64,000 nt of DNA, from IMG/VR virus record IMGVR_UViG_3300009181_000064, positions 1 through 64,000 of that record; one strand, written 5' to 3'. Positions 1 to 64,000 of this stretch are shown here, piece by piece. The notes under the pieces were generated by a model. The model did not search any database, was not told the origin of the DNA, and saw nothing but the letters and a program-made list of their open reading frames with translations. The position numbers and the translations under genes are program-made. How positions within the stretch are numbered: the stretch's first letter is position 1; each line of letters opens with the position of its first letter. The DNA is from a virus.

Positions 1-11
1 AACCTACCGTT

Positions 12-19
12 TATTTATA
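12..19 (-). promoter_or_regulatory. T4-type late promoter, leftward
   Basis: The plus strand reads TATTTATA, so the minus strand carries the exact T4 late consensus TATAAATA. It would drive transcription leftward out of the window, back to back with the rightward sigma70 promoter at 43-71. The target gene lies outside the window, so only the motif supports this. Confidence 0.45.
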
Positions 20-42
20 CCGTTAAAAAGGACAACTAATAC

Positions 43-71
43 TTGACACAGCGCGCATATTAATATATAAT
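43..71 (+). promoter_or_regulatory. consensus sigma70 early promoter
   Basis: TTGACA at 43-48 and TATAAT at 66-71 are separated by exactly 17 bp, a perfect match to the host housekeeping promoter. It lies about 45 bp upstream of the 27-codon ORF and is the obvious promoter for that ORF and the tmRNA precursor. Confidence 0.85.
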
Positions 72-117
72 AAGCACATAAACAAAAAGTTCGCTAGCTC
101 AACCAAAGGGGGAGTAA

Positions 118-201
118 ATGAATCAAGAAACCATATATCAATACATTTGTGGTATACTAATTATTGTTGGTTTTGTAGTTTTTTATATTATTGCTGTATG
201 A
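118..201 (+). CDS. 27-aa small single-span membrane protein
   Basis: A 27-codon ORF starts at ATG 118 with a strong Shine-Dalgarno run (GGGGGAG, 107-113) five bases upstream and ends at TGA 199-201. After a short polar N-terminus (MNQETIYQY) the peptide is a continuous hydrophobic helix rich in Ile, Val and Phe ending in IIAV, so it is a candidate single-pass inner-membrane peptide. It follows the consensus promoter directly. Its last codons overlap the proposed P2 strand of the tmRNA acceptor piece (191-196), so either the RNA is processed from the same transcript or that pairing is wrong. Function unknown; too short for any family assignment. Confidence 0.5.
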   Translation: MNQETIYQYICGILIIVGFVVFYIIAV

Positions 202-253
202 AGTAAAGAGAAAGACGTCTTGGACGCGGGTGCGAATCCCGCCAGGTCCACCA

Positions 254-327
254 AAGTATACTATAAATGAGGTCGTAGCGGTTTGTAAAAACTTTAGTAC
301 ATACCTTAGATAATAGTATACTTTATT
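254..327 (+). other. tmRNA intervening segment with long hairpin
   Basis: This segment joins the CCA end to the 5' end of the coding piece in the precursor and would be removed. AAGTATACTAT 254-264 is exactly complementary to ATAGTATACTT 313-323 (11 bp). It therefore extends the 7-bp acceptor stem into one long helix interrupted only by the ACCA/TATT bulge, a likely processing substrate for host RNases. Confidence 0.7.
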
Positions 328-412
328 GGGCCTGAAATAGATTCGACAGGGCAGCAAGTAACAGAATGGACAGCACATCAGCAACGATGTAAAAAGAAGA
401 AAAAAAGTAAAC

Positions 413-445
413 GCAAACGACTCACAGTTCGCTTTAGCCGCCTAA
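413..445 (+). other. tmRNA tag reading frame ANDSQFALAA-stop
   Basis: From the resume codon GCA at 413 the frame reads ANDSQFALAA and stops at TAA 443-445. The ALAA end is the usual degron recognised by ClpXP and related proteases. E. coli has ANDENYALAA, so only the central three residues differ. The short beta/gamma-like tag is the main clue to host class. Confidence 0.85.
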
Positions 446-527
446 ACTCGGCTTAGGGTTTCGATAGGTTTCCTCGTAACAGAATAACCTATCATTTTAC
501 ACACTCATCACACACAAGGAGATTAAT

Positions 528-770
528 ATGAGTAATATGTCACCGTTCGAGATTCGCCTAGAACTTTTAAAAATGGCGAAGGATATGCTCTCAGAAGAGT
601 ATTATGGTAAGAAAGATGTGGTCAGCAATGATTGGCATTCTAAAGTAGCAATGGCTGAACGAATGGGGCAACCGAGCCCAGATCATCCAGCATATCCAGC
701 GTTTCCTAAAGAAACTGATATAATTGCAAAAGCAAAATTACTTAATTCTTTCGTTTCTAACGAAAACTAA
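528..770 (+). CDS. 80-aa conserved-looking hypothetical protein
   Basis: The 80-codon ORF starts at ATG 528 behind a good ribosome binding site (AAGGAG, 517-522). It is acidic and helical at the N-terminus (PFEIRLELLKMAKDML) with a proline-rich centre and no signal peptide or cysteines. It resembles small soluble proteins common in T4-like phages of aquatic bacteria, but I cannot assign a function. It lies directly after the tmRNA and is followed by a hairpin at 784-808 that may end this early transcript. Confidence 0.75.
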   Translation: MSNMSPFEIRLELLKMAKDMLSEEYYGKKDVVSNDWHSKVAMAERMGQPSPDHPAYPAFPKETDIIAKAKLLNSFVSNEN

Positions 771-783
771 GTACTAAAGGTTT

Positions 784-813
784 TGGTTAGTTCCTTAAAA
801 ACTAACCATTTTA
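784..813 (+). terminator. probable intrinsic terminator
   Basis: TGGTTAGTT (784-792) and AACTAACCA (800-808) form a 9-bp stem with a 7-nt loop, followed by an AT-rich, T-containing tract. The stem is A+T-rich and the T-run is interrupted, so termination may be partial. Confidence 0.45.
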
Positions 814-832
814 TTAATTTTACTACAACCAA

Positions 833-1363
833 ATGAAAACATATACACAATCATTTTTAGTAGCAGTATCCGCAATTTGTTTAATTTCAATTTTTACACA
901 AGTAACAACATCAAAACTACACAATTTAAAACAATCCAACTTTACCGATACAACAGAAACAGTTGCGGTTAGAGAACAACAATTGGACTGTTTGGCAAAA
1001 AACATTTACCACGAAGCAAGAAGCGAACCGTTTGAAGGCAAAGTTGCTGTAGCGCAAGTCACAATGAATAGAGCAGCAAATGCAGGATTTCCAAATGATA
1101 TTTGCCGAGTAGTTTATCAAAAGAACGTAGTATACGAAAAGATAATTTGCCAATTCAGTTGGTACTGCGAGACTTCTACAAAAACACGACCTATCCACCA
1201 ATCTGCATATAAAGAATCATATGAGGTAGCTAAGAAAGTTTTACTTGAAGGATTCAGATTAGCGGGGTTGACTGAGGCACTTTATTATCATGCAACTTAC
1301 GTTTCACCTGGTTGGAAACGTCAACAAATCGCACAAATTGGCAACCATATCTTTTACAAATAA
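833..1363 (+). CDS. SleB-type cell-wall hydrolase
   Basis: A 176-aa protein of the SleB/CwlJ family (Hydrolase_2), enzymes that cleave peptidoglycan. Residues 7-25 form an N-terminal hydrophobic segment suited to export or membrane anchoring. The catalytic domain begins at about 50 with LDCLAKNIYHEAR; the YHEAR motif (59-63) holds the presumed catalytic glutamate, and the domain ends with ALYYHATYVSPGW and IGNHIFYK, both typical of the family. It lies just before a membrane protein (3-bp gap) and is a good candidate for phage endolysin or a SAR-like lysin. No strong Shine-Dalgarno is visible before ATG 833, so the start is less certain than the domain. Confidence 0.82.
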   Translation: MKTYTQSFLVAVSAICLISIFTQVTTSKLHNLKQSNFTDTTETVAVREQQLDCLAKNIYHEARSEPFEGKVAVAQVTMNRAANAGFPNDICRVVYQKNVVYEKIICQFSWYCETSTKTRPIHQSAYKESYEVAKKVLLEGFRLAGLTEALYYHATYVSPGWKRQQIAQIGNHIFYK

Positions 1364-1366
1364 ATT

Positions 1367-1672
1367 ATGAAATATCCCACACTACAAGATGTTATTAACT
1401 ATTGCAAAACAACACTAACAGTTGCAACAGCCGAAACAATTGCCTGGATCGGTATTGTTTTTATTCATGCTGCAACCGTACCTACAATGATTTCAATCAT
1501 GTCGGGTCTATCAGATAAGATGCCGCCCGTTGATCTTATTTTATTCATTTGGGCAGGCCTGTCCATGTTATTTGTCCGAGCGGTAATTCTTCGGGATATG
1601 CTACACATTGTAACTATTGGTGTAGGATTTATTATTCACTCAGTGCTTCTTGCTTTAATACTATTTAAATAA
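1367..1672 (+). CDS. 101-aa multi-span membrane protein
   Basis: The 101-aa protein has about three hydrophobic segments (roughly 17-40, 53-70 and 78-100) with a short charged loop (SDKMPP) between the first two. It lies between the SleB-type hydrolase and the heme oxygenase with gaps of only 2-3 bp, so it is translated from the same message. It could be a holin partner of the hydrolase or an accessory membrane protein of the bilin cassette; the sequence does not decide. I do not recognise a family. Confidence 0.7.
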   Translation: MKYPTLQDVINYCKTTLTVATAETIAWIGIVFIHAATVPTMISIMSGLSDKMPPVDLILFIWAGLSMLFVRAVILRDMLHIVTIGVGFIIHSVLLALILFK

Positions 1673-1674
1673 TC

Positions 1675-2202
1675 ATGGCTACATTAAAAGAACAAACACT
1701 AGAAAAACATAAGGAAGCGGAAACGCAACCCTTTATTAAAGAGATTTTTCAAAAACGAGTTGAGAAAAGTAAATATGCTGAATATTTGTATCAGCTATAT
1801 TTGATTTATCATGCAATGGAAAATATAACAGGACCTAAATTAGGTACATACGAGGGAATTCCGGGATTGTATCGAGCAGAAGCAATTTTTAAAGATTTTC
1901 AAGAGCTTGCAGTTCCAGATAAAACGTATACAATTAAAGAACCCACATTAAAGTATATTCAATACATTATGGATATTACTGAGCATGATGATTTAATTGC
2001 ACATATGTATGTACGATATTTGGGCGATTTAAACGGTGGTCAAATCTTTGCTAAACTTGTACCAGGATCAGGTACAATGTTTCAGTTTGAAAACAAAGAA
2101 GAACTGACAAATAACTTCCGCGCTAAATTAAATGACAACATGGGCCCTGAGGCTTGTGTTGCTTTTGATTATAACATTGCAATTGCTAAGGAATTTAATT
2201 AA
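1675..2202 (+). CDS. ho1: heme oxygenase
   Basis: A 175-aa heme oxygenase, the enzyme that opens heme with O2 and reductant to give biliverdin, CO and Fe2+. The proximal heme ligand is His12 in TLEKHKEAE, residues LIYHAMEN (43-50) match the family signature, and the distal helix is YLGDLNGGQIFAK with the glycine-rich GDLNGGQ at 117-123. It is shorter than plant or cyanobacterial enzymes (about 230-240 aa), mainly at the C-terminus, which fits compact phage versions. Its stop codon overlaps the start of a bilin reductase (TAATG at 2200-2204), so the two form a heme-to-bilin unit. Confidence 0.93.
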   Translation: MATLKEQTLEKHKEAETQPFIKEIFQKRVEKSKYAEYLYQLYLIYHAMENITGPKLGTYEGIPGLYRAEAIFKDFQELAVPDKTYTIKEPTLKYIQYIMDITEHDDLIAHMYVRYLGDLNGGQIFAKLVPGSGTMFQFENKEELTNNFRAKLNDNMGPEACVAFDYNIAIAKEFN

Positions 2203-2876
2203 TGTCTTTAGTATGGGATAAAATGATTCCATTGTCTCAAAATATTCTTGAGACTTTGGAACAAACCACAGATGATGAGCTAAAATACACTGCGGAACAA
2301 GGTAACGGATATCTTTGGGAAAATTATATTTTTACTTCTCGCAATTATCGTCGCGCGCATGTAGAAATTGTTGATGCACGAGAAGCAAAAAAGATCTGGG
2401 TTATGCACATGACAATTTTTCCAGAGTTAGATGACCCTACTCCAATCTTTGGTTTTGACGTAGTTTGCGGGGCTAATAAAATTACAGGCGCATTCCATGA
2501 TTTTTCTAAAAACGGAAATTGTGATCTATATACTTGGTTCATTGACCGTTCATCTAAATTAGAATGGAATAAACCAAGGGTGTTGCCTGATTGGGCAACT
2601 CAAATTTTTAGTCCCGGCATGATTGCGGCAGGTAATATATCCGAAGAAGAAGAATTGGACAAATTATCCGATCTAGCTATTGAAAGCTTACACGTTTACC
2701 TATATAATGTAGGACAAGCGGATAAAATCGGAGAATCATACAAAGAGAAATATAATAACTATTGTAAGTTTCAAAAGATGAATCCGCATACGCCAGCAAT
2801 GATGATTAACTTAGGCATCGACGAAACGGTGTTTAGAAACTTTATGGATGAAATCTTATTTCCAGAAATCGAATGA
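2202..2876 (+). CDS. ferredoxin-dependent bilin reductase (PcyX/PebS-like)
   Basis: A 224-aa member of the HY2/ferredoxin-dependent bilin reductase family, which reduces biliverdin to phycobilins. Family signatures: PIFGFDVVCGANKITG (81-96), FHDFS with the presumed catalytic Asp100, LEWNKPRVLPDWATQIFSPG (120-139) and a C-terminal block NNYCKFQKMNPHTP (185-198) ending in EILFPE. The length suits PcyA/PebS/PcyX. Which bilin it makes (phycoerythrobilin, phycocyanobilin or another) cannot be read from sequence alone. It overlaps the heme oxygenase upstream, which supplies biliverdin, and gp33 downstream (ATGA, 2873-2876). No phycobiliprotein or phytochrome is seen in the window to accept the product. 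Confidence 0.88.
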   Translation: MSLVWDKMIPLSQNILETLEQTTDDELKYTAEQGNGYLWENYIFTSRNYRRAHVEIVDAREAKKIWVMHMTIFPELDDPTPIFGFDVVCGANKITGAFHDFSKNGNCDLYTWFIDRSSKLEWNKPRVLPDWATQIFSPGMIAAGNISEEEELDKLSDLAIESLHVYLYNVGQADKIGESYKEKYNNYCKFQKMNPHTPAMMINLGIDETVFRNFMDEILFPEIE

Positions 2877-3151
2877 TAGAAATGTTAGAACCAGAAACAA
2901 ATGAGACATTAACCGATGCTCTAATTATTACTAAGAGATTTAGATCTCCAAATGAATTTTCATTATACATTGAAGAAAAAGTATTACAAGACTCAATTGG
3001 ATATATGGATGCAGTAATTGCGTATTGTAACGATGTCGATATCGATGTTGAAGCAGTTACAAAACTAATTAATCAATCTCTTAAAGATAAAATTCAAATT
3101 GAGGCTGAAGATCAAAATTATATGCGATCAAGGGGCAAATTGCCGTTATGA
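2873..3151 (+). CDS. 33: late-transcription coactivator gp33
   Basis: A 92-aa homologue of T4 gp33, the coactivator that bridges host RNA polymerase and the sliding clamp during late transcription. The core FSLYIEEKVLQDSIGYMDAV is followed by a second helix and the typical C-terminal end GKLPL. It overlaps the bilin reductase (4 bp) and gp59 (4 bp); the 33-59-32 gene order is the T4 order. It works with gp55, encoded at 48.9-49.5 kb, on TATAAATA promoters. The N-terminal 18 residues are poorly conserved and the start could be MLEPE at 2882. Confidence 0.8.
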   Translation: MIEMLEPETNETLTDALIITKRFRSPNEFSLYIEEKVLQDSIGYMDAVIAYCNDVDIDVEAVTKLINQSLKDKIQIEAEDQNYMRSRGKLPL

Positions 3152-3756
3152 TAATGGATGAATTTTCAGTTTACAAAATGTATATTGCGCTTAAACTACA
3201 TTTTACAACAGATGCGTATGATGTTATTAAACAAAAAGGCAGAGTACGTGCAAGCAGACAAGCGTTTGCTAAAAGAACCGATTTGTTCTCTATTAGAAAA
3301 ATTTCAAAGAATTATTCGGATGAAGAAGTTGCAAATTTTTTAATTGCTAATTTTGTCTCAGGTGACCGATGGGGCGGAATGTTTGATACGGAAGCGGGTC
3401 AACGATACCAAATGTGGAAGAAGAAAATTGAGAGTTTATCTTACAATTTTACGCAAGATTTGGATAATTTAATTCAGGAAATAGATGATTCTGGATTAAA
3501 ATTTAATGATATTTTCACCGTATCTAAAGGGCAACACCCATATATAATAAAAGCCTTTTTAAGAAAAACTATTAGTATAGAGACATTAGTAATTCTTGAG
3601 AAACTTAATGGGTTTGTTGAAATTTATGATAAAGAAATTAGTGACACAGTGGTGTGGCCTGATGTCTCTAGACTCATTAAAAAATATAAACCGTTTCTAA
3701 TTTTAGACTTGGAAAAATACGATGGAATCTTTAGACGCCGAATTAGTGCAATCTAA
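3148..3756 (+). CDS. 59: DNA helicase loader gp59
   Basis: A 202-aa homologue of T4 gp59, which binds forked DNA and gp32 and loads the gp41 replicative helicase. The N-terminal block VYKMYIALKLHF...YDVIKQKGRVRASRQAFAKR aligns well with T4 gp59 (VYKLYLMIKQHM...YDVIKY), and VVWPDVSRLIKKYK matches its C-terminal domain. It starts by ATGA overlap with gp33. A second ATG two codons in (3154) is possible. The last 35 bases overlap the coiled-coil ORF at 3722. Confidence 0.9.
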   Translation: MIMDEFSVYKMYIALKLHFTTDAYDVIKQKGRVRASRQAFAKRTDLFSIRKISKNYSDEEVANFLIANFVSGDRWGGMFDTEAGQRYQMWKKKIESLSYNFTQDLDNLIQEIDDSGLKFNDIFTVSKGQHPYIIKAFLRKTISIETLVILEKLNGFVEIYDKEISDTVVWPDVSRLIKKYKPFLILDLEKYDGIFRRRISAI

Positions 3757-3943
3757 TAAGAAAATTAAAAAGCTTGAAGAAAATATAACAATGCTGCAAG
3801 AAATAATTAGGCAACAACAGGAAACAATGTTGGAAACGCAAAGATATTTAATTAAACTTGCCCGCGGGCAACAAGAATTAAGTAAGAGGGTATTGTCTTG
3901 GCCTTATGTCCGGGTTCAGACAACAAGAACAAAAGATGTTTAA
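3722..3943 (+). CDS. 73-aa coiled-coil protein
   Basis: A short ORF whose residues 5-55 form a clear heptad-rich coiled coil (KKIKKLEENITMLQEIIRQ), followed by a basic tail (TTRTKDV). It starts inside the end of gp59 and lies in the 59-32 gap where many T4-like phages hold small genes. The helix pattern and downstream position support a real gene, but the function is unknown. Confidence 0.55.
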   Translation: MESLDAELVQSNKKIKKLEENITMLQEIIRQQQETMLETQRYLIKLARGQQELSKRVLSWPYVRVQTTRTKDV

Positions 3944-3969
3944 ATTTATGAGGATTTTTATTTTTTAAA

Positions 3970-4158
3970 ATGAATAAAACTAATAAGGGCGATTGGTACG
4001 ATCGCGAGAAAAAGATACGCCGAGTTGAAAAGGGTACCTCAAAAATTGACAAACATCGAAAGATTATATATAATGTAGCATCATTGAAAAAAGACGATGA
4101 TGTGTTTGATGAATTTCTAGATTATGCATACGTTAATCAAAAAAATAAACGACGTTAA
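3970..4158 (+). CDS. 62-aa charged hypothetical protein
   Basis: A short, highly charged ORF (many Lys, Arg and Asp) with a basic N-terminal half and an acidic middle (KKDDDVFDEFLDYAY), with no recognisable motif. A consensus sigma70 promoter for gp32 lies inside it (4046-4074), so part of its sequence may be constrained by regulation. Coding status is plausible but not certain. Confidence 0.5.
   Translation: MNKTNKGDWYDREKKIRRVEKGTSKIDKHRKIIYNVASLKKDDDVFDEFLDYAYVNQKNKRR
4046..4074 (+). promoter_or_regulatory. consensus sigma70 promoter for gp32
   Basis: TTGACA 4046-4051, a 17-bp spacer and TATAAT 4069-4074 form a perfect promoter inside the small ORF at 3970-4158. It points at gp32, whose start is about 120 bp downstream, and would let gp32 be expressed strongly and independently of gp33-gp59. 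Confidence 0.8.
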
Positions 4159-4196
4159 TACTACGCTTATACTACGCCAATACGAAAGGAAATATT

Positions 4197-5117
4197 ATGG
4201 CTTATACTTCACTATCTGATCTACGCAAATCTCGCGGAGGCTTCGATTCATTAATGAAAGAAGTCGAAAAGATCGCAAACCCCCAATCCGATTCTAAAAA
4301 ATCAGACGATCGCTTCTGGCAACCAGAAGTTGATAAAGCAGGTAACGGCTATGCTGTTATTCGCTTCTTGGCTCCACCTAAAGGTGAAGATTTGCCGTTT
4401 GTTCGTGTTTGGAATCACGGATTTCAGGGCCCTACAGGTAAATGGTACATCGAAAATTCGTTGACCACTATCGGTAAACAAGACCCAGTTTCAGAACTCA
4501 ATACTGAATTGTGGAACTCAGGTTCAGAAGCAAATAAAGAAGTTGCTCGCAAACAAAAGCGCAAGTTGACATACTACGCTAACATTCTTGTTGTTAAAGA
4601 TCCATCTCGCCCAGACAATGAAGGCAAAGTTTTCTTGTTTAAATTCGGCAAGAAAATTTGGGACAAGATTAAAGACATGGCTGATCCTCAGTTTGAAGAT
4701 GAGAAACCAGTTAATGTTTTTGACTTTGACACTGGCGCAAACTTCAAGTTAAAGATTCGCAATGTTGAGGGTTATCGTAATTATGATAAGTCTGAATTCG
4801 AATCAACAAGCCCTATCTCTAATGAAGATTCAGTCATTGAAGATATTTGGAGCAAACAACATTCTTTGACAGCATTCTTAGATGCTAAGAACTTTAAATC
4901 ATATGATGATTTGAAGAAAAAACTTACTATGGTTCTTGCTGCAGGCGCACCCCTGGTAAAAGCTGCAGAAGATATTGATTTAGATGAAAACGTTGGAACA
5001 AAACCAACACAAGCATCCGCCCCTCGTGCATCAATTCCTACTCCTAAAAAGGATGTAGACTTTGATGACGATGATGAATCACTATCATACTTTGCTAAAT
5101 TAGCAAGCGATGACTAA
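4197..5117 (+). CDS. 32: single-stranded DNA-binding protein gp32
   Basis: A 306-aa homologue of T4 gp32, which coats single-stranded DNA in replication, recombination and repair. The N-terminus carries the basic LAST-like cooperativity motif (KSRGGF, 11-16), followed by the core DKAGNGYAVIRFLAPPKG and GKWYIENSLTTIG. The C-terminus is strongly acidic (DFDDDDE) as needed for partner binding. T4 gp32 holds zinc through three Cys and one His; no cysteines occur in the corresponding segment here, as in gp32 of marine T4-like phages. A ribosome binding site (AAAGGAA, 4186-4192) precedes ATG 4197, and a strong promoter lies upstream. Confidence 0.95.
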   Translation: MAYTSLSDLRKSRGGFDSLMKEVEKIANPQSDSKKSDDRFWQPEVDKAGNGYAVIRFLAPPKGEDLPFVRVWNHGFQGPTGKWYIENSLTTIGKQDPVSELNTELWNSGSEANKEVARKQKRKLTYYANILVVKDPSRPDNEGKVFLFKFGKKIWDKIKDMADPQFEDEKPVNVFDFDTGANFKLKIRNVEGYRNYDKSEFESTSPISNEDSVIEDIWSKQHSLTAFLDAKNFKSYDDLKKKLTMVLAAGAPLVKAAEDIDLDENVGTKPTQASAPRASIPTPKKDVDFDDDDESLSYFAKLASDD

Positions 5118-5129
5118 TCGGAGAATTCT

Positions 5130-5402
5130 ATGAAATTCAGTAAAACACTAATTGCGTTTTTGGCCGCTTTGGCCATGGCCAATTCTGGTTATGCTGCAGA
5201 GGATAAACCTGCAGAAAAAAAGAAGGAACCGGTGAAGACGCAGAAAGCGAAAGCACCGGAACCAACAGCGACTCCAGGCGTCACCAAAATTGAAAAGAAG
5301 CCTAAAGAGGATAAACCTGCAGACGCAGTAGCAGACAAACCGGCAAAGCCAAAGGTTAAACGACCCGAGGAATTAAAAGCCGAAAAAGAAGCTAAGAAGT
5401 AA
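5130..5402 (+). CDS. secreted Lys/Pro-rich 90-aa protein
   Basis: A 90-aa protein with a textbook signal peptide (MKFSKTLIAFLAALAMANSGYAA) and likely cleavage after AYAA at about residue 23. The mature part is disordered: Lys, Pro, Ala and Glu with repeats of the KPAE/DKPA type and no hydrophobic core. It follows gp32 by 12 bp with an AGAATTC-type leader and is closed by a strong terminator. It would act in the periplasm, possibly binding cell envelope or blocking superinfection, but that is speculation. No family recognised. Confidence 0.7.
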   Translation: MKFSKTLIAFLAALAMANSGYAAEDKPAEKKKEPVKTQKAKAPEPTATPGVTKIEKKPKEDKPADAVADKPAKPKVKRPEELKAEKEAKK

Positions 5403-5405
5403 AAG

Positions 5406-5432
5406 AAAAGCCCGGGAGACCGGGCTTTTTTT
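5406..5432. terminator. strong bidirectional terminator
   Basis: AAAAGCCCGG (5406-5415), loop GAGA and CCGGGCTTTT (5420-5429) form a 10-bp perfect stem followed by T-run to 5432, with A-run on the other side. It separates the convergent plus-strand gp32 operon from the minus-strand late block and can work for both. Confidence 0.92.
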
Positions 5433-7083
5433 ATCTAACGGAATCAGTATATCCCGATATCTTATTTTGATATCGCAAGAACGAATTCGTACTTGGATGG
5501 GGACTAGGTGGCGTACCTATAATTGTTTGTTCTGTATTATTAATTGTCTTATTAGATACAATTGGTGTAATCATTTGTGTTTTAGATTCACTCATATCGG
5601 CTTTTAATTCTGTACGTTGATCTGTTACTTTATCTAAAATTTTACCCACATTGTTTACTGTGGGTTTTGGTTCAACGGTGGGCGAATTTCCCATTGATCT
5701 AGATAACTCATTAGCTCTCATTTGCTTATCAGAAAGTGGTTGTCCAGAAACAAGCTTCTCATTCCCAACATAAGTACCACTGCCTTTGGCTTCAATTCTA
5801 GCTTCTTCGCGGGCGTCATTTTCATTAGCAATTCTTAAACTTGCTTGTGCATCAGTTTCGCCAACTGGCGCTGCTACTTTTTTATCTTTTAAATATTTGG
5901 TTTCATTCTTTATTCTTTCAGATTTTGCCTCATTTGCAATGTTGCCTAAAAATAATGAACTTCCAACTTTTTCTACTCCTCTTGCCATACCAGATTGTAT
6001 TTTTTCACCGACAGTCATTTTATCCCAATTTTCATCATCTTGTTTTTCATCAATCTGTAGGTCATTTCCTTCTTCGTCTTTTCCCACGCCAAGTGTCCCT
6101 AATCCATAGTCTACGGCGGCACCCGCTCCTACCATTGCTAAACCGGCTCCTACGCCTGCTAGGCGGCCGGTCATTTTTCCTTTAGACGATCCTCCGCTCG
6201 GCGAAACAGTTTTACCACCAGGCGTGCGTCTGTTTCTTCTGTCAGGAAAATCAAATTCCGAATTAGATCCCATATCACCCATCACATCTTTTAATCTTGT
6301 TGCAATTGCTTCAGCAAGTTTTTCTCGATCTTCTTGTTTTGCAGAATCGCTATTAGGCTCAACTCCGCCTGGTAATTCTATTTTTTTACTTTGATCAAAT
6401 ATAATTTTTCTAATTTCAATAGCTTCTTGTAATATTTGATGCTGCGTTTTGTCATCACGCAAATCAATTAAAACTTCTACCATATCCGATAACACTTTAT
6501 TAGTATTTGGATCATCAGAAGTTTCATTAGTTGTAATTGGTTGAGTAATATCTTGAGGTTGTTCTGTAGATACAGGTTCTATAGTTGTAGGTTGAGGTTG
6601 TTCTGTAGATACAGGTTCTATAGTTGTAGGTTGAGGTTGTTCTGTAGATACAGGTTCTATAGTTGTAGGTTGAGTAGTATCTTGCGGTTGTTCTTCAACT
6701 ACAGGTATTTTCATATCTGTTAATGCTGCGTCATTTAATGTTGGATCAATTTTTTTGTCTAATTCGTCGGGCAAACTAGATTTGCCTTTGAAATATTGTT
6801 TTGGATCGTTAAATAACGCATCTGCTAATCCGCGTTTAAATCCTACAAGATCATTTTTAAGAGATCTAGGTGTTTTTCCATCGGAATACGGGTCGCGTGG
6901 ATTTTTACCGGTGCGGCCGACTGTATCTTCGTTTTTTTCTTTACCTGCTCGCTTTTCCAAAGTACTAATTAAGCTATCTATTGCAACAGTTAAATTGTCT
7001 AAATCTTTGTGCGCAAGTCCGTCTTTGCCAAATAATTCAGCAACTTCTGCTAAAGGGTTTTGAGGAGCAAGTGCGTTTGCCAT
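5431..7083 (-). CDS. 550-aa repeat-bearing protein, probably structural
   Basis: A 550-aa protein with a helical N-terminal domain (about 1-110), a Thr/Pro/Gln-rich linker with three exact 13-residue repeats (TTIEPVSTEQPQP) at about 138-176, a helical segment (180-280), a Gly/Ala-rich hydrophobic stretch (about 308-335, GVGAGLAMVGAGAAVDYG) and a charged C-terminus. No enzyme motif is seen. It is the last gene of the minus-strand late block, overlapping the holin-like gene upstream (stop/start contact at 7083). A virion or membrane-associated role fits the late location and the hydrophobic segment. Family not recognised. Confidence 0.75.
   Translation of the reverse strand: MANALAPQNPLAEVAELFGKDGLAHKDLDNLTVAIDSLISTLEKRAGKEKNEDTVGRTGKNPRDPYSDGKTPRSLKNDLVGFKRGLADALFNDPKQYFKGKSSLPDELDKKIDPTLNDAALTDMKIPVVEEQPQDTTQPTTIEPVSTEQPQPTTIEPVSTEQPQPTTIEPVSTEQPQDITQPITTNETSDDPNTNKVLSDMVEVLIDLRDDKTQHQILQEAIEIRKIIFDQSKKIELPGGVEPNSDSAKQEDREKLAEAIATRLKDVMGDMGSNSEFDFPDRRNRRTPGGKTVSPSGGSSKGKMTGRLAGVGAGLAMVGAGAAVDYGLGTLGVGKDEEGNDLQIDEKQDDENWDKMTVGEKIQSGMARGVEKVGSSLFLGNIANEAKSERIKNETKYLKDKKVAAPVGETDAQASLRIANENDAREEARIEAKGSGTYVGNEKLVSGQPLSDKQMRANELSRSMGNSPTVEPKPTVNNVGKILDKVTDQRTELKADMSESKTQMITPIVSNKTINNTEQTIIGTPPSPHPSTNSFLRYQNKISGYTDSVR
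6556..6672 (-). repeat. three exact 39-bp tandem repeats
   Basis: Three identical head-to-tail 39-bp units (6556-6594, 6595-6633, 6634-6672) inside the 550-aa gene encode the 13-residue Thr/Pro/Gln repeat. Exact nucleotide identity points to recent expansion or slippage; copy number probably varies among relatives. Confidence 0.9.
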
Positions 7084-7598
7084 TATACAGGTCTTCTAAC
7101 TATTGGTTTAGTTGCTGTTGTCGGTGCACCAAAGCCAGTGTCGACGGGTGCAGAATCAAAACTTCCACCAAACGAATTTGAAGGTGCCGCCGCAGTTGTT
7201 ACTGGGGCAGAATTAAATCCGCCACCAAATGAGCTAGGTGATTGTACTGGAGGAGCACTGCTTAACTCTGGAGTTGGAACACTGGTTGACACATTTGTAG
7301 CGCCAGCAACTTTTTCTTGTGTTCTACCATAAGCAGAAACGCCCAATACGCCACCCATAGCCACGTGAAATAGTCCACCGCCCTGTAATGTGATGGGTAC
7401 CCATTGTCTAAATGCGTCGTTTGCAGCTTGAACTTCCCAGAACTGCACAACTGTAAACATAATTGGAAATAAAGCAAAATCGAATAAACAGCAAGTCATA
7501 TACATCATTGCCATCATTGGACGCCATTTCTTCGTCATCCAATCTTCATCGGGTTTTTTCTCTACTACAACTTCTTCAGTTTTCTTTTTACCAAACAT
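7083..7598 (-). CDS. holin-like membrane protein (3-TM GTA holin type)
   Basis: A 171-aa protein with a charged N-terminus (MFGKKKTEEVVVEKKPDEDW), then WRPMMAMMYMTCCLFDF and two more hydrophobic segments (to about residue 95) with the closing GVSAYGRTQEK, then a disordered Ser/Ala/Thr/Pro tail with FGGGF/FGGSF repeats. The WRP-start and YGRTxEK-end pattern recalls the three-TM holin family named after gene transfer agents; if so it permeabilises the inner membrane at lysis. It lies between the gp26/frameshift gene and the 550-aa gene on the minus strand. The long tail is unusual for that family. Confidence 0.55.
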   Translation of the reverse strand: MFGKKKTEEVVVEKKPDEDWMTKKWRPMMAMMYMTCCLFDFALFPIMFTVVQFWEVQAANDAFRQWVPITLQGGGLFHVAMGGVLGVSAYGRTQEKVAGATNVSTSVPTPELSSAPPVQSPSSFGGGFNSAPVTTAAAPSNSFGGSFDSAPVDTGFGAPTTATKPIVRRPV

Positions 7599-7599
7599 A

Positions 7600-7791
7600 T
7601 TAACTCCTTGCTTTTCTAGCTTTTATTTTTTCATTTTCTTCATTAATATAGTTTACTAACAATGATACGTAAATTTCTCTTTCCCACGGTAACATATTTT
7701 CTATTTCCGATAATGAGTATTTATGATGCTGCATCAAGGAAAAATTTAATTGAAAATAGCTAACCAAACTTTCGTGAGAAAGAGTTAGACG
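7600..7791 (-). CDS. -1 frameshift extension of gp26-type tail chaperone
   Basis: This 63-codon open frame (last sense codon AGT, stop TAA at 7602-7600) has no ATG near its start but is joined in the -1 frame to the end of the gp26-like gene at a TTTTTTC slippery heptamer. It reads RLTLSHESLVSYFQ, then MQHHKYSLSEIENMLPWERE and a Glu/Lys tail, resembling the short second domain of tail-assembly chaperones (GpT-like) in other phages. Independent initiation at the internal ATG would give only 44 aa starting MQHHKY. A fusion of about 290 aa is the better explanation. Confidence 0.7.
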   Translation of the reverse strand, partial: RLTLSHESLVSYFQLNFSLMQHHKYSLSEIENMLPWEREIYVSLLVNYINEENEKIKARKARS

Positions 7792-8480
7792 AAAAAATTT
7801 TGTATTCCCTCAAGCTCTACAATATTTTTAGTGCCGCACGCCGGACAATCTTTTTCAATTCTTTGAACTACTTTTGGAATTTTTCTAAAAAATTCTTCTA
7901 ATTTATCAAACTGTTTCTTTGTAAATGTGCTAACAAAATCATTTAATTCTTCTTTACTGTATGTTGTAGAGTCATAATAATCATCTTTAGTAAATACCGC
8001 ATCTATACAATCTGTAATTAAATTTACAATTTTTTCGCTATTTACATTGTTATGAATATCTAACATTTCATCGAACTTGGGATATCTTAAAATTACCCCT
8101 GCATCTTCAGTCAACATAACTTTATTACTGGTATCTAGATTTTTAGATACCTCAATTTTAGTTAAATCCAAAGTATGTTCTATCTTTTCACCGCATTTAC
8201 AATTAATAATTATATCTGTACTTTCACTTATAGATTTTGCACGAATATTTAAAAACAAATATTCAATATCAAAATGCGCAAGCTTGTTTATATTAAGTTT
8301 TTTAAACGTACAATTATCCACAAGCTCTGTAACAATTCTTGAAATTTCAACAACATCTGCTTCTACAGACGTTAACAAAATTTTATATTCTCTAACTAAA
8401 AAAGGTCTAAATGTTACTTTTTTATTTGTAGATGGTAGTATTAATTCATAGGTTGGGGTTTCTAATATAGGCAAAGCCAT
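7785..8480 (-). CDS. 26: gp26-like baseplate hub/tail assembly chaperone
   Basis: A 231-aa protein of the T4 gp26 family (T4_baseplate). It opens with a short strand-rich block (LPSTNKKVTFRPFLVREYKILL), typical of the family, and has two cysteine pairs, C94/C96 and C212/C215, that could bind zinc. It ends ELEGIQNFFV just after the CPACG pair. In phages this protein works before or at tail initiation and is not a major virion component. The final codons contain a TTTTTTC heptamer and the -1 frame continues for 63 codons (7791-7600), so two products are likely. Confidence 0.82.
   Translation of the reverse strand: MALPILETPTYELILPSTNKKVTFRPFLVREYKILLTSVEADVVEISRIVTELVDNCTFKKLNINKLAHFDIEYLFLNIRAKSISESTDIIINCKCGEKIEHTLDLTKIEVSKNLDTSNKVMLTEDAGVILRYPKFDEMLDIHNNVNSEKIVNLITDCIDAVFTKDDYYDSTTYSKEELNDFVSTFTKKQFDKLEEFFRKIPKVVQRIEKDCPACGTKNIVELEGIQNFFV
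7791..7797 (-). promoter_or_regulatory. TTTTTTC slippery heptamer for -1 frameshift
   Basis: Read on the minus strand, T TTT TTC sits in the correct zero frame (AAT TTT TTC GTC TAA), three codons before the gp26 stop. Slipping back one base continues with CGT CTA ACT into the chaperone-like extension. The heptamer is of the classical X XXY YYZ type. Confidence 0.7.
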
Positions 8481-8499
8481 TATATATCCTTTATGTTAT

Positions 8500-9117
8500 T
8501 CAATTAAATTGATCCGCGCCGCCTCTTGGCGGTTTAGGATTTTGTAGTGTTGGGTTAAAAACATCAATTGATTCAGTTAATTTATGTGTGGGTGCCCATC
8601 TTCTATATGCAAAAGTCACATTTAATTTGTGTACTTGATTAACTGCCCCCATATTTAAATCTAGCATATTTACCACTCTAGGAAACGCATCTTCCAACAT
8701 AATAGAATATGTTTCGTTATCTCGTTGATCCAACTGTCTTATTTCAATTTGGGAAACATATTCTGATGGGTATGATACATTAAATGAGTTTAGATTTATT
8801 ATATTAAAAACCCAAGCATCAAAGAATGCTTTTGTATTCATTTCTCTATCCACGTAAAATGTCATAGTAATAGATTCTCCTCCAAATTCAGCGGATACTG
8901 GTCTTTGATATGCTGACCCATAAATTCTAAGACCTTTGGTTGTTACTGATACACCCGGTAAATTTGTTATCTCGCAGAATAAACTAATTCTTCTGCTATG
9001 ATCTGTAAAAGTACTTAATGCGGCGGGCGGAGTTATTGAAACTTCAAATCTAGAAGGTACGGCAAGCCCGCCACTAGCAACTTTTCTAGTAAATTCGTTT
9101 AGATTAAACGTTGACAT
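8500..9117 (-). CDS. tail-tube-fold protein (gp54/gp19-like)
   Basis: A 205-aa protein with the tail-tube family outline: N-terminal FTRKVASGGLAVPSRFEVSI, a central FCEITNLPGVSVTTKGLRIYG and EFGGESITMTFYVDREMNTK, and C-terminal LNVTFAYRRW. It is a paralogue of the gp19 tube protein at 37.8 kb and lies next to gp26 in the late block, not in the sheath/tube operon. In T4, gp54 (tube initiator) shares the gp19 fold and works with gp48 and gp26-related factors, so gp54 is the most likely role. The C-terminus is Pro/Arg/Gly-rich. Confidence 0.65.
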   Translation of the reverse strand: MSTFNLNEFTRKVASGGLAVPSRFEVSITPPAALSTFTDHSRRISLFCEITNLPGVSVTTKGLRIYGSAYQRPVSAEFGGESITMTFYVDREMNTKAFFDAWVFNIINLNSFNVSYPSEYVSQIEIRQLDQRDNETYSIMLEDAFPRVVNMLDLNMGAVNQVHKLNVTFAYRRWAPTHKLTESIDVFNPTLQNPKPPRGGADQFN

Positions 9118-9128
9118 TACGTTCCTTT

Positions 9129-9695
9129 TTAATATGCTTCTTTATTTGCATCTTGCCAGACTTTTGTTTTCTGAGCACCCACAAATTTTTCGATTGGTAA
9201 TTGCGAAGCGGTTATCCAATCATCTGACTGTATTTTGTAAAATCTAGTTTTTACATGGGCATTGAGATAATGTTTTACTGCAAATTTTGCCGGTTGTAAT
9301 TTAGATGTTGAGTTTAATAAATTCCAAGATAATCTAATCCGTGTATCTCCGGAATTGTTTACTGAATAGTCTGACAATTTTTCAAGTATTCTAAATCTCA
9401 TTAGATATGGTAAATAGTGTAGATTAATTCCATAAAATCCGCCAGGAACTTTTCTAAAAGGAAGAACTAGGGGCAATCTGTCATAATATGCAAGTTCATC
9501 TTTGTGTTTTGGGTCATAGTAGAATAAATACATTTCACCAGGTGTTATAGATGAAACCATGGGCGTGTCCCTTAAGGTTTGATTTGCGGTTGCAAATTTG
9601 CCCATATTACCTATTTGTTGTCTATACCATTGATACGATTTTTCTTGCCCTGCGGCATTTAAACGTATTGTCTCAAAGGGATTTTTGTTTGCCAT
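9129..9695 (-). CDS. 188-aa late protein of unknown function
   Basis: A 188-aa basic protein with a conserved-looking centre (MYLFYYDPKHKDELAYYDRLP, then FRKVPGGFYGINLHYLPYLMR) rich in Tyr and Leu, and no signal or membrane segment. It overlaps gp4 upstream by 23 bp and precedes the tube-like gene, so it is expressed late and probably acts in head or tail completion. By position it could do the job of T4 gp2 (DNA end protector), but I see no sequence resemblance that I can vouch for. Unrecognised. Confidence 0.7.
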   Translation of the reverse strand: MANKNPFETIRLNAAGQEKSYQWYRQQIGNMGKFATANQTLRDTPMVSSITPGEMYLFYYDPKHKDELAYYDRLPLVLPFRKVPGGFYGINLHYLPYLMRFRILEKLSDYSVNNSGDTRIRLSWNLLNSTSKLQPAKFAVKHYLNAHVKTRFYKIQSDDWITASQLPIEKFVGAQKTKVWQDANKEAY

Positions 9696-10146
9696 TTGCT
9701 GTTTTTATTCCCAAGTCTTTTTCTGTTAATATAACAAATTTCATATTTCTATCTTTACAAAACTCAAATGCTGCTTTCCACTTTGCGTCATTTACCCCAT
9801 ACTGAAATACTTCATCTATAAACCTTTTGGTCCGTTTAGTTGGTATTTCTGGAGGTTTTGTAAATTTTTCAGGTTTTATTTCTATTAAATATTTTTCTAT
9901 AAGATTATTTTTATTCTTAATTTTTATGTAGAAATCTACGAAATACCTATGTATCTTATTGTCAATCGGAGATATATAAGGGATAATTATTGTTTCAGAT
10001 CCCCATTCTACAACCGAAATATTGTCATCGCACCATTTCATGAATTTAAGTTCCCACAAAGATCGATATACTATATTTGATATATCACCCTTGTATTTCT
10101 TAGCATTTACTACTCTATAGCGACCTTTATAGGTTTTGGTATACAT
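9673..10146 (-). CDS. 4: head completion protein gp4 (nuclease fold)
   Basis: A 157-aa homologue of T4 gp4 (also gene 50/65), a head completion protein with a TnsA/endonuclease-like fold. Matching blocks are KKYKGDISNIVYRSLWELKFM, WCDDNISVVEWGSETIIIPY and HRYFVDFYIKIK, with the nuclease-type Asp in FVDFYIK and the acidic-Lys pair in YLIEIKPEK. It is the first gene of the minus-strand late block and starts just inside a leftward TATAAATA promoter at 10175-10182. Confidence 0.9.
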   Translation of the reverse strand: MYTKTYKGRYRVVNAKKYKGDISNIVYRSLWELKFMKWCDDNISVVEWGSETIIIPYISPIDNKIHRYFVDFYIKIKNKNNLIEKYLIEIKPEKFTKPPEIPTKRTKRFIDEVFQYGVNDAKWKAAFEFCKDRNMKFVILTEKDLGIKTANGKQKSL

Positions 10147-10152
10147 AACTCA

Positions 10153-10160
10153 TATAAATA
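10153..10160 (+). promoter_or_regulatory. T4-type late promoter for gp48 operon
   Basis: Exact TATAAATA, 31 bp upstream of the gp48 start and facing right. It overlaps in territory with the leftward late promoter at 10175-10182, so the two transcripts diverge from crossing start points. Confidence 0.8.
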
Positions 10161-10174
10161 ATTAATAACTATAA

Positions 10175-10182
10175 TATTTATA
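10175..10182 (-). promoter_or_regulatory. T4-type late promoter for gp4 block
   Basis: The minus strand reads TATAAATA, 29 bp upstream of the gp4 start. It would drive the minus-strand block from gp4 to the 550-aa gene. Confidence 0.78.
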
Positions 10183-10190
10183 GGAAACAA

Positions 10191-11273
10191 ATGGCTGCAA
10201 GTAATAGTGTTCAAACCAAATCATTTAGCGCATCCTACAGCGTAGGATCATACAGTTATCCCATGGGGGTTGGTTCTAACCCAGATTTACAACATTACGT
10301 TGCTTTTTTTGTAAATGTTAGGGGAAAATCTAAATTTAAAGAAAGTTACAATACTTTTAAATCTCCTGTTAACAGTACTCGAAGAAGCGATCAAGCGGGA
10401 TTAAATTCTGTAAATGCGTTGGGTAAAGCTGCGGCAATCGTGGGCGGCGGATCAGTTGTTTCTGGAATTGTAGGTGCTGCAAAAGCAATTGCGGATAAAG
10501 GCGGATACGGCGCAGCAAAGGCGGCTGTAAAAGAAACCGCAAAAACTGCGGCATTAGGAGGTGCAGCAATTGCAATAACAGCTGCTACGTTAAATACCTC
10601 AATTATGCAGAATGATAAAAAATATAGATTAAAGGATGTTATTACTCTTGCAATGCAAGAACGTCCTTCAGTCACATACGGTATAAATTATCAAGATAAA
10701 GATATGGGCGTACTTGGTGGGTTTCTTTCAGGAGACACCTCTCTTACGGACACTGCTCTTGGTCCAGGTGGCGGAGAATTGGGTGCGGCAATGGGTCTCC
10801 AACTTGCAAAAATTCCATCGCTATTACCAGGATTTGGAAATGCTTCAATTGCTGATATTGCTCAATTGGGGGCAAAGGTTAAAACAAATCCGTTTAGAGA
10901 AGTATTTTTTGAAGGCGTTGACTACAGAAAATTTAATTTTAAATATAAATTCATGCCAAAAAATCAAACTGAAGTTCGTATGGTGTATGACATAATAGAT
11001 ACATTTAAAGAACATATGCATCCTGAATTATCTGCCGGCGGATATTTTTACATATATCCTTCTGAATTTGAAATAAAATATTACTATAATAATTCTGAGA
11101 ATGGATATTTAAACAAAATTACTAGTTGTGCATTGACAGATTTATCAGTTGATTATGGCGGAGAACAATTTGCATCATTTGCAGATGGTGCGCCAACCGA
11201 AATTAATTTATCTTTAAGTTTCAGAGAGTTAGATTTGCAGACTCGAGAAAATATAATATCGCAAGGAGTCTAA
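10191..11273 (+). CDS. 48: baseplate tail-tube cap gp48
   Basis: A 360-aa homologue of T4 gp48, which sits on the baseplate hub and nucleates the tail tube. Ala/Gly-rich helices occupy about 75-135, and the C-terminal half carries the family block NPFREVFFEGVDYRKFNFKY, HPELSAGGYFYIYPSEFEI and LTDLSVDYGG. A late promoter precedes it and gp53 follows after 1 bp. Confidence 0.85.
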   Translation: MAASNSVQTKSFSASYSVGSYSYPMGVGSNPDLQHYVAFFVNVRGKSKFKESYNTFKSPVNSTRRSDQAGLNSVNALGKAAAIVGGGSVVSGIVGAAKAIADKGGYGAAKAAVKETAKTAALGGAAIAITAATLNTSIMQNDKKYRLKDVITLAMQERPSVTYGINYQDKDMGVLGGFLSGDTSLTDTALGPGGGELGAAMGLQLAKIPSLLPGFGNASIADIAQLGAKVKTNPFREVFFEGVDYRKFNFKYKFMPKNQTEVRMVYDIIDTFKEHMHPELSAGGYFYIYPSEFEIKYYYNNSENGYLNKITSCALTDLSVDYGGEQFASFADGAPTEINLSLSFRELDLQTRENIISQGV

Positions 11274-11274
11274 G

Positions 11275-11874
11275 ATGTTCTTTGAAAAATTTCCTCTTTT
11301 GCCGTATACGTTGGATAATAAAAAAACATATCAATTAGTTCCTGATATTTTGAGAAGAATAAAACTATCATCTGAGATAACTCAATCTGGCACATTCTTT
11401 GACCAATATGATGTTAAAGATGGAGAAACTCCAGAAATTGTTGCAAACTATTGGTATGGTGATTCGAATTTACATTGGGTTATACTAATGGCAAACGACA
11501 TAATTGATCCTAGATTTGATTGGCCATTGTCTTATTATAACCTTGTTGAATTTTGTAAAGGTAAATATGGCGAAGTAAATATTAATAAGTTACATCATTA
11601 TGTTAATCCTCAAGAATATATCATATCTGGGTACAGAGGATTATATGAGAATTCAAATTATAACACTACAACAGCAATAGAATCACAAGCATCTAATTTA
11701 AATGTGCAAATTAATATTGTTCTTGAAAGTTCACCTGGGCCACAATACCTATATCCTATAAGTAATTTAATGTATGAAGAATTACAAAATGAGCAAAAAA
11801 GACGTATTAATATACTAAAACCTTCAATTGTCGCGTCTTTAGATTCTTCATTTACTTCTTTAATTAATCAATGA
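11275..11874 (+). CDS. 53: baseplate wedge protein gp53
   Basis: A 199-aa homologue of T4 gp53 (196 aa), the clamp that joins neighbouring baseplate wedges. The N-terminus MFFEKFPLLPYTL and the LysM-like centre EIVANYWYGDSNLHWVILMA are diagnostic. The end overlaps the start of the gp27-like gene by 4 bp, showing translational coupling. Confidence 0.9.
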   Translation: MFFEKFPLLPYTLDNKKTYQLVPDILRRIKLSSEITQSGTFFDQYDVKDGETPEIVANYWYGDSNLHWVILMANDIIDPRFDWPLSYYNLVEFCKGKYGEVNINKLHHYVNPQEYIISGYRGLYENSNYNTTTAIESQASNLNVQINIVLESSPGPQYLYPISNLMYEELQNEQKRRINILKPSIVASLDSSFTSLINQ

Positions 11875-13235
11875 GTACAGCAACACAAGACGGGATTCAG
11901 TCCCCAGGTGAAGTATCGATCGAAGAACTGATTTTAGTCGCAAATGGAAAATTTATTCCTTTGAATGACTATCTAGTAGAATTGAATATATTTGAAAGTA
12001 TATTTAGTAATGTTATGTCTGGTGACATATTATTATCTGATAGCAGAAACATTGTCAGATTTTTACCCATTATAGGGGAAGAATATTTAATTGTTAAACT
12101 TCAAACACCTACCTTAAATTCTCAAATTTATAAAACATTTAGAGTTACATCAGTTGAAGATAGAACAATAGTTCGGGATCAAAATACTCAGTTATATAAA
12201 TTAAAATTTATTTCTAGAGAAGCGATTGTTGATTCGTTATCTCCACTATATTCTGCATTTACTGGAACAGTATCTACAATAGTTGAAAAAATATTCTCAG
12301 AAAATATAGAAATTAATAGAAATTTAAACTATAATCTAAATGAAACACTAAGCTCAAGTCAGGATAAAACGGGTCTGCAAGTTTATAGTACAACCGCCAA
12401 CAAAGTTAAATTTGTTAGTCCGGGGTGGACTCCGTTTGAATGTATAAATTGGTTAGCACGAAAGGCTATGCCCACAACCGGCAAAGCTTGTAATTTTTTA
12501 ATGTGGGAAACCTCTCAACAGTTTTATTTTGGTACAATCGAAGATATATTAGATAAGGGAGAAGTAGTCGGGCAGTATAATTATGCAGCAACCGGAGTTT
12601 CAAGAGGAACTGACGATGTTGCTGAAAAAATGGCTCTAATACAAAATATAGATGTTTTAAACGGATTAGATCACTTATCTAGTTTAGATAACGGGTATTT
12701 TGCAAGCACGCTAATTGCGGTAGATTTAATAAAAAAGAAAAGGGATATTGTAAAATATGATCATGCAAAAGAATTTTTTAAATATAAACACGTTGTAAAA
12801 AATTCTGCGTTACCTTTATTTAGTGCAGATACCGTTTTAAGCAACCCAGAAAGCCATATACGAGTTTATCCCAAACACCCTGGAATACATACGAATGTGT
12901 CTGAAAATTATAATGAAAAAATGGGGGAGATATACGGCAATCGTTTATCTAACTTACTTGATCTTAATACATTAAAATTAAACATAACAATATATGGTAG
13001 AACCGATATTGAAGCTGGTAGATTAATGAATATTAAATTTCCAGACATTTCGCCTGTAGCATCAGAAGATAAAACAACAGAACATTTGGACAATAGATAT
13101 AGCGGCACATACTTAATAACATCGTTACACCATAAAATTAATATTGTTAAACATATGATATCAATGGAAGTTATTCGGGATTCAATTGCTCCAGATAATC
13201 CTAATTTTAAAATTGATACTTTGCCCGAAGGTTAA
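11871..13235 (+). CDS. 27: baseplate hub protein gp27-like
   Basis: A 454-aa hub protein, longer than T4 gp27 (391 aa). The N-terminal domain begins EELILVANGKFIPLNDYLVE and contains the strand-rich EEYLIVKLQTP and YKLKFISREAIVD typical of hub proteins that form the tube-like ring above the gp5 spike. The segment FVSPGWTPFECINWLARKAM (about 179-198) is a hub signature. It sits between gp53 and gp5, as hub genes do. Assignment rests on position and these motifs. Confidence 0.75.
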   Translation: MSTATQDGIQSPGEVSIEELILVANGKFIPLNDYLVELNIFESIFSNVMSGDILLSDSRNIVRFLPIIGEEYLIVKLQTPTLNSQIYKTFRVTSVEDRTIVRDQNTQLYKLKFISREAIVDSLSPLYSAFTGTVSTIVEKIFSENIEINRNLNYNLNETLSSSQDKTGLQVYSTTANKVKFVSPGWTPFECINWLARKAMPTTGKACNFLMWETSQQFYFGTIEDILDKGEVVGQYNYAATGVSRGTDDVAEKMALIQNIDVLNGLDHLSSLDNGYFASTLIAVDLIKKKRDIVKYDHAKEFFKYKHVVKNSALPLFSADTVLSNPESHIRVYPKHPGIHTNVSENYNEKMGEIYGNRLSNLLDLNTLKLNITIYGRTDIEAGRLMNIKFPDISPVASEDKTTEHLDNRYSGTYLITSLHHKINIVKHMISMEVIRDSIAPDNPNFKIDTLPEG

Positions 13236-13236
13236 T

Positions 13237-15318
13237 ATGAAGAATATATACGGAAATCAAAATTTTATTTGGTGGTTTGGAGTTGTTGAAGATAGAAAAG
13301 ACCCTGAAAAATTAGGTAGGTGCAGAGTAAGGATAATTGGTTATCATACTGAAGATACAAAATTATTGCCAACTAAAGACCTTCCTTGGTCATTACCTAT
13401 TACGCCTATTACCTCAGCAAGCACATCTGGAGTAGGTTCAACCCCGGTGGGACCTGTAGAAGGTACTTGGGTAGTAGGGTGGTTCCTTGATGGAGATGAA
13501 AAACAACAACCTATAATGATGGGAACCCTAACGGGTAAGCCTGAAAAAAATCCTGCGGCCGATAAAATAGAAACTGCTAAAAAAGTTGCATCTGGAGAAA
13601 TATTAACTTCTAGTTCAGGCAATCCGGTATATGATTCATCGGGAGCTCCAGTATCAACAGGTACAGCTACTACAGATGAGTATGGTAATCCTACACAAAT
13701 AGATTCTAATTATACACAAGATTCTGCCGTGGCAGGACACCCATCTAACCCAAAAAATAATGCGAGCGGCGCATTAAACGATCCTGCGTTATCGCAACAA
13801 AAAGGATTCCAAGATCCAAATAAAATATATCCCAAAATTGATTATAACGGAAAACCTGATACAAATAAATTAGCAACAGAAGATAGAACACATAAGTATT
13901 TTGCACTAAAGAAAAAGAATAGAAAAACATCAATTAAAAAAGCAGGATCTGGTACTTGGAGCGAACCAGAATCTGCGTATAACGCAAAATATCCATTTAA
14001 TCAAGTTGTTGAAACTGAGGCGGGTCACGTGGTTGAATATGATAGTACTCCTAATGCAGAAAGAATACACATATATCATAAAAAAGGAACCTACATAGAA
14101 ATAGATGTGAACGGTACAATGGTGAGGAAGGTTGCAGGGGATAATTATGAGGTAGTTGACAGAAACGGATATGTATATGTGAAGGGCGCATATAGTTTAA
14201 CGGTTGGCGGCGCAACAAAAATTTTAGTAGAAAACGATGCGGACATTGAAGTTAATGGTAGTACAACACTTACCACTCATGGTTCAACATTAGTTCAATC
14301 TGCAACTACGGTTCAAGTTGTAGCAGAAGATATAAAGATATCCGGAAAATCTAGTATTCAATTGACTAGCGACGGCCCTGTTAATATACAAGGAAGTAGT
14401 ATTACATTAAATGCAAAAGCTGGCGCATTTGCGGCTAAGGCAAGTAAGGAAGTTGCAATCCAATCAGGTTCTGCCTCGACTGCAAGTATTAAAGGCGGTT
14501 TAGAATTATTACTAGATGCAACTATCGTTAAAACAAAAATGGGGTCTTTAACAGTATCTTCATCAAAACTTCCAGTATATGATCCACCCGAGGCAAAAAC
14601 AGTAGACGCAAATAATGCATCTTTGAAAAATCTTGTTCGACCAGATGCACCTGCCGATATATTCCTTGGAGATGGGTTGGAAACAGAAGCAGGGGATCTT
14701 GCAAAGAAACGTGTGGCCGGCGGTAGCATTGTTGAAAATACATCTTTAACAAGATCGGGCACAGCTGATACAACAGTTGATAATAAAGTAACACCTACAA
14801 AAGTTGATACTTCAGAATTTAATAATTATGACGATTTCCCAGATTCTTTAAAATTATCGAAATATTATACACTAGGAGATGTATCTACAAGAGCCAGCGC
14901 GTCTTCATATGCGGTTCAAGATCAAAATGGACTAACAAAGAAAGATATTGTTGGCAATTTAAAGCATTTGGCAGTAAATGTACTAGACCCGGTAAAAGAC
15001 AAATATTCAGATGTTGTTATAACAAGCGGATTCCGAGGTGGAGTATCCGGATCCGACCATAATAAAGGGCAAGCGGCAGACCTACAATTTACGGGTCGTT
15101 CTTATTCTGAGTATTATGAAATTGCAGAATGGATAAAGAATAATACTCCGTACAAGCAGGTTTTATTAGAATATGCCACGCGGCCGAGCGGGACAATTGC
15201 TTGGATACACGTTGCTGCAGCACAAGATGGTAGTAAATCTCCTATGCCTATAGGAACTCTTGCAAATCATAGTATAAATTCGCCAGGCCAACGTAATGCG
15301 TTGGTAAATTTGCTGTAA
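13237..15318 (+). CDS. 5: gp5-type central spike with C-terminal M15 peptidase
   Basis: A 693-aa protein: an N-terminal OB domain (about 1-110, IWWFGVVEDRKDPEKLGRCR, typical of gp5/VgrG), a low-complexity linker, a repetitive triple beta-helix (about 250-450) and, at the C-terminus, a metallopeptidase of the M15 type. The peptidase keeps SGFRGG (from 597), zinc motif HNKGQAAD (H608 to D615, HxxGxAxD) and WIHVA. It should pierce the outer membrane and cut peptidoglycan peptides. T4 gp5 instead has a lysozyme domain between OB and helix. ATG 13237 follows GAAGG just after the gp27 stop; an upstream in-frame ATG at 13186 lies inside gp27 and is rejected. Confidence 0.83.
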   Translation: MKNIYGNQNFIWWFGVVEDRKDPEKLGRCRVRIIGYHTEDTKLLPTKDLPWSLPITPITSASTSGVGSTPVGPVEGTWVVGWFLDGDEKQQPIMMGTLTGKPEKNPAADKIETAKKVASGEILTSSSGNPVYDSSGAPVSTGTATTDEYGNPTQIDSNYTQDSAVAGHPSNPKNNASGALNDPALSQQKGFQDPNKIYPKIDYNGKPDTNKLATEDRTHKYFALKKKNRKTSIKKAGSGTWSEPESAYNAKYPFNQVVETEAGHVVEYDSTPNAERIHIYHKKGTYIEIDVNGTMVRKVAGDNYEVVDRNGYVYVKGAYSLTVGGATKILVENDADIEVNGSTTLTTHGSTLVQSATTVQVVAEDIKISGKSSIQLTSDGPVNIQGSSITLNAKAGAFAAKASKEVAIQSGSASTASIKGGLELLLDATIVKTKMGSLTVSSSKLPVYDPPEAKTVDANNASLKNLVRPDAPADIFLGDGLETEAGDLAKKRVAGGSIVENTSLTRSGTADTTVDNKVTPTKVDTSEFNNYDDFPDSLKLSKYYTLGDVSTRASASSYAVQDQNGLTKKDIVGNLKHLAVNVLDPVKDKYSDVVITSGFRGGVSGSDHNKGQAADLQFTGRSYSEYYEIAEWIKNNTPYKQVLLEYATRPSGTIAWIHVAAAQDGSKSPMPIGTLANHSINSPGQRNALVNLL

Positions 15319-15384
15319 TAAATAAAAAGGATAGTATTTATAGTGTTTCAATTCTAGAACATTAAAATAATAATAAATAATAAA

Positions 15385-15786
15385 ATGGCCATTATAAACA
15401 GAGTTGTTAGGCGTTATACAGATTTAAATCTGTTATTTACACCACACCCGTATTCAAAAGATGTACTTACTAGAAAAAACATTGACGCAGTTAAGACATC
15501 TGTACAAAATCTCATTCTAACAAAAAATTATGAGCGGCCGTTTCACCCGGAAATAGGAAGTCAAGTTAATAATTTAATGTTTGAAAATATGATGCCGTCT
15601 ACTATGGCGGCACTTGAGAAAAGTATAACAGATACTATAGATAAATTTGAACCAAGAGCTAAAATTTTAAAAATTAATATAATAGATAACTCCGATACTA
15701 ATGCAATTGATATTGAAGTCTTGTTTTCTCTTAATAATGTCTCGGAACCAGTAACAGTAACCACAACTATTAATAGAGTAAGATAA
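15385..15786 (+). CDS. 25: baseplate wedge protein gp25
   Basis: A 133-aa member of the GPW/gp25 family, a lysozyme-fold-like wedge protein that contacts the sheath. Diagnostic blocks: DLNLLFTPHPYSKDVLTRKN, NLILTKNYERPFHPEIGS and the C-terminal IEVLFSL. Its stop overlaps the start of gp6 (TAATG, one base). The 66-bp gap before it holds no clear promoter. Confidence 0.93.
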   Translation: MAIINRVVRRYTDLNLLFTPHPYSKDVLTRKNIDAVKTSVQNLILTKNYERPFHPEIGSQVNNLMFENMMPSTMAALEKSITDTIDKFEPRAKILKINIIDNSDTNAIDIEVLFSLNNVSEPVTVTTTINRVR

Positions 15787-17657
15787 TGGCAAATTTACGA
15801 ATTGCGGAACTAGATTTCGATACCATAAAAGATAATCTAAAAGAATTTCTAAAGAATTATACTGCGGAAGATGGTGCACCGTATTTTACCGATTTTGATT
15901 TTGAAGGTTCCGGCATAGCAATTCTACTTGACGTGTTGGCATATAATACACACTACAATGCTTATTTGGCAAGTATGGTTATTAATGATATGTTTTTAGA
16001 TTCTGCAGTCAAACGTGCATCTGCAGTATCAATTGCAAAACATCTAGGATACACTCCGTTATCTACAAAAAGCGCCAGAGCAAAATTAACATTTAATGTA
16101 ACATCTCCTACAAATACTCCAAACTTTTTAACTCTGCAAAAGTATACACCATTTACTACAACAATTGATGAAACAGAATTTACCTTTGTAAATTTAAATG
16201 CAGTAACAATAGAACCCAATGTAGGATATTATAATTTTGCAAATGTTGAAATCGCAGAAGGAATTCCGTTAGAATATACTTATAGTGTAGATGTACCAGG
16301 GCCTGCTGAAAAGTATGTGATACCAAACAATAATGTAGATACATCAACAATACAAGTTGTAGTACAAAATTCTTTTGCAGATACAACACAAGCAGTTTAT
16401 ACTTTAGCAGAAGATACTATTGGGGTTGAAGGCACGGATACTGTTTATTTTATAGAAGAAACTCCTGCCGGATTTTTTCAAATATATTTTGGCGACGGAG
16501 TAATTGGTAAAAAATTAGATAGAAACAATTTAGTTACAATATCTTATTTAATTAGTAATGGTACTCTTGGTAATGTTTCGGGAAATATTGTCCAACAATT
16601 TACATGCGGTTCTCAGATAGGCGGCGGTTCAGTTGACGGTAAAATTACTGCAGCTACAAATTCTCACGGTGGATTATCTAAAGAAGATATAGATAGTATT
16701 AAATTTAGAGCCCCTAGATATCTGTCATCTCAAAATAGAGCCGTATCTGCTTCTGATTACAAAGCATTAATTGAAAAGAATTATCCTTTAGTAGAATCAG
16801 TTGCGGTATGGGGAGGCGAAACTAATAATCCTCCGATGTATGGTAAAGTAATTGTGTCGTTAAAACCATACGATGGATATGAAGTAACACAAACTACAAA
16901 AGATGATATTAAAAATTTAATTTTACAATCTAAACAGGTAATATCAATAACACCCGAATTTGTAACTCCGGATTATTTTTATATTAATTTAACGGTTAAT
17001 GTAAAATATGAAGGTGTAAAGACATCTCTTTCATCTACAGATATTAAAAATTTAGTAATTGCAGAAATACAAAATTATTTTACTACAGATTTACAAAAAT
17101 TTGATAAAGATTTTGTATTTTCAAAATTATCAAGACAAATTGACAACGTGCAAGAAGACATTATTCTTGGCAACTTAATGACTGTTAAACTACAGAAAAG
17201 AATTGACCCTGTTTTAAATAGTACGGTAAACAATTATACCAGCGGCAATATTATACAATTTAAAAACGGATTAGAACCGGGTTCGTTTGAATCCTCAAGA
17301 TTTATTGTTTCGATTGATAGTGTTGCTGTAGAATGTATTCTTAAAGATACTCCAAACGATATAACTCCTAATAGAATTGGGACGGGAAAAATAAAATTAG
17401 TAAACGGTGATTCTGGTGCGGTAATTACTGATAATTATGGCGTGATTGATTATGGTACTGGTGATATTTCCATTGATAGTTTATCTTTAATAGGATATCC
17501 TGCGGATGGTGTAGATGTTAGATTGACAGCAACCGTGCAGGATAGTTATTTAGATGTCACTGTGGATAAAAATCAAATTATATTATTGGATGATAGCACA
17601 CTAAATTCTAATGCAAATAGATTACAGGGGTTAACTGTTAACGCCATCTCAATATGA
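15786..17657 (+). CDS. 6: baseplate wedge protein gp6 (Baseplate_J-like)
   Basis: A 623-aa homologue of T4 gp6, which forms the inner ring linking wedges around the hub. The N-terminus has IKDNLKEFLKNYT and GIAILLDVLAYNTHYNAYLA; the middle has the Baseplate_J block YFGDGVIGKKLDRNNLV and YLSSQNRAVSASDYKALIEK. It overlaps gp25 and the next gene by 1-4 bp. Confidence 0.92.
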   Translation: MANLRIAELDFDTIKDNLKEFLKNYTAEDGAPYFTDFDFEGSGIAILLDVLAYNTHYNAYLASMVINDMFLDSAVKRASAVSIAKHLGYTPLSTKSARAKLTFNVTSPTNTPNFLTLQKYTPFTTTIDETEFTFVNLNAVTIEPNVGYYNFANVEIAEGIPLEYTYSVDVPGPAEKYVIPNNNVDTSTIQVVVQNSFADTTQAVYTLAEDTIGVEGTDTVYFIEETPAGFFQIYFGDGVIGKKLDRNNLVTISYLISNGTLGNVSGNIVQQFTCGSQIGGGSVDGKITAATNSHGGLSKEDIDSIKFRAPRYLSSQNRAVSASDYKALIEKNYPLVESVAVWGGETNNPPMYGKVIVSLKPYDGYEVTQTTKDDIKNLILQSKQVISITPEFVTPDYFYINLTVNVKYEGVKTSLSSTDIKNLVIAEIQNYFTTDLQKFDKDFVFSKLSRQIDNVQEDIILGNLMTVKLQKRIDPVLNSTVNNYTSGNIIQFKNGLEPGSFESSRFIVSIDSVAVECILKDTPNDITPNRIGTGKIKLVNGDSGAVITDNYGVIDYGTGDISIDSLSLIGYPADGVDVRLTATVQDSYLDVTVDKNQIILLDDSTLNSNANRLQGLTVNAISI

Positions 17658-19435
17658 GTAGAATAACACAAAAATTATCTAAGATATTTGACGCGCAAAT
17701 CCCCGAGTTTATTCGGGTAAGTGAAGCGACAATTACTAATACTGAAGTAATATCCACAACTGCATCTTCAAAAAATGTTACTGTTGGGTCAACATTAAAT
17801 TTACTTGCAGGGGATAGATTATCACATCCATCAATAACAAATACAGTTTTTGTAACTAAAATTTTAACTTCTACTAGTATTGAAGTAAGTACCAATATTA
17901 CTGTTACATTGACTAATCAATATGCTAGATTTATTAGAGCAGACGGCACATCTAATTTTGTAAAATTCTTAGAAGCATATTATAAATTTTTAGAACAAGA
18001 TCAATCACCGCAAGAATTATTACAAAATTCAAGATTATATGCGGATAGCGACTATACCACTGATAATTTACTTGAACAATTCTTTAAAAATTACGGCAAT
18101 GATATTCCAAGAAATATTATAGCGGATAAGCGTACTTTTATAAAGCATTTTAAAGACATATACAAAACAAAAGGAACTGAAGAAGCATATCGTATATTAT
18201 TCCGAATAATGTTTGGAGAAAAGATAGAGTTTTTCTATCCCGATTCAGTAATATTAAAAGCATCTGACGGCATTTGGACAAAAGATTATACTATTATAGT
18301 AACACCGGTTAATCAATCAAACCCTTATGATTTAATAAACACTAAAATTATAGGCAATCGATCAGGTGCATCCGCGGTTGTTAATAGTGTTGTTAAAGTA
18401 TACCAAAACAATAATTACAACGCCGAATCATATGAGTTATCTTTAGAAAATATAAAGGGTAATTTTTTAGTAGAAGAAATTACTGCGTCTAAATTACTAA
18501 ATGCAACAACAGGTAGTCGGCAAACAATTGTTGCATCAACCATACCGCAACTAACAAATTTAACAATTACTAATAGCACACCCGGATATCAGGCCAATGC
18601 CGAGATTAGAATAAATGGAGCAAATGTTGCAATTGATTATATAACTAATACTGGAAAAATTAAAACTATTAGGATTATAAATTCTGGTATATTTTTAGGA
18701 AGAACTATCGTAGATGGTGTTGTACTGGCATCATCTTTTGAACCGGTGTATATTGATCCGCCAACTCGCAATATATTAGGCAATGTAACAATTACATCAA
18801 ATATAGCGACGTTTGTATCAGACACCCCGCATGGATTTAGTAAAAGTAATTATGCCAACGTATATTTTTATGGAAATGCTGCAAGTTCGGTAAATGGTTT
18901 AGTTTCAAATGCAATTGTATATACCGTATTAGACGATAAAAGATTTAGATTTCAATATGTTGCTGCAGCCACAAATACTAAGGCAAATTTAATTTATACT
19001 CAGCCTGCAATATTACAAAGTAATTTGGGGATATTACGGGAAAGTTCTGGATATTGGAAAAATGGTCAAGGTAAATTGTCCAGTACAATTTATATTCAAG
19101 GTCCAGCAGTTGATGCGCCTGATCCTAGGAAAATATATTATCAACCATTTTCATACGTTGTTAAAAGTCAAGTATCAATTGATAATTGGGCAAATGTTGC
19201 TGCATCCACGGTACATCCTGCGGGTATGCAATTTTTTAGTGAAATAGATACCACAAATAAAGTACTTTCAAACATTAGTACTACTGTAAATAATGAGGTT
19301 TGGGATTATTTAGGAATAACGGCAGATATGTCTTTGCCTCAGTTTAATGCAAGTATGACAACTTATTCAAATAGCAGAGTCGCTAATTTAAATATTACAT
19401 CAGATCATGTTTTTTATCTGTTCAGTTATCTATAA
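17654..19435 (+). CDS. baseplate wedge-region structural protein
   Basis: A 593-aa protein in the place of T4 gp7. A helical segment FVKFLEAYYKFLEQDQSPQ (about 98-116) and IYKTKGTEEAYRILFRIMFG (about 176-195) followed by PDSVILKASDGIW are conserved-looking features of a wedge-region protein in T4-like phages of aquatic bacteria; the rest is strand-rich. It overlaps gp6 by 4 bp. I cannot prove that it replaces gp7, which is about twice as long in T4. Confidence 0.72.
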   Translation: MSRITQKLSKIFDAQIPEFIRVSEATITNTEVISTTASSKNVTVGSTLNLLAGDRLSHPSITNTVFVTKILTSTSIEVSTNITVTLTNQYARFIRADGTSNFVKFLEAYYKFLEQDQSPQELLQNSRLYADSDYTTDNLLEQFFKNYGNDIPRNIIADKRTFIKHFKDIYKTKGTEEAYRILFRIMFGEKIEFFYPDSVILKASDGIWTKDYTIIVTPVNQSNPYDLINTKIIGNRSGASAVVNSVVKVYQNNNYNAESYELSLENIKGNFLVEEITASKLLNATTGSRQTIVASTIPQLTNLTITNSTPGYQANAEIRINGANVAIDYITNTGKIKTIRIINSGIFLGRTIVDGVVLASSFEPVYIDPPTRNILGNVTITSNIATFVSDTPHGFSKSNYANVYFYGNAASSVNGLVSNAIVYTVLDDKRFRFQYVAAATNTKANLIYTQPAILQSNLGILRESSGYWKNGQGKLSSTIYIQGPAVDAPDPRKIYYQPFSYVVKSQVSIDNWANVAASTVHPAGMQFFSEIDTTNKVLSNISTTVNNEVWDYLGITADMSLPQFNASMTTYSNSRVANLNITSDHVFYLFSYL

Positions 19436-19466
19436 TAAATAATAAAAAATTAGTTGGAAAAAAGTA

Positions 19467-20774
19467 ATGGCGCAAATTATCACAGAAAATTTTAGAGTTT
19501 TTAGCGCGGCCCAATGGATAGGGTCGGTTAGCGACACTAATAGTTTATACTTATTTGTAGGTAGACCACAAAATTGGCCTAGTGAACCAACACCTTCGAC
19601 TCCTATTAATAATGAATATCAAGATTTAATATACTGGTCAGAAACAATTGCATTAAAAAGAATATTACCAACAGATTATAAACAGGTAGTAAAAAGATAT
19701 GATTGGTCCGCAGGAGTAGTATTCACTCAATACGATAATTTATCATCTAATATATACGGATCAAATTTTTATGCATTAACTGTAGACAACAATGTATATA
19801 AATGTATATCAAATAATTATGGTGCGGTTTCAACAACTAAACCAACTGGAAAACTAACTTCTATAATTACAACTGCTGATAGTTATAGATGGAAATATTT
19901 GTATTCTTTAACAGATAGCGATTTACTAAAATTTTTAACAGTTGATTATATGCCTGTTAACATTGATAATGATGTAACATCTACAGCAGTAAAGGGTACA
20001 ATTGATAATATTATAGTAACGAATGCAGGCAATCTGTATTCTACAAATTCAAATATTATAATTTCTATATCAGGAGATGGAGCAAGTGCAGAAGCAGGCC
20101 AAGTATTGTTAACCGGCGCAAATACAATTAATAAAATTGGGATATCCTTAAACGGAAGCAATTACACATATGCAACCGTGGCAATTTCTGGGGGCGGCGG
20201 CAGTAATGCAACGGCAAGAGCAATCGTATCGCCTAAGAACGGACATGGGTCAAATGTGTATTCTGAATTAGGTGCAAGATATGTCATGATTAATTCGAGA
20301 TTAAATTATGCAGAAGGATCTGGTGATTTTCCTGTTATAAATGATTATAGACGAATTGGAATTGTTAAAAACCCAATATCAAATACTACATCTACAGTTG
20401 CTACAGAAACAACATTAAATAGTACATATACGTTGGCAGTATCAAATATTACTGGAACATTTACTATAGATGAAAAGGTGTATGGTAATAATACCAATGC
20501 TAATGGATTCATTGTTAGCGCAAACGCAAATGTTACTACTGGTAATGGCATAATTAGATATATTACTCCGATAGAATTATATTCTGGCAATGTTACTTTT
20601 CAGATTGGCGAAACAATACAGGGTAGTAATTCTTTTGCAACAGGGAGAATTACAGGAATAACTGTTCCGGAAGTAAATAAAAATACAGGTCAAATTTTAT
20701 ATGTGGAAAACCGCACTAAAATAACAAGAAATTCTGACCAAGCAGAAAATATTCATATAGTTATAGAATTCTAA
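19467..20774 (+). CDS. 8: baseplate wedge protein gp8
   Basis: A 435-aa homologue of T4 gp8. The N-terminus shows the family outline: FRVFSAAQWI, LYLFVGRPQNWP, then WSETIALKRILPTDYKQVVKRY and YDWSAGVVFTQYD. C-terminal domains are strand-rich with Asn/Thr-rich loops. Position after gp6 and the wedge-region protein agrees. Confidence 0.78.
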   Translation: MAQIITENFRVFSAAQWIGSVSDTNSLYLFVGRPQNWPSEPTPSTPINNEYQDLIYWSETIALKRILPTDYKQVVKRYDWSAGVVFTQYDNLSSNIYGSNFYALTVDNNVYKCISNNYGAVSTTKPTGKLTSIITTADSYRWKYLYSLTDSDLLKFLTVDYMPVNIDNDVTSTAVKGTIDNIIVTNAGNLYSTNSNIIISISGDGASAEAGQVLLTGANTINKIGISLNGSNYTYATVAISGGGGSNATARAIVSPKNGHGSNVYSELGARYVMINSRLNYAEGSGDFPVINDYRRIGIVKNPISNTTSTVATETTLNSTYTLAVSNITGTFTIDEKVYGNNTNANGFIVSANANVTTGNGIIRYITPIELYSGNVTFQIGETIQGSNSFATGRITGITVPEVNKNTGQILYVENRTKITRNSDQAENIHIVIEF

Positions 20775-20783
20775 GGTAAACAA

Positions 20784-23700
20784 ATGGCTGTAAATTTAAC
20801 ATCAAATCCATATTATGACGATTTTGACAGTACTAAGAATTTTTATAGAATTCTTTTTAAACCCGGTACTCCAGTTCAGGCAAGAGAATTAACACAAATA
20901 CAATCAATTCTGCAAGATCAGATTAAGAAATTTGCGAATCACATATTTGTAGATGGTAGCAGAATATTAAGTGATGATCCTGTATCAATTACAGTTAATG
21001 ATAAAGTCCGCTCAGTTAAATTGCAACCAGATGTGAATACAGCAAATTTACTACCCTATTTAAATAAATTTGTTTCAGGCGTAACATCTAATATTATAGG
21101 TCGAGTTAATTTTGTATTTGATGCAGATAACCCTACCGTAACTGATCCTCCTACATTAGTTATATCTTTAATTAAGAGTGACGGACTAAGTGAATTTAAT
21201 TCAGCAGAAACATTATATTTTTATGACACAATTGCTCAAGCAAACGCAAAAGCGGCGGCCGCATTAACTGTAACTACCGCAGGAGATAATTTTGTGTTTG
21301 CGGTTGCAACACTTGACGCATATTCTGATACAATCACTCTTATTTCTTCTACGGGAACAATTCGTGTAGGAGATCAAATTGTAAATACTCCTAGTATAGA
21401 AGACGATGTATTTGTTACTAAAGTAAATTCTGCTACAAGTGTTACTGTGAATAAGAATGTGGGTGTTACAGACACAAATTTTAATCTACAATTTAAATCA
21501 AGAAACACAAGCCCAACATTAATTCTTAATAGCAGTTCTGGTGTATATTATAAAAACGGGTTCTTTATTAGAGTACCAACACAATCAATTGTGCCACAAA
21601 AATATACAGCATACCCTACAAAATCTATAGTCTTAAAATACGAAGAATCTATTGTGAATTATAATGACGATAGTTCTCTATTAGATCCTGCATTTGGTAG
21701 TTCAAATTATTTAGCACCAGGGGCTGACAGACTAAAAATTAATTTAGTTTTAGATAGTGTAGATTTGACAAGCGACAATAAACCAGATATTACTGGAGAA
21801 TATGTCGAAATTGTTAGATACAAAAACGGCAATGCGGATTTTATTGAGTCTGGATCTGATTCAAAATATGCAGATCTAGCAAGAACATTAGCTGATAGAA
21901 CTTATGCGGAATCTGGTAATTATATTGTTGATCCATTTGAATTAGAAAGTGCAGGAAGTAGTTCTGATGGTAATTCTGTAAAGTTTTTTGCAAATCCTGG
22001 CAGAGCATTTGTCGGAGGATATGATGTTGCAACATTAGGAAAAACAGAATTAGATATCCCAAAAGCAACAACAACTAATTATGCAAATACGTTTAATATT
22101 AATACTTTCTTTGGAACATATGTTTTAATAGATTCGCCGCAATTTGGATTGCCCGCATTAACAGATATAGATTTTGCAAATTTCTATGCATGTCATAGTA
22201 CAACAGATAGAACTGCAATGAATAATAATACAATTGTGGGGTATGTTATACCTAAACATATTGAATATGAAACTGGAACAAGCACAAGTGCTGCCTATAG
22301 ATTTTATTGGTACTATTATGAGCAGGCCTCCACAACACTAACACCTGATAATATTAGATCTGTGATTGGAGTACAAAATCCAATTTCAACCGATTATGGC
22401 AATACTGGAACATATAACGCACCTACATTTTTTGCAAATATACATCCTACGTTAGGATTGACAGGTGGGCCTACAAGTAATAGTTATTTAAGATATTATG
22501 ATGTTTCTCAAAGTAGAAATGTTTTTAGAATTGGTAAAACCAATGTAAAAAGCGTAACTAATAATAGAGTAGTATACTCTAAATTATTTGCAAGTCAAGC
22601 AGTTACTGGAAGTACTGCAACCTTAACTTTAATTGCTCCTAATAAATTTGTAGGTGCGTTAGGCGCAACTGTTTCTAGTACACTAAAAAGAGATTATTAT
22701 ACAATAGTTGTAAAGTCTGCATCTTCCGGTACATATAGCACCGGCCGGTTTGTTCCAACTGAAGATGTCACTATGACAGTTGATTCTTCCGGAACACAAT
22801 TATCTATTTCGTTTGGCGGAAATTTAGTTACAGGAACAATTGATGTAATTGCTTCTGTTGAAAACGACATACTACCAAGAAGAACAAAAACATTAGTTGA
22901 AAATCAATCATATGTAGCAAATATAAATGTTGGCAAAGCAGATTATTCTGTATTAAAATCTGACGTATTCAACTATAAAGGTATCTATAAAGTTGGTTCA
23001 AGTAATGTATTTGTGGGTAATTACAGTTCCGGTACTGTATATGTGGCAAATAATTTAGTTCAGGCAAACGGATTAATATATTATGCAAATGCTGGAAGTA
23101 CTGGCCAATCTTTAACAAATACCGCTTATTGGAAACCTGTTGCAAAAGAATCGTTCTTAAAATATTATTTAGATTCGGGTCAATCTGATAATTGGTATGA
23201 CCATGGCAAAGTTCGATTCTTAAATGACACTGCGCAAACTCCGGGCAATGTTATAATTGTTTTTGATTATTTTACACATTCCGGTGAGGGAGCTATAGAT
23301 GCAGAATCATATCCCGCGTCATTATATTCAAAAATTCCAACGTATACTTCTACGCTAGATGCGCAACAGTTTGTGTTAAGGGACTGTTTAGACTATAGAC
23401 CACGCAGACAAGACGATACCTCAATTCCTCCGAATGGAATATATGCTAATCGATTATCCAATATTTTCTATTTTGATAATTACATAAAACCAAATCCAAC
23501 AGAAGTTCCTGGTACAGAAGCAGACATTGAATTTTATTTGGGCCGCATAGATAGATTATATGTACAAAATAGAGATGCGAGTGCAGATGGTTCAAGAAAT
23601 AAATTTAAAATTGATTATGGAATACCTGCAGTTAACCCCGTAGCTCCCCCAGATAATACAGATAGCACTCGTCAATTAATTGCAACTTTAAATGTTGCTC

Positions 23701-24302
23701 CGTATACTGCTGGCGCCTCAGACGTAAAAGTTGTTTCTAATGATGCTCCTAGATATACGATGAAGGATATTAATGTTATTGATAAAAAACTTGCAGCATT
23801 AGAAAAACGAGTTAAAAAACAAGGATTGGATATTATAGCATTAAATAATGTTGTATTTGATAGAAATGGATCTAAAGGGAATGTGTTATATAAAACAGGT
23901 ATTCTTGTAGATAATTTTTCTGATTATGGTTCAGGATATGTTAACAAGCCGGAATTTACAGCTGCTATAGATACTGCTAGACAAGAATGTAGACCAGCGT
24001 TTGCGGCAATTCAACATAATTTGTTTTTTGTAACTGATCCTGATGTTGCAGTATTTAATGATTTTATTACTATGAAATACACTGAGGAAGAATTTATAAG
24101 TCAAACAATAGCAAGCGGTACAAATGTAAATCCAAATCCATCAGGAATTACTGCAGATAATGGAAGAGCAGTTATTTATCCTCCAGTTATTCCTCGGGTT
24201 GTTCCTCGCGTAAATGAGCCAGGTCAAATATTAGCATGGGGGCTTTCTAGAAATAATCCAAATGATCGAAATGTAGATGCAAGTGAACAAGGCGGTGAGT
24301 AA
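20784..24302 (+). CDS. 1172-aa baseplate/tail structural protein (DUF4815-like)
   Basis: A large protein with an N-terminal motif NPYYDDFDSTKNFYRILFKPG and AVQ-type ARELTQIQSILQDQ, which I associate with a DUF4815-type family of tail proteins. The centre is strand-rich with many Thr, Asn and Gly; near the C-terminus a coiled coil (about 1000-1030, KKLAALEKRVKKQG) precedes a Pro/Arg-rich tail. It probably attaches fibres to the baseplate, taking the role of T4 gp9-gp12 region proteins. Exact equivalence to a T4 gene cannot be shown. Confidence 0.75.
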   Translation: MAVNLTSNPYYDDFDSTKNFYRILFKPGTPVQARELTQIQSILQDQIKKFANHIFVDGSRILSDDPVSITVNDKVRSVKLQPDVNTANLLPYLNKFVSGVTSNIIGRVNFVFDADNPTVTDPPTLVISLIKSDGLSEFNSAETLYFYDTIAQANAKAAAALTVTTAGDNFVFAVATLDAYSDTITLISSTGTIRVGDQIVNTPSIEDDVFVTKVNSATSVTVNKNVGVTDTNFNLQFKSRNTSPTLILNSSSGVYYKNGFFIRVPTQSIVPQKYTAYPTKSIVLKYEESIVNYNDDSSLLDPAFGSSNYLAPGADRLKINLVLDSVDLTSDNKPDITGEYVEIVRYKNGNADFIESGSDSKYADLARTLADRTYAESGNYIVDPFELESAGSSSDGNSVKFFANPGRAFVGGYDVATLGKTELDIPKATTTNYANTFNINTFFGTYVLIDSPQFGLPALTDIDFANFYACHSTTDRTAMNNNTIVGYVIPKHIEYETGTSTSAAYRFYWYYYEQASTTLTPDNIRSVIGVQNPISTDYGNTGTYNAPTFFANIHPTLGLTGGPTSNSYLRYYDVSQSRNVFRIGKTNVKSVTNNRVVYSKLFASQAVTGSTATLTLIAPNKFVGALGATVSSTLKRDYYTIVVKSASSGTYSTGRFVPTEDVTMTVDSSGTQLSISFGGNLVTGTIDVIASVENDILPRRTKTLVENQSYVANINVGKADYSVLKSDVFNYKGIYKVGSSNVFVGNYSSGTVYVANNLVQANGLIYYANAGSTGQSLTNTAYWKPVAKESFLKYYLDSGQSDNWYDHGKVRFLNDTAQTPGNVIIVFDYFTHSGEGAIDAESYPASLYSKIPTYTSTLDAQQFVLRDCLDYRPRRQDDTSIPPNGIYANRLSNIFYFDNYIKPNPTEVPGTEADIEFYLGRIDRLYVQNRDASADGSRNKFKIDYGIPAVNPVAPPDNTDSTRQLIATLNVAPYTAGASDVKVVSNDAPRYTMKDINVIDKKLAALEKRVKKQGLDIIALNNVVFDRNGSKGNVLYKTGILVDNFSDYGSGYVNKPEFTAAIDTARQECRPAFAAIQHNLFFVTDPDVAVFNDFITMKYTEEEFISQTIASGTNVNPNPSGITADNGRAVIYPPVIPRVVPRVNEPGQILAWGLSRNNPNDRNVDASEQGGE

Positions 24303-24330
24303 TGGATCGTACTAATATCAAAGGAAACAA

Positions 24331-25014
24331 ATGAGTTTTTTAAAAAATTTTATTAAAGGGGTTACAACGCTTGCGAAAATATCTGCCAAACTAATTCCAA
24401 TCGCAATAGATAACCTAACAATCCCAGGTGTGACTAGAGGAGCTATCAAGTTATTTGGCGCATCTGCTAGAGCAACACAAATAACGGCAGGACTAACCCC
24501 AACCGGATGGGTACAAACAGTACAAGATATTAATACTTTAGCATTGGCAGATAGAATGCGAAGTATTGTGTTAAAAGATACAATAACAATAAAAAATTCT
24601 GTAGATATTATTGTTAGTAATGGTGCAGGAAATGTTGTAAATCAAGCAACTGTTGAAACTTTTAATGGTGGAGTTCCTTCAAATTTCGCGTCATCAAATA
24701 GTATTGTAAGAAATAGTTACAATGTAATATTACCTGAAAAGAAATTTTATAGTAACACCCAAAGTAATACTGCCAATGTTAATAATTTTGATTCGTATGT
24801 AACAAATATATTAGATAATAATGCGGTGTATGCTGCTGCAAATGTTAGATCATCAGTAGAATATGCAATAAACAAAGGGTATACTGCAGATTGGACAAAT
24901 TTAAACGCTTCAAGTTTTGATGTTAGTATGAATACATTAGATGTACAAGACCTTGCAGAATTAAATATAGCAAGAATAAAAACATCATTCTTAAACAATA
25001 AGTATTTCGGATAA
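24331..25014 (+). CDS. 227-aa virion-associated hypothetical protein
   Basis: The N-terminus is amphipathic and basic (MSFLKNFIKGVTTLAKISAK); the rest is Asn/Thr/Ser-rich with an IARIKTSFLNNKYFG end. It lies between two large structural genes (28-bp and 5-bp gaps), so a tail role is likely. No family recognised. Confidence 0.68.
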   Translation: MSFLKNFIKGVTTLAKISAKLIPIAIDNLTIPGVTRGAIKLFGASARATQITAGLTPTGWVQTVQDINTLALADRMRSIVLKDTITIKNSVDIIVSNGAGNVVNQATVETFNGGVPSNFASSNSIVRNSYNVILPEKKFYSNTQSNTANVNNFDSYVTNILDNNAVYAAANVRSSVEYAINKGYTADWTNLNASSFDVSMNTLDVQDLAELNIARIKTSFLNNKYFG

Positions 25015-25019
25015 TTAAA

Positions 25020-26735
25020 ATGACTATTGCAACTCGTACATCATCGTCGGTTATAAATTTTGACGTATTTAATTTACCCCCATATACATCTTTAAGTATA
25101 TGGGTAAATGGTACAAATCATACAGCAGTATCTTCCCCATTGAATGGATACATCGGGGATGAAATAATTACTGATGGCGCCGGCCGCGCAAGAGGCGCAA
25201 TCATATTGAATGAGATGTGGACATCGTTTGATGGGGATATACAAATTTTGTTTAAAGATGGATCTGAAAGAGACTCTATATCCAGCTCTCCAAAGAAATC
25301 AATTTTTGCAAGTGTGACTGCAAATAGAGCAGATGAGGCATTATCAAATGGAGGAAACTCTGTTGTGCCAGGAGCAACAAATAGAGGTCAAGAAGCATCT
25401 ACAACATTGACACCGCTTACTCAAACATTTTTTGTAGATGCCGGAAAATATCCGCAAGGGTTGGCAATTACTTCTCTTGAATTATATTTTTCAACTAAAG
25501 ATTCAGAATTACCAGTATCAATTGAATTTAGGCGTGTTACAAATGGTGTCCCTTCTGCAGGAGATGTTATTCACGGAACTCCAGTCGCAAAACTTTCGTC
25601 TGAGGTAAATGTTCCCACAAATCCAAATTCTGGAATTGGCCCGTCGACAAAATTTAGTTTTAATCCAATGTATTTTTCACCTGGAGAATATGCATTCTCT
25701 GTTATATCAAATTCTCCTAATTACACATTATATTCTGGAAAATTGGGTGCAACAGTATTAGGAACAGGTGAAATTGTTAATAAAGAACCGTATACCGGAA
25801 GATTATTTAAAGCACAAAATACAAATCTATGGCTTGAAGAAACAAATACAGATTTATGTTTTAAAATTAATAAAGCAAAATTTGAAACCGGAACAGCAAC
25901 TTTCGAATTACAAACTGCGGTAACACCTGAAATACAATTTGATAGTGTATATTTAGATACCGCTAGTTATAATTTTGGAGATTTAACAAATATAAATTAC
26001 ACATTAAAAGGAACTCGCTGGCCAGATGGTGCGGTGCAACCATATGTTGATTTTAAAGAAAAAACTCCGTTTAATTTAGTTGCTCGTTTTAGAACAAGAG
26101 ACGCAGGGGATACAAAGGTTGCCATAACATTTACAAATAACAATCCAGATATTTCTCCGTTTATTGACAAAGGAAGAACTGTATTATATTCATTTAAAAA
26201 CTTAATTGACCCGTTTGAAGTAGATACACGCGATTCAGAATTATATTATGGAAACGGTGTAGCTGCTTCAAAATATATTAGTAAGATCATAACTCTTGAA
26301 GAAGGATTTGACTCTACAGGATTAGAAGTTAAACTGGATGTTAATAGAAGAACAGGTACCGATATAGGGGTTTATTGCAGAGTTATTAGCGCTTCAGATA
26401 ATGGAATAGATTCATCTATAGAAAAACGAGATTGGAGAATAATGCCGTTATTTAATCAAAATGCAACGGTATCAAATCAAGCTAGTTATAGTGGTAATAT
26501 TGGAAAAACATTTGCTGGAGCAGAAACAGAATTTTATACTGAAACCTATAAGATTTTAGAGGGAGATTCTGCAGCAACAACTGGTACTGCTAATTTGTTA
26601 TATACTGCAGACATTGGTGGAGTTAATACAACTTTTAATTCTTTCAATAAATTTCAAGTTAAAGTAATATTTTATGCAACGAATTCTACAATTGTACCTA
26701 AAATTAAAAATTTAATAGGAACAGCGGTAATTTAA
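25020..26735 (+). CDS. 571-aa tail structural protein
   Basis: A strand-rich protein with an N-terminal domain (FNLPPYTSLSIWVNGTNH, then DGAGRARGAIILNEMW) and a lectin-like middle (TQTFFVDAGKYPQGLAITSL). The second block, about 135-160, resembles segments repeated in DUF4815-type tail proteins, suggesting a shared module with the 1172-aa neighbour. Probable fibre-attachment or receptor-contact protein. Confidence 0.68.
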   Translation: MTIATRTSSSVINFDVFNLPPYTSLSIWVNGTNHTAVSSPLNGYIGDEIITDGAGRARGAIILNEMWTSFDGDIQILFKDGSERDSISSSPKKSIFASVTANRADEALSNGGNSVVPGATNRGQEASTTLTPLTQTFFVDAGKYPQGLAITSLELYFSTKDSELPVSIEFRRVTNGVPSAGDVIHGTPVAKLSSEVNVPTNPNSGIGPSTKFSFNPMYFSPGEYAFSVISNSPNYTLYSGKLGATVLGTGEIVNKEPYTGRLFKAQNTNLWLEETNTDLCFKINKAKFETGTATFELQTAVTPEIQFDSVYLDTASYNFGDLTNINYTLKGTRWPDGAVQPYVDFKEKTPFNLVARFRTRDAGDTKVAITFTNNNPDISPFIDKGRTVLYSFKNLIDPFEVDTRDSELYYGNGVAASKYISKIITLEEGFDSTGLEVKLDVNRRTGTDIGVYCRVISASDNGIDSSIEKRDWRIMPLFNQNATVSNQASYSGNIGKTFAGAETEFYTETYKILEGDSAATTGTANLLYTADIGGVNTTFNSFNKFQVKVIFYATNSTIVPKIKNLIGTAVI

Positions 26736-26736
26736 A

Positions 26737-26958
26737 ATGTTTGTCAAATTAGAAAATGAAAATAGCTTTGTCAAAAGTACAAAAAATAATTCTTTGATCA
26801 ATCAAGATTTTGCAGGATTAAAAGAATATAAGAATAAAAAAGAAACTGCTAATAAAATGATACAACTCTCAGATGAAATAAATAATATGAAATCGGATAT
26901 TTCTGAGATAAAATCATTATTACAACAATTAGTAAAACAGCCTCAGTCGGGAAAATAA
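26737..26958 (+). CDS. 73-aa coiled-coil tail protein
   Basis: A short charged protein; residues 35-68 form a coiled coil (NKMIQLSDEINNMKSDIS, then EIKSLLQQL). It sits with 1-bp gaps between a tail protein and the large fibre, so it is co-translated and could be a trimerisation or fibre-joining peptide. Confidence 0.62.
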   Translation: MFVKLENENSFVKSTKNNSLINQDFAGLKEYKNKKETANKMIQLSDEINNMKSDISEIKSLLQQLVKQPQSGK

Positions 26959-29900
26959 ATGCCAACATATTCTGTAAGTAACGTAAACATAGGTACCACC
27001 GCAAATGATGGCAGTGGCGATCCAATACGCACCGCATTTTTAAAAATAAATCAAAATTTTACAAATGTGTATGCGTATGCTAATTTAGCATACTATAATG
27101 GCGTAGGAGGTGGCAACGGCGGCGGCAACGGTACAACCATAATTAATAACTACGGCGGGTTTGAAGGTTGGCCAAATATAACAACAACTAATTTAGCAAT
27201 TTTAACAACTAAATTGGCAACTGTTAACCCCACAAATCTAAGCGACCTTGCAAACGCATTGTCAAATGTGCAGCCTGTTAATCTGGGACTACTAAATAAT
27301 GCTTTAGCAAATGTATCTCCAGTATATTTGGGTAATTTACAAAATGTGTTGGCAAATGTTGTGACCGTAAATTTAGGCAATTTACAAAATGTACTTGCAA
27401 CAGTAAACGTAACATCTTTAACAAATTTCACAAACGTAATTAATTCTATAACAGCAAATGCAAATGCTGCAGGCAGAGTTAGTTTAGTAAGTAATCTTTC
27501 AGCAAATGGTACTGCAAACGGTCAATCAGTCTATAATACTACAAATGGTGGATTGTATATTTGGACTGGGAACGCTTGGGTAAGCCCGGGAGCATCATTT
27601 ACCCCTACTGCAACATCATTGGCATCTATTGAAATTTGGACAACTACTCCTAAACCCACTGCAAATTTATTTGAAGGTAGAACAATTTTTAATAATCCTG
27701 ATAGTAATTTATACATCTATGTAAACAGTGCATGGACAAATTACAATACGTATATTGCAGGGTCTGGTACTCCTACAATTGCTGCAGACAGTATTGCAAC
27801 AAATATGTTACAGGCCAATGTAATAACTGCAACTAAAATTGCAACAGGCGCAATCGTTGCTGGTAAAATTGCAGCTGGCGCTATAACTGCAACAGAAATT
27901 GCTGCAGGAAATATTACAGCTAGTTTATTAGCGGCAAATGCTGTTATTGCTGGTAAAATTGCGGCGGGTGTTATTACTGCAGGCGAAATAGCTGCAGGTG
28001 CAATTACCGCAACTGCTATTGCTGCAAACGCAATTACAACTTTAAAAATTGAAGCGGGTGCAATTACATCAAATTTAATTCAAGCAAATGCAATTACATC
28101 TGTACAAATAGCAGCAAATTCTATATACGCAAACGCAATTCAATCGAATTCCATTGAAACGCGTATGCTAAGAGCGAATATAATTACCGCAGTAGAAATA
28201 GCGGCTAATTCAGTATACGCAAACGCAATTCAATCTAATTCTATTGAAACTAGAATGTTGCGTGCAAATATCATTACCGCGGTAGAAATAGCGGCTAATT
28301 CTGTTTATGCAAACGCAATTCAATCGAATTCCATTGAAACGCGTATGCTAAGAGCGAATATTATTACCGCAGTGCAAATAGCTGCAAATTCTATTTATGC
28401 TGGTGCATTGATGGCAAATGTTATTACTGCAAACGAAATTGCAGCAAATGCTATTACTGCTGTAGAACTTGCAGCAAATGCAGTATATGCCGAAGCAATC
28501 ATGGCAAATGCAATTACAGCAAATAAAATTAGTGCTAACGCAATTACTGCAGTACATGTCGGCGCAAATGTGATTACTGCGGGTATGATTGACTCCAGAG
28601 GATTATCAATTAGAGATAATAATGGTAATGTATTGTTTGCGGCGGGCACTGGATTATTATCAGGCAACATATTGGTTAGTACTGCAGGCGGTACTCAAAC
28701 TCTTGCTGCTCTTACTGCGAATGCAACTCCTAAATGGTTAGATTTAAAGAATGACGCTCCTGGGTTTGGAGTAGCAAATGGTACATGGACAAATCAGTCT
28801 AACATTTATTTTACTGCTAATTTAAATGGCATGACCGGCACACCTACCTTTACTATAACAAATGGTACAGGCACTTTATCAACTACAACTTTAAGAGGTA
28901 GTGGTGCTGCACTACCATCAAATGCTAGAAAATTGTTTTTTGAGGATATGACGACTGATTCATTGACTATTAAAGCAAATTTTACCGATAGTAGTACTGT
29001 ATATGAAGATATAGTTAGTGTTTACAAAGTATATAACGGAAACACCACTCCGCTAATGTATTTGACAGATGAGAATAGAACTTTGCCTGCAGACAATGGC
29101 GGCACCGTTAGTTCTTTTTCTGGAGTTGCAACTGAAGCAGTTGTTTATTTGGGATTGGTAAACGATACTAATAATTGGGCATTTAATTCTACAGCATCGG
29201 GATGTACTATTACACAGTCAGGTACAGGCAATAGAACAATCACAATTACCGCAATGTCTGCTGATACAGCAACTGTAACTGTTGTTGGATCAAGATCAGG
29301 ATATTCTAATTTAACAAGAATATATAAATTATCCAAAGCAAAACAAGGTGCTCAAGGAACAAACGGAACAAATGGTACTAACGGAACATCTGGTACTCGA
29401 GGATCAATACAAACATCTGGAGTTGCATCATCTTGGACAGACGCTGCAGCATATGCTGCAATAGTTGCGAAGGGTGGAGTTACCCCTATTATAACAGACC
29501 AAGTTACTTTATCCAATGGCACAAATTTTTCGGAAACAAAGGTATGTAGTGCTGGCGGAAACCCTGGAACATGGACAACAGTTGTGGCAGTATTTAATGG
29601 TTCATTATTAGTAAACGGAACTGTAATTGCAGACAAAATTGCAACAAGTGCTATCACCACAGACAAAATTGCAACAGATGCAATCACAACTGGAAAAATT
29701 GCAACAGGCGCTGTTACTGCAGATGAAATTGCGGTAGGTGCACTTACAGCTGACAAAATTGCTGCAAGCTCTGCAACATTAGCATCTACTGGACTATTTG
29801 GATTTGGTACCGGATTTAATATAGCGGGCTTTGGTGCGGTTGGCGGATTTGAAAGCATTTCCAATAGCCATTTTGGAGTGATAGGAGCAAGTAGTTCTAC

Positions 29901-30792
29901 TCAACCAGGCGGGGTGTTTGCAAATAGAAACGTCAATGGGGACATAAGTACAGTTGGTATGTTTAAATTTAGAACTAGTTCATACCTTGGCGGCAGTCCT
30001 AATATGTGGACTTATGCTAGTTTTTGTACTTCCTCATTTTCTTATTATGGGGTAAGTTATTATCCAACGACGGGGTATGCAAAAACAAACGTACAACTTG
30101 ATACAGCGAGCGCTGCAGGAGCTTTTAGCTATTCACCAAACAGTGCAACTGGTTTGCCCCAGACCTCCTCGGTTCAATTTGCACTGTCTGATGGTACAGC
30201 TGTTAGAGTATTCACTGGAACAATTAAAAATGCTGCAGGTGCAGTTGTTGCATTTACAGGATCACATGATGGCTTAGTATTACCTACTGAAACTATTGAA
30301 TTAGGTGACATTTTAGTTGACGTGGATATTATTGCAAAACGGGATATGAGCGATGCTATAAGTACACTTACAAAATCAACGCAAATAAATCAAAAATCAG
30401 TTTTTGGAGTTTTACGACAATATGCCCAAGAAAATTATATTCCATATTGTCTAGCAGAAGAATATCAGGAAGAAGTGGTTGTGCAACAAGGCGAAGGTTC
30501 CACATCTTCATCAATTTGGAAAGAAAGATTAAATCCTATTCATCAAACAGTAGTGGACAATCACAAATTTGTATTTACTAATAGTATAGGCGAAGGATTA
30601 ATCAATGTTTGCGGTGAAAACGGAAATATTGAAATAGGTGATTTAATATCTTCATCGTCAATCCCCGGAAAAGGTATGAAACAAGATGATGATATAATTA
30701 GAAGTTATACTGTAGCAAAAGCTAGAGAAACTGTGACATTCTCATCACCAACAGAAGTTAAGCAAATTGCTTGTACTTATCACTGTGGATAA
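26959..30792 (+). CDS. 1277-aa tail fibre with G2-type C-terminal chaperone
   Basis: A long fibre. The N-terminus (NDGSGDPIRTAFLKINQNF) is the usual phage fibre attachment block. Residues about 270-540 are Ala-rich repeats of the form AxAITAxEIAANAI, including three 30-residue units, that should make a regular beta-fibre. A second short repeat array lies at about 893-935, and a collagen-like GTNGTNGTNGTSGTRG at about 797-812. The C-terminus (about 950-1277), with GEGLINVCGENGNIEIGD and KGMKQDDDIIRSYTVAKA, matches the G2-type intramolecular chaperone that trimerises fibres and may self-cleave. It probably determines host receptor binding. Confidence 0.85.
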   Translation: MPTYSVSNVNIGTTANDGSGDPIRTAFLKINQNFTNVYAYANLAYYNGVGGGNGGGNGTTIINNYGGFEGWPNITTTNLAILTTKLATVNPTNLSDLANALSNVQPVNLGLLNNALANVSPVYLGNLQNVLANVVTVNLGNLQNVLATVNVTSLTNFTNVINSITANANAAGRVSLVSNLSANGTANGQSVYNTTNGGLYIWTGNAWVSPGASFTPTATSLASIEIWTTTPKPTANLFEGRTIFNNPDSNLYIYVNSAWTNYNTYIAGSGTPTIAADSIATNMLQANVITATKIATGAIVAGKIAAGAITATEIAAGNITASLLAANAVIAGKIAAGVITAGEIAAGAITATAIAANAITTLKIEAGAITSNLIQANAITSVQIAANSIYANAIQSNSIETRMLRANIITAVEIAANSVYANAIQSNSIETRMLRANIITAVEIAANSVYANAIQSNSIETRMLRANIITAVQIAANSIYAGALMANVITANEIAANAITAVELAANAVYAEAIMANAITANKISANAITAVHVGANVITAGMIDSRGLSIRDNNGNVLFAAGTGLLSGNILVSTAGGTQTLAALTANATPKWLDLKNDAPGFGVANGTWTNQSNIYFTANLNGMTGTPTFTITNGTGTLSTTTLRGSGAALPSNARKLFFEDMTTDSLTIKANFTDSSTVYEDIVSVYKVYNGNTTPLMYLTDENRTLPADNGGTVSSFSGVATEAVVYLGLVNDTNNWAFNSTASGCTITQSGTGNRTITITAMSADTATVTVVGSRSGYSNLTRIYKLSKAKQGAQGTNGTNGTNGTSGTRGSIQTSGVASSWTDAAAYAAIVAKGGVTPIITDQVTLSNGTNFSETKVCSAGGNPGTWTTVVAVFNGSLLVNGTVIADKIATSAITTDKIATDAITTGKIATGAVTADEIAVGALTADKIAASSATLASTGLFGFGTGFNIAGFGAVGGFESISNSHFGVIGASSSTQPGGVFANRNVNGDISTVGMFKFRTSSYLGGSPNMWTYASFCTSSFSYYGVSYYPTTGYAKTNVQLDTASAAGAFSYSPNSATGLPQTSSVQFALSDGTAVRVFTGTIKNAAGAVVAFTGSHDGLVLPTETIELGDILVDVDIIAKRDMSDAISTLTKSTQINQKSVFGVLRQYAQENYIPYCLAEEYQEEVVVQQGEGSTSSSIWKERLNPIHQTVVDNHKFVFTNSIGEGLINVCGENGNIEIGDLISSSSIPGKGMKQDDDIIRSYTVAKARETVTFSSPTEVKQIACTYHCG
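28131..28400 (+). repeat. 90-bp tandem repeats in tail fibre
   Basis: Three copies with a 90-bp period (28131, 28221, 28311) encode 30-residue fibre units. Copies 1 and 3 share about 40 identical bases (28141-28180 and 28321-28360), whereas copy 2 encodes nearly the same residues with many synonymous changes. Confidence 0.85.
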
Positions 30793-30795
30793 TAA

Positions 30796-31560
30796 ATGGC
30801 AACAACTAAAAATTTAGTAATAGACCAAGGCGCAACATTTAGCGCCAATATCCAATTTTTGGATACTAGCAAAAATCCAATCTCATTGGCAGGTTATAGT
30901 GTTCGTAGTAAAATGCGAACATCTTATGATGCATCAAATGCTGCAATTTTAACCGCAAATATTGTTAATGCAACAACAGGAAATGTTAATTTATTTTTAA
31001 CTGCAGCAAATACATCATTATTACCGCAAGGTAGGTATGTATATGATGTTGAAGCATATTCAGGCAATATTGTTGTTAGAATTGTTGAAGGATCTATTAC
31101 AGTAATGCCGGGAGTTTCTGGAGATTCTACAGGATCAATTTTAAAACAAACTATCAATAGTTTAGTCAATGGCAGTAAAATAGTTAGCTTAGATATTATT
31201 GGTAACGTAACATTTCCTACTGGTAGTAAAATATTAAATGGTTATCCAGGGCCCGCCGGATCATCTGGGGACGGGCAAAGTTGGTTTGTAACATCCAACA
31301 TTGGTGGCGGAGTTGCTAGTACAGATGGCAAAAATTATGTACAGGTAGATACTAACGGTTTATATATCGGTACCAATTATACTGCTAATACAGGAAATAC
31401 GTGGGTCTTTAGTACAAATGGTGGGTTAACATTCCCAGATAGTACTTCTCAATCTACAGCGTTTATTTCAAATAACTATATTAGTAAATCATTGTTTAAA
31501 TCTATTGTTGCTAATAGTAATTCGTGGGCTAATTTCCAAGCAAACATTGCGGCGCTATAA
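30796..31560 (+). CDS. 254-aa fibre-associated structural protein
   Basis: The N-terminal 110 residues (LVIDQGATFSANIQFLDTSK, GRYVYDVEAYSGNIVVRIVEG) look like an immunoglobulin-like or BppU-type domain often found on phage baseplates. The rest has PGPAGSSGDG and a fibre-like WVFSTNGGLTFPDSTSQ repeat typical of phage fibre tips. It directly follows the large fibre (3-bp gap). Assignment to fibre tip or adaptor is inference. Confidence 0.68.
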   Translation: MATTKNLVIDQGATFSANIQFLDTSKNPISLAGYSVRSKMRTSYDASNAAILTANIVNATTGNVNLFLTAANTSLLPQGRYVYDVEAYSGNIVVRIVEGSITVMPGVSGDSTGSILKQTINSLVNGSKIVSLDIIGNVTFPTGSKILNGYPGPAGSSGDGQSWFVTSNIGGGVASTDGKNYVQVDTNGLYIGTNYTANTGNTWVFSTNGGLTFPDSTSQSTAFISNNYISKSLFKSIVANSNSWANFQANIAAL

Positions 31561-31563
31561 ATA
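31556..31563 (+). promoter_or_regulatory. T4-type late promoter for neck genes
   Basis: TATAAATA overlaps the stop codon of the previous gene, 17 bp upstream of the gp13 start. The exact consensus and the position before an operon support it. Confidence 0.7.
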
Positions 31564-31579
31564 CACAAAAGGATAACAA

Positions 31580-32323
31580 ATGGCATCTGTAACATCTAGA
31601 GAACAATTAAAAGATTATTGCCTAAGGCAATTGGGTGCTCCTGTAATTGAAATAAATGTGGATGACGATCAAGTTGAAGATCGTATTGATGATGCTTTCC
31701 AATTCTATCGTGAGTATCATTTTGATGCTGTAGAAAAAGTTTACCTAAAGCATGAGATGACTGCTAACAATATTTCGGCACAATATGTAGAGCTACCTGA
31801 CGCAATTGTGGGCGTTGAACGAATATTTCCCTTTATGAACAAGTCTACGGGAACCAACATATTTGATATTAAATACCAAATTCTAATCAATGATCTATAC
31901 ACCCTAACATCAACTGATTTGATTTATTATACATCAGTAAGACAGGAGTTGGAACTAATTAATCAATTGCTTGTGGGACAAAAACCCATAAGGTTTAATA
32001 GACATATGAATAGGTTAATGATTGACATGGACTGGAGCGCAGATGTTGCTCAGGGTACATATATTATTGTAGAATGCTGGAGAATATTAGATCCAGATGT
32101 TTATACCGATGTATATAACGATATGTTCTTAAAAAGATATGCTACTGCTCAAATTAAAAAACAATGGGGTAATAATTTGAAGAAGTTTGCAGGTGTACAA
32201 CTTCCCGGAGGAGTAACACTAAACGGTGAGATTGTGTATCAAGAAGCAGTGGAAGAAATAAGACAAATTGAAACAGAGATTCAATCTAGATTTGAATTAC
32301 CTGTAGATATGTTTGTTGGATAA
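31580..32323 (+). CDS. 13: neck protein gp13
   Basis: A 247-aa homologue of T4 gp13 (309 aa), part of the head-tail neck. Features: REQLKDYCLRQLGAPVIEIN near the N-terminus, DDAFQFYREYHFDAVEKVYL, and a C-terminal block LKRYATAQIKKQWGNNLKKF that is conserved in gp13 proteins. The GGATAA leader at 31570-31576 serves as ribosome site. Confidence 0.88.
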   Translation: MASVTSREQLKDYCLRQLGAPVIEINVDDDQVEDRIDDAFQFYREYHFDAVEKVYLKHEMTANNISAQYVELPDAIVGVERIFPFMNKSTGTNIFDIKYQILINDLYTLTSTDLIYYTSVRQELELINQLLVGQKPIRFNRHMNRLMIDMDWSADVAQGTYIIVECWRILDPDVYTDVYNDMFLKRYATAQIKKQWGNNLKKFAGVQLPGGVTLNGEIVYQEAVEEIRQIETEIQSRFELPVDMFVG

Positions 32324-32366
32324 TTAATGCTTCTTATCACTGAGCCTCATAGCATATACTAACATC

Positions 32367-32388
32367 TTGTCAATAGATTGTCAATAGA
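32367..32388 (+). repeat. 11-bp tandem repeat between gp13 and gp14
   Basis: TTGTCAATAGA occurs twice in direct succession (32367-32377, 32378-32388) in the 78-bp gap before gp14. No promoter consensus or terminator is visible in this gap; the repeat could be a binding site or a replication slip. Confidence 0.8.
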
Positions 32389-32401
32389 AACATAATATAA
32401 A

Positions 32402-33154
32402 ATGGCAACCGTAAATCCATATTTTCACTCCGGCGTACCCATGGGACGCGGATCGGAGCAAAACCTATATGAAGACTTAATCATAGAGTGCTTGAAGATT
32501 TATGGTTTCGAATTGTATTATCTGCCTCGCAAGGCCTACAATGAAGATCGTATTTTGGGTGAAGATCCGTTAAACAATTACGAACATGCTTATCCAATTG
32601 AGATGTATTTGGAAAGCAATACAGGATTTGAAGGCCAAGGCGAGTTCTTATCTAAGTTTGGTGTTGAGACAGTTGAGAATGCTAATTTCGTAGTCTCAAG
32701 AAAACGTTGGTTAGAGATTGCTGGCAATACCGGCAATACTGTTTTGGCAACCAGACCAGCTGAAGGTGACATCTTATTCTTCCCATTAACGAAATCATAT
32801 TTTGAAATACGCAAGGTAGAAGGAGATAAACCGTTCTTTCAACTTGGTAAATTATATGTCTACAGATTAACTTGCGAATTGATGCAGTTCTCAAGCGAAG
32901 TTATTAACACGGGTATTGCTGAAATTGATACTTATCCAGATGGTATAAATGAAGATATTCGCAACTTTGGTTTACTACAAGAAAATGGCGATGAATTATT
33001 GTTTGAATACAATACAGAAACTCCAATCGTCAACGAATCATATTCTATAATACACGCCGATGATGGTGGCGCACGAAACGAAGATTTTGATACTAACATT
33101 ACAGACATTTTAGATTTCAGCGAAAGAAATCCTTTTGGAGAGGCATTTAAATAA
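32402..33154 (+). CDS. 14: neck protein gp14
   Basis: A 250-aa homologue of T4 gp14 (256 aa), the second neck ring protein. Signature blocks: NPYFHSGVPMGRGSEQNLYED, ECLKIYGFELYYLPR and DRILGEDPLNNYEHAYPIEMY. Its stop overlaps the start of gp15. No clear Shine-Dalgarno precedes ATG 32402, where the leader is AT-rich. Confidence 0.92.
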   Translation: MATVNPYFHSGVPMGRGSEQNLYEDLIIECLKIYGFELYYLPRKAYNEDRILGEDPLNNYEHAYPIEMYLESNTGFEGQGEFLSKFGVETVENANFVVSRKRWLEIAGNTGNTVLATRPAEGDILFFPLTKSYFEIRKVEGDKPFFQLGKLYVYRLTCELMQFSSEVINTGIAEIDTYPDGINEDIRNFGLLQENGDELLFEYNTETPIVNESYSIIHADDGGARNEDFDTNITDILDFSERNPFGEAFK

Positions 33155-33906
33155 TGTTAGATCAACGATTTTACTGGGGAACAATTCGTAAATCAATTAT
33201 TGCTTTTGGCAATATGTTCAACGATATTAATGTTGAACGCCGAGATGCCGACGGAAATATTGTTCAAATATTAAAGGTACCTTTATCTTATTCAGGTAAG
33301 GCAAAAGCCCTTGCACGAATTCAGCAACGACCCAATGTTGACGATAGAAACGTGCAAATAATTGTACCGAGAATGGCGTTTGAGATGTCAACTCTTCAAT
33401 ATGATTTTAATCGTAAAATAAGTCCTTTACAACAAAGCAGATCAGTAAATACTACAAGTACAACTCTTGATTCACAGTATGCTCCTACTCCGTATAATAT
33501 TAATGTGCAATTGTATATATACGTTAAGAATCAAGATGATGGATTACAAATTGTAGAACAGATTTTACCTTATTTTAATCCTGACTATAACTTAACAGTG
33601 AAGTCAATTCCACAATTAAATATTATGAATGACTTGCCCATAATTTTGGATTCAGTTAATTTTGAAGATAATTATGAGGGTGAGTTTGACGATAGAAGAA
33701 CTATCATATGGACATTATCGTTTACTATGAAACTTAATTTTTATGGCCCGGTTAACAAACAAGGTGTTATTAGAAAAGTTGTTACTAGTACATATAATGA
33801 TGTTGCATTGTCGCAAAAACAAACAACACTTACTGTTGAACCTGATCCATTGACAGCAAAACCGGGCGATGATATTGGATTTACTGATACATTTGAAAAC
33901 TTTTAA
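33154..33906 (+). CDS. 15: tail sheath stabiliser gp15
   Basis: A 250-aa homologue of T4 gp15 (272 aa), the hexameric terminator of the sheath and tube. The N-terminus is RFYWGTIRKSIIAFGNMFND and the middle MAFEMSTLQYDFNRK, then NVQLYIYVKNQDDGLQIVEQ. It overlaps both neighbours by one base, showing coupled translation. Confidence 0.9.
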   Translation: MLDQRFYWGTIRKSIIAFGNMFNDINVERRDADGNIVQILKVPLSYSGKAKALARIQQRPNVDDRNVQIIVPRMAFEMSTLQYDFNRKISPLQQSRSVNTTSTTLDSQYAPTPYNINVQLYIYVKNQDDGLQIVEQILPYFNPDYNLTVKSIPQLNIMNDLPIILDSVNFEDNYEGEFDDRRTIIWTLSFTMKLNFYGPVNKQGVIRKVVTSTYNDVALSQKQTTLTVEPDPLTAKPGDDIGFTDTFENF

Positions 33907-34337
33907 TGAAAAATATACCTGAACTTGATAAAATATTTGATATTAGCCCAGTTGATGAGGTAGATTTGCCTACGACATTACCCGTAGTTAGTGATGCACA
34001 ATCTAAACAATTAGATCAAGAAGATGATTATCAATTAGCAAGAAACACTTTGCGTAATTTAATAGTAAAAAGTGAAGATACTCTAGATCAAATGATAGAT
34101 CTTGCTAAAAATTCTGAGCATCCTAGAACATATGAAGTTGCTGGCCAACTAATTAAAACAGTCTCCGATGTAGCAAAAGATTTAATGGAACTTCAAAAGA
34201 AGGTCAAAGATCTGAAAAAAGATGAACCGGATAACATTAAAAACATTACAAATAATAATGTAGTGTTTGCAGGATCTACCGCAGAGTTAATGAAAATGCT
34301 TGGCAAAAAAGACGACGGTAAAACAATTGAGCAATAA
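33906..34337 (+). CDS. 16: small terminase subunit gp16
   Basis: A 143-aa homologue of T4 gp16 (164 aa), which recognises DNA for packaging. The middle DYQLARNTLRNLIVKSEDTL and MIDLAKNSEHPRTYEVAGQL match the family; the helical DLMELQKKVKDLKK gives the oligomerisation coiled coil, followed by NITNNNVVFAGSTAEL. It overlaps gp17 by 38 bp if gp17 starts at its TTG. Confidence 0.9.
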   Translation: MKNIPELDKIFDISPVDEVDLPTTLPVVSDAQSKQLDQEDDYQLARNTLRNLIVKSEDTLDQMIDLAKNSEHPRTYEVAGQLIKTVSDVAKDLMELQKKVKDLKKDEPDNIKNITNNNVVFAGSTAELMKMLGKKDDGKTIEQ

Positions 34338-35994
34338 ACAAATATCATATAACGGCAATCCCAATCTTAAACCAATTGGTACCGTAGAATCATACTCAGC
34401 TGAGCAAGTTAAAGAACTTATGCGCTGTATGAGCGATCCCATCTATTTCATAGAAAACTATTGTAAGATTGTATCATTAGATCGTGGTTTAATAGATTTT
34501 AAGCTTTATGATTGCCAAAAAGAAAAAGTAGATGTTATACTGAATAATCGTAAAGTTATTTTGATGGAAGGTCGCCAACAGGGCAAAACTATTACCGCTG
34601 CCGCATGTATTCTTTGGTACACATTATTTCAAGAAAACAAAACGGTTGCTATTCTGGCAAACAAATCATCGGCCGCGCGCGAGGTTCTTTCTAGATATGA
34701 ACTAATGTATGAGATGCTTCCTATGTGGATGCAACAAGGTGTTAAAACATTTAACAAGGGCGACATTGAACTTGAGAATGGTTCTAAAGTATTTACTGCA
34801 GCAACAAGCTCATCTGGTATTCGTGGTAAATCTGTAAACTGGTTATACATTGACGAAGCTGCTATTATTCCAAATAATGTTGCTGAAGATTTCTTCACAT
34901 CTGTTTATCCAACAATTTCTGCTGGCAACACAACAAAGATTTTACTCACATCTACACCGCTAGGATATAATCACTTCTGGAAGTTCTGGAATGAAGCGGA
35001 GCAGGGACTAAATGGGTTTGTTCCATTGTTTATCCCGTATAGCAGAATTCCGGGTAGAGATGAAAAATGGGCCAATGAGCAAAAATCAATGTTAGGTGAA
35101 TTAAAGTTTAACCAAGAGGTTTTATGTAGATTCCTTGGTTCTTCTAATACTTTAATTAATCCCGACACTATTGGCAGAATGTCTACAAAGCAGTTTGTAT
35201 ATACAAAAGATGGATTAGATATTCTTCAAGAGCCAGAAGAAGACCACGTATATATGCTTGTGGCAGATACTTCGCGCGGTGTAGGTGGGGATTACTCAGC
35301 GTTTGCAGTAATGGATATCACATCTTATCCATTTACAGTAGTTGCTAAGTATCGAAGTAACAGAATAAGTCCGTTGTTATTTCCCAACATTATAGAAAAA
35401 GTAGCTAAAGATTACCACAAGGCATACTGCTTGGTAGAAATCAACGATAACGGGCAACAGGTAGCAGATTCCCTATATACTGATCTGGAATATGAGAATG
35501 TATTCTTTGTGGGAAGCAGTAGCAAATCTGGTCAATATTTGTCCGGAGGATTTACCCCAGGGGCAACACTGGGTGTTAGAACTACGAAACAGGTAAAACG
35601 ACTTGGATGTACGACATTTAAGAGTTTAGTAGAAGGAACAAAACTTCTAATACATGACCCAGAAATAATCGAAGAAATTTCCACATTCATTGAAGTCCGG
35701 GGAACGCATAAGGCAGACGAAGGATATCATGACGACCTAGTAATGTGTTTGGTATTATTCTCTTGGGCAACAAACGAACCGTTCTTCAAAGATTTAACAG
35801 ATTCAAATCTCAGAAAAGCTTTGTATGAAGAACAATTTAAGCAAATCGAGGAGAATCTAACTCCTTTTGGTATAGTAAATGATGGACTTCCTCAGAAGGA
35901 AGAACCGGTAGTAATGGGTGACGATCTTTGGTTTTCAGCAGATCCGGCAAAAGAAATGGAAAAACTTAAAACTAAATGGATGGAAAATGTCTAA
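34300..35994 (+). CDS. 17: large terminase subunit gp17
   Basis: A 564-aa packaging motor. The ATPase has Walker A GRQQGKT (91-97) and Walker B LYIDEAA (182-188); the C-terminal RNase-H-like nuclease has its first Asp in LVADTSRGVGGDYSAF and the last in HDDLVMC. The start is non-ATG: TTG 34300 gives MAKKTTVKQL, and a second in-frame TTG lies at 34327 after most of gp16; no in-frame ATG occurs before the conserved region. Translational coupling to gp16 is likely. Confidence 0.95.
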   Translation: MAKKTTVKQLSNKQISYNGNPNLKPIGTVESYSAEQVKELMRCMSDPIYFIENYCKIVSLDRGLIDFKLYDCQKEKVDVILNNRKVILMEGRQQGKTITAAACILWYTLFQENKTVAILANKSSAAREVLSRYELMYEMLPMWMQQGVKTFNKGDIELENGSKVFTAATSSSGIRGKSVNWLYIDEAAIIPNNVAEDFFTSVYPTISAGNTTKILLTSTPLGYNHFWKFWNEAEQGLNGFVPLFIPYSRIPGRDEKWANEQKSMLGELKFNQEVLCRFLGSSNTLINPDTIGRMSTKQFVYTKDGLDILQEPEEDHVYMLVADTSRGVGGDYSAFAVMDITSYPFTVVAKYRSNRISPLLFPNIIEKVAKDYHKAYCLVEINDNGQQVADSLYTDLEYENVFFVGSSSKSGQYLSGGFTPGATLGVRTTKQVKRLGCTTFKSLVEGTKLLIHDPEIIEEISTFIEVRGTHKADEGYHDDLVMCLVLFSWATNEPFFKDLTDSNLRKALYEEQFKQIEENLTPFGIVNDGLPQKEEPVVMGDDLWFSADPAKEMEKLKTKWMENV

Positions 35995-36005
35995 AAACTT
36001 ATACT

Positions 36006-36013
36006 TATAAATA
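36006..36013 (+). promoter_or_regulatory. T4-type late promoter for sheath and tube
   Basis: Exact TATAAATA, 52 bp upstream of gp18, in the 70-bp gap after gp17. A strong ribosome site (AAGGAG, 36053-36058) follows. This fits high expression of sheath and tube. Confidence 0.85.
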
Positions 36014-36064
36014 AATAGTAATCAATAGTTATATAACTATATAAAAATCTTTAAGGAGAATAAG

Positions 36065-37765
36065 ATGGCATTTCAGCTTTCACCCGGCGTACTAGTACAA
36101 GAAAAGGATTTAACTGCAATAGTCCCTTCTGTTGCTACTTCAGCTGGCGCATTCGCTGGCGCCTTCCAATGGGGACCTGTTGGAGAAGTTACCACCGTCG
36201 ATTCAGAAAATAATTTAGTAAAATATTTCGGCGGACCCACTGATGCTACATATATATCATTTTTTACTGCAGCAAACTTTTTATCATATGGTAATAATCT
36301 ACAGTTAGTTCGTGTTGTTAACGAGGCCGAAGCTAAAAACGCTGTCGCAAATGCATCAGCAACTAGCGCAGTATTAATTAAAAATTTAGACGACTATTTA
36401 AACACTAGATCTAGTGGAAATTATAATCTAGGTGAATTCGCAGCAAAATATCCAGGGGAATTGGGAAATTCATTGAAAGTTTCAATGGTAGATGCCAATA
36501 CCTGGCCAAATTGGGCAAACACATATCAGGCAGATTTCAATTCTGCTCCAGGTACATCCACATATGCTAGTTCATTAAATGGTGTAAACGATGAGTTGCA
36601 CGTTGCTGTTATTGACGAAGACGGACTATGGACCGGCGTTAGAGGAACGGTAATAGAAAAGTTCCCATATGTATCTAAAGGTTCAGATGCAAAGAATTCT
36701 GACGGATCATCTAATTATTATAAAGATGTACTTAATAAAAAATCAGAATATATTTGGTCTATAGATCATCCAACGCTTGGCACAAATTGGGGAACTACTG
36801 TTCAAAGTAAAACATTCGCAAATTTAAGTTCAAATGTACAAGTCTCTTTATCAAACGGTAGAAGCGCAGCTGCTAATATTACCGCCGGTAATGTTATTGT
36901 AGGATTTAACTTATTCTCAAATGACGAGTTGTATGATGTTAGTTTAATACCATTGGGCGAATGGGGAAATGCAACCTCAGTTGTTAGCTCTGTTGTAAAT
37001 ATCGCAGAATCAAGAAAAGATTGTGTAGTATTCATATCTCCAGATATTACAGACGTAGTAAATGTATCCACCGCCGTACAAGCAAGCAATGTTGTTGATT
37101 TTAGAAATAACCAAATTAACGTAAATTCAAGCTATGCTGTTTTAGATTCAGGTTGGAAATATCAATATGACCGTTACAACGATAAATATCGTTGGGTACC
37201 GCTGAATGGTGACATTGCAGGGATATGCGCAAGAACAGATACAGTAGCAGAACCTTGGTTCAGCCCAGGTGGTTTTAATCGCGGCCAAATTAGAAATGTT
37301 GTTAGATTGGCATTTAATCCTTCAAAAACTGACAGAGATACTCTATACAAAGCAGGCGTCAATCCTGTTGTAGCGTTCCCGGGTCAAGGCACAGTATTGT
37401 TTGGCGATAAAACATTGCAAACAAAGCCTAGTGCATTTGATAGAATCAATGTTCGTAGATTGTTTATTGTATTAGAAAAAGCAATTGCAACCGCATCAAA
37501 ATTCCAATTATTCGAGTTTAATGATCCTTTCACAAGAGCACAATTTAGAAATCTAGTTGAACCATTCTTAAGAGATGTTCAAGGCCGTAGAGGCATTACA
37601 GATTTTAAAGTTGTTTGTGACGAAACAAATAATACAGGCGACGTAATAGATAGAAACGAATTTAGAGCTGATATTTTTATCAAACCTGCTCGTGCTATTA
37701 ACTTTATATCGTTGACATTTGTTGCCACACGCTCTGGCATTTCATTCGAAGAAGTCGGCGCTTAA
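36065..37765 (+). CDS. 18: tail sheath protein gp18
   Basis: A 566-aa homologue of T4 gp18 (659 aa), the contractile sheath. The N-terminus FQLSPGVLVQEKDLTAIVPS is typical, with AFAGAFQWGPVGEV; the C-terminal domain has FNDPFTRAQFRNLVEPFLRD and ADIFIKPARAINFISLTFVA, the conserved core that contacts the tube. The preceding late promoter and good ribosome site fit an abundant protein. Shorter than T4 mainly in the outer domains. Confidence 0.95.
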   Translation: MAFQLSPGVLVQEKDLTAIVPSVATSAGAFAGAFQWGPVGEVTTVDSENNLVKYFGGPTDATYISFFTAANFLSYGNNLQLVRVVNEAEAKNAVANASATSAVLIKNLDDYLNTRSSGNYNLGEFAAKYPGELGNSLKVSMVDANTWPNWANTYQADFNSAPGTSTYASSLNGVNDELHVAVIDEDGLWTGVRGTVIEKFPYVSKGSDAKNSDGSSNYYKDVLNKKSEYIWSIDHPTLGTNWGTTVQSKTFANLSSNVQVSLSNGRSAAANITAGNVIVGFNLFSNDELYDVSLIPLGEWGNATSVVSSVVNIAESRKDCVVFISPDITDVVNVSTAVQASNVVDFRNNQINVNSSYAVLDSGWKYQYDRYNDKYRWVPLNGDIAGICARTDTVAEPWFSPGGFNRGQIRNVVRLAFNPSKTDRDTLYKAGVNPVVAFPGQGTVLFGDKTLQTKPSAFDRINVRRLFIVLEKAIATASKFQLFEFNDPFTRAQFRNLVEPFLRDVQGRRGITDFKVVCDETNNTGDVIDRNEFRADIFIKPARAINFISLTFVATRSGISFEEVGA

Positions 37766-37783
37766 TAACGGAGAATAACAAAA

Positions 37784-38347
37784 ATGGCAACAATAGTATC
37801 CCCTTTCAGTATTAATACTTTTAAAACACAGCTAAAGAATGGTGGCGCACGTCCCAATCAATTCCAAGTTACAATTAATTTTCCAGCATTAGTTGCACAA
37901 AATACGGTATTGAACAGAGCATCTTCATTTTTGGTAACAGTTGCAGAATTACCTGGTCAAACAATTGGAGTTACTCCTGTATATTACAGAGGCAGAGAAC
38001 TTAAATTGGCCGGCGATAAAGTATTTGCTCCTTTTACTTGCACTGTGTTAAATGATACAGATTTTACCATTAGACAAGGTCTAGAAGAGTGGATGAATCT
38101 TATTGAAAACAATGCAACTAAATTTGGTGCAACAAACCCAGCCAATTATCAATGCACAATTAGTGTTGCACAATTGGATAGACAAGGTGCTGTATTAAGA
38201 GAGTATGAATTAACAGATGCTTTCCCAACAGATATCTCACCAATTGGTTTAGATTTCTCTGCAAACGATCAATTATCGACCTTTGGTGCAACATTTCAAT
38301 ATCAACAATTTGCTTTTAGAAATGTTTCTGTCGGAACTAGACTATAA
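37784..38347 (+). CDS. 19: tail tube protein gp19
   Basis: A 187-aa homologue of T4 gp19 (163 aa). Tube-family blocks: NGGARPNQFQVTINFP, VTVAELPGQTIGVTPVYYRG, FTCTVLNDTDFTIRQGLEEW and DAFPTDISPIGLDFSAND. It follows gp18 directly with a GGAGAA ribosome site. This is one of three tube-fold proteins in the window (others at 8.5 and 45.1 kb). Confidence 0.93.
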   Translation: MATIVSPFSINTFKTQLKNGGARPNQFQVTINFPALVAQNTVLNRASSFLVTVAELPGQTIGVTPVYYRGRELKLAGDKVFAPFTCTVLNDTDFTIRQGLEEWMNLIENNATKFGATNPANYQCTISVAQLDRQGAVLREYELTDAFPTDISPIGLDFSANDQLSTFGATFQYQQFAFRNVSVGTRL

Positions 38348-38391
38348 TAAATAGTTTATACTATGGACATTAACTTTTTGGAATTTAAATA

Positions 38392-39933
38392 ATGGCAATT
38401 AATTTATTTGGGTATACTATTACTCGAGGTGAAGATGTGAGTAAGATGGCACGGACACAATCGTTTGTGCCGCCTACTACTGACGATGGTACAGCAACGG
38501 TTCAGGGCGGCGGCTATTTTGGCACATATCTTGAGATGGATGCTACTGCCAAATCAGAATCAGAGCTGATTACACGATATCGCGAAGCATCTATGTATGC
38601 TGATTGTTCTACAGCAATTGATGAAATTGTTACAGAAGCAATTGCAGCAGTTGACGATGAAGCAGCAGTACAACTTAATGTTGATGCACTTGATTTGCCC
38701 GATAATATTAAAAAGGCAATGCAAGATCAATTCAATACTATTGTGAGATTGCTTGGATTCAACCTTAAGGGGTTTGATATTTTTCGCAGATGGTATGTTG
38801 ATGGTAGACTTTATTATCAAAAGATTATTGACGAAAAGAATCCAAAACGTGGTATTATTGAGTTAAGACAAATTGATCCTCGTAAAATTCGCAAAGTTCG
38901 CGAAATTAAAAAGGATAAAGATCAAAAGACAGGTATAGATTTAATTAAATCAATTGAAGAATTTTTCATTTATAATGAAAAAGGTATTAATTATCAACCA
39001 AATTATACTACAACTTCTCCTGGTAGTAATCAGGGAATTAAAATTTCAACAGATTCAGTTAGTTATATTCCGTCGGGACTAAATGATTCTGAAAAAAATG
39101 TGGTACTGAGTTATTTGCACAAGGCAATTAAACCGGTAAATCAACTAAAGATGATGGAAGATGCTTTGGTCATTTATAGATTGGCTAGAGCACCTGAAAG
39201 AAGAATATTTTATATTGACGTTGGCAATTTGCCAAAGTTAAAAGCTGAGCAATATCTAAAAGATATTATGGCTCGGTATCGTAATAAGATTGTTTATGAT
39301 TCTGCCACAGGCGAAATCAGAGATGATCGTAAATTTATGTCAATGCTTGAAGACTTTTGGTTGCCTCGTAGAGAAGGTGGGCGTGGTACTGAAATTACCA
39401 CATTGCCAGGTGGCGAAAACCTGGGTCAGATTGATGATATTAATTATTTTCAGAATAAACTATATCAGGCATTGAATGTTCCCCTATCAAGAATGCAACC
39501 TCAACAGGGTATTTCATTTGGTAGAGCAACAGAGATTACTCGTGATGAATTAAAATTTGCTAAATTTGTAGGAAGACTTCGCAAGAAATTTAGCATGTTA
39601 TTCAATGATATTTTAAAGACACAGCTAATCTTAACAGGTGTAATTACCGAACAAGATTGGGTAGAGTTAAAAGAACATATTCAATATAAATTTGCTCAAG
39701 ATCAGTATTTTGAAGAAATAAAAGATGCAGAAAATTTACGCAATCGTATTGATTTGGTAAATCAGATGCAACCCTTTGTTGGAACTTATTTTAGTAAAGC
39801 CTATATAATGAAAAGTGTATTGCGATTTACTGATGAAGAAATTGAAACAATGGAATCGCAGATTGAATCGGAACCTGCACCCGAAATTGGAGTGGACGGA
39901 CAACCAGTTCAGCCGCCTATAAATAATCAATAG
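38392..39933 (+). CDS. 20: portal vertex protein gp20
   Basis: A 513-aa homologue of T4 gp20 (524 aa), the dodecameric DNA portal. Diagnostic blocks: REASMYADCSTAIDEIVTEA, GRLYYQKIIDEKNPKRGIIEL, LPKLKAEQYLKDIMARYRNK and the GISFGRATEITRDELKFAKF segment common to marine gp20 markers. The C-terminus is acidic with a Pro/Gln-rich tail. Confidence 0.95.
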   Translation: MAINLFGYTITRGEDVSKMARTQSFVPPTTDDGTATVQGGGYFGTYLEMDATAKSESELITRYREASMYADCSTAIDEIVTEAIAAVDDEAAVQLNVDALDLPDNIKKAMQDQFNTIVRLLGFNLKGFDIFRRWYVDGRLYYQKIIDEKNPKRGIIELRQIDPRKIRKVREIKKDKDQKTGIDLIKSIEEFFIYNEKGINYQPNYTTTSPGSNQGIKISTDSVSYIPSGLNDSEKNVVLSYLHKAIKPVNQLKMMEDALVIYRLARAPERRIFYIDVGNLPKLKAEQYLKDIMARYRNKIVYDSATGEIRDDRKFMSMLEDFWLPRREGGRGTEITTLPGGENLGQIDDINYFQNKLYQALNVPLSRMQPQQGISFGRATEITRDELKFAKFVGRLRKKFSMLFNDILKTQLILTGVITEQDWVELKEHIQYKFAQDQYFEEIKDAENLRNRIDLVNQMQPFVGTYFSKAYIMKSVLRFTDEEIETMESQIESEPAPEIGVDGQPVQPPINNQ

Positions 39934-39944
39934 GAGTAAAAATT

Positions 39945-40115
39945 ATGGATACATCAGAAGTTCTTAGACACATGGTAGACGACATTCTTGCAGATCGCTC
40001 GAATGACGCTGTTAATAGATTCAACGATGCCTTGGGATTTAAATTATCCGCTGCATTGGATGATAAAAAACAAGAAATTGCCTCAAGCATAGGTAAGGAA
40101 AATGAAGAAGTTTAA
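39945..40115 (+). CDS. 56-aa prohead core-like protein
   Basis: A short ORF from ATG 39945 (ribosome site TAGGAGTAAA just upstream) to TAA 40115. It is helical and charged (MDTSEVLRHMVDDILAD, then FNDALGFKLSAALDDKK) and ends KENEEV, resembling the small prohead core proteins (gp67/gp68 type) that lie between portal and protease in T4-like phages. It overlaps the next gene by 14 bp. Family placement is from position and composition. Confidence 0.7.
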   Translation: MDTSEVLRHMVDDILADRSNDAVNRFNDALGFKLSAALDDKKQEIASSIGKENEEV

Positions 40116-41373
40116 CTCACTAAGATTAGAATTAGCAGAAAAAACTCTTACTCCCGCTGAAAAGAAAAAGCGAGAGGAAATTGCCATGGCTATGGAGCGT
40201 GAGAATCCAGGTATGCCAATGGCTAAAAAGATGGCAATTGCCACGGCAGCTGCTAAAAGAGTTGCCGAAGAAAATCTTGATGAATTAAAATCTTCCACAT
40301 TAACATCTTATATTGATAAAGTTGCAACAGGCCCTTCTAGAGGCAATAAGAACATAAAAGCAATTGGCGGAGTAACAACTGCTATTCGTAAAAGAGCTGA
40401 AAATGAAAATCCACCATTTGAACCAAATGTTCCTACCGGTGAAAGAAAAGATCAATTTGGAAATACTATTAAAAATGTAGCAAAACACTTGGCTAAACAA
40501 GGTATGAAAAGTGTTACTGAAGAAATTAAAACAACGCATGAAGATCCTTTAGTGGTTACAAGAGATTCTGAGGGCAATATTCATACTCATGCCAATTTAT
40601 CTGTTGCCAATGCTATTCATGGTACAGATGTTAAACATCAAGCCATTCATACCGGTATGCCAGTACAAGCAGGTAAGTTCACATTTGAATTATCCAAGCA
40701 TCATGCCGCAGAAGTTAAAGAAGCCAAAGAAAAAAGCGAATATGATTACGAAGGCGACATGGCCCGTGGTCAATTACAAAGTATTATCATGAATGCTCAA
40801 AGAGTACATGATATGTTAAAAGACAATGACAATCTTCCTGAATGGGTTCAATCAAAGATTACTCTTGCAGAAGATTATATTTCAACTGTTTCAAATTATA
40901 TGGCGAGTGAAATTGATGAGATGCATTTATCTTTTGGTTCACATGATAAAAAGCCTGTTCCTGTAACATCTAAATTGGCAGATATGAAAAAATATTTTGC
41001 AACTAATGATAAAGATCAGATAAAGCAAAAAATTACAGGAAAAAAATTCCACGATATGTCTGAATATGAGGCATGGATGAAATCAAATAAAACAAAGAGT
41101 GCAATGCAAGTTGCATCGTTTGAACAAGATGCAGACAAAAGTATTGAGGAAGCATCCCACACATTTGAACCGGTAAAAAATCAAGGTCTTGTAAAGAACA
41201 ATCGAGGGCATTCTTTTGTAGGCAATACATATAATGCTAAGGGATTAAAAGGCGCAAGCATTTATAAGCATAAAGAAACAGGTAAATATTATGCTAATAA
41301 AGTAACATCAAATACTACGTATCACGATAGCGCTGAAAAAGCGGCCGAAAAATACCATAGTAAAGCAAAATAA
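40102..41373 (+). CDS. 423-aa prohead core/capsid-associated protein
   Basis: A Lys/Ala-rich helical N-terminus (LTPAEKKKREEIAMAMERE and AKKMAIATAAAKRVAEENLD) is followed by a His-rich middle and a block YEGDMARGQLQSIIMNAQRV with LPEWVQSKITLAEDYISTVS (about 214-262), a module I associate with head proteins of many T4-like phages. A C-terminal repeat-like domain (HKETGKYYANKVTSNTTYH) ends the protein. It lies between portal and protease, so a prohead core or internal head protein is likely. Its composition may reflect processing by gp21. Confidence 0.72.
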   Translation: MKKFNSLRLELAEKTLTPAEKKKREEIAMAMERENPGMPMAKKMAIATAAAKRVAEENLDELKSSTLTSYIDKVATGPSRGNKNIKAIGGVTTAIRKRAENENPPFEPNVPTGERKDQFGNTIKNVAKHLAKQGMKSVTEEIKTTHEDPLVVTRDSEGNIHTHANLSVANAIHGTDVKHQAIHTGMPVQAGKFTFELSKHHAAEVKEAKEKSEYDYEGDMARGQLQSIIMNAQRVHDMLKDNDNLPEWVQSKITLAEDYISTVSNYMASEIDEMHLSFGSHDKKPVPVTSKLADMKKYFATNDKDQIKQKITGKKFHDMSEYEAWMKSNKTKSAMQVASFEQDADKSIEEASHTFEPVKNQGLVKNNRGHSFVGNTYNAKGLKGASIYKHKETGKYYANKVTSNTTYHDSAEKAAEKYHSKAK

Positions 41374-41385
41374 TAAGAGGATAAA

Positions 41386-41805
41386 ATGCCGGTAACAAAA
41401 ACAATTCTTAAGAATGTTAGACAACAAGCAGTTGTTAAATTTATAGGTAGCGGATATGGCAATATAGATTTACGCGCAGACCTAACTCAAAATTCGGAAA
41501 CATTCCAAGGGTTTGCTAACACCAATGTAACAATTAAAACTGTTATGTGGAGCACCACAGATTCTGTAAGTTCACCTATTTTAATTCAACGTGGTGTTAA
41601 TGCCACAGTTGCAACCAATGTAATGATATTGTACGGAGGCGCATCATCCTGGGACTTGGCACAAGAATCCGGATTTGTTGACAATGCAAATGCAGATTCA
41701 AATGTAACAGTGTTTATTCCCCCAGCTGGTGGAATGGTATATATGGTATTGGGTAAAACATCAGGATATTTAGGTCCCCAATTAAACGCCCTATCACCTA
41801 ATTAA
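41386..41805 (+). CDS. 139-aa capsid-region structural protein
   Basis: A strand-rich protein (VRQQAVVKFIGSGYGNIDLR, PILIQRGVNATVATNVMILY, VTVFIPPAGGMVYMVLGKTS) without charged helices, suited to a beta-sandwich decoration protein. It lies just before the prohead protease gene with an AGAGGATAAAATG start. Function inferred from position only. Confidence 0.65.
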   Translation: MPVTKTILKNVRQQAVVKFIGSGYGNIDLRADLTQNSETFQGFANTNVTIKTVMWSTTDSVSSPILIQRGVNATVATNVMILYGGASSWDLAQESGFVDNANADSNVTVFIPPAGGMVYMVLGKTSGYLGPQLNALSPN

Positions 41806-41819
41806 TACGGAGAAATAAA

Positions 41820-42470
41820 ATGAGATTAATTACAGAAGCCGCACACGATATTACGTATATTGTAGAAGATAAACAATCTGGCGGCAAAAATGTCTTTATT
41901 GAAGGCATCTTTATGCAAACAGAAGTACCTAACCGAAATGGTCGTTTATACAAGCGCGACATTATGGAAAAAGAATTAACTCGTTATCAGAAATTGATTG
42001 ACGAAAAAAGATCATTGGGTGAATTAGGTCATCCAGCAAATCCAACATTAAATTTGGATAAAGTATCTCACCTTATTGAAAGCCTTCGATTCGACGGCAA
42101 TAATGTAATTGGTAGAGCAAAGATTTTAGAAACTCCAATGGGCAACATTGCTCGCAGTTTGCTTGATGCAGGTGCGGGCCTTGGTGTTTCTTCTAGAGGT
42201 TTGGGTTCACTAAAAATGAACAAAGAGGGTGTTAATGAAGTTCAGGATGATTTTCATCTTGCAACTGTAGACATTGTAGCAGATCCTTCCGCACATGATG
42301 CTTATGTCCAAGGCATTTATGAGTCTGCAGATTGGATTTGTGAAAATGGTCTGTGGAAAGCTGTTGATATCGAAAGAGCACAACAAACATTAAAGGGCGC
42401 ATCTAAAGGACAGTTAGAATCTGTTAAACTAAAGATGTTTGAAGAGTTTATGTCTAGAATGTCTAGATAA
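41820..42470 (+). CDS. 21: prohead core protease gp21
   Basis: A 216-aa serine protease of the S77 family, which cleaves scaffold and capsid N-termini during head maturation. Catalytic His71 lies in GELGHPANP and the nucleophile is in LGVSSRGLGS (Ser124 or Ser125); VDIVADPSA follows. The length equals T4 gp21 (212 aa). GGAGAAATAAAATG gives a clear start. Confidence 0.93.
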   Translation: MRLITEAAHDITYIVEDKQSGGKNVFIEGIFMQTEVPNRNGRLYKRDIMEKELTRYQKLIDEKRSLGELGHPANPTLNLDKVSHLIESLRFDGNNVIGRAKILETPMGNIARSLLDAGAGLGVSSRGLGSLKMNKEGVNEVQDDFHLATVDIVADPSAHDAYVQGIYESADWICENGLWKAVDIERAQQTLKGASKGQLESVKLKMFEEFMSRMSR

Positions 42471-42477
42471 TCAAACT

Positions 42478-42485
42478 TATAAATA
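42478..42485 (+). promoter_or_regulatory. T4-type late promoter for scaffold and capsid
   Basis: Exact TATAAATA, 29 bp upstream of gp22, in the gap after gp21. A good ribosome site (TTAGGAG) follows. Confidence 0.85.
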
Positions 42486-42514
42486 ATTTGAAACAATCCA
42501 TTTAGGAGACACTA

Positions 42515-43657
42515 ATGTCAGTAGAAAGCAAAATTAAACAATTGCTAGAGCGTGTAGATGCGAAATCTAGCCTAGAAGAAGCAGACGCTATGGGTGCAGC
42601 TAAAGGTAAAGATACCTCTATCAAAGCAGCTAATGGCGGTGATGCTTCCCAACCAAAACAAGGTAGTTCTGAAGACGCAAGTTACGAAGAGCGCCATGAA
42701 GATGATGAAAACCAAGGCGCTATTGCAGCCAAAGGTATTAATCAAAATACCATTAAGATGAAGGGTCCTGTTGGTGCCGCCCCTAACTTCCAAACAGTTG
42801 GTGACCCTACTTCCGCAGTAAATCAACCCAACTCTTCAGGTAATGTTCCTGTTGGTGAAGAAGAAGAAGTTGACGGCGAAGTAATTGTAGAGGAAGATGA
42901 AGAAATTCAAGCTTCTACAGCAATTGACTTATCCCCAATTTTTGGCGATGATCTCTCAGAAGATTTCAAAGCTAAAGCAACATCTATTTTTGAAGCAGCA
43001 GTTATTGCTCGCGTAAATTCAGAAATGGATAAAGTCGCATCATCTCTAGAAGAGAAGTATGCCGATGATGTTGCAGAATACAAAGACGGTATCGTCGAAA
43101 AGATTGATTCATATCTCAACTATGTTGTTGAGAATTGGATGAAAGAAAATGAATTGGCCTTGGAAAATGGTCTTCGCACTGAGATTGCTGAAGACTTTAT
43201 GTCTGGCCTAAAAGTACTATTCAAAGAGCACTACATCGAAGTGCCTGAAGAGAAATACGATGTAATCGGTGAACTACAAGCCAAAGCTGCAGAACTCGAA
43301 GCAAAACTCGACGAAGCGATTGGCAGCAATGTAGACCTTAACAAAGAAGTCACTTCTTTAAAGCGTCAAGCAGTTGTAGAAGAATTGTCCAAGGATTTGG
43401 CTGATACAGAAGCTGCAAAATTGGGCAAGCTATTAGAGGGTGTTGATTATGAAAATGAAGATCTTTACAGAGAGAAAGTTTCTGTAATTAAAGATAATTA
43501 TTTTCCAAAGAATGCAGTAACAGAAAGCGTATCGCAATCTGTTCAAGCACAACAGACTTTAACAGAAGAGACAGATGTTCCAACTAACTTTACAGATGGT
43601 TCATCAGTAGTTTCTGCATATGCTAAAGCACTTTCAAGATCAATTAAAAGAGCGTAA
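42515..43657 (+). CDS. 22: prohead scaffold protein gp22
   Basis: A 380-aa scaffold. The first 130 residues are polar and disordered (GGDASQPKQGSSEDASYEER), followed by an acidic stretch (GEEEEVDGEVIVEEDEE) and a long helical, coiled-coil part (LQAKAAELEAKLDEA and VDLNKEVTSLKRQAVVEELS). The length exceeds T4 gp22 (269 aa) because of the N-terminal extension. It lies just before gp23 and should be cut by gp21. Confidence 0.88.
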   Translation: MSVESKIKQLLERVDAKSSLEEADAMGAAKGKDTSIKAANGGDASQPKQGSSEDASYEERHEDDENQGAIAAKGINQNTIKMKGPVGAAPNFQTVGDPTSAVNQPNSSGNVPVGEEEEVDGEVIVEEDEEIQASTAIDLSPIFGDDLSEDFKAKATSIFEAAVIARVNSEMDKVASSLEEKYADDVAEYKDGIVEKIDSYLNYVVENWMKENELALENGLRTEIAEDFMSGLKVLFKEHYIEVPEEKYDVIGELQAKAAELEAKLDEAIGSNVDLNKEVTSLKRQAVVEELSKDLADTEAAKLGKLLEGVDYENEDLYREKVSVIKDNYFPKNAVTESVSQSVQAQQTLTEETDVPTNFTDGSSVVSAYAKALSRSIKRA

Positions 43658-43686
43658 TTTTACGACATTCCATCAAGGAGAAAAAA

Positions 43687-45000
43687 ATGTTTTTATCTGA
43701 AAACTTACAACAAAAATGGCAAGCCATTTTAGAGCACCCTGATCTTCCAGAGATCAAGGATTCATACAAGCGTGCAGTTACATCTGTATTGTTAGAGAAC
43801 CAAGAGCGTTCACTACGTGAAGAGCGTAGCGCAATGTTTGAGGCAGCTCCAGCAAACAACATTAGCGCAACAAGCGGTATTGACAAGTATGACCCGATCA
43901 TGATCGGCCTAGTACGTCGTGCAATGCCTAACCTAATGGCTTATGACATCTGCGGCGTTCAACCAATGACTGGCCCAACAGGCTTGATCTTCGCAATGCG
44001 TTCTACATATGCAGGTGCTCGTACACCTTCAACAAGAGCAGAAGCATTGTTTAATGAAGCTAATACAGCATTCTCCGGTACAGGCGTTGCACAAACACCA
44101 GCACCAGGAACTACTTTAGATCCTACAGGTACATTCACTTCCACAACTGCTGGCGGTGTAGCAACAGCAGACGCTGAAGCATTGGGTACTTCTGGTAGCC
44201 CAGCATTTAACGAAATGTCTTTCTCAATTGACAAGACAACAGTTACTGCAAAATCACGTGCATTGAAGGCTGAGTACACAGTTGAATTGGCACAAGACTT
44301 GAAGGCTATTCATGGTCTTGACGCTGAAGCAGAATTATCAAACATCTTGTCACAAGAATTTATGTTTGAAATTAATCGCGAAGTTGTTCGTACAATTTAC
44401 AAAGTTGCTAAGCCAGGTTCACCAGCTACAGCAACTGCAGGCACATTTGACTTAGACGTTGACTCTAATGGACGTTGGTCTGTTGAGCGTTTCAAAGGTC
44501 TATTGTTTAACATTGAACGTGATGCTAACCACATTGCTCAAGACACACGTCGTGGTAAAGGTAACTTCATCGTTTGCTCTGCAGACGTTGCAAGCGCATT
44601 AGCTATGTCAGGTGTTCTAGACTACACTCCAGCTTTAAGCACAAACTTAAATGTTGATGACACAGGCAACACTTTCGCAGGTGTATTGAATGGCCGTTAT
44701 AGAGTTTACATTGATCCGTATTCCAGCAACCTAGGTGCAGCAAATCAGTTCTACATGGTTGGTTATAAGGGTTCTTCTCCTTATGACGCAGGTATGTTCT
44801 ATTGCCCATATGTTCCTCTACAAATGGTTCGCGCAGTTGATCCTAACAGCTTCCAACCAAAGATTGGTTTCAAGACACGTTATGGTTTAATTGCTAACCC
44901 ATATGTTGTACAATCAGACGGTTATACAAATGATGCTGACACATTTACAGCTAACCGTAATCAGTACTATCGTCGTACACGCGTAGTGAACTTAATGTAA
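43687..45000 (+). CDS. 23: major capsid protein gp23
   Basis: A 437-aa HK97-fold capsid protein, homologue of T4 gp23 (521 aa). Typical blocks: LSENLQQKWQAILEHPDLP, IDKYDPIMIGLVRRAMPNLM, AYDICGVQPMTGPTGLIFAM, KALKAEYTVELAQDLKAIHG and DTRRGKGNFIVCSADVASAL. The T4-type cleavage by gp21 would fall near the end of the N-terminal helix (about 50-60). Codon use differs from neighbours by more frequent CGT, GGT and C-ending codons, expected for the most abundant protein. A strong AAGGAGAAAA site precedes it. Confidence 0.97.
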   Translation: MFLSENLQQKWQAILEHPDLPEIKDSYKRAVTSVLLENQERSLREERSAMFEAAPANNISATSGIDKYDPIMIGLVRRAMPNLMAYDICGVQPMTGPTGLIFAMRSTYAGARTPSTRAEALFNEANTAFSGTGVAQTPAPGTTLDPTGTFTSTTAGGVATADAEALGTSGSPAFNEMSFSIDKTTVTAKSRALKAEYTVELAQDLKAIHGLDAEAELSNILSQEFMFEINREVVRTIYKVAKPGSPATATAGTFDLDVDSNGRWSVERFKGLLFNIERDANHIAQDTRRGKGNFIVCSADVASALAMSGVLDYTPALSTNLNVDDTGNTFAGVLNGRYRVYIDPYSSNLGAANQFYMVGYKGSSPYDAGMFYCPYVPLQMVRAVDPNSFQPKIGFKTRYGLIANPYVVQSDGYTNDADTFTANRNQYYRRTRVVNLM

Positions 45001-45051
45001 TTTTTATATTAGATAAGTCGGCATTAAGATCGGCACAGTCATAGACTGTTT

Positions 45052-45080
45052 AAAAGGGGGAAGAAATTCCCCCTTTTTTT
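45052..45080 (+). terminator. strong intrinsic terminator after gp23
   Basis: AAAAGGGGGAA (45052-45062), loop GAAA and TTCCCCCTTTT (45067-45077) form an 11-bp perfect stem followed by T-run to 45080. It ends the capsid transcript. Confidence 0.95.
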
Positions 45081-45084
45081 GCCT

Positions 45085-45092
45085 TATAAATA
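45085..45092 (+). promoter_or_regulatory. T4-type late promoter downstream of gp23
   Basis: Exact TATAAATA right after the terminator, 23 bp upstream of the tube-like gene start at 45116. Confidence 0.82.
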
Positions 45093-45115
45093 TTAATGTT
45101 AGCAAAGGATGTTAA

Positions 45116-45700
45116 ATGTATACCTCAAACATAGATGTATTAGCAAACAATTATTCAGATTCTCTTCCAAAGACTTATAATTTTTTAAGACCGAACGCCT
45201 TTAAGTTCTCGGTTAAAGATTTGCCAAATACTTCTTTTACTTGTCAATCGGCAAATTTGCCACAATTGGCATTGGGATTTGCATCACAACCTACACCCTT
45301 TGTTGACGTTCCTCGTATTGGTGATAAATTGGAATTCGGAGAATTCACTATTAGATTCATTATAGCCGAAGATATGTCAAATTATTTAGAATTATATAGA
45401 TGGTTGGTAGCACTTGGATTTCCTAAAGATTATTCGCAGTTTGGACAATTTGTTAATAGTCGACCAAGTGCATTTCCAATGATCATGAATTCTAGAGGAG
45501 AGCAAGAGCTTTTGGCATACTCGGATGGTACTTTAACGATTTTAGACTCGACAAATACCCCTAAAGTAAATATAATATATAAAGACATATTCCCAGTGTC
45601 TTTAGAAGCTTTGGATTTTGATATAGCTTCGGCAAGCGTTGAATATTTTACAGCAATTGCTTCATTTAAATATACCCTGTTTGAGGTGGAGCAACTTTAA
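45116..45700 (+). CDS. 194-aa tube-like structural protein
   Basis: A strand-rich protein with NAFKFSVKDLPNTSFTCQSA, LPQLALGFASQPTPFVD and FTIRFIIAEDMSNYLELYRW, the outline of tail-tube-fold proteins, though more diverged than the other two in this window. It has its own late promoter. It may be a neck, tube or baseplate ring component; a T4 equivalent (gp3 or gp54) cannot be fixed from sequence. Confidence 0.65.
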   Translation: MYTSNIDVLANNYSDSLPKTYNFLRPNAFKFSVKDLPNTSFTCQSANLPQLALGFASQPTPFVDVPRIGDKLEFGEFTIRFIIAEDMSNYLELYRWLVALGFPKDYSQFGQFVNSRPSAFPMIMNSRGEQELLAYSDGTLTILDSTNTPKVNIIYKDIFPVSLEALDFDIASASVEYFTAIASFKYTLFEVEQL

Positions 45701-45717
45701 TTAACTATGGAGATTTT

Positions 45718-46632
45718 ATGGCAAATAATAAAACTGGATTGAAAAACATTCCAAAAATTCCGGTACCAAAATTTAACAAACCGGTATCAACCTCAGCTGC
45801 CCCAGCAGCACCAGAAGGCGCACAACCCCAACCAGGTCAATTGCAAATTAATATTGATGAATTGCGTAAAGAAAAAATCTTTGTTGCAACACCATGTTAT
45901 GGTGGTATGTTAACAGAGGCATATTTTAGATCAATGGTTCGTACATTGACATTCTTTAATCAACACCAAATCCCAATCGCATTTGGTACGATTGCAAATG
46001 AGTCTTTAGTTACTCGTGCTCGCAATGTGTTAGTTGCTTATTTTCTACAAAGTAATTATTCTCGTTTACTCTTTATTGATGCAGACATTGAATTCCAAGT
46101 TGAAGATGTATTGAAGTTGATTGCGCACAATAAAGAAGTTTGCGTTGGTGCATATCCTAAGAAGGGTGTTAACTGGCAACGTATTAAAGAACACGTTATA
46201 CGCAAAACTGGCGAAGAAATCTCTGATAGAGATATTGCAGCAGCAGGTTCAGATTATGCGATTAACTTTAAATTTGTTAATCGTGATATGAAACAAATTG
46301 CTATTGAAAATGGCGTAATTAAATTGCATGATGGCGCTACAGGCTTTATGATGATTAAACGTGAAGCAATTGATAAGATGATTGCTGCATATCCAGAGTT
46401 GAAGTATAACAATGATTTAAATACCCCTCCAGATTTGCAAGACTTCTTCTATGCATTCTTTGACACAATGATTGATCCTGTAGATCGTCGTTATTTGTCA
46501 GAAGATTATACATTCAGCAGACGCTGGCAAAGCATCGGCGGCGACATTTGGCTCGACCCAACAATCTCATTGAACCACTTTGGAGCATTTAACTTCCAAG
46601 GTAATCCATCACAAATTATTCAAATTGGATAA
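45718..46632 (+). CDS. GT-A fold glycosyltransferase
   Basis: A 304-aa protein. After a Pro/Ala-rich 50-residue leader comes KIFVATPCYGGMLTEAYF, then ESLVTRARNVLVAYFLQ and the metal-binding FIDADIEF (a DxD motif) at about 119-126, and a C-terminal SEDYTFSRRWQSIGGDIWLD block with NHFG. This is the pattern of a GT-A glycosyltransferase using a nucleotide sugar and a divalent metal. It sits in a late-promoter region next to capsid genes, so it may modify virion proteins or, less likely, DNA. Confidence 0.78.
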   Translation: MANNKTGLKNIPKIPVPKFNKPVSTSAAPAAPEGAQPQPGQLQINIDELRKEKIFVATPCYGGMLTEAYFRSMVRTLTFFNQHQIPIAFGTIANESLVTRARNVLVAYFLQSNYSRLLFIDADIEFQVEDVLKLIAHNKEVCVGAYPKKGVNWQRIKEHVIRKTGEEISDRDIAAAGSDYAINFKFVNRDMKQIAIENGVIKLHDGATGFMMIKREAIDKMIAAYPELKYNNDLNTPPDLQDFFYAFFDTMIDPVDRRYLSEDYTFSRRWQSIGGDIWLDPTISLNHFGAFNFQGNPSQIIQIG

Positions 46633-46635
46633 TCA

Positions 46636-47076
46636 ATGAAATTATCTGACCTGCAGGAACTGTGGGCAGATGATTGTAAGATTGACGAAACAAATCTTGG
46701 ACATGAATCTGCTCGCACCCCTACTTTACATTCTAAGTATTTAAATTTTTTAACATCTACTCGGCTTAATTTACGTAAGGCTGAGTCTGACTACTTAAAC
46801 CTTCGCCGCAAAAAGTACAAATATTTCAGAGGAGAAATGACTCAACTGGAATTAACTGACGAAGGCTGGAATCAATGGCAAGGTAACAAACCATTAAAGA
46901 ATGAAATGGATGAATTTCTTCAGGTGGATCCAGACTTAATTATCCTACAAGATAAAATTGAGTATTTTAAAACTGTCATGTATCAGCTTGAACAAATTAT
47001 TAGATCATTGAATAGTAGAACATGGGATATTAAAAATAGTATTGAATGGACTAAATTCACAAACGGTTTAATGTAA
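46636..47076 (+). CDS. uvsY: recombination mediator UvsY
   Basis: A 146-aa homologue of T4 UvsY (137 aa), which loads UvsX recombinase on gp32-coated DNA. The N-terminus LQELWADDCKIDETNLG and the centre KAESDYLNLRRKKYKYFRGE are diagnostic; the C-terminal helix LEQIIRSLNSRTWDIKNSIE gives oligomerisation. It lies upstream of uvsW, overlapping by one base, as in T4. Confidence 0.95.
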   Translation: MKLSDLQELWADDCKIDETNLGHESARTPTLHSKYLNFLTSTRLNLRKAESDYLNLRRKKYKYFRGEMTQLELTDEGWNQWQGNKPLKNEMDEFLQVDPDLIILQDKIEYFKTVMYQLEQIIRSLNSRTWDIKNSIEWTKFTNGLM

Positions 47077-48560
47077 TGTCTGATATAAGAATAAGAAAAA
47101 AGAACGAAGTATACTTAAATGTTGATGCTGAACCTTCAATTGCTCAAGAATTGAACGATCACTTTTCATTTGAGGTTCCTGGTGCAAAATTTCACCCTCT
47201 TTATAGATCAAAGATGTGGGATGGTCGCGTGAGACTTTTTTCGATGTTCTCAAAAGAGTTATATGTTGGGTTAAAAGACTACGTAGAACATTTTGCCAAA
47301 GAGCGTGATTATACTGTAGATTATTCTGAATATGTTCATACTGCTGACCCATGCACTCTTGAAGAAATAAAAGAGTTTGTAAAAGAACTTAACATTGGGT
47401 CAAAGGGCGAACCTCTCGAAATGAGAGATTATCAGATTGATGCTGTTTACAAAGCAATTAGTGACGGCAGACGTTTGTTATTATCCCCTACTGGTTCGGG
47501 AAAATCATACATCATTTATTGCGTAATGCGTTGGCATGAAAAATATAGTAGACGTCAATTAATTTTAGTCCCTACTACTTCGCTTGTTGAACAAATGTAT
47601 TCTGATTTTCAAGATTACTCTTGTTTAAATGGTTGGAAAACATCTAATCATTGTCATCGCATCTACGGCGGCCATGAAAAATCTAATGAGTATGATGTTG
47701 TTATTAGTACTTGGCAATCGTTATATAAGTTACCTAAAAAATTCTTTGATGATTTTCAGGCAATTTATGGAGATGAAGCGCATTTGTTTAAAGCCAAATC
47801 ACTAACAGGTATTCTAAATAAATGCCCCGGTGCTCCTTATCGTATAGGTACTACTGGAACATTAGATGGAACGCAGACACATAAGTTAGTTCTTGAAGGA
47901 TTATTTGGTCCCGTTTATAAAGTTACTACAACTAAGAAACTTATTGCGAATAAAACTTTAGCTGACCTGCAAATATATAATTTAATATTAGATTATTCGG
48001 ATGAGATTAAAAAGGCACTTAAAGGAAAGACATATCAAGAAGAAATGGATTTTCTAGTACAGCATGAACCTCGGAATAAATTTATTCGTAATTTGACTCT
48101 AAAGCAAGAAGGCAATAGTCTTGTCCTATTTCAGTATGTGGAAAAACACGGTAAAAATCTATATCAAATGATTAATGATAAAGCTGAAAATCGAAAGGTG
48201 TTTTTTGTTTATGGCGGGACAGATACGGAACAAAGAGAACAAATTCGAGCATTGACAGAGAAGGAGAATAATGCTATAATAGTAGCATCATATGGAACTT
48301 TCTCAACAGGTATAAATATTAAAAACCTACATAATATTATTTTTGCATCTCCTTCTAAATCTCGAATTAGAAATTTACAATCGATTGGCAGGGGATTGAG
48401 AACAAGTGAAACTAAAAGTAGTTGTACCTTATATGATATAGGCGATGATTTGACTTGGAAGTCTAAAAAGAATTATACTTTATTACACATGATAGAACGA
48501 ATCAAAATCTATAACGATGAACATTTTGAATATAAACTAATAAAAGTAACCCTACAATGA
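47076..48560 (+). CDS. uvsW: UvsW ATP-dependent helicase
   Basis: A 494-aa homologue of T4 UvsW, an SF2 helicase that acts on branched DNA and R-loops and helps the switch from origin to recombination-dependent replication. Walker A LSPTGSGKS lies at about residue 137, DEAH-box YGDEAHLF at about 232, and motif VI QSIGRGLR near the C-terminus. The N-terminal domain has GAKFHPLYRSKMWDGRVRLF. A perfect sigma70 promoter for downstream genes lies inside it (48252-48280). Confidence 0.95.
   Translation: MSDIRIRKKNEVYLNVDAEPSIAQELNDHFSFEVPGAKFHPLYRSKMWDGRVRLFSMFSKELYVGLKDYVEHFAKERDYTVDYSEYVHTADPCTLEEIKEFVKELNIGSKGEPLEMRDYQIDAVYKAISDGRRLLLSPTGSGKSYIIYCVMRWHEKYSRRQLILVPTTSLVEQMYSDFQDYSCLNGWKTSNHCHRIYGGHEKSNEYDVVISTWQSLYKLPKKFFDDFQAIYGDEAHLFKAKSLTGILNKCPGAPYRIGTTGTLDGTQTHKLVLEGLFGPVYKVTTTKKLIANKTLADLQIYNLILDYSDEIKKALKGKTYQEEMDFLVQHEPRNKFIRNLTLKQEGNSLVLFQYVEKHGKNLYQMINDKAENRKVFFVYGGTDTEQREQIRALTEKENNAIIVASYGTFSTGINIKNLHNIIFASPSKSRIRNLQSIGRGLRTSETKSSCTLYDIGDDLTWKSKKNYTLLHMIERIKIYNDEHFEYKLIKVTLQ
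48252..48280 (+). promoter_or_regulatory. consensus sigma70 promoter inside uvsW
   Basis: TTGACA 48252-48257, 17-bp spacer, TATAAT 48275-48280, all inside the uvsW reading frame, about 280 bp upstream of the 138-aa gene and gp55. It would give these two genes early expression independent of the late promoters. Confidence 0.7.
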
Positions 48561-48973
48561 ACCAATCATATAAACTATTAAAACTTAATACAGGTGACGA
48601 TATAGTTTGTAAAACTGAAGAAAATTTATCATTAAAAGATAAGGAAAGTATTTTCGTACAGGACCCCATGGTGCTTGATCAAATTAGAGTACCTTATGGA
48701 TCTGGTATAATGGAATCTTATACTTTATCTCCTTGGATGGCAATGACCGAAGATACTTTTTATGAAATACCTGTACGTTATATTATTGTAGCTGCGGATA
48801 TTAAAGAAAATCTTAAAGATAATTATATAAAGTATGTACAAAATCGCAAAGAAGCAGAACTAAATGCAGAATGCGAAGATAAAGAAGAATCTGATAACTC
48901 TGAAATTGAAAAAGACCCTAACTATGAAAACAGCCAAAGCACCATTAAACGTCGCGGAAAACTTGTCCACTAA
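48557..48973 (+). CDS. 138-aa hypothetical protein (possible Sm-like fold)
   Basis: The N-terminal 80 residues (YKLLKLNTGDDIVCKTEENL, PWMAMTEDTFYEIPVRYIIV) are strand-rich and look like the Sm/LSm-like small proteins of T4-like phages, which may bind RNA; this is a weak resemblance. The C-terminus is charged and disordered. It overlaps uvsW by 4 bp and gp55 by about 50 bp. Confidence 0.6.
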   Translation: MNQSYKLLKLNTGDDIVCKTEENLSLKDKESIFVQDPMVLDQIRVPYGSGIMESYTLSPWMAMTEDTFYEIPVRYIIVAADIKENLKDNYIKYVQNRKEAELNAECEDKEESDNSEIEKDPNYENSQSTIKRRGKLVH

Positions 48974-49523
48974 ACCTAAGATGCAGGTGTCATCCCATTA
49001 TGTTGACAACAAAAAATTCTTACAAGCATTAATAGACTATCGACAAAGTGTAGTTGACGCAGCCGCAAAAGGTGAAGAACCTCCGATTGTTTCAAAATAC
49101 ATAGGAGAATGCTTTATTAAGATTTCAACCCATCTTTCATACAAATCTAATTTTATTAATTATACCTTTAAAGATGATATGATATCCGATGGTATTGAAA
49201 ATTGTTTAACGGCGGTTGTTAAATTTGATCCTGCAAAATCTTCAAACCCGTTTGCTTATTATACACAAGTTATCTATTTTGCATTCATTAGACGTATCCA
49301 AAAAGAAAAGAAACAACAAGCAACCAAATACAAGCTAATTGAGAATATGGATATTGATGCTTTAATTTCTCAAGAACAAGATGGTGAATTTGGTTCGCAA
49401 TTCTTAGATTATCTAAAACGACAAATGGATACTATTGATATTGAAAAACGGGTAATGAATATTCCGAAAAAGGCTAAAAAAGTTCGAGATGATATCGAAA
49501 ATCCGCTTGACCTTGATGACTAA
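48924..49523 (+). CDS. 55: late-transcription sigma factor gp55
   Basis: About 199 aa; a homologue of T4 gp55 (185 aa), the sigma factor that reads TATAAATA late promoters with gp33 and the clamp. Core blocks: YVDNKKFLQALIDYRQSVVD, FKDDMISDGIENCLTAVVKF, NPFAYYTQVIYFAFIRRIQK and KEKKQQATKYKLIENM, matching the sigma region 2-like part of T4 gp55. The start is uncertain: ATG 48924 (MKTAKAPLN) or ATG 48981 (MQVSSHYVDN), the latter lying just after the previous gene and closer to T4 length. T4 gp55 ends in SLDFLYE for clamp binding; here the end is ENPLDLDD, so this contact differs. Confidence 0.85.
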   Translation: MKTAKAPLNVAENLSTKPKMQVSSHYVDNKKFLQALIDYRQSVVDAAAKGEEPPIVSKYIGECFIKISTHLSYKSNFINYTFKDDMISDGIENCLTAVVKFDPAKSSNPFAYYTQVIYFAFIRRIQKEKKQQATKYKLIENMDIDALISQEQDGEFGSQFLDYLKRQMDTIDIEKRVMNIPKKAKKVRDDIENPLDLDD

Positions 49524-49535
49524 ACACTATATAAT
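49507..49535 (+). promoter_or_regulatory. near-consensus sigma70 promoter for queE
   Basis: TTGACC 49507-49512, 17-bp spacer, TATAAT 49530-49535, overlapping the end of gp55, about 26 bp before queE. It starts the deazaguanine/sugar island. Confidence 0.8.
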
Positions 49536-49561
49536 ATGTAGTATAAATTCTCGGAGATATG

Positions 49562-50431
49562 ATGGCAAAATTGAAAATATCAGAACTATTTTATAGTATT
49601 CAGGGCGAAGGTAGATACATGGGAGTTCCTTCTGTGTTCTTAAGAACATTTGGTTGCAACTTTACTTGCGACGGATTTGGAATGACAAAGGGTGAAAAGA
49701 GTAATGAAAGAAATGTTATTGCAATTAAAGCTGATAGTTTTACTACCTATAAAGATCTTCCTCTTGTTCATACAGGTTGCGACTCTTATGCTTCTTGGGA
49801 TCCTCGGTTTAAGCATCTTAGCCCTGTACTCTCTACTGATAGCATTACCGATACAATTATGGATATACTACCGCACAAGAGGTGGGAAGACGAACATCTT
49901 GTAATCACAGGCGGTGAACCTTTATTAGGTTGGCAAAAACAATATCCTGAATTATTAGATAATGAAAAGATGTTAGGGTTAAAAGAACTAACATTTGAGA
50001 CAAATGGCACCCAACCGCTAACGCCTGAGTTTAAACAATATCTCCTAAATTGGACATTGAGTAATAAAAATAGATCAAATAAAAGAGGTCGTGATACTTT
50101 AACATTTTCAGTCTCTCCTAAATTATCTGTATCCGGTGAAAAATGGGAAGATGCAATTTGTCCTGAAATTGTTGCAGGATATGAATGGTGCGGATATACT
50201 TATCTTAAATTTGTAATTGCTTCACCCCAAGATGCGGAAGAAGCAGAGGAAGCAGTAAATGCATATCGTAAAGCTGGTTTTACGGGTCCTGTTTATCTTA
50301 TGCCTCTTGGTGGCACTGAGCAGTTGTACTCTATTAATAATAGGAATGTTGCAGAACTCGCAATGCGAAAAGGTTGGAGATACTCAGATAGACTCCAAAT
50401 TCCATTGTTTAAAAACGCATGGGGAACATAA
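49562..50431 (+). CDS. queE: 7-carboxy-7-deazaguanine synthase QueE
   Basis: A radical SAM enzyme (about 289 aa) that turns 6-carboxytetrahydropterin into 7-carboxy-7-deazaguanine, third step of the preQ0 pathway. ISELFYSIQGEGRYMGVPSVF and the cluster region RTFGCNFTC are diagnostic; GGEPLLGWQKQYPEL, FETNGTQPL and TFSVSPKLS follow. Two cluster cysteines (32 and 36) are in CNFTC, but the third appears at about residue 73 in TGCDSY after a 36-residue insertion. ATG 49562 has GGAG five bases upstream and is preferred over ATG 49559. It overlaps the next small gene (TAATG). Confidence 0.9.
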   Translation: MAKLKISELFYSIQGEGRYMGVPSVFLRTFGCNFTCDGFGMTKGEKSNERNVIAIKADSFTTYKDLPLVHTGCDSYASWDPRFKHLSPVLSTDSITDTIMDILPHKRWEDEHLVITGGEPLLGWQKQYPELLDNEKMLGLKELTFETNGTQPLTPEFKQYLLNWTLSNKNRSNKRGRDTLTFSVSPKLSVSGEKWEDAICPEIVAGYEWCGYTYLKFVIASPQDAEEAEEAVNAYRKAGFTGPVYLMPLGGTEQLYSINNRNVAELAMRKGWRYSDRLQIPLFKNAWGT

Positions 50432-50628
50432 TGTCAAATAGTGCTTTAAATCAAGTTACCACATATGGCATCAATGCTACTGATAAACATATGGATGGGT
50501 TTTATCAATTTTCATATAAACAAAAATTGTATGAAGTAATGTGGGAAGCACAACGGCAATTAAGTCGATGTGACACATTCGTAGGTGAGGAAGAATGGGT
50601 TGCTGAAAGTCTCCCAAAATATAAATAA
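50431..50628 (+). CDS. 65-aa hypothetical protein
   Basis: A small ORF that overlaps the queE stop by one base (TAATG). It is charged and aromatic (QFSYKQKLYEVMWEAQRQLS, then FVGEEEWVAESLPKYK), with no signal or known motif. It is co-translated with queE and lies before folE, so it may serve the same pathway. Unrecognised. Confidence 0.62.
   Translation: MSNSALNQVTTYGINATDKHMDGFYQFSYKQKLYEVMWEAQRQLSRCDTFVGEEEWVAESLPKYK
50620..50627 (+). promoter_or_regulatory. possible late promoter before folE
   Basis: TATAAATA occurs at the end of the 65-aa ORF, about 61 bp before folE. It is an exact T4 late match but overlaps coding sequence (KYK codons), so chance is possible. Confidence 0.35.
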
Positions 50629-50688
50629 TAATGTTACACAACGGTAACAAATTTCAATTATCATATCCGAGTTAGGAAGGATTCTAAA

Positions 50689-51375
50689 ATGTCATATAAC
50701 AAAACAAAATGCGACCCCGAGTTGGGTCTTAAAGTTCACGAACATCTAGTTAAAGTAGGAGTTGAAACTCCTATTAAAGAGACTGGGCAAGTGATTGATC
50801 GTAAGGGCAAGATCGATGTAATCGAATCTTTATTTACAGATATCATGAAAACACTTGGGCTTGATCTTACAGATGATAGTCTAATTGACACGCCTAAGCG
50901 TGTTGCTAAGATGTATGTGAATGAAATCTTTTGGGGACTCGATTATGAGGCTTTCCCTAAATGCACAACTGTTAATAACAAAATGCATTATAATGAAATG
51001 GTTGTAGAACGTAATGTTAATGTACAATCTAATTGTGAGCATCACTTCGTTGTAATTGATGGATTGGCAACTGTAGCATATGTTCCTAAGCAACGAGTGT
51101 TGGGTCTAAGTAAAATTAATCGTATTGTTGAATATTTCAGCAAACGACCACAGATTCAAGAACGCCTAACAGAACAAATTTTCCATACACTACAGTTTAT
51201 TCTTGATACTGAAGATGTTGCTGTATTGATTGATGCACAACACTATTGTGTTAAATCTAGAGGTGTTGAAGATACAGGAAGTTCTACAGTCACCGTTCGC
51301 TTAGGTGGCGGATTTAAAAATCACCCAGAAGTAAGAAACGAGTTTTATCAGATTGCAAGACAAGGATGTAAATGA
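50689..51375 (+). CDS. folE: GTP cyclohydrolase I (FolE)
   Basis: A 228-aa enzyme making 7,8-dihydroneopterin triphosphate from GTP, the first step to preQ0 (and folate). The zinc/active-site motif NCEHHF (C116, H118, H119), QRVLGLSKINRIVEYFSKRP, QERLTEQIFHTLQ and the second zinc Cys187 in AQHYCVKSRGV are all present. It has a ribosome site (GGAAGGA) after a 60-bp gap. Together with queE and queD it forms the phage deazaguanine pathway. Confidence 0.95.
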   Translation: MSYNKTKCDPELGLKVHEHLVKVGVETPIKETGQVIDRKGKIDVIESLFTDIMKTLGLDLTDDSLIDTPKRVAKMYVNEIFWGLDYEAFPKCTTVNNKMHYNEMVVERNVNVQSNCEHHFVVIDGLATVAYVPKQRVLGLSKINRIVEYFSKRPQIQERLTEQIFHTLQFILDTEDVAVLIDAQHYCVKSRGVEDTGSSTVTVRLGGGFKNHPEVRNEFYQIARQGCK

Positions 51376-51881
51376 CAGTTAATGTAATGGTTGACTTGGA
51401 AACAATGTCAACAAGATCGCATGCAGCTATTTGTTCAATCGGTGCAGTAAAATTTGAAGGCAGTAAAATTATAGATACATTTTACTGCACCGTTGACCTT
51501 GCTAGCTGTAAAGAAGCCGGGTTACATATTTCCAAGGATACTGTTGAATGGTGGTCTAAACAAAATAAAGAAGCATTGCGAGAATTAACTAAAAATAATA
51601 TCTCATTACAAGAAGCTCTTGATAAATTTGAGTTATGGTTTGGCCCTAAGAGTTTACCTATTTGGGGCAACGGTGCAGTATTTGACAATACTATTTTAGG
51701 CAATGCGTATTTTATTACAGGCAGAGAACCGCCTTGGAAATGCTGGGATGATAGATGTTATCGTACCGCTAAAGCAATGTTTAATTGGATTCCGACAGAC
51801 GATCGCCAAGGCACCTACCATAACGCATTAGATGATGCTATGCATCAGACAAAACACCTAATTAAAATTCTTGGGGATTAA
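51372..51881 (+). CDS. DEDDh 3'-5' exonuclease (Rv2179c-like)
   Basis: A 169-aa DnaQ-fold exonuclease. Exo I is MVDLETMSTRSHAAICSIGA (D8, E10), exo II lies around GNGAVFDNTILGNAYF, and exo III is HNALDDAMHQTKHLI (the DEDDh His and Asp). The form resembles Rv2179c/exonuclease VIII-like phage nucleases that act on RNA or DNA. It overlaps folE by 4 bp; its job in this island is not clear. Confidence 0.82.
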   Translation: MTVNVMVDLETMSTRSHAAICSIGAVKFEGSKIIDTFYCTVDLASCKEAGLHISKDTVEWWSKQNKEALRELTKNNISLQEALDKFELWFGPKSLPIWGNGAVFDNTILGNAYFITGREPPWKCWDDRCYRTAKAMFNWIPTDDRQGTYHNALDDAMHQTKHLIKILGD

Positions 51882-52064
51882 ATGACAAATGTCCAGCAAC
51901 GAATGGAAGAATTGATTAGACCAATCGATCAACAAATTTATATGTGCGACGATAGGCGAGATTTATTAATGTTTAATTGCGCAATGTTACAACGAGTTAA
52001 AGAAGTATTTGATTTGTTAGTGGGTGAAGAAGGTCGCAAGAATATGTTTAAAGATTTAGTATGA
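51882..52064 (+). CDS. 60-aa hypothetical protein
   Basis: A short helical ORF (MEELIRPIDQQIYMCDDRRD, then LLMFNCAMLQRVKEVFDLLV) placed without gap after the exonuclease and overlapping the glycosyltransferase by 4 bp. The tight spacing supports expression. No motif recognised. Confidence 0.6.
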   Translation: MTNVQQRMEELIRPIDQQIYMCDDRRDLLMFNCAMLQRVKEVFDLLVGEEGRKNMFKDLV

Positions 52065-53422
52065 AAACTTATAAAAAGAGAATTGCATTTTGTATTAGTG
52101 ATCAGCATCTAGTGCCTCACGGTGGTATTGGGCAATTTGCCAAAGGGTTTGTTGAGATGGCAAATAAAATTAACTGGAAGGTTGATATTATTACAGACAA
52201 ACCCACAACAAATGACTTTGCCAAATTAGTTGAATCATTAGGTGCAAATTTAATTGCACCCAAAAATGCTTTGTCATATAAAAATCATACCGGCACCTTT
52301 GCATTTACTGATTCAATTAACTTTGAAAAGATGATTAACTTTCGTGATGCTGTTATGAATGCGTTTCATACTAACATTTATGACATGGTTGTCTGCAACT
52401 CTTTAGAAGCAATGCCTGCAGTATTAAGTTTTGATCTTAATAATTACATCCCCGTAGTTCTTTACACGCATGAAGAAAGTATGGTATTCCGTGATACGAG
52501 AAAATTTAAAGGTGTGTTTTTAGAGAGTTGTAATGAATTCTTTAATAATTTAATGACAGTTGAAAGTTGTCATATTGGCACACAATCTGCACGAAATGTT
52601 TCTGAAATTAAGAACAATGGCGGAGTAAATGTAGAGCATTTGAGTATGCCTATGTCTGAAAGAGAATTACTCACAAGCAATTATGCAGAACGAAAAGGTG
52701 TCTTGTATATTGGTCGTTGGGAAGATCGCAAAAATCCAGAAGCATTTTTAAAAGTAATTAAAGAGACTGGATTGCCTGCAAAGATTATGACGAATGTAAA
52801 CGGCAAAAAGAAATTTGAAGCTCGTCTTGCAGAACTCGGCATAACAGATTATGAGATTAAAGCTAGCATTGTTGGCAAAGAAAAAGTTGACTTTATTAAA
52901 TCTGCAAAGGTACACTTTAATCCGTCTCTAAGAGAAAATTACCCGTTCACATTTTTTGAATGTCTTGGACATATGCCTTGTATTGTTATTGACAAATCTG
53001 AATGGGTAACTAATTTTGATAACAAATATTATATTCGTTTGCCCCTAAATGAGGTTGCTGAAGTATTAAAAAATGAATATAATGCTGATCGAAAACAACG
53101 CAACCATGATGCGTTACAGTATGTAAAACATTTGGATTTTCAAACATCTGATAGATGGAAAAAGTTCCTTTCAGGATACAAACAAACATCTTTAGCAAGA
53201 TCAGACTCCGCAAAAATTAATGATTATTCTGAAATCAAATATGCAGACTTTATTAAAATCCTAAATAGGACACAATTAGCTATAGATGATGTCAAAAGTA
53301 TATTGACAAATAAGTCTAAATATAATATAATCTATACAGACAACGACACATATTTATCTAAAGATCCAAATTTTATACCAAAAGAAGAAGCAACTTCTTC
53401 ATTAGAAAGCCTGTTTGCATGA
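52061..53422 (+). CDS. GT-B glycosyltransferase with clamp-like tail
   Basis: A 453-aa protein. The first half has AFCISDQHLVPHGGIGQFAK, a sugar-acceptor half of a GT-B fold; the second has GVLYIGRWEDRKNPEAFLKV and SLRENYPFTFFECLGHMPCI, the nucleotide-sugar-binding signature of GT4-like enzymes. After a disordered linker the protein ends SSLESLFA. That tail matches the C-terminus of the DpdA-like neighbour (SLEDLFA) and resembles the sliding-clamp-binding tails of T4 proteins such as gp55 (SLDFLYE). DNA or nucleotide glycosylation is therefore plausible. It overlaps dpdA by 4 bp (ATGA). Confidence 0.8.
   Translation: MKTYKKRIAFCISDQHLVPHGGIGQFAKGFVEMANKINWKVDIITDKPTTNDFAKLVESLGANLIAPKNALSYKNHTGTFAFTDSINFEKMINFRDAVMNAFHTNIYDMVVCNSLEAMPAVLSFDLNNYIPVVLYTHEESMVFRDTRKFKGVFLESCNEFFNNLMTVESCHIGTQSARNVSEIKNNGGVNVEHLSMPMSERELLTSNYAERKGVLYIGRWEDRKNPEAFLKVIKETGLPAKIMTNVNGKKKFEARLAELGITDYEIKASIVGKEKVDFIKSAKVHFNPSLRENYPFTFFECLGHMPCIVIDKSEWVTNFDNKYYIRLPLNEVAEVLKNEYNADRKQRNHDALQYVKHLDFQTSDRWKKFLSGYKQTSLARSDSAKINDYSEIKYADFIKILNRTQLAIDDVKSILTNKSKYNIIYTDNDTYLSKDPNFIPKEEATSSLESLFA
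53303..53331 (+). promoter_or_regulatory. consensus sigma70 promoter for dpdA
   Basis: TTGACA 53303-53308, 17-bp spacer, TATAAT 53326-53331, inside the 3' end of the glycosyltransferase gene and about 88 bp before dpdA. It provides an internal early promoter for the transglycosylase and the genes after it. Confidence 0.78.
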
Positions 53423-54705
53423 GAACATATGAATACGTAATTTCTGGCCCAGCATATTTACGCTTGGGCGCAGAACAATGTAATGACCCTATAGTATTAG
53501 AAATGATGCTCGACATGATTGCTCGAGTTTGCCACAATCAAAATAACCATACATTCTCACTATTGTATAATGGGTTTACTGAAAAGAACTTTGGCTCTAA
53601 ATTACAAAAGTTTCGCCCTTCAATTAATAACATTCATGCTGACTCTGGTGGTTTGCAGATTATTACTCGTGGGTTGAAAAATACTTCAGATGTAAGAGAA
53701 AAAGTTTATTTGAATCAGGCCACATATGCCGATATTGGCATGTCTTTTGACGAGATTCCTGTTAAGACAACTTCTACAAGCGGTGTATCATCTAAGATTG
53801 ATACTAAGCGTAGATATGCAGATATGGATAATTTTGACGATTATGCAAGACAAACGGGTCGAAATGTAAAAGCGCAAATTGAAACATTCGATAAGATGGG
53901 TAGCAAATGTAGACCATTTGTTATTATGCAAGGATCGTCTCAAGAATCATATTCACGCTGGGCAAAATTAGCACTTGAAGAAATTACTCCGGCATTGCAT
54001 CATCGTATTGGTGGTCTTGCTATGGGATCAGCTGCTCTAGGTATGGGTCAGCTTGAAGACGTTAAACGAGCATTCTATGTTACACAGATGCCATACACAA
54101 GACCATTTCATTTACACGTATTGGGTGTAGGCGCACTACGTCGTATTCTTCCTTATATTTGTTTCAGTCAATCTGGTTTGTATGAAGGCATTGATATCTC
54201 ATATGACTCGACAACACATTCTATGTCATTGGATAATGGATTGTTTTATTTTTCATTCGCTAAAAAAGCTGCAGGCTCACCATATGGCGGAACCTCTGTA
54301 AAAATGGGTAGAGAATATTCTAACATTTATAGAACAGTTACTAAAGAAATTAATACAGTGTGTGGAACAAATTATACCCCTGAAGAATATCATATCTTAA
54401 TGAATAGAGGTGTAGGTGTTCATTTAGACGCAGGTGGACAATTTGTAGATATTATGCGAGCACGTCTTGCTTTTATTTTAACAAACGTACACAATTTTAC
54501 TCACGATGTAAATGCTTTAACAGAATCTAAAGAATTGTTTTTAAAGTTCTGCAGAGAAAAAGATTGCGAGAATGAATATGCTACATTATTTGATGTTAAG
54601 ACGCTTGCTGATTTTGAGCATTGGGAAAAAGATGTAGGCAAACATATGGATTCCGAACCAGTTAACACACAACCACCAGTTTCACTTGAGGATTTATTTG
54701 CATGA
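53419..54705 (+). CDS. dpdA: DpdA-like DNA/tRNA guanine transglycosylase
   Basis: A 428-aa protein of the TGT fold, which exchanges guanine for a 7-deazaguanine base. Motifs: NIHADSGGLQ (Asp75), FVIMQGSSQESY, RIGGLAMGSAALGMGQ, HLHVLGVG, and GIDISYDSTTHS where Asp263 aligns with the TGT nucleophile. The zinc-binding C-terminal CxCxxC motif of bacterial tRNA TGT is not visible. The variant motifs and the phage folE-queD-queE context favour DpdA, which inserts deazaguanines into DNA. The end, VSLEDLFA, recalls a clamp-binding tail. Confidence 0.78.
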   Translation: MRTYEYVISGPAYLRLGAEQCNDPIVLEMMLDMIARVCHNQNNHTFSLLYNGFTEKNFGSKLQKFRPSINNIHADSGGLQIITRGLKNTSDVREKVYLNQATYADIGMSFDEIPVKTTSTSGVSSKIDTKRRYADMDNFDDYARQTGRNVKAQIETFDKMGSKCRPFVIMQGSSQESYSRWAKLALEEITPALHHRIGGLAMGSAALGMGQLEDVKRAFYVTQMPYTRPFHLHVLGVGALRRILPYICFSQSGLYEGIDISYDSTTHSMSLDNGLFYFSFAKKAAGSPYGGTSVKMGREYSNIYRTVTKEINTVCGTNYTPEEYHILMNRGVGVHLDAGGQFVDIMRARLAFILTNVHNFTHDVNALTESKELFLKFCREKDCENEYATLFDVKTLADFEHWEKDVGKHMDSEPVNTQPPVSLEDLFA

Positions 54706-55154
54706 CCGATATTATTTCAGACGATCCAGTATTTTTTACAGACACAATTATACACAGTAAATTAATTAAAAAGAAAAGTTCTATTTGGGTTACCTTTCGT
54801 AAAGAAGGTATTCATAAATATCCCCAAGCTGCAACTGATCCTAAATTAGCAACAGGCGATTGGCTAGATGTTTCATTCTTAGGAACACCGCATAGACACA
54901 TTTTTCATTTCCGAGTAGAGATGGAAGTATTTCATGATGATCGAGATGTAGAATTTATTCAGGCAAAACGCATTATGGAAAAGTGGTATTCAGATGGCAC
55001 TTTACATTTAGATTATAAGTCATGCGAAATGATGGCATGCGATCTTTATGATAAATGCGCGCAAAAATGGCCTGATAGAGATTATACTATTGAAGTATCA
55101 GAAGATGGTGAAAACGGTTGTAGAATTAGTTTTGAGAGGATAGCAGGTGAGTAA
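54702..55154 (+). CDS. 150-aa hypothetical protein of modification island
   Basis: A 150-aa protein with FLGTPHRHIFHFRVEMEVFH, rich in His, followed by DVEFIQAKRIMEKWYS. The His-rich strand recalls T-fold enzymes such as QueD, but key residues cannot be matched with confidence. It overlaps dpdA (ATGA) and the next glycosyltransferase, so it is co-translated with the DNA-modification genes. Unrecognised family. Confidence 0.7.
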   Translation: MTDIISDDPVFFTDTIIHSKLIKKKSSIWVTFRKEGIHKYPQAATDPKLATGDWLDVSFLGTPHRHIFHFRVEMEVFHDDRDVEFIQAKRIMEKWYSDGTLHLDYKSCEMMACDLYDKCAQKWPDRDYTIEVSEDGENGCRISFERIAGE

Positions 55155-56316
55155 ATTATATTATATGGGTTTAGAACCCTATGAAGGTCGTTATACTTTA
55201 CAATTACAACAATGGAGCGAAGCTGCATTTAAACGCAGAGGCATTGATTATGAAGTAATTCATGGCAATATTTTAGATGACTCTAAGGCAATTGTTACAG
55301 GTCAAGTACTTGATGCGCATGGGCGTAGTTATTATTCTCTGACACAAATGGCTAATCTTATTAAGAAGATGAAAGCTGGTGAAATTACTTGGCAAGATAC
55401 AATCTTTTTTGAAGATATGTTTACTCCCGGAATTGAGGCATTGCCCTATATTATGGATCAAGTAAGTTTTGAGTATCAACCTCGAATCTTTGTACGTTGT
55501 CTTGCACAGACAATTGACCCGGATGATTTTGTTCATGTATGGGATATGCAAAAGTGGATGGGGTTGTATGAGAAGATGACAGATCAATTTGTTACGGGTG
55601 TACTTGCATCTAACGAAGAGATGGTTGCTCATATGAAAATTGCAGGATGGGAAGCACCAACCTTTAATATCTCTGGGCTTGCATTTGATAAAGATGAAGT
55701 TCGTGGTCGTGTAGCAACTCGTATTCCATTTAATGAGCGTAAACTTCGTGTAGTATTTGCTGCAAGATTCGATCAAGAAAAACAACCTGATTTCTTTATG
55801 GATTTAATTGAAAGATATCATACAATTAATCCCAATGTGGAATTTGCTGTTTTATCGGGCGGCCCTTTACGTAGTAATAACGAAAAGTATTTGACTCGCG
55901 CACGCGCATTGGAAAAGACTCATAATTTTAAAATATATGAGAATCTTAAGAAGAATGAATACTATGAATTGCTAGGTGATTCCCGAGTATTGTTTAATTG
56001 TGCATTGCAGGATTGGGTAAGTAATACTGCATCAGAAGCAGATGCACTTGGTACAAATTGTTTGTATCCTGCATATAGATCATTCCCAGAAACATTTGCC
56101 AATGATCGTGAATGTCTCTATATCCCATGGTCACAAGATGATGCAGTATTTAAATTAAATACATTGTTGTTTCAAGAGCGAGCAAATTTAGGTAAATTGT
56201 CTGATTGGACAGCTGGTACTATTGATCGTTGCTTAGATATTATGTTTGAAGATAATTCTAAATGGTATCGTAGCGGTAAGGATTACAGAGATTATGTTCC
56301 AGCAGCCAAGTACTAA
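55147..56316 (+). CDS. second GT-B glycosyltransferase
   Basis: A 389-aa protein starting with GTG 55147 (MSKLYYMGLEPYEGRYTLQL), inside the end of the previous gene. The N-terminal half has VTGQVLDAHGRSYYSLTQM and DTIFFEDMFTPGIEALPYI; the C-terminal half has LRVVFAARFDQEKQPDFFMD, the sugar-nucleotide start of GT-B enzymes, and NTASEADALGTNCLYPAYRS. No membrane segment, so it is cytoplasmic. It lies directly before galE, whose product may feed it. Target (DNA base, protein or host glycan) unknown. Confidence 0.75.
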   Translation: MSKLYYMGLEPYEGRYTLQLQQWSEAAFKRRGIDYEVIHGNILDDSKAIVTGQVLDAHGRSYYSLTQMANLIKKMKAGEITWQDTIFFEDMFTPGIEALPYIMDQVSFEYQPRIFVRCLAQTIDPDDFVHVWDMQKWMGLYEKMTDQFVTGVLASNEEMVAHMKIAGWEAPTFNISGLAFDKDEVRGRVATRIPFNERKLRVVFAARFDQEKQPDFFMDLIERYHTINPNVEFAVLSGGPLRSNNEKYLTRARALEKTHNFKIYENLKKNEYYELLGDSRVLFNCALQDWVSNTASEADALGTNCLYPAYRSFPETFANDRECLYIPWSQDDAVFKLNTLLFQERANLGKLSDWTAGTIDRCLDIMFEDNSKWYRSGKDYRDYVPAAKY

Positions 56317-57316
56317 ATTAGTTGTAGTCACAGGTTCTGCCGGATATATTGGCGGCCAGACATGCATTGAATTAAAGAAAAAAGGTTATGAAGTTATTGG
56401 TATTGATAACAGACATAACGAACATCTTGATGCATTTCAAGATGAATATCTTCAGTGCGATTTTACAGATATGGAAGCATTTAGTCTGTATAAAAAGGTT
56501 TATCCTATAGCAATTATTCATTGTGCAGGAACAAGTCTTGTTGGTCCTAGTATGAAAAATCCTGGACAATATTTTCATAATAATGTATCTAAAACAAATT
56601 TACTTTTAGATTTTGTAGCAAAGCATATTCCAAAAACTAAAATTATTTTTAGTAGTAGCGCATCTGTATATGGTGAACCCAGGAACAAAACTCCTTTGAG
56701 AGAAAACGATAAAGTTGATCCTATCTCTCCATACGGCGAATCAAAATTAATGGTTGAACATTTGTTAGAATGGTATCATAGATGCCATAATATAAATTAT
56801 ACAGCATTTAGATATTTTAATGCTTGCGGCGCGGATGAAGATGGACATCACGGCCAAGAACCCGGTGCAACTCATATCTTTGCTAAACTATTTGAAGCAG
56901 TTAAAAACAAAACTGAATTCACTTTAAATGGTGCAGACTATAACACACCCGACGGAACTTGTATTAGAGATTATATTCATGTTCAAGATATTGCACTTGC
57001 ACACATAAAAGCTATTGACAAATCTAATCAAGGCATATATAATTTAGGGATGCTTCAGGGCCATTCTAATCTTCAAATTCAGTTATTAGTTGAAAAACTT
57101 ACTAATACTGAAATTGTTACATTTATTAACAGACGACGCGAAGGTGATCCTCCATCGTTAGTTGCTGATAGTACAATGTTTAAACGCATTGCTGGTTGGA
57201 CACCCAATTATAATATGGATGATATTTTAGAATCATTAAATAAATGGTACAACTCCCAGACATATGATGCTTTAACAAAACAGCGGTCTTACTCGAACAT
57301 TCACCCCGCTTTATAA
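56294..57316 (+). CDS. galE: UDP-glucose 4-epimerase-like GalE
   Basis: A 340-aa short-chain dehydrogenase-type epimerase. The Rossmann GSAGYIGGQT lies at the N-terminus, IFSSSASVYGEP and YGESKLMVEHLLEW supply the catalytic Ser-Tyr-Lys, and FRYFNACGAD, EPGATHIFA and DGTCIRDYIHVQDIALAH are typical of GalE. It interconverts UDP-glucose and UDP-galactose (or a related pair). Start at ATG 56294 (MFQQPSTKL) is preferred; an earlier ATG at 56246 lies deep inside the glycosyltransferase. It overlaps that gene by 23 bp. Confidence 0.88.
   Translation: MFQQPSTKLVVVTGSAGYIGGQTCIELKKKGYEVIGIDNRHNEHLDAFQDEYLQCDFTDMEAFSLYKKVYPIAIIHCAGTSLVGPSMKNPGQYFHNNVSKTNLLLDFVAKHIPKTKIIFSSSASVYGEPRNKTPLRENDKVDPISPYGESKLMVEHLLEWYHRCHNINYTAFRYFNACGADEDGHHGQEPGATHIFAKLFEAVKNKTEFTLNGADYNTPDGTCIRDYIHVQDIALAHIKAIDKSNQGIYNLGMLQGHSNLQIQLLVEKLTNTEIVTFINRRREGDPPSLVADSTMFKRIAGWTPNYNMDDILESLNKWYNSQTYDALTKQRSYSNIHPAL
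57015..57043 (+). promoter_or_regulatory. consensus sigma70 promoter inside galE
   Basis: TTGACA 57015-57020, 17-bp spacer, TATAAT 57038-57043, within galE. It would drive queD and the gp47-gp46 genes about 310 bp downstream. Confidence 0.6.
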
Positions 57317-57354
57317 ATTCTGCATGTCGTCAAACTTACTTAAAGAGGCAAGAG

Positions 57355-57837
57355 ATGGCAAATAAAAAATTCTTCTCAACAAAAACATATAGACAAATAG
57401 GTCCCGTAGCTTATAGACAATGGCGTGCGGATTCTCATTGTAATTTAATTCATGGTTATGCTATGAGTTTTCACTTTGAATTTGAAGCAGATACATTGGA
57501 TGCCCGTAATTGGGTAACTGATTTCGGTGGGTTACGACCACTTAAAGACAAGCTAGAAGAATGGTTTGACCACACTCTACTAGTTGCACAAGATGATCCA
57601 ATGCGCGAACATCTATTGGAATTGGGTAGATTAAAACTAGCTAAGATTACAGAAGTAGAACGTACAGGATGTGAGGGGTTATCCGACTTCTTATATGAAT
57701 ATATTAACACAATCTTTTTACCTAATTGCGGTAGCGAAGAAGCTAAGCGAGTTTGGTGCTGCCGAGTAGAAGTTCGCGAGACTGATTCTAATATGGCAGG
57801 CCGTTCTGGTCATAGAGAAGACAACGAATTTAATTAA
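57355..57837 (+). CDS. queD: 6-carboxytetrahydropterin synthase QueD
   Basis: A 160-aa T-fold enzyme converting dihydroneopterin triphosphate to 6-carboxytetrahydropterin, the substrate of QueE. The active site segment WRADSHCNLIHGYAMSF has His28, Cys29 and His33; the usual HGH is HGY here, so the third zinc ligand must come from elsewhere or differ. WVTDFGGLRPLKDKLEEW and FDHTLLVAQDDP follow. The charged C-terminal part VEVRETDSNMAGRSG keeps the family Glu. A ribosome site (AAGAGGCAAGAG) precedes it. It completes folE-queD-queE. Confidence 0.85.
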   Translation: MANKKFFSTKTYRQIGPVAYRQWRADSHCNLIHGYAMSFHFEFEADTLDARNWVTDFGGLRPLKDKLEEWFDHTLLVAQDDPMREHLLELGRLKLAKITEVERTGCEGLSDFLYEYINTIFLPNCGSEEAKRVWCCRVEVRETDSNMAGRSGHREDNEFN

Positions 57838-57840
57838 TAC

Positions 57841-58896
57841 ATGAAACTTTGTTTATTAGGTGATACTCATTTTGGTGTTAGGAATGACTCTAAAGCATTT
57901 CACGCATACTATGAGAAATTCTATAGTGAGGTATTTATGCCTTATTTGTTAGAACACAAGATAGATACTGTAATTCAGTTGGGTGATCTATTTGATCGTA
58001 GAAAATATATTAACTTTAATTCTCTTGCAGAAGCAAGACGGTACTTCTTTGATCCATTAGAAGCAAACGGTATTAAACTTCTAACACTAATCGGCAATCA
58101 TGATATTTTCTGGAAAGAAAGTCTTGATGTTAATTCGCCTGATCTATTATTAAAAGACTACGGTAATATTACAATCTATCAAGAGCCAGGTAAATTTGTA
58201 TATGATAACATTACCTTTGACATTGTCCCGTGGATTTGTAAACAAAATGAATCAGATATTGCAACATTTATAGATCAAAGTTCTGCAGATTACTGTATTG
58301 GTCATTTTGAGATTGCAGGATTTCAAATGATGAAAGGTATCGACAATCATGAAGGCGTTGACCGTAGTTACTTTAAACAATATAAACAAGTAATAAGTGG
58401 ACATTTTCATACCAAATCATCTGAAGGCAATATCACATACTTAGGTACTCCTTATGAGTTAACCTGGAATGATGAAAGTGATCCTAAAGGATTCTTTATA
58501 TTTGACACTGAAACACATGGTATAGAATTTATACAAAATCCATATACAATTTTTACTAAGTTCTATTATGACGATGATAAATTTGATTCTGACACAATTG
58601 ATGTATCTATTTTTGCCAGTCAACACGTTAAATTAGTTGTTGTTAAAAAGAAAGATTTTGTTAAATTTGAGAAGTTCATAGAACGAATCTATAAACAAGA
58701 CCCATTAGAATTAAAAATTATTGAAGACTTTTCCGAATTTGAATCTGAAGCATTAGATGATTCTATTGATTTAGAAGATACTATGACTCTGTTATCTAAT
58801 TATGTAGATAGCGTTGAGACTGATGTAGATAAAGAAAGACTCAAAACATTGCTAAAAACATTATACGTTGAAGCACAACATTACGAACAAGCATGA
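57841..58896 (+). CDS. 47: recombination nuclease subunit gp47
   Basis: A 351-aa SbcD/Mre11-type nuclease subunit. All phosphoesterase motifs are visible: LGDTHFGVRND, QLGDLFDRRKYIN, LTLIGNHDIFW, GHFEIAGFQM and VISGHFHTKS, holding the two-metal site. With gp46 it resects DNA ends for recombination and breaks down host DNA. It overlaps gp46 by 4 bp. Confidence 0.96.
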   Translation: MKLCLLGDTHFGVRNDSKAFHAYYEKFYSEVFMPYLLEHKIDTVIQLGDLFDRRKYINFNSLAEARRYFFDPLEANGIKLLTLIGNHDIFWKESLDVNSPDLLLKDYGNITIYQEPGKFVYDNITFDIVPWICKQNESDIATFIDQSSADYCIGHFEIAGFQMMKGIDNHEGVDRSYFKQYKQVISGHFHTKSSEGNITYLGTPYELTWNDESDPKGFFIFDTETHGIEFIQNPYTIFTKFYYDDDKFDSDTIDVSIFASQHVKLVVVKKKDFVKFEKFIERIYKQDPLELKIIEDFSEFESEALDDSIDLEDTMTLLSNYVDSVETDVDKERLKTLLKTLYVEAQHYEQA

Positions 58897-60605
58897 TTAG
58901 ATTTACAAAGATCAGATGGAAAAACTTTCTTTCAACCGGCGGCCAATTTACGGAAATTGATTTTGAGAGTTCGCCATCAACTTTAATTGTCGGTGAAAAC
59001 GGTGCAGGTAAAAGTACTATTCTCGATGCTATTTGTTTTGTATTGTTTAATAAACCTTTCAGGAATATTAACAAACCGCAATTAATGAATACAATCAATG
59101 GTAAAAATCTTATTGTTGAGGTTGAATTTAGTATTGGCAAGAAAGACTACAAAATTATTCGTGGAATGAAACCGGGTGTATTTGAAATATACTGCGATGG
59201 TGACATTCTTAATCAAGATGCAGCCGCAAAAGACTATCAGAAATATCTTGAAGAAGCAATTTTAAAATTAAATTATAAATCATTTACACAGATTGTTATA
59301 CTTGGATCTGCTTCATTTACGCCTTTTATGCAATTGGCATTGGGTGTTAGACGTGAAATTATTGAAGACATTTTGGATATACAAGTCTTTTCGGTAATGA
59401 ATTCCGTGTTAAAGGATAAGTCTTCTGATTTAAAATCTAGAATAACTGACATTGAAACTGTTATTGAAATAGGTAAAAACAAGGTTAAATTACAACAACA
59501 ATATATTGCAACACTCGAAAGTGATAAGCAAAAGAAAGTAGACGATGTACAAAAGCGAATATCTGAAACGAATGCAGAGATATCACAACTTAATGCAGGA
59601 ATGTTGGAACAGCAAGAAAAAGAAACGGGTTGTAAATCCTCTATATCTGACGCCGATGAGAAGCGCAACAAGCGTACGGAAATGGGAGCTTTGCTTAGAA
59701 AGCTTTCCGAAAGAATTACTACTCAAGAAACAAGCATACAATTTTACCACGACAATGATGTTTGTCCAACGTGTAGCCAGAATCTTGACGAACATCTCAA
59801 AGGATCCGCAATCGAACTTCATACACATAAACGTGAAGAAGTCCAATCTGCGATTGAATCCCTTACCTCGCAACTTGAAGGTATTGAAACTAGACTTAAT
59901 GAGATTGATGCGGTCGAAAAGAAAATCTCTGAACATAAAAGCAACATCATTACCTACAGTTCAAAAATCATTGCGGCGCAAAATTATATTCAAAAGTTAC
60001 AAGCGGACCTGGCAGGCAACACTAATGATACGGCAAACATTGAGGATGAAACGGGTAAACTTAAAACCCTGGCCAAAGAAGTTGTAGGCGCAGCCGGAGA
60101 AAAGAGCAAATTATCGGAAGATAAACATTATTTAGATATTGCTGCAATATTATTAAAAGACACAGGTATTAAAACAAAGATCATTAGACAATACTTACCT
60201 GTTATAAATAAATTAGTAAACAAGTATTTAACGGCAATGGATTTCTTTGTTCATTTTGAACTAGATGAATCCTTTAATGAAGTAATTAAATCTAGACACA
60301 GAGATGAGTTTAGTTATGCTTCATTTAGTGAAGGCGAAAAGCAAAGAATTGATTTAGCATTATTGTTTACATGGCGTACTATTGCGAAGATGAAAAACAG
60401 TGCAAGTACAAACTTGTTATTGTTAGATGAAGTGTTTGATTCTTCATTGGATGCAAACGGTACAGACTATGTTATGAATTTGTTAAATACTATAGGTGAC
60501 GATACAAATGTATTTGTTATATCGCATAAAGGCGATCAATTAATAGATAAATTTAAGTCGGTTATTAAATTTCAAAAGTATCAAAATTTTAGTAGAATAG
60601 TATGA
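58893..60605 (+). CDS. 46: recombination ATPase subunit gp46
   Basis: A 570-aa Rad50/SbcC-type ATPase. Walker A VGENGAGKST (33-42), a coiled coil with zinc hook CPTC at about residue 292, signature SFSEGEKQRIDLAL and Walker B LLLLDEVFDSSLD. It pairs with gp47. It overlaps both neighbours by 4 bp. Confidence 0.96.
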   Translation: MIRFTKIRWKNFLSTGGQFTEIDFESSPSTLIVGENGAGKSTILDAICFVLFNKPFRNINKPQLMNTINGKNLIVEVEFSIGKKDYKIIRGMKPGVFEIYCDGDILNQDAAAKDYQKYLEEAILKLNYKSFTQIVILGSASFTPFMQLALGVRREIIEDILDIQVFSVMNSVLKDKSSDLKSRITDIETVIEIGKNKVKLQQQYIATLESDKQKKVDDVQKRISETNAEISQLNAGMLEQQEKETGCKSSISDADEKRNKRTEMGALLRKLSERITTQETSIQFYHDNDVCPTCSQNLDEHLKGSAIELHTHKREEVQSAIESLTSQLEGIETRLNEIDAVEKKISEHKSNIITYSSKIIAAQNYIQKLQADLAGNTNDTANIEDETGKLKTLAKEVVGAAGEKSKLSEDKHYLDIAAILLKDTGIKTKIIRQYLPVINKLVNKYLTAMDFFVHFELDESFNEVIKSRHRDEFSYASFSEGEKQRIDLALLFTWRTIAKMKNSASTNLLLLDEVFDSSLDANGTDYVMNLLNTIGDDTNVFVISHKGDQLIDKFKSVIKFQKYQNFSRIV

Positions 60606-61177
60606 TAGTATTAAGAAAAGACAAATTAGATTTGGTAGAACCATCTGCCAAGATAATGCATACCGCACCGCAACCTTTTAATTTTGAAGCAGATGGTGAT
60701 AGTGCGCAAAGTGTTACAAATGTTTTATTTGAAAGAATGAAACAATTGGGGGGCGTGGGTCTAAGTGCAAATCAAGTAGGGTTAGACATGCGAGTATTTG
60801 TAATGGGTTTAGGCGAACTTAAAATTGCAGTATTCAATCCTATTATAATTAAATATAGTAAAGAAGAAGAAGTATTCAACGAAGGTTGTTTATCTTATCC
60901 CGGTATTATGTTGGCTATTAATAGACCAACTAAAATTACAGCCACCTATCAAGATGAAACTGGCAAATTTGTTGAACAAGATTTTAATGGATTAACTGCT
61001 AGAATATTTCAACATGAATATGACCATATGAATGGTACTGATTACACACAGCGAGTATCTAAATTTAAATTGGATTTTGCTAAAAAGAAATTCGAAAATA
61101 AGCGTAAAAAGATTATTAAAAAATACGCAGTAAAAACAATGATAGAGGCATTAAATGACAGTAAAGATTCCAACTGA
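60602..61177 (+). CDS. def: peptide deformylase
   Basis: A 191-aa PDF that removes formyl groups from new proteins. The three motifs are complete: GVGLSANQVG (51-60), EGCLSYPG (94-101) with the metal Cys, and QHEYDHMNG with HEYDH (138-142). The C-terminus has a Lys-rich extension (KKFENKRKKIIKKY). It overlaps gp46 (ATGA). Phage deformylases are known from marine T4-like phages; the host has its own, so this one may favour phage proteins. Confidence 0.93.
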   Translation: MIVLRKDKLDLVEPSAKIMHTAPQPFNFEADGDSAQSVTNVLFERMKQLGGVGLSANQVGLDMRVFVMGLGELKIAVFNPIIIKYSKEEEVFNEGCLSYPGIMLAINRPTKITATYQDETGKFVEQDFNGLTARIFQHEYDHMNGTDYTQRVSKFKLDFAKKKFENKRKKIIKKYAVKTMIEALNDSKDSN

Positions 61178-61562
61178 ATATAATGATACATTTGATTTTG
61201 GTTTTACAGCAGTAGAATCAGAAGAATCTATAGTTGAAAAACCGGTAGTTAATACCGCACCAATGATAGATGGATTATCCGCGGTTGAAGATAAAGTATC
61301 TATTATATTAAATAAAATCGATTATCTAGAAGAGATAATTAAAGCTGGTGGTGGAATTAATAATTTTGATATTGATACATATAAATCATTAGTTGAAAAA
61401 GATGTTAATGATAAATTAAAAAAGGTTGAAGCATTAATAATGCCATTGTTAGCTAATTTATTAAAAAATCCAGATAAAGATTTTATTAAATGGCCTAATA
61501 GAAAACCAATTATTGAAGCACAAATATCCAAAATATTGGCTATAACTAGACCATCTGAATAA
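61155..61562 (+). CDS. 135-aa hypothetical protein
   Basis: The N-terminus is acidic and disordered (YNDTFDFGFTAVESEESIVE), then two helices (EDKVSIILNKIDYLEEIIKA, KLKKVEALIMPLLANLL) and a basic end (IKWPNRKPIIEAQISKILAI). It overlaps the deformylase by 23 bp. A similar arrangement of small protein after PDF occurs in other T4-like phages, but the function is unknown to me. Confidence 0.7.
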   Translation: MTVKIPTEYNDTFDFGFTAVESEESIVEKPVVNTAPMIDGLSAVEDKVSIILNKIDYLEEIIKAGGGINNFDIDTYKSLVEKDVNDKLKKVEALIMPLLANLLKNPDKDFIKWPNRKPIIEAQISKILAITRPSE

Positions 61563-61566
61563 TATA

Positions 61567-62334
61567 ATGTTTTTATTTAAAAGGAAAAAAGTAGTATTAG
61601 ACTGTTTCACATCTGATTCATTTGCGTATGAATATACACCAATATCTCGTGCAATAGATTTTTATCCAGAATGGTGGAATAATATAGATAATACGTATAC
61701 TATAAATAGTACTAATGTATCTACAATGAAACATTGTAGAGGATTTATTGATCTATATAAAGATTCAATTATTATACCGTTTTGGGGAAAATTAAAAATT
61801 GATGTTTCTAATAATATTAAAAAACAAATAAACTGGGAATCTAATTATGATATTTATACTAAACAACCAATACTGATACATAATGAATTAGAATATAAAG
61901 GTTTTACTGATAATTCTTATCAGCATATGAAAATTATTAGTCCGTGGAGATGTAGAACAAATAAATATGTAAAATTTATATTAACAGATCCTCTTTATAA
62001 TAGAACGGACTTAACTGAATATAATGTTTTACCCGGTGTCTTAGATTTTAAGTATCAAAACTCTACTAATATTAATATAATGACTGAATATAAAAATGTT
62101 GATAGAGTTATTAGATTTGATCCATTAAATCCTGTGGCAATATTAACACCAATTACTGAAGAAACTATTGTAATTAAAACACATTTAATTAGTTCTACTG
62201 AATTTGAAAATTTTGGGTTATCTAGATTAATTTCAAACTTTGATAATTTGAAGAAGTATTCAAAAACTAAATTATTTTTAAATGAGCATGATAATCGAAC
62301 CAAATCAAGATGTCCGTTTGGTTTTGGAAAATAG
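61567..62334 (+). CDS. 255-aa hypothetical protein
   Basis: The N-terminus FLFKRKKVVLDCFTSDSFAY leads into a strand-rich protein with PISRAIDFYPEWWNNI and a Cys-containing end (RTKSRCPFGFGK). The gene is unusually AT-rich in Asn/Ile codons. No motif recognised; structural or metal-binding roles cannot be judged. It ends 12 bp before a sigma70 promoter. Confidence 0.7.
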   Translation: MFLFKRKKVVLDCFTSDSFAYEYTPISRAIDFYPEWWNNIDNTYTINSTNVSTMKHCRGFIDLYKDSIIIPFWGKLKIDVSNNIKKQINWESNYDIYTKQPILIHNELEYKGFTDNSYQHMKIISPWRCRTNKYVKFILTDPLYNRTDLTEYNVLPGVLDFKYQNSTNINIMTEYKNVDRVIRFDPLNPVAILTPITEETIVIKTHLISSTEFENFGLSRLISNFDNLKKYSKTKLFLNEHDNRTKSRCPFGFGK

Positions 62335-62346
62335 GCAAAAAAGTGC

Positions 62347-62375
62347 TTGACCTTTGTTCCTAAAGGTGTTATAAT
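62347..62375 (+). promoter_or_regulatory. near-consensus sigma70 promoter
   Basis: TTGACC 62347-62352, 17-bp spacer, TATAAT 62370-62375, in the gap before the VWA gene, followed by the ribosome site AAGGAAA. Confidence 0.85.
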
Positions 62376-62396
62376 ATAGCATCAGCAAGGAAATTT

Positions 62397-64000
62397 ATGG
62401 CACTAGCAAACTCAAAATCAGTACTCGCAAAGTTACTCGCACAAGAGAACATCACTGTCGAGCATCGCAAAACACAAACCGCATACTTTGATCCCAAGAA
62501 TCGTGTTCTTGTTCTTCCAATCTGGAAAGACATGAGCACTGATCTGTATGACTTACTTGTAGGTCACGAAGTAGGTCATGCTTGGGAGACTCCTGCCGAG
62601 GGCTGGCACAATGCCCTTCAAGCACACAAGCGAGGTTTTAAATCTTATCTTAATGTAGTAGAAGATGCTCGTATTGAACGATGTATTAAGACCCGCTATC
62701 CTGGTCTGCGTTCATGTTTTTATAAAGCATATAGCGAATTAGCAGACAAAGATTTCTTTGGTATTGCAGAACGTGAAATCTCAACACTTAATTTAATTGA
62801 TCGTATCAATCTTCACTTCAAGATTGGTCCTTTCCTTGCGGTTCCTTTTAATACAGAAGAACAATTCTATGTTAAACAAATAGAGAACCTTTCAAATTGG
62901 GATGATGTAGTCCGTGTTGCTACAGAATTGTATAATCGTCGCAAAGAAGAACTGGAAGAAGAATACGAAGACAACAGACGTCGAGGTGGTCTCGGTGAGA
63001 TTCAAGACTATGAAGAAGGCGATGAGTATAATGAATATGATTCTGAGTATAATCGTGAAGAAGATACAATGGCAGACGATGATGCTGGAGGTGTCGGTGC
63101 AGGTGGGGAACCAATCTTTGATCCGAAGTCATTGACGGATGAAGAATTCCGCAAGCGTGAATCTGAATTAGTATCCGATGAAATCAAACCATATCGTTAT
63201 GCTACATTGCCTTTAATTAATACTAAAGATTTTATTATACCTCACAAGAAACTTTATGCTGAAACAGATTGGCAAATTATTGATGACGACTACGGCGCAG
63301 CTGATCCAATGTTTGTTGAATATAATGTTCCTGCAGGTGACATATTATATTCGGAATACAAACAGACAAACTCTAAATTTATTCAATATCTTGTAAAAGA
63401 ATTTGAATTAAAACGTAATGCGGCACAATTTGCCAGAGCGCACGTTGCTAAAACAGGTGAGCTTGATATTGATAAAGTATTTGCTTACAAATTTAAGACA
63501 GATTTATTCAAGCGTGTTACTGTTGTTCCTGGTGGTAAGAATCATGGCATGGTAATGTTTATTGATTGGTCTGGTTCAATGACTGATATTATCAAACAAA
63601 CAATTGAACAGACTTTGGTACTTGCAGATTTCTGCAAGAAAGTAAATATCCCATTCCGAGTATTTGCTTTTTCAGACTCAGACCAAAACAATAAGAATAA
63701 AGATATTCTTGCTATTAGAAAAACTAAATACTCACAACGCATTGGTGATTTATCATTAGAAAATTATAGTACATATATGATGGAATTGTTATCTAATACT
63801 ATGACAAGTTCGCAATATCATTATGCGCAGAAACGATTATTACAAGTTGGTCATGTATTTGGTCGTATTCATCGTAGACATTATGTCCCACATGGATGGA
63901 ATTTAAGCGGCACTCCTTTAAATGAGGCATTGGTATTTGCCAATTATTATATTCCAGAATTTAAAGAAATGCATCGATTAGATATTGTAAATACAATTGT
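62397..64000 (+). CDS. VWA-domain protein with HEVGH metallo-motif (3' end cut off)
   Basis: Open from ATG 62397 (AAGGAAATTT upstream) to the window edge, at least 534 codons. The N-terminal part has LVGHEVGHAWETP, HEVGH at 57-61 being an HExxH-type zinc motif, and EDARIERCIKTRYPGLR, both typical of a phage peptidase-like family. An acidic linker (about 180-230) follows. A von Willebrand A domain begins at MVMFIDWSGSMT with the MIDAS DxSxS (Asp390). The mix of VWA and HExxH recalls CobT/VWA chaperone-type proteins of T4-like marine phages; the substrate is unknown. The C-terminus is beyond the window. Confidence 0.82.
   Translation, partial: MALANSKSVLAKLLAQENITVEHRKTQTAYFDPKNRVLVLPIWKDMSTDLYDLLVGHEVGHAWETPAEGWHNALQAHKRGFKSYLNVVEDARIERCIKTRYPGLRSCFYKAYSELADKDFFGIAEREISTLNLIDRINLHFKIGPFLAVPFNTEEQFYVKQIENLSNWDDVVRVATELYNRRKEELEEEYEDNRRRGGLGEIQDYEEGDEYNEYDSEYNREEDTMADDDAGGVGAGGEPIFDPKSLTDEEFRKRESELVSDEIKPYRYATLPLINTKDFIIPHKKLYAETDWQIIDDDYGAADPMFVEYNVPAGDILYSEYKQTNSKFIQYLVKEFELKRNAAQFARAHVAKTGELDIDKVFAYKFKTDLFKRVTVVPGGKNHGMVMFIDWSGSMTDIIKQTIEQTLVLADFCKKVNIPFRVFAFSDSDQNNKNKDILAIRKTKYSQRIGDLSLENYSTYMMELLSNTMTSSQYHYAQKRLLQVGHVFGRIHRRHYVPHGWNLSGTPLNEALVFANYYIPEFKEMHRLDIVNTI

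Follow-up and report, generated by a model that had tools for sequence, protein, structure and literature searches.

A permuted two-piece tmRNA gene with a near-core position in aquatic T4-like phages, and spacers that appear to nest protein genes in its relatives

Is the tmRNA gene carried by a T4-like phage a working part of its genome, or something that it picked up from a host? This question is raised by a permuted tmRNA gene at the left end of the window, which is the first 64 kb of the 71,228-base IMG/VR virus record IMGVR_UViG_3300009181_000064. Judged from its genes the window phage is T4-like: gp32, gp33, gp59, sheath, baseplate, and helicase genes are present, and the gp23-like major head protein is 68% identical to that of methylophage Melnitz and 65% identical to those of the pelagiphages Mosig and HTVC008M. 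The presence of a permuted tmRNA in a phage is not new, as one has already been published for Melnitz (PMC9004378); the same study found that two-piece forms make up 53 of 133 distinct phage tmRNA structures, 50 of them marine or aquatic.

A sequence-only reading of this DNA had proposed a phage-encoded permuted two-piece tmRNA at 191-493, and our results agree with it down to the coordinates. ARAGORN predicted a permuted tmRNA (tmRNA*) with the tag ANDSQFALAA, and a covariance search, which that reading had suggested as a check, gave clear matches to RF04321 (tmRNA_permuted; 192-445, 120.7 bits against a cut-off of 47, E 5e-23) and to RF01850 (beta_tmRNA; 139-499, 99.7 bits against a cut-off of 84). 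On these matches and on its anatomy, the region 192-494 (+ strand, as are all features below unless stated) is a circularly permuted, two-piece tmRNA gene. The predicted 3' (acceptor) piece at 192-253, a tRNA-like segment within both model matches, contains the T-arm (226-242), the acceptor 3' strand CAGGTCC (243-249), the discriminator A250, and an encoded CCA (251-253). It lies upstream of the predicted 5' piece (328-494), which consists of the acceptor strand, a linker, the mRNA-like region, and a terminal stem (463-470/486-493). Between the two is a 74-nt spacer (254-327), an intervening sequence predicted to be excised. The acceptor 5' strand GGGCCTG (328-334) pairs with 243-249 at seven of seven positions, the 7-bp pairing that had been noticed earlier, and includes a G3-U70 wobble, which is the alanine identity pair. 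The tag frame (413-445) begins at the resume codon GCA at 413, and its tag (413-442) has a degron end and is followed by a TAA stop (443-445); both ARAGORN and a codon table over relatives support this frame, and the match to RF01850 bears out the earlier description of the tag as short and beta-type. The ends of the spacer pair as an 11-bp helix (254-264 with 313-323) stacked on the acceptor stem, and the folded precursor has a z of -3.9, with 0 of 100 shuffles equally stable. Upstream, a motif match predicts a perfect sigma-70-type promoter (TTGACA-17-TATAAT) at 43-71, reading into the tmRNA locus. Five perfect TTGACA-N17-TATAAT motifs occur in the 64-kb window against 0.04 expected, and the other four are at 4046-4074 (upstream of gp32), 48252-48280, 53303-53331, and 57015-57043.

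Among cultured phages, the closest relative that has this gene near gp33-gp59-gp32 is Methylophilales phage Melnitz EXVC044M, whose ssrA (MZ577097.1, 45984-46436) is likewise a permuted two-piece tmRNA in a T4-like phage. It lies upstream of gp33-gp59-gp32 on the same strand, as in the window, and the Melnitz gene order is like that of the window lineage apart from inserted or missing genes. However, the Melnitz gene is best matched by the alpha-type model (106.7 bits) and carries the tag ANDNYVPVDYALAA, whereas the window gene fits the beta model and carries ANDSQFALAA. Melnitz also has a glutamine riboswitch just downstream of ssrA, while the window has no match to RF01739, although the Melnitz group is not defined by this riboswitch (PMC9004378). 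The permuted tmRNAs of betaproteobacteria (RF01850) are similar to the window gene in scoring over the same cut-off, in the short AND..FALAA tag, and in a related terminal stem-loop, but the window gene is phage-borne, leaves the last hairpin of the model unmatched, and has tag residues SQ that occur in no convincing bacterial contig. Permuted tmRNAs over the RF04321 cut-off, with 3' pieces 82-84% identical to that of the window, are also present in Xanthomonas phages Rb1 and X1 and in Stenotrophomonas phage vB_Sm_QDWS359, but their tags are unrelated (ANDDNFRPALRLAA, VAANDADYSVARYA, and ANDSVYAQAIAA). A BLASTN search with the window 5' piece against annotated phages gave no match even at E 1. 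The permuted tmRNAs of Rb1, X1, and vB_Sm_QDWS359 (L126, L127, and L128) are unannotated in their public records, and in L127 a reverse-strand hypothetical protein has been annotated across the gene.

We gathered relatives in two ways, by tag pattern and, separately and irrespective of tag, by gp32. A permuted tmRNA is present in 27 of the 28 gp32-anchored loci that extend at least 6 kb upstream; some of these loci are near-identical to each other. ARAGORN identified the tmRNA in 25, at 1.6-6 kb upstream of gp32 and on the same strand, and the covariance model recovered it in two more (L265 and L287); the sole exception, L290, had no tmRNA by either approach. The recurrent gene order, seen in many contigs collected by tag alone, is tmRNA, an 80-aa ORF, a cell wall hydrolase, in some cases a heme oxygenase and a bilin reductase, and then gp33, gp59, and gp32. 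In the window, the 80-aa ORF adjoins the tmRNA at 528-770; it has no Pfam or PHROG match, and tblastn finds it at 103 loci in the sets selected by tag. The other conserved neighbours are the cell wall hydrolase (PF07486; 833-1363) and genes for a gp33-like late-transcription coactivator (PF16805, phrog_254; 2873-3151), a gp59-like helicase loader (PF08993/PF08994, phrog_269; 3148-3756), and a gp32-like single-strand DNA-binding protein (phrog_224; 4197-5117), which served as the synteny anchor. Phage tmRNAs have until now been treated as sporadic captures, but in this aquatic T4-like lineage the gene appears to be nearly core and syntenic, which looks new. Because the gene order is conserved across the lineage, the tmRNA is an old resident rather than a recent capture. 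Permuted tmRNAs were previously reported in 17 of 47 contigs related to Melnitz, as a common but not defining feature (PMC9004378), and the near-core synteny found here extends that result.

The gene also bears marks of selection. The acceptor stem is fully paired (7/7) in 185 of 188 distinct phage sequences, although this proportion is partly circular, as sequences were extracted only when at least 6 of 7 acceptor pairs and 4 of 5 T-stem pairs formed. The circularity does not extend to the range of matching pair types: pair 4 is G-C or C-G, pair 5 is G-C, C-G, or A-T, and pair 6 is T-A, A-T, C-G, or G-C, while pair 3 is G-U in 187 of the sequences. Random re-pairing of strands between different genes, used as a control, gave 26%. 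The acceptor stem thus shows compensatory changes across relatives. The tag ends in LAA in 185 of the 188 sequences and its AND start is nearly constant, and codon variation is mostly at third positions or synonymous, or falls at residues 4-5. Both tag and stem are under selection.

The sequence-only reading had considered a permuted ssrA with a short ANDxxxALAA tag unusual, which does not hold: two-piece phage tmRNAs have been published (PMC9004378), the tag fits the beta model, and more than 100 IMG/VR contigs carry ANDSQFALAA and more than 100 carry AND[ED]xFALAA. The pattern AND[S/T]QFALAA is found in at least 119 IMG/VR contigs, at least 113 of them with S among the matches listed. The search of host genomes for a matching tag, also suggested by that reading, found no convincing match in bacteria: across 84,980 bacterial and archaeal species, scanned without a positive-control host tag, there were 0 exact matches to ANDSQFALAA, and the AND[S/T]QFALAA pattern occurred in one contig, as ANDTQFALAA. 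This contig is 3 kb long, encodes several tRNAs and a ClpP-like protein, and is part of a MAG from a small-genome order; it is most likely a mis-binned piece of a phage. Because the only match is in a mis-binned phage-like contig of an order with 0.4-1.1 Mb genomes, we rejected it as an indication of the host. A literature search for the string ANDSQFALAA returned nothing, and the tag, seen so far only in viruses, looks new. Tags vary among close relatives: in L256, the cell wall hydrolase, gp33, gp59, and gp32 are 92-96% identical to those of the window, yet the tag is ANDELFALAA and the inner 5' piece is different. The gp32-selected set likewise contains many distinct tags, nearly all ending in LAA. 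A single origin of the SQ tag was considered and rejected, as a weakly resolved tmRNA tree has at least 29 changes between SQ and not-SQ, a count in which recombination and tree error are unseparated. Together with the occurrence of the SQ tag on both alpha-like and beta-like scaffolds, these changes suggest that it was probably gained or exchanged repeatedly. As the tag diversifies at a fixed position, the lineage provides naturally occurring tag variants with which to test the benefit of trans-translation to a phage. In at least one sister group (L262, L263, and L264), the syntenic permuted tmRNA has the tag ANDNSYRMVA; as this tag is without the LAA degron, some members may not depend on degradation.

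The form of the gene, its pairing, the selection on tag and stem, its conserved position in the lineage, and the lack of smpB in the tested records are all observed here, and we consider it very probable that the window encodes a functional permuted two-piece phage ssrA that works with host enzymes. Transcription would start, probably early, at the consensus promoter at 43-71, and the precursor would fold with the spacer ends as a helix that stacks on the acceptor stem. The spacer would then be excised by host tRNA-processing enzymes, leaving a 3' piece of ~62 nt and a 5' piece of ~167 nt joined by the 7-bp acceptor stem. The G3-U70 wobble pair would allow charging by the host AlaRS, and host SmpB and EF-Tu would deliver the tmRNA to ribosomes stalled on the broken mRNAs that infection is expected to produce. 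The ribosome would resume at GCA 413 and add Ala and ANDSQFALAA, a ClpXP-type degron, and the tagged product would presumably be degraded. For the phage, the benefit may lie in the rescue of ribosomes on cut mRNAs, the clearing of fragments, and the recycling of amino acids. The absence of smpB from the window, noted earlier, extends to the whole 71,228-base record, in which SmpB had no match; SmpB was absent in 26 of 26 records, most of them fragments but including the complete Melnitz genome, while the controls were positive. The phage tmRNA therefore presumably uses host SmpB. ClpP-family proteins were found in 13 of the 26 records, six being strong full-length matches in large records, and none was found in the record of the window phage.

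A different role would be mainly anti-host, with the phage tmRNA competing for SmpB or tagging host proteins for breakdown and amino-acid recycling. This has been proposed for Melnitz (PMC9004378), and the CDS-less tmRNA of phage DS6A is reported to inhibit endogenous tmRNA in E. coli (PMC11915505); the early-type promoter at 43-71 and a tag not seen in sequenced bacteria are also consistent with it. However, a pure decoy would not need a tag frame, yet the frame is kept under selection, and we regard a mainly anti-host role as unlikely. Far less probable, and disfavoured by our data, is that the phage carries a functionless ssrA taken over from a host. Bacterial ssrA often serves as a site of integration (PMC9004378, PMC11915505), and the difference in tag and inner domain between close relatives could be read in this way, but the conserved position in the T4-like lineage, the compensatory stem changes and synonymous tag changes, and the absence of the tag from sequenced bacteria all argue against a mere passenger. 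A chance tRNA-like sequence or an assembly artefact is refuted by a score so far over the cut-off and by the same gene in independent contigs.

Beyond its likely role as a functional ssrA, the gene has relatives in which the spacer looks like a nest for protein genes. An ATG-initiated ORF covers at least 75% of the spacer in 21 of 30 distinct spacers of at least 120 nt; 0.5 were expected from mononucleotide shuffles, and the antisense strand had 0. Matches over Pfam cut-offs include DUF2061 in L227 (3.5e-20), Oxidored-like in L085 (4.3e-10), PGDYG in L217, CxxCxxCC in L219, and a 146-aa SNase in L287 (2.6e-12). In homologous pairs the dN/dS of spacer codons is mostly 0.01-0.35 with a maximum of 0.5, saturated pairs being uninformative. 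It is well supported by these comparisons that the spacers of relatives are protein-coding and under purifying selection. Nested genes also occur in the spacers of L256, L030, L304, L014, and others, and small membrane and Zn-ribbon-like peptides are among their products. The window's own spacer (254-327) encodes no protein. A 27-aa membrane-like micropeptide ORF (MNQETIYQYICGILIIVGFVVFYIIAV; 118-201) precedes it, with a TGA stop (199-201) inside the tmRNA 3' piece. Its homologues include peptides encoded in the spacers of L158, L049, and L111 (phmmer E 2.5e-6, 6.3e-6, and 1.9e-5); the same small gene precedes the tmRNA in the window and lies within it in other phages. Peptides of a second family (MFENWHW...) are likewise found before the tmRNA in some relatives and inside it in others. 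In L060, L083, L106, L109, L110, and L179, a nuclease-like ORF (PD-(D/E)XK-looking, by eye) ends at a TGA in the tmRNA 3' piece.

The nested start codon is usually ~10-14 nt past the CCA and is preceded by a Shine-Dalgarno-like purine run. In 34 of 40 cases the final 18 nt of the spacer can pair with the whole of this run, compared to 26% with shuffled ends, and the helix that joins the two halves would therefore also cover the ribosome-binding site. In the Oxidored-like group, an uninterrupted frame runs from an ATG in the 3' piece through the T-arm and CCA and on into the 5' piece. Stop codons fall within the mature 5' piece in 23 of 53 cases; this is no more often than the reading frame would give, and we rejected the idea that stops are selected for there. 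We infer from this arrangement that tmRNA maturation and translation of the nested protein may be coupled. It is conceivable, though we hold it only tentatively, that the spacers of aquatic phages are a regular nesting site for small genes, in which a ribosome-binding site within the joining helix couples tmRNA processing to the synthesis of nested or overlapping proteins. If this is true, maturation would make the spacer a nonstop message for the tmRNA itself in those cases where the stop falls in the mature 5' piece. We found no report of ORFs in permuted tmRNA spacers in the literature searched, which is not proof of absence, and in a survey of 97,179 tmRNA sequences a tRNA gene and a repetitive element are the only contents named for permuted intervening sequences (PMC11915505). 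The use of the spacer as a nest for protein genes in relatives looks new, and tmRNA annotation may hide many such small proteins.

Two other gene clusters were observed in these phage contigs. Near the right end of contig L125 (2861-5977; record 65860-68976), there are genes that, judged by eye, resemble those for GDP-mannose dehydratase and GDP-fucose synthase, with an aminotransferase-like gene after them. In the window, a heme oxygenase gene (PF01126) lies beside that of a ferredoxin-dependent bilin reductase closest to PcyX (PDB 5owg, E 1e-46) at 1675-2876, placing a bilin pathway between the tmRNA and gp33 of a T4-like phage, as is also the case in the relatives L262, L085, and L256.
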